33,320 bases of DNA, from NCBI GenBank assembly GCA_018400695.1, contig JAGYMF010000006.1, forward strand, positions 1 to 33,320. The letters are read 5' to 3'. The position numbers and the translations under genes were made by a program. The notes below the pieces were generated by a model that was given only the letters and a program-made list of their open reading frames with translations, did no database searches and had not been told where the DNA came from. The stretch is from Bacteroidales bacterium. Its GTDB lineage: Bacteria; Bacteroidota; Bacteroidia; Bacteroidales; GCA-2748055. Shown piece after piece: positions 1 to 33,320 of the stretch (position 1 is the first letter of the stretch; every line of letters starts with the position of its first letter).

Positions 1-318
1 ACCATCGTGTTTACATGTGACCAGGAGAAGTATTCCGGAAAGACAAACAGTGTGCTGATTGATCATGAATCCAGGATAGAGGATGTGCTGACGGAGCTGT
101 ATGATCTGAAGATCCTCTCTGTTTTTGTGGAGGGTGGACAGCAACTGCATAATTCATTTATCTCCTCCGGATGTTGGGATGAGGCAAGGGTCTTCAGGGG
201 GGACGTCAAATTTGAAAAAGGGGTCCCTGCACCACACATTGAACAGGATCCCGCAGAAACACTCTATTTTAAAGATAGTGAGCTGAATATCTTTTATAAC
301 ACTATGCCAATTGGCTGA
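1..318 (+). CDS. ribD: Riboflavin biosynthesis protein RibD, C-terminal reductase domain (5' truncated by window edge)
   Basis: Open frame from the window edge to TGA at 316-318; motif ILSVFVEGGQQLHNSFISSGCWDEARVFRG is typical of the RibD/DHFR-like reductase C-terminus. Confidence 0.85.
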   Translation, partial: TIVFTCDQEKYSGKTNSVLIDHESRIEDVLTELYDLKILSVFVEGGQQLHNSFISSGCWDEARVFRGDVKFEKGVPAPHIEQDPAETLYFKDSELNIFYNTMPIG

Positions 319-351
319 CTTTTTTTATGGATTTTCAGATAATAATATTGT

Positions 352-359
352 ATATTTGT
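352..359 (+). promoter_or_regulatory. Candidate Bacteroidota -7 element (TATATTTG) upstream of the TPR-caspase gene
   Basis: Matches TAnnTTTG about 80 nt upstream of the likely ATG (440); no clear TTTG -33 box. Confidence 0.35.
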
Positions 360-439
360 ATACATTCAGTGTAATATCAGGTAACATTTCATGGTTTTTT
401 TGCGTAAAAATGGTGTTCTAAAAAATAAAATCCGTGATC

Positions 440-2782
440 ATGAAGAAAATATTTCCATTTATCGCTGTTTTGTTGTTTATCGCCTCTGCAGGATATGGAC
501 AATCAGCCAGAAAATATTTCAAGGCCGGGGAGGATTTCCTCGAGGTCAGGAAATATGAAGATGCCATTGAACAGTTCTCAAATGCTGTTGCGCTGGATCC
601 TGAATATGACAAAGCATATATTTCCAGGGCAGCTGCTTATGAGCGGGTAAACAACTATGCTGCTGCTGCGGACGATTATGAGCGGGCGCTGGTTTTCAAT
701 GACAAGGACGAGGAATTGATGTACAAGGCCGGAAATGCTTTCTATCGATCGGGCAATTATGGCAAATCGCTGGCCATGTTGAGCAGTGCCCTGGCCAGAA
801 AAAGCAATTACCTGGAGGCATACCAGGTCAGGGTACAGGTTTTCATTGCGCTTAAGCGGTATGATGAAGCACTGGAGGACTGCAAGAGGGCGCTTCGGTA
901 CAAGGAAAATGAATTAAATTATTATAACCTGGGCGTGGTTTATGAAAAGCTTGAATTGTTGGATGAGGCTGAGGATGCTTATCAAAAATCTATTGCGAAA
1001 AATAAAAACGTGATAGATCCCTACTTATCGCTTGGTAAACTGGCTTTCCAGCGTGAAAAATATGACCTGGCCATGTCGTCTGTGAACCAGGTGCTTCGTA
1101 TTGATGCCAGGAACAAGGATGGGTTGATGTTGAGAAGCAGGATCAATGCTGCCCGGATGAATCTTAACCAGGCTGTGAATGATATTTCAGAGGCGCTGAC
1201 AATCTACAGAAATGATCCGGTTATGCATGTATTGCGTGGTGATTTTTACAAGGAACTCAGCAGACATACCGATGCTATACTGGATTATACGTATGCAATG
1301 GAGGCGGGTGACACCACTGCCCAGATATATTATAAGAGAGCAGGTGCGTATGAAAAGATTCGCGATTTTGAGTCAGCCATGAAGGACTATGATAAGTTGC
1401 TTGAAATCTCCCAGTATGACGGAACTGCACAAAAACTGTTGGCCGAGGCCCGGAAGCGCATGTTCGAGATTAACCGTGAAGACAACAAACCGGTGGTGAA
1501 GTTGGTTGAACCTGCATCGAATGAAGATAGGACTGTCTTTATTCCTAGAGGCCTTAATGTGATTGCGCTGACAGGGTTGGTTCAGGATGAGAGTGAGTTA
1601 AGCTCGCTCGTGATCAATAATTTTACAGTACAGCCTGCTGAGGTGAAAGATGGGTATGAGTTCCTGGCCAGTATCAACCTGAGGGATGCAGACCAGATCG
1701 TTGTTGAGGCCACAGATGTTTATGAAAATGTTGAGAAGGCGGTCTTCGATGTGGTATGGACGGAAACTGAAAAGCCGGATGTTAATATTATTGCTCCCTA
1801 TGCAGGAGATAACAACATCATCTATCTTGATTCAGATGATCCTGTGATCTATGTCGAAGGAAGGGTTGAGGATGAGAGTCAGATCAAGTCGATATATATC
1901 GATGATGTGGCGGCAAGCTATGTCCCCACGGATGTGAACCCGGTTTTTTCTGCGAGGGTTGCTGTGGAGAACAGAAGCAAGTTCTCGGTGAGAGCAGAGG
2001 ATGTCTATGGTAACATCGCTAACGTGGATTTTACCCTTAACCGTGAATCGACAGACTTCAGCAACAATCCGATGGGAAAAACCTGGGCAATCTTTATAGA
2101 GAACTCCAATTACGATTATTTTGCAAGCCTGGAGGGTCCCACAAAGGACATTACCTTAATGAAGACAGCGCTGAATAAATATCAGGTACATAATTTTATT
2201 CATAAGAAGGATATGACAAAAAGGGAGATGGAAAAATTCTTCTCCATTGAATTGCGCGACCTGCTGCGCAGCAACAGGGTGAGCTCACTGATGATCTGGT
2301 ATGCAGGCCATGGTAAGTTTGTAAATGAGACAGGCTACTGGATTCCTGTGGATGCACAGCGTGAGGATGAGTTTACCTATTTTAATGTGAATGCGCTGAA
2401 GGCCTCGATGCAATCATACCCCGAACAGTTGACCCATACACTGGTAATCACAGATGCCTGCGAATCAGGTCCCAGCTTCTATCAGGCCATGCGTTCAGCC
2501 AATGAGATCCGAAGTTGTGACGATTGGGAGGCAACACGGTTCAAATCCTCACAGGTTCTGTCCTCTGCAGGGTATGAGCTTGCCAGTGACGATAGCCAGT
2601 TTACCCGGACTTTTGCCAATACCCTGATCAATAATCCGGATGCCTGTGTGCCTATCGAGAGTATTGTGCAGAAGGTGACTACCGCTGTAACAGGCAATAA
2701 TCAGCAAAAGCCCCAGTTTGGGAAAATTGCCGGTCTGGAGGATGAAAATGGTACGTTCTTCTTTATTCCGAAAGATTACTAA
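440..2782 (+). CDS. Exported TPR-repeat protein with two Ig-like segments and C-terminal caspase-fold (peptidase C14) domain
   Basis: Track ORF opens at GTG 434; ATG 440 gives signal peptide MKKIFPFIAVLLFIASAGYGQS. Multiple TPR units (e.g. AIEQFSNAVALDPEYDKAYISRAAAYERVNNYAAAADDYERAL); C-terminal MIWYAGHGKF (His) and VITDACESG (Cys) match the caspase His/Cys dyad. Confidence 0.88.
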   Translation: MKKIFPFIAVLLFIASAGYGQSARKYFKAGEDFLEVRKYEDAIEQFSNAVALDPEYDKAYISRAAAYERVNNYAAAADDYERALVFNDKDEELMYKAGNAFYRSGNYGKSLAMLSSALARKSNYLEAYQVRVQVFIALKRYDEALEDCKRALRYKENELNYYNLGVVYEKLELLDEAEDAYQKSIAKNKNVIDPYLSLGKLAFQREKYDLAMSSVNQVLRIDARNKDGLMLRSRINAARMNLNQAVNDISEALTIYRNDPVMHVLRGDFYKELSRHTDAILDYTYAMEAGDTTAQIYYKRAGAYEKIRDFESAMKDYDKLLEISQYDGTAQKLLAEARKRMFEINREDNKPVVKLVEPASNEDRTVFIPRGLNVIALTGLVQDESELSSLVINNFTVQPAEVKDGYEFLASINLRDADQIVVEATDVYENVEKAVFDVVWTETEKPDVNIIAPYAGDNNIIYLDSDDPVIYVEGRVEDESQIKSIYIDDVAASYVPTDVNPVFSARVAVENRSKFSVRAEDVYGNIANVDFTLNRESTDFSNNPMGKTWAIFIENSNYDYFASLEGPTKDITLMKTALNKYQVHNFIHKKDMTKREMEKFFSIELRDLLRSNRVSSLMIWYAGHGKFVNETGYWIPVDAQREDEFTYFNVNALKASMQSYPEQLTHTLVITDACESGPSFYQAMRSANEIRSCDDWEATRFKSSQVLSSAGYELASDDSQFTRTFANTLINNPDACVPIESIVQKVTTAVTGNNQQKPQFGKIAGLEDENGTFFFIPKDY

Positions 2783-2785
2783 AAT

Positions 2786-5700
2786 ATGATATCAAAACAG
2801 ATCAGAAAAATTATTCGTCTTCACAGGCGGATAATTTTTTTATTCCTGCTATCCATGTCAGGAAGCATTGCTGCACAACATTATTATTTTGATGAGTATA
2901 GTGTTTCGCAGGGATTGGCACAATCAACGGTTTATAGTATTCTTCAGGATAAAGAGGATAATTACTGGTTGGGAACACAGGCTGGGGTTTCAAGATTCGA
3001 CGGATCTGAATTTGTGAATTTTACTGCCGAAGATGGCCTGGCAGAGGGAGGAGTCAGGGCCGTTTTTGAAGATTCACATGGAAACATCTGGCTGGGTCAT
3101 GATGGCGGAAGTGTAACCCGGTTTGATGGTCACAGTTTTAAGGTTTATGAAGAGTTGGGAACCCAACTGAAGTCAAATATTACAACGATTATTGAAGATT
3201 CCGGTGGCAAACTATGGATCACTACACAGGCATCGGGTGCGGCAATTATCAAAAATCCGGGTGCTTCGATGGACTCACTTGATTTTGAAATCTATTTGGG
3301 GCGCCGGTTGGCGGACAGGATCTTTGGGAGTATGATTGGACAGGATGGTTCATTGTATTTCGTGACGGATCCTGTCGTAAAAAAGTTTAACAGGGACAGC
3401 CTTAAGTTTGAGAACCTTGCGATGAATGGTATTCCCCGTTTTTTTGCCACAACGTGTATCCTGGAGGACAGTAGGATGAATTTCTGGTTCGGAACCCATA
3501 ATGGGGGTCTGTATCGCTATCATGCTGAAATGGAAGATACGGAAATGGTTGACCTGGTAAAGCTGGGCATGTCCACCAACTGGGTCAGCACCCTTTTTGA
3601 AGACCGCTATGGAAATATCTGGGTGGGGACCTGGGGCGGCGGTGTGGCCCGTATCGATACAAATGATCATGTGACTGTATTTGATAACAGCAATGGCATG
3701 CCGGGTATGAAAATCTGGCAGATTAAGGAGGATAAGGAGGGCAATATTCTTTTTGGAACGAACGAACATGGTCTCTGTGCTTTCAAAGGTGATTATTTCG
3801 TCTCCTATTTTGAGGAGGATGGATTGATTAACGAACAGGTGTATGCCATTGAACAAACGCATGACAAACGTTACTGGGTCGGCACCAATCAGGGTATATC
3901 TATTATTGAAGGTGATGTGACACAAAGCAGGATCCGTGATTTTGATAAATTGAAGGGTGTCAGGGTACGGTTCATAGCGGAAGACCATCATCGGAATGTG
4001 TGGATCGCAGCGGAGGGTCAGGGAGTTTTTACCTATACTTTGCGTGGCGATTTTCGTTTTGAGCCAATGATTAACAGCAATATTCCGATGGGACAGATCA
4101 CGGGGATGGCTATTGACGATCAGAATAACCTGTGGGTAGGTACGCTTGATGGACTGGTATATTATGAAATCGATAACCGGAAAATTGACCGGTTGACGCA
4201 GGTGCATGGATTGCAGGGCAATGAAATCTCTGCAGTTTTTCCTGACAGTCAGGGAAGAATATGGGTAGGGATCGATGGTCGGGGAGCTACGGTTATCGAC
4301 GGACAGGAGATTCGTTCGGTAGATCTTGGAATGGTCGTGACGCCAACCTGTTTCACTGAGGATAATAATGGTGTTATCTGGATTGGGACTGAGGGGCGTG
4401 GGGTCCTTGCATATGATGAGAATCATAAACAGGTGGTCAGTCATCTGTCAGTAAAGGACAATGGATTACTTGCAAACCTTATCAATTTGTTGAATTGCGA
4501 TGAGAATAATTACATCTACATTGGAACAAACAAAGGGCTGAATAAGTATGACCAGGAAGAGAATAAGCTGTATGGATTTAACAGGAAAAGTGGCTTTGTA
4601 GGTATTGAAACGAAACAGAATGCCACCTGTGTGGATCATGCGGGAAAAGTCTGGTTTGGAACAGGAATGGGAATTACCAGGTACGATCCTGCATTGAAAC
4701 CGAGGGATGTGATTGAACCACTGACCCATATAACCGGATTGATGGTAAACTATGAACCTTATCCCATCACGGAGAACATGGTCTTTTCTTACAGGCAGAA
4801 TTCCCTGATCTTTGATTACAGGTGTATCACACTAAATCCGGAGGCGGTGCAATACCAGATCATGCTAGATGGCATTGATATTGACTGGAGGCCTCCGGAT
4901 ACGCAGACACAGGTGAATTATCCTGCCTTGCCACCCAAAAAGTACACGTTTTACGTGAAGGCGAAAAACAGTGACGGTATCTGGAATGATCCTCCCATTG
5001 CACTTAACTTTCAGATCAAGCCACCATTCTATCTGACCTGGTGGTTCATTCTCTCCTGTATTGCAGCCCTGGGCGCCATGATTTTTGCCTATATCAAGGT
5101 CAGGGAACAGGCCCTTGTAAGGGAAAACAGGATCCTGGAAGACAAGGTCATAGAACGCACAGCACAGGTAGTGGCACAGAAAGAGGAGCTGGCGCAGAAG
5201 AACAAGGATATAACAGACAGCATCAGGTATGCAAAAAGAATCCAGTTTGCCATTTTGCCCCCAAAATCTCCTTTCCCTGAAACGTTTATTCTCTTCAAAC
5301 CGAAAGATATCGTCAGCGGTGATTTTTACTGGTTTACTGAAGTGGACGGTAAGGAGTTTATTGCTGCGGTGGATTGTACCGGACACGGTGTTCCCGGAGC
5401 TTTCATGTCGATTATAGGACACAATTCGCTGAACAAAATCGTAAAGCAGTATGGCATTCTTGATCCGGGAAGGATTCTTACAGAGCTTAACCGGGAAGTT
5501 GTTGAAACACTTCATCATACCAGTGAGGATGGAGATGTGTATGATGGTATGGACCTGTCACTGATCACATTTGACAAGGTGAATATGGAGATCAATTATG
5601 CCGGGGCCTATAATTCGATGTACATGGTCAGGAATGATGAGTTGATTGAGACGAAGGCTGACCGGCAGCCGATCGGACTGGCAGCAGGGACCACTAAAAT

Positions 5701-5947
5701 ATTCAATACACAGGTGATTAAAGTTCAGAAGGGGGATGTAATATACCTGTTTTCAGACGGGTATGCGGATCAATTTGGAGGAGAGAAGCTCAAGAAGTTC
5801 AAGTCAAAGAACATGAAGGAGCTGTTGGTGCAGATTTCGGGTGAACCGATAGAACGCCAGCGCATAATTCTTGAAGATTCAATTGAGAAGTGGCGGGGGA
5901 ACGTGGAACAGGTAGACGATATTCTGGTTATAGGCCGGAGGTTCTGA
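2786..5947 (+). CDS. Two-component-regulator-type beta-propeller / Y_Y_Y / TM / coiled coil / SpoIIE-type PP2C phosphatase
   Basis: Repeated propeller motifs (ILQDKEDNYWLGTQAGVSRFDG, VFEDSHGNIWLGHDGG, LFEDRYGNIWVGTWGGG); Y_Y_Y-like region before TM WWFILSCIAALGAMIFAYI; C-terminal VSGDFYW, AAVDCTGHGVPGAFMS, LFSDGYADQFGG match SpoIIE/PP2C metal-binding motifs. No histidine kinase domain. Confidence 0.9.
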   Translation: MISKQIRKIIRLHRRIIFLFLLSMSGSIAAQHYYFDEYSVSQGLAQSTVYSILQDKEDNYWLGTQAGVSRFDGSEFVNFTAEDGLAEGGVRAVFEDSHGNIWLGHDGGSVTRFDGHSFKVYEELGTQLKSNITTIIEDSGGKLWITTQASGAAIIKNPGASMDSLDFEIYLGRRLADRIFGSMIGQDGSLYFVTDPVVKKFNRDSLKFENLAMNGIPRFFATTCILEDSRMNFWFGTHNGGLYRYHAEMEDTEMVDLVKLGMSTNWVSTLFEDRYGNIWVGTWGGGVARIDTNDHVTVFDNSNGMPGMKIWQIKEDKEGNILFGTNEHGLCAFKGDYFVSYFEEDGLINEQVYAIEQTHDKRYWVGTNQGISIIEGDVTQSRIRDFDKLKGVRVRFIAEDHHRNVWIAAEGQGVFTYTLRGDFRFEPMINSNIPMGQITGMAIDDQNNLWVGTLDGLVYYEIDNRKIDRLTQVHGLQGNEISAVFPDSQGRIWVGIDGRGATVIDGQEIRSVDLGMVVTPTCFTEDNNGVIWIGTEGRGVLAYDENHKQVVSHLSVKDNGLLANLINLLNCDENNYIYIGTNKGLNKYDQEENKLYGFNRKSGFVGIETKQNATCVDHAGKVWFGTGMGITRYDPALKPRDVIEPLTHITGLMVNYEPYPITENMVFSYRQNSLIFDYRCITLNPEAVQYQIMLDGIDIDWRPPDTQTQVNYPALPPKKYTFYVKAKNSDGIWNDPPIALNFQIKPPFYLTWWFILSCIAALGAMIFAYIKVREQALVRENRILEDKVIERTAQVVAQKEELAQKNKDITDSIRYAKRIQFAILPPKSPFPETFILFKPKDIVSGDFYWFTEVDGKEFIAAVDCTGHGVPGAFMSIIGHNSLNKIVKQYGILDPGRILTELNREVVETLHHTSEDGDVYDGMDLSLITFDKVNMEINYAGAYNSMYMVRNDELIETKADRQPIGLAAGTTKIFNTQVIKVQKGDVIYLFSDGYADQFGGEKLKKFKSKNMKELLVQISGEPIERQRIILEDSIEKWRGNVEQVDDILVIGRRF

Positions 5948-6548
5948 CGCGCTCAGTATTGGCCTCAACGGCTGCATACATGATCGCTTCCGGGTCCCAG
6001 TCAGGCTCATTTTGTATGAGCCCGATCACCTCCTCCGGTTCATTGGCCACCTGCCATATCTTTCCATGCAGTGGCCGCATGAAGTGCTGATCGATCATCT
6101 CTTCGAAATGGCTTAGAAGGGGATCGTAGAAGCAGTTGGTGTTGAGGATAATAATGGGCTTTAGAAATTTGCCCAGTTGTTTGAGTGTTATTGCTTCGAG
6201 CAGCTCTTCCAGGGTTCCTACCCCTCCGGGCATGGAGATAATGGCATCCACATCTTTCATCATGAGTGACTTCCGTTCATGCATTGTCTCAACGGTCACG
6301 ATATTTTTAAGATCAGGATGGCCCCATCCCATCTTCTGCATGAATCCGGGAATAATTCCTGTGACTTTTCCGTTGAGCGCCAGCATTTCATCCGCCATTA
6401 CTCCCATGATGCCAACCGATCCTGCTCCGTAATTCATTTCGATATCCTGCTGGACGAGAATCCTGGCCATCTCCTTTCCTGCATCAAGGTATGAAGGATG
6501 TATACCTGGACTTGATGCTGCGAAAACGCAGATTTTTTTTATCATCAT
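5928..6548 (-). CDS. TIGR00730/LOG family protein (putative lysine decarboxylase / cytokinin phosphoribohydrolase family)
   Basis: PGGVGTLEE motif and YGAGSVGIMGVMADEML; converges on and overlaps the SpoIIE gene by 20 nt. Confidence 0.9.
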   Translation of the reverse strand: MMIKKICVFAASSPGIHPSYLDAGKEMARILVQQDIEMNYGAGSVGIMGVMADEMLALNGKVTGIIPGFMQKMGWGHPDLKNIVTVETMHERKSLMMKDVDAIISMPGGVGTLEELLEAITLKQLGKFLKPIIILNTNCFYDPLLSHFEEMIDQHFMRPLHGKIWQVANEPEEVIGLIQNEPDWDPEAIMYAAVEANTERVRTSGL

Positions 6549-6622
6549 GGCAAATAATACCTTAAGAGGGCCATTGTAGGCTAAGTTGTCACAAGAAGAT
6601 ATACAAAGGTACTCTTTATATG

Positions 6623-6940
6623 CTAAAGCAGTCCTTCCAATTTATTTACAAGTGCGCTTTTCGGTACGGCACCAACTTGTTTGTCTGCGACCTCTCCGTT
6701 TTTAAAAAACAGGATGGTAGGGATATTCCTGATACCATATTTTTGCGTAATTCCAGGGTTGCTGTCAACATCCAGTTTGGTTACAACAGCTTTGCCATCA
6801 TAGTCATTACCAATCTCTTCAACGATAGGTCCAACCATTCGGCAGGGGCCGCACCATTCTGCCCAAAAATCAACGATGACTGGTTTATCAGACTGAAGAA
6901 CTATTTCTTCGAAATTACTATCTGTTACTTCTAATGCCAT
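6623..6940 (-). CDS. trxA: Thioredoxin
   Basis: WAEWCGPCRM active site; likely start at MALEVTDSNF (6940), trimming the track ORF (6976). Confidence 0.95.
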   Translation of the reverse strand: MALEVTDSNFEEIVLQSDKPVIVDFWAEWCGPCRMVGPIVEEIGNDYDGKAVVTKLDVDSNPGITQKYGIRNIPTILFFKNGEVADKQVGAVPKSALVNKLEGLL

Positions 6941-6994
6941 TTTATTAGGTGTTATGATGAATGAATAATAACGCAAAAATAGTTAAAATGTTTA

Positions 6995-9900
6995 TCACAC
7001 CAACTTGAATTGAAGTTCCGGGGATTCATTGACAAAGCTGATGAACTCTTCAGTGATTCCTATCTGCTTGTTTCTGCTGAACAGACTCACCTTCATTTTG
7101 GTGTCGGGATCCACAATATTTATTTTTAATTCCTTGCCTTCGGAGGGTACTGTAAATTTTTCCAGGTCATCAATCAGCTGTTCACTTACAGCGTCTAACG
7201 GCAGATTGAGCTCCACTGCTTTTACCAGGGTGTCTTTTACCTCCGACATGAGGTGAATGTGTTTAACCTTTAAAGAGTAAACCACTTTACCCGGCTCCTC
7301 GCGTGGTCGCCATTCATTGACAGAAGCCCTGATGAGCAATGCGATCCCGGGAGTAAAAAACTGTTTGAATTTCACATAATCATCACCGCGCAGCCTAACG
7401 GTGTATGATTCGGTAAAATCTTCCAGCACAGCCATCAGGTAGGGTTTGTTCCTCCACTGGTCGACTGTATCCTTGATTGTTTTAACAATTCCTGCAAAGG
7501 TGAATTCGTGGCCTGAAAGGGATTTCAGATCGTTCATTTCGTGGAGATTGGTTGTGCAGAAAGAGTCTATTTCTGTTTTAAACCTGTCCATTGGATGCGC
7601 AGTAAGGTACATTCCGATGAGTTCTTTTTCCCGGTTGATCTTGTCCAGCAGATTCCACTCATCAATGGCTGGAGGTTCGGGTCTGGAAATGCTTATCTGG
7701 CTCATGTCGCCGAAAAGGTTCTGTTGCGGTGTGTTTTTTTCAAATTGGAATTTGTTACCGTATTTGATCAATCTTTCAATGAATGTGGCTTCATTTTCTT
7801 CTACTTCAATGTACTGACTTCTGCTGATCTCTCCAAGTGAGTCGAAGGCTCCGGCAATCGCGAGACCCTCAAGGGTTTTTCGATTGATCGATGCAAGTTT
7901 GTTTCTTTCAACATAATCATAGATATCCAGGAAGGGGCCATGCGTATTTCTTTCTATGATCATCATCTCTACGGCAGATTCTCCGACGCCCTTAATTGCT
8001 CCAAGACCAAATCTGATATCACCATTTTTATTGACTGTGAATTTAAGTTTACTCTCGTTGACACATGGTCCGAGCACCGAGATATCCATTCTGCGGCATT
8101 CATCCATAAAAAAGCCAATCTTCTTAATGTCTGTGATGTTCCGACTGAGGACTGCTGCCATGAATTCTGCAGGATAGTGGGCCTTCAGATAGGCTGTCTG
8201 GTATGAAACATAGGCATAGCAGGTGGAGTGAGATTTGTTGAATGCATACTGCGCAAAGGCTTCCCAGTCCTTCCAAATCTTTTCAATAATTTTTTTATCA
8301 TACCCGTTCTTTTCGCAGCCCTCAACGAACTTAATCTTAAGTTCATCCATCATTTTGCGGATCTTTTTCCCCATGGCTTTCCGCAGTGAATCTGCCTGGC
8401 CTCCCGTAAAACCGGCCAGTTTACGCGAGAGAAGCATCACCTGCTCCTGGTAGACCGTGATACCGTATGTGTCTTTGAGGAACTCCTCCATCTCCTCCAG
8501 ATCATATGCGATCTTTTCGTATCCATGCTTTCGCTTGATGAAGCTGGGTATATAATCCATTGGTCCGGGACGGTAGAGGGCGTTCATGGCGATAAGGTCC
8601 TCGAACCTGTTGGGTTTTAAATCCCTGAGGTGTTTCTTCATCCCGGCAGATTCAAACTGGAACAATCCGGTTGTGTCTCCACGCGCATAAAGCTCAAAGG
8701 TTTTCTGGTCCTCGAGGGGTACATGCTCAATATCGATTGTTTTACCGGTAGATTCTCTGATGTTTTCCAGTGTATCCTTAATGATGGAAAGCGTTTTTAA
8801 TCCCAGGAAATCCATTTTCAGCATCCCGACATCTTCGACATGCTTTCCATCGTACTGTGTTACCAGCAGATTCGACTCTTTTGATGTACAGATAGGTACA
8901 TTATCAGTCAGGTCACTCCTGCCGATGATGATGCCACAAGCATGCAGTCCGGTATGGCGAACGGAGCCTTCCAGTGTTTCAGCGAATTTCAGGGTATTGA
9001 CCACCAGGGGATTCTGAGATTTTTTTTCACGGCGTAGTTCTTCTACCTCCTCAAAAGCTTTCTTCAGGCTAATGCCCGGTCGTTCAGGCACCAGTTTTGC
9101 AAGCCGGTCGGCTTCAGGAAGCGGCAGTTTTTGTATACGGGCTACATCGCGGATGGCCATTTTTGCAGCCATGGTGCCGAACGTGATGATATGTGCTACT
9201 ACATCATGGCCATATTTATCAACTACCCATCTCAGTACCATGTCACGTCCATCTTCATCAAAATCGATATCGATATCAGGCATGGAGATCCTGTCTGGAT
9301 TCAGAAAACGTTCAAAGAGCAGGTCATATTTAATAGGGTCGATATCCGTGATCCTGAGACAATAGGCTACGGCAGATCCAGCGGCAGATCCCCTTCCTGG
9401 ACCAACCGAAACCCCCATTTCTCTTGCGGCGGCGATGAAATCCTGAACGATAAGAAAGTAACCGGGAAACCCCATCCGTTTTACCGTGTTCAACTCAAAA
9501 TCGAGCCTTTCCTGTAATTCATCTGTAATTGTTCCGTAACGATCCCTGGCCCCTTCATATGCCAGGTGTCTCAGGTAGGCATCTTCATTTTCAAATGTTT
9601 CCGGAATTTTGAAGTTCGGCATGATCGGATTGGAACTCAACGAATATTCCTCTACCTTTTGAGCAATCTCCATGGTGTTCGCCAGTACTTCCGGAATGTC
9701 GTTGAAGAGTTGGCGCATTTCCGCCTGGGTTTTGAGCCACTCCTGGTGCGTGTAGCGCATCCTGTTCGGGTCATCGAGGTCTCTGCCGGTACTCAGACAA
9801 ATCAGGTGGTCATGTGCCCCGGCATCCTCCTGGTTGATAAAATGCACATCGTTGGTGGCAATGCATTTGATACCATGTTTCTTTCCCAATTGCAGCAATG

Positions 9901-11227
9901 TCCTGTTTACATATACCTGGTCATCGAAAACCCTCCTGTCTGTTTCCGGTTCATTGGTCTGATGCCTCATGAGCTCCAGGTAGAGATCTTCTCCGAACAG
10001 CGTTTTATATTCCAGGAGGATCTCCTCAGCTTTCTCCACGGACTGGTTCATGATCGCCTGGGGGATTACCCCACCCAGGCAGGCTGTCGTGACGATGATA
10101 TCTTCGCTGTATTCTTTCAGGATTTCGAAGTCGATCCTTGGCTTATAGTAAAACCCTTCCGTCCAACCCTTTGATACGATTTTCAACAGGTTATGATAAC
10201 CTTTTTTTGATTTGGCGAGCAGCACCAGGTGGTCGTTTCCATCCTGGTTTTTATCCTCCTTGCTATGCCTGGAACGTTTAGCGACATAGGCTTCAACACC
10301 AAGGATGGGTTTGATGCCCCGTTTGACAGCTTCATTATGAAACTCCTTGGCACCAAACATGTTGCCGTGATCAGTAATGGCAATTGCCCGCATGCCGTCA
10401 TCTACCGCTTTGCTGATCAGTTCCGGAATATTGGCCGCTCCATCAAGGATAGAATATTGTGTGTGAACGTGCAGGTGACAGAAACCGGCATCTTCCGGTG
10501 AGATATCCGTTTCCGGGGCAACCATCTCCACCCTTTCATGCGGCTGTTCTTCGGAGACAGGAACCGAGGTGTCGATATCAAATGCTTCGATCCGGTCGGG
10601 ATGTGCTCCGAGGAAAGCCTTGTGGTCCTCGGTCGGTATGTTTAATTTCTCAGGTGATATGATCCTTCTGCGGTAGAGTTCGAAAAATATTCTTGCTGTA
10701 GCATTGACATCAGCAGAGGCATTGTGTGCTTCGGAAAATGTTTCGGAAAACAGAATCTCATACAACTCTTCCAGTTTTGGAGATTTGTACCTGTTGCCGC
10801 GCCCGGGTAATTTGCAGAAATCACGGGTCAGTTCCATCGTGCAGACCGTGGGTGTTGTGAGCATTTTATTGCTGATTCCTGCACGGTGAAATTCCGCTGC
10901 TGTAATATTCAGATCGAATTTTACATTGTGCCCGATGATGAAAGAGGCAGATTCTATGGCCTTGTTAAATTTTGTCAGCGCTTCTGCTACCTGTACACCT
11001 GATGTCATCGCCATGGCAGTAGAGATGCCATGTACTTTTTCAGAAGCATAGGGTATTTCAAATCCATCCGGCCGGATGATCAGGTTTTCAACCTCCAGGA
11101 GTTCTCCGGTCCTGCTATGCAGCTGCCAGGCGATCTGCACGATCCTTGGCCAGTTGTTCAGGTCCTCTATGGGCGCATTGTCTCTTAATGGTAAACCGGT
11201 GGTCTCTGTGTCAAAAATTAGAAACAT
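6995..11227 (-). CDS. dnaE: DNA polymerase III alpha subunit with N-terminal DnaQ-like exonuclease domain and PHP domain
   Basis: N-terminus [13 protein letters not shown]...GHNVKFDL...[11 protein letters not shown] (DEDDh exonuclease); then [18 protein letters not shown] PHP domain; palm motifs [39 protein letters not shown]. Confidence 0.96.
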   Translation of the reverse strand: [1410 protein letters not shown]

Positions 11228-11412
11228 AACAATTATGGAGCTCTATTTAATTAATTATCAGACGGATGTATTTTTGGATGTATAAGGTTAAAGTTAGAAT
11301 ATTTGTACTGATAATGGCCAAGGTGTTGATAAGTTTTCACAATGCAGTCCTGCTGTTTCAGGGATGGGATTTTGTGTCGTGGCCTGGTTTTTGAAGTGAT
11401 AAAACAAAACCA

Positions 11413-11757
11413 ATGATCATGGAAAGAAAAACAGTACTTCTTATATTGGTGCTTTTCATTTTTACCATGGCATCAGCATCTGCTATTTCCATTAGAGAAG
11501 AGGATCCTCTGAAAATCTTCCCTAATCCGGCAGAGAAGCAGCTGATCCTTGAGTTGTGTTCAGATTTATCTGCCCTGCCTGTAATACACGTGATCGATTT
11601 AACCGGAAAAGTTGTTGAGAGATTTGAACGCCTGTTTAGTTTCGAACAGGATGTCTACACAGCAGAACTGGATATCAGTAATATGAAGCCGGGAGTCTAC
11701 TTTATTAAGGTGATCCAGGGCGAGACTGTTTATTCCGGAAAGCTGATGGTGAAGTGA
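11413..11757 (+). CDS. Small secreted protein consisting of signal peptide plus T9SS type A (Por secretion) C-terminal sorting domain
   Basis: KIFPNPAEKQLILEL...VIDLTGKVVERFE...LDISNMKPGVYFIKVIQGETVYSGKLMVK is the canonical sorting-domain pattern. Confidence 0.85.
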   Translation: MIMERKTVLLILVLFIFTMASASAISIREEDPLKIFPNPAEKQLILELCSDLSALPVIHVIDLTGKVVERFERLFSFEQDVYTAELDISNMKPGVYFIKVIQGETVYSGKLMVK

Positions 11758-11780
11758 CGTGTAAAATTCACGTCCCTTTC

Positions 11781-11811
11781 TTTGTAAATATGGAGGGAAA
11801 AGTTACCTTTG
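11781..11811 (+). promoter_or_regulatory. Bacteroidota-type promoter TTTG-N19-TACCTTTG upstream of rpsP
   Basis: TTTG at 11781-11784, 19-nt spacer, TACCTTTG at 11804-11811; matches the described TTTG/TAnnTTTG consensus. Confidence 0.65.
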
Positions 11812-11856
11812 CAGCCACGTTTTTTCAAAGGTTATTTAATTTAATATGTAAAGAGT

Positions 11857-12564
11857 ATGCCTGTTAAAATCAGATTAGCGCGACGAGGTCGCAAGTTTGC
11901 AAAGATCTACTCCATAGTAGTTGCTGATGGCAGGGCGCCACGGGATGGTAAATTTATCGAAGTACTGGGACAATATGATCCCTCTACAAATCCTGCTACC
12001 ATTAAACTCGACTTTGATAAGTCGCTTGAATGGTTGCAAAAAGGCGCTCAACCTACAGACACTTGTAGGGCTATCCTCTCCTATAGAGGAGTATTGTACA
12101 AAAAACACCTGATTGAAGGTGTTAAAAAGGGAGCTTTTGATGAAGAAGAAGCTGAAAAACGATTCCAACGGTGGCTGAGTGAAAAAGAAAATAAGATCCA
12201 GGCCAAGGTAGAAATGCTGAAGAGTGAAGATGAAACTGCCAGGAAGGAAAGAATGGCAGCTGAAAGCAAAGTGAAAGAGGCGCGTGCCCAGGAGATCGAA
12301 AAGCAGCGTTCTGAAATGCTGAAAGAAGAGGCGGGAGAAGAGGCTTCGGAAACAGTTCCAGAAGAGGTTGTGGAAGCACCCAGTGCTGAAGAAGCCAAAG
12401 CGGAACCCAAAGCCGAAGAGGTAAAGGAAGCACCCAAAGCTGAAGAAGCCAAAGCTGAAGAGGTAAAGGAAGCACCCAAAGTTGAAGAAGCCAAAGCTGA
12501 AGAGGTAAAGGAAGATCCCAAGGCTGATGAGTCCGAAGAGAAACCCTCAGAGGACAAAAAATAA
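11857..12564 (+). CDS. rpsP: 30S ribosomal protein S16 with long charged repetitive C-terminal extension
   Basis: [42 protein letters not shown] is S16; C-terminus is Glu/Lys/Ala repeat. Confidence 0.96.
12388..12525 (+). repeat. In-frame tandem repeat in rpsP: one 54-nt and two 42-nt units (14 aa unit [14 protein letters not shown])
   Basis: GAAGAAGCC unit starts at 12388, 12442 and 12484; units 2 and 3 are exactly 42 nt; unit 1 carries 12 extra nt. Confidence 0.85.
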
Positions 12565-12575
12565 ATTCCCAAAGC

Positions 12576-13088
12576 ATGTCATATCGGGGGAGCCATATTG
12601 GAACCCTTATTAAACCACATGGTTTTAGAGGTGACCTGCTTTTAAAGGGTAGAAAAGAGATTCTTACTGAACTCCAAACAGGGATGCCATTGTTCATTGA
12701 AATAGATGGACAGCGGATCCCTTTTTTTATTGAAGAAATTGAGGCAGATGATACCGGTGGCCGCTGCCTTGTCAGGTTCGGTTTTATAGGATCGGATGAA
12801 GAAGCCCGAAGGTTTGTTGGTTGTCAGGTGTTTGATACATTGGTGCCAGACAAGAGGGATGTCCCGGCGTGGAATCATTTGCGTGATTATATCGGTTTTA
12901 TGGTCACAGATACACGCAGTGGAAATGAATACAAGGTGACTGACTTTATGGATAATCACGAAAACCCTTTGCTGATCATTGATAAAGAGGGAGTGGAGGT
13001 GATGTTGCCGGTAAATGCCGATTATATTTTATCTGTCGACAGTAAGAAAAAAAAGATTGTGGCGGCATTTCCTGATGGATTGATTTGA
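12576..13088 (+). CDS. rimM: Ribosome maturation factor RimM
   Basis: SYRGSHIGTLIKPHGFRGDLLLKG and C-terminal PRC-like region VMLPVNADYILSVDSKKKKIVAAFPDGL; directly follows rpsP. Confidence 0.93.
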   Translation: MSYRGSHIGTLIKPHGFRGDLLLKGRKEILTELQTGMPLFIEIDGQRIPFFIEEIEADDTGGRCLVRFGFIGSDEEARRFVGCQVFDTLVPDKRDVPAWNHLRDYIGFMVTDTRSGNEYKVTDFMDNHENPLLIIDKEGVEVMLPVNADYILSVDSKKKKIVAAFPDGLI

Positions 13089-13113
13089 GTTTACGCTGCC
13101 ACTTTCAGGGTTA

Positions 13114-13674
13114 TTAGCGCAGAATGCTGAATTCACCACCCAAACCCAGTTTGATAATTGACGAGGGCTTTGAACGTGTCATGTCCTCCTGCCTCCATTG
13201 TACAACGTAATCTGCCTGTGTCAGAATGACGTCTTCAATCTCACTGAAATTTCCCGGTGCACGGGTTCCTGAGGTATTTGCCGAGGTGGAGACGATCGGT
13301 TTCCTGAACCTGGAAAGCAGTTCGGAACAAAATAGATCGGTCGTTACCCGGATGCCAATCGTAAGATCTTCACTGATGAGATTTTTGGCAAGGTTTTTTG
13401 CTCCCGGGTAGATGATCGTCAGAGGATCAGTTGCAGCTTCGAGTAGGTCCCATGCAACATCCGGGACCTGTTCTACGTAAGAGGACAGCAAAGCTTCATT
13501 ATGAATTAGCACAAGCATGCTTTTTGTGTCAGACCGCTGTTTCATTGCGTATATCCTGGAGACAGCCTTTTCATTCGTGGCATCGCAGCCGATCCCCCAG
13601 ATGGTCTCTGTTGGATAAACAATGATTCCACCGTTTCGCAAAACTTCAAGTGTTTTATTGATGTCTTCTTTCAT
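13114..13674 (-). CDS. tsaC: L-threonylcarbamoyladenylate synthase (Sua5/YciO/YrdC family)
   Basis: GGIIVYPTETIWGIGCDATNEKAVSRIYAMKQR; STSANTSGTRAPGNF. Start at the second Met gives an ATGA overlap with the upstream glycosyltransferase stop. Confidence 0.9.
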   Translation of the reverse strand: MKEDINKTLEVLRNGGIIVYPTETIWGIGCDATNEKAVSRIYAMKQRSDTKSMLVLIHNEALLSSYVEQVPDVAWDLLEAATDPLTIIYPGAKNLAKNLISEDLTIGIRVTTDLFCSELLSRFRKPIVSTSANTSGTRAPGNFSEIEDVILTQADYVVQWRQEDMTRSKPSSIIKLGLGGEFSILR

Positions 13675-14789
13675 TTCATGCATTGCTGGTATATTTCAAA
13701 TAATTTCGGAATGGTTTTTTCCTCTCTGAACAGTTTTGCATGCGCTGTTCCTTTTTTAATCAGGCTTTCCCTTAATTCCCGGTCAACTGAAATTTTATTA
13801 ATTGCTGTTGCAAGTTGATCTGCATTTCCGGGTTCAACAAATAGTCCGCCGTTACCAGCTGTTTCTTCAAGGCAGCCTCCCGCTGATGTAATTACTGGAA
13901 TGCGGGAGTTTAGTGCCTCTAAAACAGGGATGCCAAATCCTTCATACCTGCTGGGATAGATAAACATATTTGCCTGCTGGTAGACTGCCGGAAGATCAGC
14001 ATTGTCGATGTGGTGATGAAAATGAATGTTCCGGACTTTCTTTTCTTCAATATATCTTTTCACCTGTTCATAATAGGTCGTCTTTCTTCCAACGGCAACC
14101 AGGGGAATATCAATTTCGTTTTCATGGATCGCACGGATGATGGTCAGCAATTCTTTTCGCTCCTCAATGGTTCCTACGTACAGCAGAAATTTTTTGGGGA
14201 GGTTATATTTTTTCGCGGTACTTTGCAGTATAGCTTCAGGCTGTATGTTATAAAACCACGGATTGCATCCCTGGTAAACAACCCTGATTTTTTGTTTATC
14301 TGCATCAAGCAATTGTACGATATCATCGCGTGTCTGCTTGCTGATAGCAATGATCCTGTCGGCTGTTTTTACGGCATGACTGACTTTCCTGAAGTAGATG
14401 CGCCGGTCAATCGGCGGATACAGATCAGGGTAGCGCATAAAGATAAGGTCGTGGATGGTTACGACACTCTTCATGCCGGTTTTTTCGATACCAAAAGGTA
14501 TTTCATTGGAAAGACCGTGGTAAATATCAGTTTTATTATTGACCAATTGCCTGGCCAGTCCGAATGTGCGCCAGTATCCTTTTAGCTGTTTTGACCAGAT
14601 GGTTGACGGTGTGCAAATTTCGGCATTCGAAGGGGGGGTAAACAGTCCGGAATTTTTTGTCGATGGGGTGTATAGCGTATACTCATTTTCAGGAAATATG
14701 CGGCAGAGCCCATGGATGGTTGAACGGCTGTAATTCCCCAGTCCGGTTCTATTGGTGAATGCCCGTTTTGCATCAAATCCTATCCGCAT
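13671..14789 (-). CDS. Glycosyltransferase family 4-type (GT-B fold)
   Basis: MRIGFDAKRAFTNRTGLGNYSRSTIHGL; PSRYEGFGIPVLEALNSRIPVITSAGGCLEETAGNGGLFVEPGN donor-binding motif. Confidence 0.92.
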   Translation of the reverse strand: MRIGFDAKRAFTNRTGLGNYSRSTIHGLCRIFPENEYTLYTPSTKNSGLFTPPSNAEICTPSTIWSKQLKGYWRTFGLARQLVNNKTDIYHGLSNEIPFGIEKTGMKSVVTIHDLIFMRYPDLYPPIDRRIYFRKVSHAVKTADRIIAISKQTRDDIVQLLDADKQKIRVVYQGCNPWFYNIQPEAILQSTAKKYNLPKKFLLYVGTIEERKELLTIIRAIHENEIDIPLVAVGRKTTYYEQVKRYIEEKKVRNIHFHHHIDNADLPAVYQQANMFIYPSRYEGFGIPVLEALNSRIPVITSAGGCLEETAGNGGLFVEPGNADQLATAINKISVDRELRESLIKKGTAHAKLFREEKTIPKLFEIYQQCMK

Positions 14790-15601
14790 CAGACGGCTAC
14801 GTTATATTCGCGTAAAGCATCGTTCAGGGAAGTTTTCAGGTCTGTGGAGGGTTTTCGCTTACCAACAATCAGTGCACAAGGTACCTGGTAATCACCGGCA
14901 GGAAATGACTTGGTGAAGGTGCCCGGTATCACAACTGAACGGGAGGGAACAACCCCCTTGTATTCTATTGGATCAGAACCTGAAACATCAATGATGCGGG
15001 TGGAACGGGTAATTGTAACATTGGCCCCGAGAACCGCTTCACTTTCTACCCTGACCCCTTCAACTACAATGCAACGAGAGCCTATAAAACAATGATCTTC
15101 AATAATTACAGGTGCCGCTTGTACCGGTTCAAGTACACCGCCAATGCCTGTGCCTCCGCTGAGGTGAACATGTTTGCCAATCTGTGCGCACGATCCGACC
15201 GTAGCCCATGTATCAACCATGGTGCCGGTATCTACAAAAGCACCTATGTTGATGTAGGAGGGCATCATGATCACTCCTTTTGAGATGTATGACCCGTACC
15301 TTGCAATGGCATGGGGCACTACCCTGATACCTTTTTCCATGTATCCGCTCTTTAGCGGGATCTTGTCATGAAATTCAAATGGAGGAATCTCTATGGTCTC
15401 CATTTTCCTAATGGGAAAATAGAGAATTACGGCTTTTTTTATCCACTCATTTACTATCCACTCTTCCCCTCTTTTCTCTGCCACCCTGAGCAAGCCTTTA
15501 TCGAGCATTTCAATGACATCTGCAATCGTATCCTGAACGCTTTTCTCTTTTAACAGCGCCCTGTCTTTCCATGCGCTTTCAATAATCTTCCGGTGTTCCA
15601 T
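14789..15601 (-). CDS. dapD: 2,3,4,5-tetrahydropyridine-2,6-dicarboxylate N-succinyltransferase
   Basis: Left-handed hexapeptide region MPSYINIGAFVDTGTMVDTWATVGSCAQIGKHVHLSGGTGIGGVLEPVQAAPVIIEDHCFIGSRCIVVEGV is DapD. Confidence 0.95.
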   Translation of the reverse strand: MEHRKIIESAWKDRALLKEKSVQDTIADVIEMLDKGLLRVAEKRGEEWIVNEWIKKAVILYFPIRKMETIEIPPFEFHDKIPLKSGYMEKGIRVVPHAIARYGSYISKGVIMMPSYINIGAFVDTGTMVDTWATVGSCAQIGKHVHLSGGTGIGGVLEPVQAAPVIIEDHCFIGSRCIVVEGVRVESEAVLGANVTITRSTRIIDVSGSDPIEYKGVVPSRSVVIPGTFTKSFPAGDYQVPCALIVGKRKPSTDLKTSLNDALREYNVAV

Positions 15602-15708
15602 AAAGTATCTTTTAATGCCGTGAAATTAACTAAAATTATCAGGCACTTCAAGAAAACCTTGAATTCACGGGTTTAAACGTCTTCAGTTTTTCTGAAAATG
15701 CATGAAAA

Positions 15709-16557
15709 TCAGGTAAGGTTGCGGTCCTGGATCTTCCGATTATTCTTTTTGATTGCCAGTTTTATTACCCTTCCTGTTATATAGATGATTACCAGGCTGA
15801 AAATGATTGTGGCACCGGAGGGTATGTCAAGGTAATAGGAGGCGGTCAGCCCCAGGAAAGCACCAAAAAAACCGATAATCACCGACCAGAAGAGGATCTT
15901 TCCGAAATTGCTGGTGAAGAGGTTGGCTGTGTTCTGCGGAATGGTGAGCAGGCTTAATACCAGGATGATTCCTGCTACACGGATGCTTAACACGATTGTA
16001 AGCGCTACCAGTACGATCAGCAGGTAATTGACAAGCATCACGGGAATTCCCCTTGTCTGGGCGAACTGTTCATCAAACGATACAAATAGAATAATTCTGT
16101 AAAACAGGATGAATACCAGTGACACAATTATTGTCAGGGCAAGCATCAACGTAAGGTCGACCTTGGTAACCGTGATGATGCTTCCGAAGAGAAAGCTCAT
16201 GAGATTCGGAGAATACCCGGGTGTAAGATAGATGAAAATGATTCCGATGGCCATGCCCAGGGACCACATGACAGCGATGAGGGAATCGTTCCTGATTAGT
16301 TTTTTCCGGGTTAGGTTTTCGGTGGTTATGGCAGCAATGAGTGCAAAAACCGCTGCACCTGCCATGGGGGGCCATCCGAAGAAGTAACTGATCCCCACTC
16401 CTCCGAATGAGGCATGGGTGATTCCCCCGCTGATAAATACCATTCTTCTGGCGACGATATAGGTTCCAATAAGTCCGCAGGATACTGACATCAGGAAGGC
16501 TGCTGAGAAGGCGTTCCTGAAAAACTCATATTCAAATAGGTGGATCAGTTCCATCAT
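15709..16557 (-). CDS. znuB: Metal (zinc/manganese-type) ABC transporter permease
   Basis: Hydrophobic ZnuB-like protein (FISGGITHASFGGVGISYFFGW); likely start at MMELIHLFEYEF, whose ATG forms TAATG with the upstream stop. Confidence 0.87.
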   Translation of the reverse strand: MMELIHLFEYEFFRNAFSAAFLMSVSCGLIGTYIVARRMVFISGGITHASFGGVGISYFFGWPPMAGAAVFALIAAITTENLTRKKLIRNDSLIAVMWSLGMAIGIIFIYLTPGYSPNLMSFLFGSIITVTKVDLTLMLALTIIVSLVFILFYRIILFVSFDEQFAQTRGIPVMLVNYLLIVLVALTIVLSIRVAGIILVLSLLTIPQNTANLFTSNFGKILFWSVIIGFFGAFLGLTASYYLDIPSGATIIFSLVIIYITGRVIKLAIKKNNRKIQDRNLT

Positions 16558-17303
16558 TATTTTTGTTTGTGTTGACCCATAACACGATGAGGTACTGGTC
16601 CATGTGTTACCAGTTCGATCGGACAATTATAGACTTTGAGCTGCTCATTCGAGATCTCATTGGATGGATGGTAATGCAGTCCGCCGTTGACACATGCAAT
16701 GGATTTAATATAAGGTGATATGGTGCCCACATCATGGGTTACAAGGAGAATAGCGATGTTCTTATTCAATTCCACAAGAATCTTGTAAAGCTCCTGTTCA
16801 AACCGGTTGTCTACATAGGTGTTCGGTTCGTCCAGAATCAGCAATTTTGGAGAAGAGATAATGGCCCTGGCAAGCATGGTACGTTGTAGCTCTCCTCCTG
16901 AAAGTTCACCTATGGGACGCTGACTGAAAGCTGTCATGCTTACGGAATCAAGTACATGCTCAACTTTTGCAACAGATGCGGGATTTCTTTTTGGTTTGAT
17001 ATTCATACCGGTAGACAAACCCGACAGCACTACATCGGTGACTGTGATTGGAAAATGGTCATCAAACTGGTTTACCTGGGGCAGGTACCCGATATCATGT
17101 TTCCCGATGTTGCGTGTAACACTACCCTCATTGGGTTTTAGCAGCCCGAGAATGATTTTAAGCAGCGTGGTTTTTCCTCCACCGTTGGGACCAATGATCC
17201 CGATGAAATCCTGTTGAAGAATGTCCAGGCTGACATTTTTCAGAACGGGATTTCCTGAATAGGAGGCTGCCACTTTGTGTAGTGAAATGATTGGTTTGCT
17301 CAT
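16557..17303 (-). CDS. znuC: Metal ABC transporter ATP-binding protein
   Basis: Walker A GPNGGGKTTLLK, signature LSGGELQR, Walker B KLLILDEPNTYVD. Confidence 0.92.
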   Translation of the reverse strand: MSKPIISLHKVAASYSGNPVLKNVSLDILQQDFIGIIGPNGGGKTTLLKIILGLLKPNEGSVTRNIGKHDIGYLPQVNQFDDHFPITVTDVVLSGLSTGMNIKPKRNPASVAKVEHVLDSVSMTAFSQRPIGELSGGELQRTMLARAIISSPKLLILDEPNTYVDNRFEQELYKILVELNKNIAILLVTHDVGTISPYIKSIACVNGGLHYHPSNEISNEQLKVYNCPIELVTHGPVPHRVMGQHKQK

Positions 17304-18190
17304 TTAAGGTACTCTTTGAGTTTTTCCGTGATGTGGTACATCTGATCCATCCATTCAGGATCAAGCGGATTTATTTGTACGATTTGTGCACCAGTCTCAT
17401 TGGCCAGTACCTCTGCGTTTTTCTGATCAAACTGCATCTGCAGGAAGATAACCCTGATGTCATTTTTAATGCCTGTATCAATCAGCTTTTTCATGTGAGC
17501 GGAAGAGGGTGTTTTGCCTCCCAGTTCCAGCGGATGCTGATCCAGTCTGTAATCCCTGGCAAAGTAAGACAAAGAGGGATGATAGGTAAAAAAACTCACT
17601 GATTTCAGGTTGGTCAGCTCATTGGAGATATATTGGTCCAGGCTATCAAGATCTGTAAGAAAGGCTTCAAGGTTGGTATCGAAAATTTCCTTGTGTGCAG
17701 GATATTTGAGAGACAGTGCCTCGTGAATATTCCTGGCGATGATCTTTACATTTTTTGGTGAAAGCCAGGTATGGGGATCGACACCGCCGTGCTGGTGACC
17801 GTGGTCATGGTCAGCATGATGTATATTCTCTTGCATCTTTTTTTCCATGATCAGGTCAATGCCATCGGAGAGGTCAATAATGGTCATGCTGTCGTTTGTG
17901 GCTGCAAGTTTATCCATCCATGCCATTTCAAAACCAGTGTATCCCATTTTGAAATACAGGTCTGTTTTTGTCAAAGATGCAAGTTGTGAAGGTGTGGGAT
18001 CGTAGGTTGCAGGACTGGCGCCCGGTGGAACCATCACATTCACAGGAAAAAGATCGCCAGCAATCCTGGTAACGAAATATTTCTGTGGGAGAATACTGAC
18101 CGAGATCTCTTGTGCGCCGGAGGAATCTTTTTGATTGCTGCAGCTTACAATGATCAGGGTCATAAGAATGATAATGCTGTGTTTTTTCAT
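17300..18190 (-). CDS. znuA: Zinc ABC transporter substrate-binding lipoprotein
   Basis: Lipobox-like MKKHSIIILMTLIIVSCSNQ; His-rich loop HHADHDHGHQHGGVDPHTWLSP typical of ZnuA. Start moved to Met at 18190. Confidence 0.9.
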   Translation of the reverse strand: MKKHSIIILMTLIIVSCSNQKDSSGAQEISVSILPQKYFVTRIAGDLFPVNVMVPPGASPATYDPTPSQLASLTKTDLYFKMGYTGFEMAWMDKLAATNDSMTIIDLSDGIDLIMEKKMQENIHHADHDHGHQHGGVDPHTWLSPKNVKIIARNIHEALSLKYPAHKEIFDTNLEAFLTDLDSLDQYISNELTNLKSVSFFTYHPSLSYFARDYRLDQHPLELGGKTPSSAHMKKLIDTGIKNDIRVIFLQMQFDQKNAEVLANETGAQIVQINPLDPEWMDQMYHITEKLKEYLK

Positions 18191-18218
18191 CGATCGATTA
18201 TTTATGTAGTACTTGCGT

Positions 18219-18524
18219 CTATTTGATGTTGTATTTTTTAAACCTGAAAAGAGGAGTGCCTTTGGGAGGTACCGGATCATGGCCGTGTCCACCCCAGGGA
18301 TGACAACTTAGTATTCTTCTTGTACCCATCAGCAGGCCTTTTATGGGACCGTGCACCTTAAGCGCTTCTATGGCATATTCCGAACAGGTAGGTACATACC
18401 TGCAAGTCCCCGGAAGCATCGGCGAGATCAGCCACTGATAGAGCTTCACGGGGATGATCAGCAGAAATGAGATTCCAGCGCTGATCCATTGAACCAGGAG
18501 AAAGCGGTTTGTCCTCTCTTTCAT
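18219..18524 (-). CDS. yidD: Membrane protein insertion efficiency factor YidD
   Basis: [60 protein letters not shown] is YidD. ATG at 18524 gives an ATGA overlap with the fur-family stop. Confidence 0.93.
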
Positions 18525-18928
18525 TGACATTCGTTGCATATACCTATTACCAGGAACTGGTTTTCTTCTTTCGTAAACCCTGCCGGTAGTTTATAATCCT
18601 TAACTTCCAGTTGGGTCAGGCAAAAAAGTCTTGCACACCGGGAGCATTTGAAATGTATATGATCACCGTAATGTCCGTCTCCCTGGTCGTTCTTCCCCTT
18701 TAATGCATATTTTACTTCATGGTCTGCGATGATCCGTTGTATCACTTTCTTCTCGAACAAAGCGTTCAGTGTCCTGTATACCGTTGATTTATCACATTTT
18801 TCCGGTAGAAGGGAACATATCTCTTTTCCCGAAAGAGGAGCCATTGATCTTTTCAGGATGTTTAAAATGTTTACCCTGTTCCTCGTCCTGCTTAATCCAT
18901 TGTTCTGTAAAAGAGATGCCGCTTCCAT
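18521..18928 (-). CDS. Fur-family metalloregulator (Zur-like by context)
   Basis: Winged-helix [58 protein letters not shown] and CNEC pairs; likely start [16 protein letters not shown] at 18928. Confidence 0.88.
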
Positions 18929-18932
18929 AATA

Positions 18933-18951
18933 TTTGCAAATGTGTTGCAAA
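18933..18951. promoter_or_regulatory. Perfect 7-5-7 inverted repeat TTTGCAA-ATGTG-TTGCAAA; candidate Fur-family operator
   Basis: Direct read of sequence; lies immediately upstream of the Fur-family start codon and overlaps the predicted -7 element. Confidence 0.7.
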
Positions 18952-18978
18952 AATACAAAATTTCTGATACTTTTCAAT
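18948..18978 (-). promoter_or_regulatory. Candidate promoter ATTG-N19-TATTTTTG driving the fur-family/yidD/znu operon
   Basis: On the minus strand ATTG (18978-18975), 19-nt spacer, TATTTTTG (18955-18948). Confidence 0.55.
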
Positions 18979-19012
18979 GCGGACACTTCGGTTTTTCATG
19001 GTGCATTGCTAT

Positions 19013-19037
19013 ACAGCTTATCGGCTGTCATTTTTTT
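19013..19037 (+). other. Hairpin ACAGC-TTATCG-GCTGT followed by CATTTTTTT
   Basis: 5-bp perfect stem plus T7 run in the intergenic region. Confidence 0.4.
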
Positions 19038-19062
19038 AACGTTTTTGGTGTACGCTTAATTT

Positions 19063-19102
19063 AGAAGTGTTCTACAACACTTCTTTGGCTATTTTTTTTT
19101 AA
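19063..19102 (+). other. Hairpin AGAAGTGTT-CTAC-AACACTTCT followed downstream by a T-run
   Basis: 9-bp perfect inverted repeat with 4-nt loop, then TTGGCTATTTTTTTTT. Confidence 0.55.
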
Positions 19103-19161
19103 TTTGGCGCTCTCAAAAACGGAGCAGAAATATTGAAAATATTACCAATAATTAAACTATC

Positions 19162-20403
19162 GTGAAAATGAAAGATGCTGTTGCAATTCTTTGCGCAGGA
19201 GGACCCGCACCCGGGATCAATACAGTGATTAGTTCAGTAACAAAGATCTTTATCAATAATGGGTACAATGTACTGGGGCTGAATGGAGGTTATAAAAGTC
19301 TGTTTTCAGAAGAACCTGCATTTGAGTACCTTGATTTCGATTATGCTGATCAGATTTACAGCCGGGGAGGTTCTGCATTGAAGATGAGTCGCTATAAACC
19401 GCGTGATGATGAGTTCAAGGTCGACTTTTTTAAAAAAAACAATGTAAAGCTGCTTGTGACGATTGGTGGTGACGATACGGCGTCTACAGCCAACAGGCTT
19501 GCAAAGTACCTGGCGACTCAAAAACTGGATGTAAAAAATATTCATGTCCCCAAAACCATCGATAATGACCTTCCATTGCCTGATAACACTCCCACTTTTG
19601 GATATCATTCAGCCAAGGAAGAGGGGGTAAGGTTGGCAACAACGATTTATGAAGATGCCAGGACCAGCGGAAACTGGTTTGTTGTTTCGGCGATGGGCCG
19701 CGAAGCTGGTCACCTGGCCATGGGTATTGGTACAGCGACACACTATCCGATGATTATTATTCCGGAGATGTTTAATAAAACGAAGATTACTTTTGACAAG
19801 ATTACGAAGTTGGTAATCTCATCCATGGTGAAAAGGAGAATTCTGGGAATCGACTATGGCGTGGCGATCATTAGCGAGGGGGTATTTCATTTTATGAGCG
19901 ACAAGGAGATTATCGATACAGGAATCAATTTTACGTACGATGACCATGGTCATCCGGAACTGGGGAATGTCAGCAAATCGCACATCTTCAACATGCTTAC
20001 GCAGCAGGAGTTAAAAAAACTGAGGATTAAAGTAAAGAGCCGTCCGAACGAAATGGGTTATGAATTACGCTGTTGCCGTCCGGTAGCATACGATCTGGCT
20101 TATGCCACACGCCTTGGGATGGGCGTTTACAAGTTATTTAAGGCTGGGGAGACAGGTTGTGTGATTATGATCAACCGGAATGCAGAGGTGAAACCATTGT
20201 TCCTTAAGGATATTGAGGATGAAAATGGTAAGGTTAAACCCCGTCTTGTGGATGTCAGCTCCCCGAACGTGCAGATGATCTTCAGGAACAACCTTCATTA
20301 TATCACCAAGGAAGATTACAGGGCAGCAAAAAAATATGTAAAGAATCCGGAAGAATACGATTTTTACAGAATCCTTGAATGGGATCAGGCGGAAAACTGC
20401 TGA
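19162..20403 (+). CDS. 6-phosphofructokinase, predicted PPi-dependent type
   Basis: LCAGGPAPGINTVI; IGGDDTAST (GGDD) and VPKTIDNDLP (PKTIDND). Confidence 0.9.
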   Translation: MKMKDAVAILCAGGPAPGINTVISSVTKIFINNGYNVLGLNGGYKSLFSEEPAFEYLDFDYADQIYSRGGSALKMSRYKPRDDEFKVDFFKKNNVKLLVTIGGDDTASTANRLAKYLATQKLDVKNIHVPKTIDNDLPLPDNTPTFGYHSAKEEGVRLATTIYEDARTSGNWFVVSAMGREAGHLAMGIGTATHYPMIIIPEMFNKTKITFDKITKLVISSMVKRRILGIDYGVAIISEGVFHFMSDKEIIDTGINFTYDDHGHPELGNVSKSHIFNMLTQQELKKLRIKVKSRPNEMGYELRCCRPVAYDLAYATRLGMGVYKLFKAGETGCVIMINRNAEVKPLFLKDIEDENGKVKPRLVDVSSPNVQMIFRNNLHYITKEDYRAAKKYVKNPEEYDFYRILEWDQAENC

Positions 20404-20427
20404 TATTCTGTTGGAGTGTTATTCATT

Positions 20428-20457
20428 AAAAGCATCCTTTCAGGGTGCTTTTTTTTT
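20428..20457 (+). terminator. Rho-independent terminator
   Basis: AAAAGCATCCT-TTC-AGGGTGCTTTTTTTTT downstream of the first PFK. Confidence 0.8.
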
Positions 20458-20530
20458 CACTGGTTTATTTGTTCCGGGGGTTGACAGTTGCATGATAATG
20501 TCTTACTTTTAATGATAAAAAGTGACGGTT

Positions 20531-21742
20531 ATGGCAAATATAAAATCAAAAGGAACCATTGGTATTCTTACTGGCGGAGGTGATGTGCCAGGTCTTAATC
20601 CTGCAATCAGGGCGGTTACCATTCGTGCACTAAGGGAGGGCTACCAGGTGATTGGTTTGCGTCGTGGCTGGGCCGGTATCATGGAGATTATCCGGGATAA
20701 AGCGGTTGATAACAGTGAGTGTTATACCATTCTTACAGAGCAGATTGTGAACAAGGCCGGGCGGACCGGGGGTACTTTTCTGCATACTTCCCGCATGAAT
20801 CCGGGAAGGGTGAACAAGATTGATGTTCCAAAACATCTGGCTGAAAAGTATGGGAAGGATGTTAATGATCTGACCCCTGAAGTGATCAAGAACCTGGAGT
20901 TTCTGGGGATTGAATACCTGATCCCTATTGGGGGTGATGATACACTGAGTTACGGAGTCAGGTTGTATCAGGAGGGTTTTAAAGTGATTGCCATTCCAAA
21001 GACCATGGACAATGATGTTCCGGGAACCGATTATTGTATTGGCTTCAGCACATGTGTTACGCGGACGATCCAGATGACAAATACTTTACGTACATCGGCA
21101 GGCTCCCACGAACGTATCCTTGTGATGGAGGTCTTTGGAAGATATTCAGGCTTCACAGCCATGCTCCCGACCATGGCAGGAGCGGCCAACAGATGCGTGA
21201 TCCCTGAGCATAAATTTGACATTGAACATCTGACCGGGCTTTTGGTGGAGGACCGTCAGCTGAATCCCAGTAATTATTCTGTTGTTTTGGTCTCGGAAGG
21301 AGCGACTTTTCAGGGTATGGATCAGATGGTCTTAAAAAGTGATGTGAAGGACGCTTTCGGACATGCCAAGCTCGGAGGCATCGGGAATATCGTATCAGAG
21401 GAAATTAAAAATATTTCACCAAAATTTAATAATGGAAAGACGGTCAACGTGATCAACCAGTCACTCGGATACCTGGTCAGGGGCGGAGATCCGGATGCCA
21501 TTGATTCTATTGTTCCGATGGCATATGGGAACCTTGCACTTGACCTTATTCTGAAGGGCATTCATGGCCGGTTGGTAGTGCTCAGGAATGGAAGGTACGA
21601 TAATGCTCCGCTGGAGGTGGTTACCAATAATTCGAAATACATTGATGTAAAAAGGCATTATAATACAGACCGACTGAGACCACTGTTTAAGAGTTTTGAG
21701 TTTCAGCCACTCTTTATTATGACAGGCAGCGAGGTAAGTTAG
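20531..21742 (+). CDS. 6-phosphofructokinase, second paralogue, predicted PPi-dependent type
   Basis: LTGGGDVPGLNPAIRA; PIGGDDTLSYG and IPKTMDNDVPGTDYCIGF; ATG at 20531 preferred over GTG at 20522. Confidence 0.9.
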   Translation: MANIKSKGTIGILTGGGDVPGLNPAIRAVTIRALREGYQVIGLRRGWAGIMEIIRDKAVDNSECYTILTEQIVNKAGRTGGTFLHTSRMNPGRVNKIDVPKHLAEKYGKDVNDLTPEVIKNLEFLGIEYLIPIGGDDTLSYGVRLYQEGFKVIAIPKTMDNDVPGTDYCIGFSTCVTRTIQMTNTLRTSAGSHERILVMEVFGRYSGFTAMLPTMAGAANRCVIPEHKFDIEHLTGLLVEDRQLNPSNYSVVLVSEGATFQGMDQMVLKSDVKDAFGHAKLGGIGNIVSEEIKNISPKFNNGKTVNVINQSLGYLVRGGDPDAIDSIVPMAYGNLALDLILKGIHGRLVVLRNGRYDNAPLEVVTNNSKYIDVKRHYNTDRLRPLFKSFEFQPLFIMTGSEVS

Positions 21743-21745
21743 AAG

Positions 21746-22195
21746 CTATCTTTTCTGGTAGACCCAGGCCTCGTCGGCGACATTTGTTCTTGCAAGATAC
21801 ATGCTTTCAGCTGCATCACGCAGGGTTTGGTGAGCGGTATAAACCACAAGGTTGAAGTTGTAGGGGCCATCGATAATTTCTCCGGATCCGCCCATGTTTT
21901 TGATCTTTTGTGAGAAATCTTTGGCGTACTTCATGTTTTTAAAACTTCCTGCAATGACAAAGTAATTTCCGGTGAGCGCTGGTTTCTTGGTTGCCTCATC
22001 CAGAAGCTGCGCACATTCGTCAGCCCTGAGCTTCAACAGGTCCAGCTCCTGCTTAACGTTTGCCAGTTCTTCTTCAACATTTGCTTTCTGTGCTATTAAT
22101 ACATCGATTTCCTCCTGTGTCATCGACGGCTTTTCAAAAAGCGAGCAGGATGAAGCACTGAATATAACAAGCACGAGGATAACTAACTTTTTCAT
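21746..22195 (-). CDS. SPOR-domain lipoprotein with coiled coil
   Basis: Lipobox VIFSASSCSLF; heptad-rich middle; C-terminal NYFVIAGSFKNMKYAKDFSQKIKNMG SPOR-like. Confidence 0.78.
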   Translation of the reverse strand: MKKLVILVLVIFSASSCSLFEKPSMTQEEIDVLIAQKANVEEELANVKQELDLLKLRADECAQLLDEATKKPALTGNYFVIAGSFKNMKYAKDFSQKIKNMGGSGEIIDGPYNFNLVVYTAHQTLRDAAESMYLARTNVADEAWVYQKR

Positions 22196-22296
22196 GATAG
22201 GTGTTTTATGGTTTCTTAATCAAATGTAAAACATTAATTCATTCGATGCTATAAGTTTATCAACAAATTTACGATTAAGGTTCCGATTGTGCAGTG

Positions 22297-23415
22297 TTAT
22301 TTTGCGGCAGTGCTATCATGCCATTTCAGGGAGGCAGTAATGGGGAAGTGGTCGGAACACTTTGATTTGATCCTTCTGAATGAGACAGGATCCAGTTCTT
22401 TGCTACAAAAAATGAAATCGATCCTGTAGGAGGGAAGATCACCGGCATAGGTGTTTCCAAGTCCGGAACCTGCCTTACTGAAGGTGTCAGTCAGCCCTTT
22501 CTGAATCCTGCGATAGGCGTACGATGTCGGCGTATCGTTGAAATCACCCATGACAATGACTGGGTAGGGTGAATCGGCAATATATCGGTGGATGATCCTT
22601 GACTGTTCTGCCCGAAGAACAAATGCATCGCGTAAACGTTTTCCGATATCCTTCATTTCCTCCAATTGCCGGTTTGTATATTTCAATGAAAGGGAATCCA
22701 TGAAACTGTAATTATTCTGTCCGAAGCGGATGGATTGAAGGTGAATATTAAATACCCTCACAGTGTCCTGGTCTATTTGTAAATCCGCATATATCGCCTG
22801 GTTTATGGATTGATCAAAGAGAATCCTGCTGGTCTTTAAAATGGGATACTTGCTAAAGAGGGCAATGCCAAACCCGGAATCGGGACCGCTCTCAAGACCA
22901 TAGTAAATAAAGTGATGGGAGTATTCCCCAAGGTGTTTTTTTACATCTTTTTCCTTTCGTCCGGTTTTGTTGGCTGTATAGAATTCCTGAAAGCAGAGGA
23001 TGTCAGGTGATTGTTCATTGATGACATTAAAAATACCATCAAATGAATTTCTTTGCTGACTCCAGTTGTACTGGTCGAAGGTTCTGACATTGTATGACAT
23101 CACACTGATCAGATCACTGTCCATCGTACTTTCACTGACATCTTCGCTGCCGAAATTCAGAGGTACAAGATTCATCAGGTGACCCCATCCAATCAGAATG
23201 GCAACAAGTGATATCAGCAATTCTTTTCTGAAGCGGATGGCCCAGTATACAAGAAAAATCAGGTTAACCAGAACGAGGTAGGGATAGGCCAGGCCGAGAA
23301 AAGCGGGAAAAAGGATTACTGCAGGATTGATCACCGGGGCTGTGTATGACAACAGCAGTATCAGTGCAAACAGTATATTGATAAGCAATAGTATTTTTCC
23401 TGCCAGTTTTCTCAA
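22297..23415 (-). CDS. Membrane-anchored endonuclease/exonuclease/phosphatase family protein
   Basis: N-terminal TM helices; LISVMSYNVRTFD, DILCFQEFY, VIVMGDFNDTPTSYAYR, CSDHFPITASL motifs. Confidence 0.9.
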   Translation of the reverse strand: MRKLAGKILLLINILFALILLLSYTAPVINPAVILFPAFLGLAYPYLVLVNLIFLVYWAIRFRKELLISLVAILIGWGHLMNLVPLNFGSEDVSESTMDSDLISVMSYNVRTFDQYNWSQQRNSFDGIFNVINEQSPDILCFQEFYTANKTGRKEKDVKKHLGEYSHHFIYYGLESGPDSGFGIALFSKYPILKTSRILFDQSINQAIYADLQIDQDTVRVFNIHLQSIRFGQNNYSFMDSLSLKYTNRQLEEMKDIGKRLRDAFVLRAEQSRIIHRYIADSPYPVIVMGDFNDTPTSYAYRRIQKGLTDTFSKAGSGLGNTYAGDLPSYRIDFIFCSKELDPVSFRRIKSKCSDHFPITASLKWHDSTAAK

Positions 23416-23465
23416 AGCTTACCCTGTTTTATTCAAATGTACGATTCCTGCTTAAAAACCTCCTG

Positions 23466-24353
23466 CTATTTCTTCATGTTGAACAACTTCTCCTTTTCAG
23501 ATTTGGTTAGGGAATCATACCCTCCCTGTGAGATCTTGTCGAGAATCCGGTCGACCTCAGCTTGCTCATGTGCTTTCTGCTTATTATACTGGTAGTCGTC
23601 AGCCGGCCTTTTATAGGTGACTTTCATGTTTTTTCTTTTTCTGAAAAGACTGAAAAAACTATCCATGAAGCGGTCAATTCCCCGGGTTATATCTTTTCCT
23701 TTCATGTAATATCGTGCGAACAGAAATCCGGCAAGGGCACCACCAAGGTGAGCGATTTTTCCTCCTGTATTGTCTGTAAAGTCTAGAATGGTAGAGGTAA
23801 TAAAGATGATCAATGCCAGGTAGACAATTTTCACCGGTCCAATAAATACGATGGTCATGCGGCGTTCGGGGACCAGCGTAGCTACTGCGATTACAATGGC
23901 CATAACTGATGCTGAGGCTCCCGTGGCAATGGATGCTTCCCTGACCTCTTCAAAGAAGGGGAACAAATTGTAAAAGCCTATAAACAGCACCGCCCCTGCC
24001 AGTCCACCGAGAATATATACTCCCAATACTTTTTTTACGCCGAACTCTTCGATAAAGAAACGACCAAACCAAAAAAGGATCAGAAGGTTGAACAGGATGT
24101 GATAGAGATATCCGTGGGAAAACATATAGGTGACGATGGTCCATGGTCTCCGGCTAAGCGCTGCGAGGTCGGAAGGGACCGCCAGGTAATGGAGAATTTC
24201 CGAGATACTCTCTGTCCGGTCAATCCTGTTCAGCAGGACAAGGAAGATTACGCCGATATGCAACCCCAGGAAAACGGCTACATTGATATAGATTAGTTTA
24301 TGCAGTGAAGATCCCTGCTTGTATGAATTTTTTATCTCTTCAAGAATGGTCAT
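23466..24353 (-). CDS. Rhomboid family intramembrane serine protease with C-terminal cytosolic tail
   Basis: TM-rich; GASASV (Ser) and IAHLGGALAGF (His) motifs; tail RILDKISQGGYDSLTKSEKEKLF. Confidence 0.87.
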   Translation of the reverse strand: MTILEEIKNSYKQGSSLHKLIYINVAVFLGLHIGVIFLVLLNRIDRTESISEILHYLAVPSDLAALSRRPWTIVTYMFSHGYLYHILFNLLILFWFGRFFIEEFGVKKVLGVYILGGLAGAVLFIGFYNLFPFFEEVREASIATGASASVMAIVIAVATLVPERRMTIVFIGPVKIVYLALIIFITSTILDFTDNTGGKIAHLGGALAGFLFARYYMKGKDITRGIDRFMDSFFSLFRKRKNMKVTYKRPADDYQYNKQKAHEQAEVDRILDKISQGGYDSLTKSEKEKLFNMKK

Positions 24354-24368
24354 CCGATTTTTTTTCGT

Positions 24369-25097
24369 TTAATAGAACCTGTTACTGGTTCTGTTCCAGT
24401 ACTTGATCAGGATAAAGCCGAAGATCATCCCTCCCAGGTGGGCAAAATGGGCAATGCTGCTTCCTGATTGAGTGACTCCCAGGTATAGTTCCAGTGCCCC
24501 GTAACCAATCACCAGCCACTTTGCCTTGATGGGGAAGGGGAAGGGGATGATAAACAATGGTGTATTCGGAAACAGCATACCAAATGCCAACAGAATGCCG
24601 AAGACCGCCCCTGAAGCTCCAACGGTCGGTGTTCTCAGGGCCTGGTAAAGCCCGGGGTAGGAGGTGCTGATCTCCCTTAACCGTTCATAAGTTAGAGTTT
24701 CGAATCCATACTGTGCCTTCACAGCATTAATGGTAGGAATCAGTTCTATATATTGTACCAGCTGATGCAGGAATGCAGCTCCGAGTCCGGTGACAAAAAA
24801 GTAAACCAGGAATCTTTTGCCTCCCCAGACACTCTCCAGGGTTTTTCCAAAGATCCAGAGGGCCCACATATTGAAAAATATATGCATCATACTACCATGC
24901 ATGAACATGTGTGTGACCACCTGCCAGGGTTTGAAGAAAGGTGACTGGATGTAAAACATTCCCAACACCCCGTTCAGGTTGATCAGCCCCGCCCTCCCCA
25001 GGATCCAGTACAATACAAAAGCAATTACATTAATGATAATCAGGTTTTTAACAACCGGAGGTGTATTGCTTGTTCTTCCAAAATAAAATCCGCTCAT
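24369..25097 (-). CDS. Rhomboid family intramembrane serine protease (second)
   Basis: VVTHMFMHGSMMHIFFNMWALWIFG, VGASGAVFGIL (Ser), FAHLGGMIFGF (His). Confidence 0.92.
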   Translation of the reverse strand: MSGFYFGRTSNTPPVVKNLIIINVIAFVLYWILGRAGLINLNGVLGMFYIQSPFFKPWQVVTHMFMHGSMMHIFFNMWALWIFGKTLESVWGGKRFLVYFFVTGLGAAFLHQLVQYIELIPTINAVKAQYGFETLTYERLREISTSYPGLYQALRTPTVGASGAVFGILLAFGMLFPNTPLFIIPFPFPIKAKWLVIGYGALELYLGVTQSGSSIAHFAHLGGMIFGFILIKYWNRTSNRFY

Positions 25098-25136
25098 CTG
25101 GTAAAATTATAAAGTTGTTTTCTATTAGAACAAAAA

Positions 25137-26933
25137 TCATGCAAGATGTTTCGCAAGATCTTCAATTTTAATGATATTCAGTATGGGTTTTCCCCCTGGC
25201 GTTGTGTTTGGATTGGAGCAGCCAAAGAGTTGGTCAACCAGTTCCTGCATTTCCTTTGAATTCAGTTGTTTACCGTATCGTATAGCAGCTGCAATGGCAG
25301 TGGATCTGGCAATTTTCTCGTGTTGATCGAGCGTTAATTCTGACTGATAATTTTTGTATTGTTCCAACAGTGTTTCGATCACTGACTTGATGTCAGGTAC
25401 GGCAGTATTGGCAGGAATGCTGTGTACAATGACACAGTTTTTTCCAAAATCGCGAATATCGAATCCCAGCTTGCCGATCTCGCCCATGAGTTCCAGGCAC
25501 AACCGGTAATCGTTGCTGTTCAGTTCAATGGTTTCCGGGAAGAGGGTGTTCTGGGCATTGACAGCATCCTTTTGCAGTGTCTCCAGGTGCTGTTCATAGA
25601 GGATCCGTTCATGGGCCCGTCGCTGGTCGATTACCATAAGGCCTGATTTGACGGGTGTCAGGATGAATTTTCCTTTTAGCTGCAGGTACCGTATTTCCTG
25701 TATCTGTTCGTTGCTGTCCTCTCCTGAGAATCCCAGTCCGGGCGAAAGGTCCTGGTTGTTTTTTGTATCGTACAGTTTCTGCCAGTCCTGGTGTGCCGAC
25801 CGGCGCTCATGGTCATTTTTGTCTGCATCGAATGGATTAAAATGCCGATTGATATTCTCCGTAGGAACGGAAATCTCCTGGTCCTTTTTCATCACAGGAA
25901 TGTCGATGATCCCCTCCCTGCTGAAATCCAGTGTTGGTGAAAGGTTATGTTTGCCTATGGCCTCACGTGTTGCTGCATGAAGTATTTGCCAGACGGACCG
26001 TTCATTTTCAAACTTGATCTCGGTTTTGGTGGGATGGATATTAATATCAATGGATGCCGGGTCGGTCTCGAAAAAAATAAAATAGCTTGGATAGTGATCG
26101 GCCGGAAGAATATCTTCATAGGCCTTCATGATGGCTTTATGAAAATAGGGGTGTTTCATGAAGCGTTGGTTAACGAATAGGAACTGCTCTCCAAAGGTCT
26201 TTTTGGCATGTTCCGGTTTTCCAATAAACCCCGATATTTTAGCAATGCTGGTTTCTGTTTCAATATTGATGAGGTTCTGCAGAATCTGTTTTCCGAAAAT
26301 TCCCGAAATCCGGTTTTTCAGATGTGCGCCTGGTAAGTTAAAAACCGTACCATCGTTGTGCATCAGGTAGAATTCCACTTCCGGGTAGGCCAGTGCGGTA
26401 TGATTGAATTCATTGATGATATGGCGCAGCTCTGTCTGGTCCGATTTCAGGAATTTACGTCTGGCCGGCACATTAAAAAAGAGGTTTCTTACCGTGATAT
26501 TCGTCCCTTCTGAAATCCGGTCCTGTTCTTGTGATTCGATCTTTGAACCACTCACCCGAATATGTGTACCCAGTTCATTTGATGCGGTTTTGGTCTTTAG
26601 GGATACTTCTGCTATTGCAGCAATCGATGCCAGCGCCTCTCCCCTGAATCCCATGGTGCGGATGGCAAAAAGGTCATTGGCTTCTGATATCTTGGAGGTG
26701 GCATGTCGCTCAAAGCACAGGCGCGCATCATTAGCAGTCATCCCCCTTCCGTTGTCCAGTACCTGGATATAGGTTTTTCCGGCATCCTTTAGTCTTACGG
26801 TAACAGAGCTGGATCCGGCATCAATTGCGTTTTCCATCAGTTCTTTTACCACAGAAGCCGGTCGCTGGATAACTTCTCCTGCTGCGATCTGATTGGCAAC
26901 GGAATCCGGAAGTAATTGGATAATATCTGGCAT
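25137..26933 (-). CDS. mutL: DNA mismatch repair protein MutL
   Basis: IIQLLPDSVANQIAAGEVIQRPASVVKELMENAIDAG; DNGRGM; GFRGEALASI. Confidence 0.97.
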   Translation of the reverse strand: MPDIIQLLPDSVANQIAAGEVIQRPASVVKELMENAIDAGSSSVTVRLKDAGKTYIQVLDNGRGMTANDARLCFERHATSKISEANDLFAIRTMGFRGEALASIAAIAEVSLKTKTASNELGTHIRVSGSKIESQEQDRISEGTNITVRNLFFNVPARRKFLKSDQTELRHIINEFNHTALAYPEVEFYLMHNDGTVFNLPGAHLKNRISGIFGKQILQNLINIETETSIAKISGFIGKPEHAKKTFGEQFLFVNQRFMKHPYFHKAIMKAYEDILPADHYPSYFIFFETDPASIDINIHPTKTEIKFENERSVWQILHAATREAIGKHNLSPTLDFSREGIIDIPVMKKDQEISVPTENINRHFNPFDADKNDHERRSAHQDWQKLYDTKNNQDLSPGLGFSGEDSNEQIQEIRYLQLKGKFILTPVKSGLMVIDQRRAHERILYEQHLETLQKDAVNAQNTLFPETIELNSNDYRLCLELMGEIGKLGFDIRDFGKNCVIVHSIPANTAVPDIKSVIETLLEQYKNYQSELTLDQHEKIARSTAIAAAIRYGKQLNSKEMQELVDQLFGCSNPNTTPGGKPILNIIKIEDLAKHLA

Positions 26934-27218
26934 TTATCTGATAAACAATAAATAGGAGATGAGCAAAAGTACAGCGGTGATAACGAGAAGGCGTATATTG
27001 GATTCGCGCCCTGCTTTTCTGTTGGTTTTCGGGGAATACTGCCGGAACGATCCACGTGTGATGGTAGATGATTTCCTGTTGTATGTCACCTCATTTCCAA
27101 GCTCAGCCTTGATCCGCCTGACCCTGTCTTCAAATTCCTCTTTTTTTGGATCCCAATACAATGGATTGTAATTGAATCGATTGGGCTCTTTTACCTTGAA
27201 AAATCTTGGTATTCCCAT
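26934..27218 (-). CDS. Conserved small membrane protein (one C-terminal TM) adjacent to mutL
   Basis: 94 aa, start MGIPRFFKVKEPNRFNYNPLYWDP, C-terminal TM LLVITAVLLLISYLLFI; abuts mutL start. Confidence 0.75.
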   Translation of the reverse strand: MGIPRFFKVKEPNRFNYNPLYWDPKKEEFEDRVRRIKAELGNEVTYNRKSSTITRGSFRQYSPKTNRKAGRESNIRLLVITAVLLLISYLLFIR

Positions 27219-27236
27219 TGTTCTTTTTTTACCTTA

Positions 27237-27244
27237 CAAAGGTA
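27237..27244 (-). promoter_or_regulatory. Candidate -7 element TACCTTTG for the small membrane protein/mutL transcript
   Basis: Matches TAnnTTTG on the minus strand 19 nt upstream of the start codon at 27218; -33 box not clear. Confidence 0.35.
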
Positions 27245-27305
27245 CCATTTTTTTTGATGGTAAGATTATTCAGGATTATGTACTTTTGATTAAAATTTTT
27301 ATCCC

Positions 27306-27881
27306 ATGAAGGAACTTATCCTACAACAACTGTCGGAGGCAGTGGATACGCTTGACAAATTTATGCATGATCCTGATAAGATTGCTGCAATAGCGGCAGC
27401 TGCCGGATTGCTGAGCGAATCAATTGGCAATGGAGGAAAGATCATCTCCTGCGGCAATGGGGGCTCGATGAGTGACGCCATGCATTTTGCCCAGGAGCTT
27501 ACCGGCAGGTTCAAGCACGACCGTCCCGCGCTACCTGCGATAAGTATTTCTGATCCTTCTCATCTTACCTGTACAGGAAATGATTATGGCTTTGAGCATG
27601 TCTTCTCACGGTTTATTGAAGGGATGGGAAATGCCGGAGATGTGCTTCTTGCTATCAGTACCAGTGGAAATTCCGCAAATGTAATCAATGCTGCTCAGGC
27701 GGCCCTTGAGAAGGGAATGAAGGTGGTTGCACTTACCGGGAAAACCGGAGGACTTCTCGCAAAGCTGGCCGATGTCGAGATCCGGGTGGAAGGAGCGACA
27801 TACAGTGACCGTGTACAGGAGATGCATATCAAGGTTATCCATATCCTGATCGAATTGATTGAGAGGACGGTGCTGGGATGA
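27306..27881 (+). CDS. gmhA: Phosphoheptose isomerase (SIS domain)
   Basis: [40 protein letters not shown]; GmhA-type C-terminus [17 protein letters not shown]. Confidence 0.92.
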
Positions 27882-27901
27882 CAGCCATGTTCCTTAATGG
27901 T

Positions 27902-30838
27902 TCAGCAGACGAATATCCGGGCATCGTCTGAGAACAGGAACCCAGTATGTTCAATCAGTGTGGGTGCGCGCAATGTATGCTCCTTTGTTTCATCTGTAGC
28001 GGTGCCATTCAGCAGGACCAGTATTTTTTTACTGACATCATCGTCGTGGAAATGTTCGGCATTGATCACAGCTCCTTTAGATACCAGGGATTTTACCTGT
28101 TCCAGCTTCCACTGACTGTAGGGTGGTATTTTGCTGAGCAGATTTTCTGCAAGCCGCTCACCTCCAATGTTCCATATGCGGTCTTCCAGTTCGGGATGCT
28201 TGCCGGTCAGTCTTGTCAGCTCTTTGATGGGCAATAAGAATACAGTAACAGGCGATTCTGCAAACACGCTGGCTGTCCGGGATCCGGTCAGACTGGCAAT
28301 CTCTCCAAGGAAAGCCCCGGTACTGAGTACTTCCACATCCTGACCGGAGATGGACACGCGTACAGTTCCCCTGGCCACAAAATAGAGGCCGTCGCTTGCA
28401 CTGTTTTCTTTGATGAAACGATCGCCCATTGTGTAGATACGTGTCTGGAACTTCGGGATCATATCTTCAAGCAGCATGGGATCCATTCCTTTGAACAGTG
28501 ATGATTCCCTGAGAAGCTTTTCAGTTTCGGGCTGACGAATAACCGGGGGTGAGTTCATGAGCCGTTTCATCCGTTCTTCGATCTCATCGATCAGCTTTTC
28601 TGCTTCAGCGCCCTCAAGTTGTCCGTTTTTTTGCATCCGCTCAACGGTGTACCGTTCATAATTGAGCAATGTACGGATGGCCTGTCTGGTAGCAACGGCA
28701 GTGTAGATCTCCGGGTAGTTCTTTCTAAGGTTCCTCAGGAATGTCTGTCCCAGGATTCTGTTCTCGGTAACCTCTTCTTCCAGTTGCTCAAGAATCTTTG
28801 AATCTTTCTCCTTGTTCTCCACGCTTTCAGCTCCAAGCCCTCTTACCATCCGTTCAATGAGTTTCAGGGCATCTTCCTGTGCCTGTACAAAGCCCCTTGC
28901 ACTGTCGTAGCTGACTGAGATCCTTTCGAAGAAGAATCTTCTCGAGAGGTTTGAAAGAAACGGGATGCGTTGCATGATGTCCAGGTACCTGCCGGTTTTC
29001 CAGTTTTCCTCCAGGTCCTTGCGCTGCGAGAGCGGGATCATCCCGCCTTCATCCAGGATCTTCTGAATGGTGTCTGAGAGACTCATCACCGCAGATGACC
29101 CGAGCAAACCGTCTTTAAACTGGTGCCAGTAGCTGCTTTTTTCCTTTTCAAGAATTCTTCTCCGGTACTCGGCAATGGTATCGATCTTGATATCAGAACC
29201 TTCGTTTTCCGGAACTGATTCAGGGAGAAATTCTTTCACGGCATCCCAGTTGGCCCTGCTGAGGTACCTGTCGGTTCTGGTTTTTTCATACGCGTTCACG
29301 GAACTGTTGTAGAGGTATTTTTTCGCATTGACCTGGATCAGTTTTTTTGCCGGCGAGATATCTGTCAGGCCAAGCTTCCTGACAAGTGGTTTGATGGTTG
29401 TGGCATTGACCAGCAACGTTAGTGTAACCAGTCCTGCAGTTAAAAACAGGAACTGTCCCCGGATCTCGGCAGGTATGGCGCTCTCTCCGGCAACGATCAG
29501 TGCCAGTGCCAGTCCGACAGCTCCCCTGAGGGCACCGTACCATACGATGACCGCATCTTTTTTTGGCAGGCCGTAGCCCGATTTGCGCATGACGGGGTAG
29601 AAGATCAGGATGACCAGTGCCCTGATAAGGTGGACACCTACATAGAGTATAAGCAGGATCAGGATATTTTTGCCTGTGACCGATACCTGTTCAGCAATAA
29701 CGACCCCGACGATAATGAAAATGAGTGTGTTGGCAATAAAAGCCAGTAGTTCCCAGAATTCATGAAGGAAGTGTTCGACTTCCGGACTGATGCGTGTCTT
29801 TCCTACGCTGGCCATGGCGAGTCCCAGAGCCACCAGGCCAAGCACCCCGGATACATGGAAATAGTATTCACAAATAAAGAAGGTGATATAGGCTGCAGCT
29901 ACGATTACACTGATCTCAACAAGGGCATCATTGAACACTTTTCTTACCCAGCGGATGGCGATACTGCCTATGATCACGCCGATCAATATACCTCCAACAG
30001 CGACCTTCAGAAATTCGCCAACCGGGGAGGCGTCTGTACTGCCGCCGCTGACCACAGTGAAGAAAAGCATAAACAGCACAATGGCGGTTCCGTCGTTCAG
30101 CATCGATTCCCCCTCAATCAGTGTCCCCAGCTTCTTGGATGCCCCCAGTTCCTTGAGCAACGCCACCACGGCGACCGGGTCGGTGGCACTGGCTACTGCG
30201 CCAAACATCAGTGCATACGCCCATCCCCAGCCGTTCAGCCCAAGCCCTATGCGGTCGATTCCGAGAACGATAAAGGCTGTAAGGAACATGGCAATGATAA
30301 TTCCGGGAATGGCCAGCAGGGATGCGTTCAGGGCACTTTTACGGAAGGTATGCACATCCATGGCGAAGGCTGCTTCAAAGATCAGCGTGGGCAGGAACAC
30401 GTACATAATGATATGCGGATCAATATTTCCGGCCCAGCTGAATGCCCTGTTGAGTAGTCCCATATCCACCCGTATACCTGCGATGTCTGTAATACCGAAC
30501 CAGCCAAGCCGCAGCATGGCCCCGAGGATCAGCCCGATAATGAGTAGCCAGACAGTAAATGGCAGGGGACTTTTTCGCAAGAAATGGCGTACCGCTGCAC
30601 CCATCAGCAGCGCGATAATGATGAAGAAAAGAGGTGCCATGTCAGCTCCGTGACTGCCCGAATGATCCTCTTCATGCATGGCGGAATCATGTTCGGGGGC
30701 GGCCTGGGTATGCGATGGCGGCGTCTCCTGCTCTGTGAGATGATGTTCAGGCTGATCAACAGGGTTCAGGGAGGAGAGCGTGCTGCTGCCTGAAATAAGC
30801 AACCCGATGGTCAGCGCGATAAAGAGTTTCGTTTTCAT
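27902..30838 (-). CDS. CPA1-type Na+/H+ antiporter with C-terminal cyclic-nucleotide-binding domain
   Basis: TM antiporter core (FGAVASATDPVAVVALLKELGASKKLGTLIEGESMLNDGTAIVLF); C-terminal FKGMDPMLLEDMIPKFQTRIYTMGDRFIKENSASDGLYFVARGTVRV...FLGEIASLTGSRTASVFA. Confidence 0.93.
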   Translation of the reverse strand: MKTKLFIALTIGLLISGSSTLSSLNPVDQPEHHLTEQETPPSHTQAAPEHDSAMHEEDHSGSHGADMAPLFFIIIALLMGAAVRHFLRKSPLPFTVWLLIIGLILGAMLRLGWFGITDIAGIRVDMGLLNRAFSWAGNIDPHIIMYVFLPTLIFEAAFAMDVHTFRKSALNASLLAIPGIIIAMFLTAFIVLGIDRIGLGLNGWGWAYALMFGAVASATDPVAVVALLKELGASKKLGTLIEGESMLNDGTAIVLFMLFFTVVSGGSTDASPVGEFLKVAVGGILIGVIIGSIAIRWVRKVFNDALVEISVIVAAAYITFFICEYYFHVSGVLGLVALGLAMASVGKTRISPEVEHFLHEFWELLAFIANTLIFIIVGVVIAEQVSVTGKNILILLILYVGVHLIRALVILIFYPVMRKSGYGLPKKDAVIVWYGALRGAVGLALALIVAGESAIPAEIRGQFLFLTAGLVTLTLLVNATTIKPLVRKLGLTDISPAKKLIQVNAKKYLYNSSVNAYEKTRTDRYLSRANWDAVKEFLPESVPENEGSDIKIDTIAEYRRRILEKEKSSYWHQFKDGLLGSSAVMSLSDTIQKILDEGGMIPLSQRKDLEENWKTGRYLDIMQRIPFLSNLSRRFFFERISVSYDSARGFVQAQEDALKLIERMVRGLGAESVENKEKDSKILEQLEEEVTENRILGQTFLRNLRKNYPEIYTAVATRQAIRTLLNYERYTVERMQKNGQLEGAEAEKLIDEIEERMKRLMNSPPVIRQPETEKLLRESSLFKGMDPMLLEDMIPKFQTRIYTMGDRFIKENSASDGLYFVARGTVRVSISGQDVEVLSTGAFLGEIASLTGSRTASVFAESPVTVFLLPIKELTRLTGKHPELEDRIWNIGGERLAENLLSKIPPYSQWKLEQVKSLVSKGAVINAEHFHDDDVSKKILVLLNGTATDETKEHTLRAPTLIEHTGFLFSDDARIFVC

Positions 30839-30958
30839 GAGATCCTGTTTCAGCGTTTCTGCAGGGAAAGATACAAATACTTTTAAAGATGCAAAGCGGC
30901 AGGTTGGCCTGAAAATTGCAGAACTTTTTTTGAGCGGTTCCTTAAATACAGAATCGTT

Positions 30959-30991
30959 TTTGGTTACTTCGGGTTTTATCCATTATTTTTG
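30959..30991 (+). promoter_or_regulatory. Candidate promoter TTTG-N21-TATTTTTG
   Basis: TTTG 30959-30962 and TATTTTTG 30984-30991 just upstream of the Tyr-rich lipoprotein gene. Confidence 0.45.
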
Positions 30992-31011
30992 CAGGTTTGA
31001 AGGAGATTGGT

Positions 31012-31602
31012 ATGAAGAAGATATTCAGATTGGTGACGGTTCTTGCTGTTTTTGGCTTGTTGACTGTTTCATGCGGTGTGCCGGGTGATCCCGGGCATTG
31101 TTATTTTTCGCTTAACTGGGAATATTACAATGAAGATTATGGGGTAACCTATTACGAGGATAACAATCCGGATACACCGGAAGCGGACCTGATTGAACCG
31201 GAATTGTGGTACGAATGTTACCCGGGCCGTTACGAATACTATTATGAAGCGCAAGACCCTGAGCGGTATTACTACTATACCGGGTTTTATATCCTGGAGC
31301 AGAATCCCGGGACTCCCGGGGGATTTCTGCACGACGGAATGGATGGTGCTGACACCTATTTTCCTCTTTATCTTTACATTATCAACAGGAAGGGGCTCTC
31401 GGCAGACGGTGCCCTCAAATCTACTGATGCCGGAAAGGGGGAGCGGCAGCACCTGAACGCCACGATTTCTGGTGAAGGTGTTCCGGCCGCAGCGGCGGTG
31501 GCTGTTGAACAGCGCAGCTGGGTGGAGGTGAGGGGTGACTGGAAACTTACCGTTGAGGAGGAGGTACGCATATTTGAGAAGGTGCCCGGAGAGGCGAAAT
31601 AG
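31012..31602 (+). CDS. Tyr-rich putative lipoprotein, unknown function
   Basis: MKKIFRLVTVLAVFGLLTVSCG lipobox-type signal; mature part rich in Tyr/acidic residues (YEYYYEAQDPERYYYYTGFY). Confidence 0.7.
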   Translation: MKKIFRLVTVLAVFGLLTVSCGVPGDPGHCYFSLNWEYYNEDYGVTYYEDNNPDTPEADLIEPELWYECYPGRYEYYYEAQDPERYYYYTGFYILEQNPGTPGGFLHDGMDGADTYFPLYLYIINRKGLSADGALKSTDAGKGERQHLNATISGEGVPAAAAVAVEQRSWVEVRGDWKLTVEEEVRIFEKVPGEAK

Positions 31603-31752
31603 TGATGTTGGTTAACATATGGCTGATTGTGCCGGTCGCCTGTGTTTACACGTAAAAGCTTAGGTTTTTTCGGGAAAAAAGTTACTTTTGCGTGGGAATT
31701 TTTCTTCCTGGATTCGTTTTTGGCTTTTCAGGACCAAATAGATATACATCTT

Positions 31753-32499
31753 ATGCTAATACTCCAGAAAGCAGGGCTTTCAGTCCTGTTCATGCTGTCA
31801 TTTTATGCGCTTTGTCTTTCACAGGATAGAATCCTACGGGCTGATAACAGCTATGCAGAGATTTTTGAGTTGACGAAAGCGAAATACGGCACAGACCAGC
31901 AGCTCTTCAACGGCGTCTATTTTGAAGATACCTACCGGAATGCCACAGGACACCCCTATTTTTCTGAAGACCGTTTCATGGAAGCCGACCTGGTCTATGG
32001 CAGCAAAATCTACCAGGGTGTGCTGCTCAAGTACGATCTATACCAGCAACAGGTACTGATCCATCAGGATGGACCCGGTCAGGGGCTGACGACACTGCTG
32101 AAAGAGGAATTCACCGGGGCGTTCAGTTTCGGGGGAATGGAGTTCAGGAGGGTGGTCACGGATGAAGGCATTTCGGGGTTTTACCAGCTGATCGCCGGTC
32201 AGGAGGACCTGCAAGGCTACAGGTTCTGGTTCAGGGAGCGTTATGAAAAGTTCAGCGATCAAAATACTATTTTATACAGTTTTTCGGAAAACAAGTCAAG
32301 GACATTCCTGATGATCGATGGGGTGTTGCAACAGTATAAAAGCAACTGGTCGTTCGTGCGGATATTTCCGGACGACATTCGCAGTGACATAAGGGCATTT
32401 CTCCGGTCGGAGGATATTAAAATGAACAGGGCAACCGATGAAATTATCACGCATGTGATTGCGTATTGTCAGGAACGCCTCGATAAACGAGAAATATAG
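31753..32499 (+). CDS. Exported hypothetical protein upstream of a TonB-receptor-like gene
   Basis: Track ORF opens at 31627 but ATG 31753 gives a signal peptide (MLILQKAGLSVLFMLSFYALCLSQ); a TACTTTTG -7-like element at 31683-31690 lies inside the longer frame. Confidence 0.72.
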   Translation: MLILQKAGLSVLFMLSFYALCLSQDRILRADNSYAEIFELTKAKYGTDQQLFNGVYFEDTYRNATGHPYFSEDRFMEADLVYGSKIYQGVLLKYDLYQQQVLIHQDGPGQGLTTLLKEEFTGAFSFGGMEFRRVVTDEGISGFYQLIAGQEDLQGYRFWFRERYEKFSDQNTILYSFSENKSRTFLMIDGVLQQYKSNWSFVRIFPDDIRSDIRAFLRSEDIKMNRATDEIITHVIAYCQERLDKREI

Positions 32500-32505
32500 G
32501 ATAGC

Positions 32506-33320
32506 ATGAAAAGGAATATTTTTCGTTTGTTCGCATTGGTGCTTCTTATTGTCTCTTCACTCAGTGTTTACGGACAGGAGGATTACCGTACCAGCCGTGC
32601 CTATGAAGAGATGCGGCTGACAGCCCTGGTTGAAGCACTTGAGGCCCATACAACTTTTGCTTTCTTTTTCGATCCCCATTATACCGATTCGATCGTTGCC
32701 GGACCTTTTGAGAAGGGAACCCCGCTGGATGAGGTCATACAGTTGTCGCTCCGCGGAACAAACCTGGATTTTCACAGGGAGGGAAACGCTTACTTTCTCT
32801 TCCCGGGAGACAACCTCATCACTGAACTTCCTGAATTCGAAACGCATCCTGACGTGGTGCAAGTGGAGGACGATGGCGAAAATGAGAACGGTAACAGGAA
32901 ATACCTGGAGACGATCAGCATCTCCAGGGACAATGTGATCACTGTGGGGGAGGCTCAGAGTAACGCTGTAGGTGGGAAAAGCATGGTAACCGGACACATT
33001 ATGAACAGGAGCACCGGGGAGGCCATGATCGGTGCCACAATCTATATCAAAGAGCTTGAGCTGGGAACCATCACGGATGTGAACGGCAGGTTCAGCCTCC
33101 GCATCTTTCCCGGTCAGTATACCATGTCCGTGAACCACATGGCCATGAAGGAGATCGAGTATGGCCTGATGGTGCTGTCAGGTGGCAGCCTGACCATCGG
33201 ACTTGAAAATGAGCTGATCGAGCTGGAGGAGATCACGGTATTCGACAAGCGACGTGGCAATGTGAAGGGGATGTTGATGGGGTTTGACAGGATCAGCGCC
33301 GCGGCTGTCAAGGAGATCCC
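32506..33320 (+). CDS. STN + CarboxypepD_reg-like domain protein, probable TonB-dependent receptor N-terminus (3' truncated by window edge)
   Basis: Open frame from ATG 32506 to the window end without stop, absent from the ORF track: MKRNIFRLFALVLLIVSSLSVYGQEDYRTSRAYEEMRLTALVEALEAHTTFAFFFDPHYTDSIV... (STN) then VTGHIMNRSTGEAMIGATIYIKELELGTITDVNGRFSLRIFPGQYTMSVNH (CarboxypepD_reg). Confidence 0.85.
   Translation, partial: MKRNIFRLFALVLLIVSSLSVYGQEDYRTSRAYEEMRLTALVEALEAHTTFAFFFDPHYTDSIVAGPFEKGTPLDEVIQLSLRGTNLDFHREGNAYFLFPGDNLITELPEFETHPDVVQVEDDGENENGNRKYLETISISRDNVITVGEAQSNAVGGKSMVTGHIMNRSTGEAMIGATIYIKELELGTITDVNGRFSLRIFPGQYTMSVNHMAMKEIEYGLMVLSGGSLTIGLENELIELEEITVFDKRRGNVKGMLMGFDRISAAAVKEI

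Follow-up and report, generated by a model that had tools for sequence, protein, structure and literature searches.

An Exported Caspase-Fold Protein Gene Is Paired with a Propeller-Sensor SiaA-Type Phosphatase Gene in Uncultured Bacteroidota

Introduction

The SiaABCD system of Pseudomonas aeruginosa includes a membrane SiaA-type PP2C phosphatase (PMC7647112, PMC8457831). The structure of its SiaC component resembles anti-sigma-factor antagonists and STAS domains (PMC7647112, PMC8457831), and the SiaC-binding stalk of SiaD carries the residues R80-I81-S82-D83-R84-Y85-Q86 (PMC8457831). Bacteroidota hybrid two-component sensors combine a Reg_prop and Y_Y_Y ectodomain with a single transmembrane helix. 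A Reg_prop propeller is also found in PorZ of the type IX secretion system, and PorU is a caspase-fold peptidase. The Peptidase C14 paracaspases and metacaspases (MALT1, orthocaspases) have the caspase fold with a His/Cys dyad, and in prokaryotic caspase homologues the caspase domain is commonly combined with TPR (PMC3501461).

This study was concerned with two adjacent genes in a Bacteroidales contig (GCA_018400695.1, JAGYMF010000006.1), of which 33,320 nucleotides, referred to here as the window, were analysed. The first gene encodes P0002, an exported caspase-fold protein, and the second encodes P0001, a sensor phosphatase. The locus shares the SiaA-type phosphatase with SiaABCD, and in sister lineages the phosphatase gene is similarly followed by genes for a SiaB-family kinase, a SiaC with an NTSS motif and a protein with a SiaD-like stalk. 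However, the sensing part here is a propeller/Y_Y_Y ectodomain, the phosphatase gene follows one for an exported caspase, the fifth gene found in relatives encodes transmembrane stretches and no GGDEF, and SiaB and SiaC of the window's genome are encoded elsewhere. P0001 has the ectodomain type and single transmembrane helix of the hybrid two-component sensors, but its output is a PP2C phosphatase, and histidine kinase, receiver and DNA-binding domains are all missing. P0002 shares the fold and dyad of the C14 enzymes; unlike them, it is exported, carries TPR and Ig-like domains N-terminal to the caspase and is genetically tied to a phosphatase. P0001 also matches PorZ through its propeller (81 bits). 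The pair differs from PorU/PorZ in its cytosolic phosphatase domain and in having a protease of C14, and PorZ identity for P0001 was rejected at those 81 bits against an equivalog cut-off of 260.

No description of a caspase and SpoIIE phosphatase pairing in Bacteroidota was found in the open-licence literature, where one paper contains both words, separately. The word "phosphatase" does not occur in the main text of the 2012 survey of prokaryotic caspase operons (PMC3501461). All of the parts belong to known families; their conserved combination and its place upstream of a SiaB/SiaC switch appear to be undescribed.

Genome Samples

Two overlapping collections were used, an order-wide sample of 393 genomes and a named collection of 80 homologous loci, which share organisms. 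In the order-wide sample, a phosphatase orthologue was defined as a match of at least 600 bits, with the addition of one genome (G099) whose gene is broken by N.

Results

Architecture of the caspase protein

The features of the locus are listed in Table 1. The caspase reading frame starts at the ATG at 440 and stops at the TAA at 2780-2782, an in-frame GTG at 434 being the mechanical start. The TAnnTTTG look-alike upstream was selected by the general Bacteroidota -7/-33 promoter consensus, and such a likeness is no sign of function.

Table 1. Positions of the features of the gene pair within the window.
Feature	Position	Strand	Basis
TAnnTTTG, look-alike of a Bacteroidota-type -7 element, 5' of the pair	351..358	+	weak; no clear -33 TTTG
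Exported TPR-Ig-caspase protein P0002, 780 aa	440..2782	+	ORF call, domain searches, AF2
Predicted Sec signal peptide, aa 1-20, cleavage before Gln21	440..499	+	sequence
TPR superhelix, aa 23-344	506..1471	+	Pfam TPR; AF2 helices; Foldseek OGT-type TPR
Two Ig-like beta domains, aa 352-441 and 447-534	1493..2041	+	AF2 model strands; Ig-like is a reading of the strand pattern
Caspase (C14/paracaspase-like) domain, aa 545-780	2063..2779	+	AF2, Foldseek, dyad
Propeller-sensor SpoIIE/PP2C phosphatase P0001, 1053 aa	2786..5947	+	ORF call, domain searches
Extracytoplasmic Reg_prop beta-propeller region, about aa 34-680	2885..4825	+	PF07494 E 3e-50
Y_Y_Y domain, aa 684-745	4835..5020	+	PF07495 E 5e-12
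Transmembrane helix, aa 754-772	5045..5101	+	hydropathy 2.14, only such peak
Cytosolic coiled coil and SiaA-type PP2C/SpoIIE domain	5150..5944	+	PDB 6k4e (SiaA) match; NCBIfam SiaA model

An earlier note, made from the sequence of this DNA, had described the caspase protein as exported, and the predicted signal peptide bears this out. Its hydrophobic core was present in 51 of 52 orthologues and a lipobox in one, and Gln21 was nearly invariant. P0001 likewise carries an export signal.

The predicted catalytic dyad of P0002 is formed by H624 (codon 2309-2311) and C674 (codon 2459-2461). Pfam C14 did not detect P0002 itself at E 0.01, and the NCBIfam EACC1-type caspase model scored it at 40 bits, under the model cut-off. 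Linked homologues that lack the TPR region (53-59% identity across the caspase domain) exceed the Pfam C14 cut-off. A Foldseek search with the AF2 model of the domain (pLDDT 88, pTM 0.90) gave human MALT1 paracaspase as the top match (E 1.4e-12, probability 1.00), followed by caspases 9, 3, 1, 8 and 7. By this model, the C-terminal domain of P0002 has a caspase fold with intact predicted catalytic residues.

Caspases in bacteria occur in defence systems, and P0002 gave a weak PADLOC caspase match, so an effector of cell death or phage defence whose release is gated by the sensor was considered. This is most improbable. The caspase is exported, chromosomal and largely syntenic, it lies beside housekeeping genes, and the neighbours are ribD, LOG, thioredoxin, dnaE and rpsP, with no defence gene nearby. 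The PADLOC match reached only 15 bits, and an anti-phage system was rejected.

Architecture of the phosphatase

Exactly 3 nt (AAT) separate the caspase stop from the phosphatase ATG at 2786 on the same strand, and the spacing given in the earlier note was confirmed by the coordinates. The SpoIIE/PP2C domain of P0001 was found at E 2e-16, and the acidic motifs GDF, DxTGHG, SDG and DD are all present, as they are in 60 of 60 phosphatases compared. A domain search for a kinase in P0001 found none, the cytosolic part being SpoIIE only. The note's picture of a propeller/Y_Y_Y sensor with an intact PP2C domain and no kinase therefore holds in these domain and motif searches.

Against PDB, the best match of the catalytic domain was SiaA (6k4e, E 2.9e-35), with SpoIIE next (5e-8). 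The NCBIfam SiaA equivalog model gave 195 bits against a cut-off of 700. Thus, P0001 is SiaA-like rather than an orthologous SiaA.

Conservation of the gene pair

Among the 393 genomes of the order, the caspase was found in 48 and the orthologous phosphatase in 44. All 44 phosphatase-bearing genomes also have the caspase, leaving no genome with the phosphatase only, and the caspase occurs by itself in four, including G767, where it lies at a contig end. In 41 of the 44 genomes the genes are directly adjacent, caspase first, with a median gap of 14 nt (range -4 to 356). The remaining three are G035 and G037, where the genes are unlinked, and G658, where the locus is at a contig end and linkage cannot be read. 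The co-occurrence gave a Fisher P of 4e-54, which ignores relatedness and is not readable as a probability. Of the 80 named loci, 70 have the two genes adjacent, two are at a contig edge, six have no phosphatase at the locus and two have it elsewhere in the genome. The pairing is therefore confirmed to be conserved far above chance. The earlier note had proposed a comparison of gene neighbourhoods and named rare adjacency of the homologues as a refutation of its idea; these counts show the opposite. Phylum-wide samples, in which two candidates were scored per genome and which were mostly near-complete genomes from other groups, gave nothing outside the window's own genome. Since they were scored so sparsely, this indicates that the family is rare in those other groups and no more than that.

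Several exceptions were found. Both genes are present and unlinked in G517 and G518, as in G035 and G037, and a caspase without an orthologous phosphatase alongside occurs at loci L069, L071, L074, L077, L085 and L091 and in genomes G525, G627 and G720. At least seven loci have kept the caspase while the phosphatase is gone from the locus. A phosphatase orthologue elsewhere was not found in five such genomes searched, which have paralogues of about 31% identity or none. Thus, the caspase can have a function of its own, because it persists in genomes that have lost the phosphatase.

The pair is flanked by ribD on one side and LOG/thioredoxin/dnaE on the other in many genomes, so the adjacency is partly inherited. 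The two proteins could then be independent and the pair could persist by synteny in this neighbourhood, an explanation that would account for the whole neighbourhood being kept in many genomes and for caspases that survive where the phosphatase was lost. It is unlikely for several reasons. First, the pair stays together in G062, G099, G042 and the families f49 and f20, though all outer neighbours differ. Secondly, gene order and close spacing are maintained. Third, phosphatase-only genomes number 0 of 44. Lastly, another phosphatase clade has divergent caspases at the same position.

In this neighbourhood of the window (6995-11227, minus strand), DNA polymerase III alpha is encoded as a protein of 1410 aa with a DEDDh exonuclease domain fused N-terminally. 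Relatives have either a fused form of about 1,410-1,440 aa or a form of about 1,160 aa without the DEDDh exonuclease.

Variants of the pair

In the phosphatase tree, 43 caspase-linked members group together in a single clade with support. Four other phosphatases (L192-L195) make up a clade of their own and have divergent exported C14 caspases 3-5 nt upstream, which are about 27% identical and have three different N-terminal architectures. A third group (n=11) has no caspase. The caspase domain is thus a constant associate of two phosphatase clades. In several members of the third group (L200, L206-L211) the propeller-SpoIIE gene ends a cluster that also encodes a PorP/SprF membrane protein of type IX secretion, a PKD/PD40 protein and an exported protein of about 325 aa with no assigned family.

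The first protein also varies within the linked clade. In G038 and G042 the gene linked to the phosphatase encodes a signal peptide and caspase domain alone, the TPR/Ig part having been lost, and G042 retains a full-length caspase copy elsewhere in the genome. These two genomes indicate that the caspase domain is the constant part. At L078, L081, L092 and L219 a second exported gene with only a caspase domain lies just 5' of the full-length caspase, giving tandem caspases before the phosphatase.

The His and Cys of the dyad were both retained in 76 of 77 caspase domains compared. The exception, L228 (G566), is linked to a phosphatase and has His replaced by Leu with the Cys kept; its product is possibly a pseudoprotease, judging by this substitution, and proteolysis may therefore not be essential. 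These results bear on whether the caspase is proteolytically active and cuts the sensor ectodomain or a bound inhibitor, making the signal irreversible, as in proteolysis-gated receptors, which would be a sharper form of the envelope-sensing module discussed below. The near-universal dyad, the paracaspase fold and the caspase domain being the only constant part of the first protein across linked variants are in keeping with a protease. However, the His is lost in one linked copy and TPR/Ig scaffolds are equally suited to non-proteolytic binding, and we regard this sharper form as rather doubtful.

SiaB and SiaC as the probable inside partner

The gene order caspase, phosphatase, SiaB, SiaC was found in six relatives, G049, G559, G722 and G782 (f49) and G534 and G770 (f20). 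Their operon SiaB scores 153 bits against the NCBIfam SiaB-family cut-off of 85, and the operon SiaC matches PDB 7e6g (SiaC of the SiaC-SiaD complex) at E 8e-19, with its NTSS aligned to phosphosite T68. The SiaA-type domain of P0001 and the SiaB/SiaC operons of these six relatives make SiaB/SiaC the most likely inside partner. Linkage of SiaBC to the pair is confined to these two families, and elsewhere SiaBC is at its own locus. The window's genome, which is 69% complete, has three SiaC that exceed Pfam cut-offs and one such SiaB, all on other contigs; one SiaC has NTSS and two have NSGSS. In G049 and in G099, SiaB and SiaC are present in one copy each. Both proteins were present in 15 of 15 caspase-homologue genomes tested, and neither was present in six genomes without the sensor. 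The SiaC tree has long branches, and no firm cognate SiaC was assigned for the window's genome. These genomes carry many other SpoIIE proteins, which could use the same SiaC.

SpoIIE/PP2C phosphatases classically target STAS anti-anti-sigma factors. P0001 could therefore regulate a sigma factor by way of a canonical anti-sigma switch of the RsbW/RsbV type instead of SiaB/SiaC, particularly as SiaC is STAS-like too (PMC7647112, PMC8457831). However, the domain is far nearer to SiaA (E 3e-35) than to SpoIIE (5e-8) and the operon linkage is to SiaB/SiaC, which leaves sigma-factor control through RsbW/RsbV quite improbable. The earlier note had predicted an anti-sigma-antagonist-like partner encoded elsewhere. 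The location is correct for the window's genome, and the prediction was right in kind, given the SiaA-like domain and the STAS-like SiaC in six operons; the system indicated is SiaB/SiaC rather than a sigma-factor (RsbW-type) one.

Other arrangements of these genes were also seen. On another contig of the window's genome (G000, C163, L056, 5212-8992), a SiaC gene is convergent with the gene of another sensor SpoIIE phosphatase. A strongly conserved SiaB-SiaC pair that stands alone adjoins a fused ABC ATPase/ABC-2 permease protein of about 1,025 aa (L282-L292 and L294-L296), and in a paralogous set the genes run PAS/GAF-SpoIIE, SiaB, SiaC, ABC protein. Such a solitary pair is often found beside this protein in genomes that lack the fifth operon gene described below. 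By its position, this ABC protein may be a SiaC target and another candidate effector.

The fifth operon gene

The f49 operons (four of the six SiaBC-linked genomes) have a fifth gene after SiaC, which encodes a membrane protein with a coiled coil and two hydrophobic (transmembrane) stretches. The motif [RK]ISDRLQ, comparable to residues R80-Q86 of the SiaD stalk, is present in 7 of 7 copies (f49, f99, f20), and a wider pattern of it occurred, among 1,714 ORFs compared, only in the five fifth-gene copies present. The NCBIfam SiaD model matches the product at the stalk region (E 1.3e-4); a profile search against PDB did not reach SiaD. No GGDEF domain was found in the product, and no SiaD diguanylate cyclase was found beside the pair in the window. 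The motif and stalk match suggest that the product may be a SiaC target without a cyclase. Neither the window's genome nor most of the caspase genomes have the fifth gene. A DNA pattern search of the window's genome for the SiaD-like stalk motif gave a single in-frame match, inside a SusC/TonB-type receptor, which was rejected as chance.

Discussion

Possible coupling of the caspase and the sensor

Divergence was compared across 28 loci with DnaE, with DnaE divergence removed. The caspase domain gave a partial r of 0.72 against the propeller and 0.32 against the PP2C domain, and the TPR/Ig part gave 0.81 and 0.56, a signal that may partly reflect alignment length, as the alignment of the propeller has greater length and less noise. 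Co-divergence of the caspase protein with the propeller ectodomain fits contact in the periplasm.

The reading that we favour, and consider rather probable, is that the pair is a conserved envelope-sensing module in which the exported caspase partners the sensor ectodomain and the SiaA-type domain signals through SiaC. Direct observation provides its anatomy, the adjacency and co-occurrence of the genes, the catalytic residues, the caspase fold, the SiaA-type domain, the SiaB-SiaC linkage in sister lineages and the presence of SiaB and SiaC in the genome. We infer that the caspase regulates the sensor phosphatase. The earlier note's proposal of an envelope-sensing module is supported in part.

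The module would operate as follows. The TPR/Ig scaffold, which is the usual carrier of the caspase domain, probably binds an envelope ligand or partner, and the exported caspase domain would act in the periplasm as a dedicated partner of the propeller/Y_Y_Y ectodomain. The ectodomain would change state through binding or through caspase cleavage, and one transmembrane helix and the coiled coil would relay this change to the SiaA-type PP2C domain in the cytosol, which would dephosphorylate SiaC at a Thr/Ser of the N-T-S-S motif, opposing the kinase SiaB. Unphosphorylated SiaC would then dock on the coiled-coil stalk of an effector. SiaC as the substrate, the periplasmic contact of caspase and sensor, proteolysis as the input and the identity of the effector are the inferred parts of this scheme. 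A more specific proposal is that the caspase is switched on by a ligand or by damage to the envelope, that the propeller is then cleaved or locked and that dephosphorylated SiaC is the output. This proteolysis-gated phospho-switch is possible and is offered tentatively.

Significance

For most caspase homologues of bacteria no pathway is known, and many Bacteroidota SpoIIE sensor phosphatases have no assigned partner. Through the pairing, one caspase family acquires a partner that is defined and conserved, together with predictions of its compartment and of its inside target, SiaC. In a large group of uncultured Bacteroidota, the exported caspase gene almost always adjoins a phosphatase that is predicted, by sequence and by sister-lineage operons, to drive SiaB/SiaC, so that the caspase would seem to belong permanently to an envelope-signalling circuit. 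Whether a bacterial caspase serves in signalling rather than death thus becomes directly testable. If true, a proteolysis-gated phospho-switch would be common to a large uncultured part of Bacteroidota.
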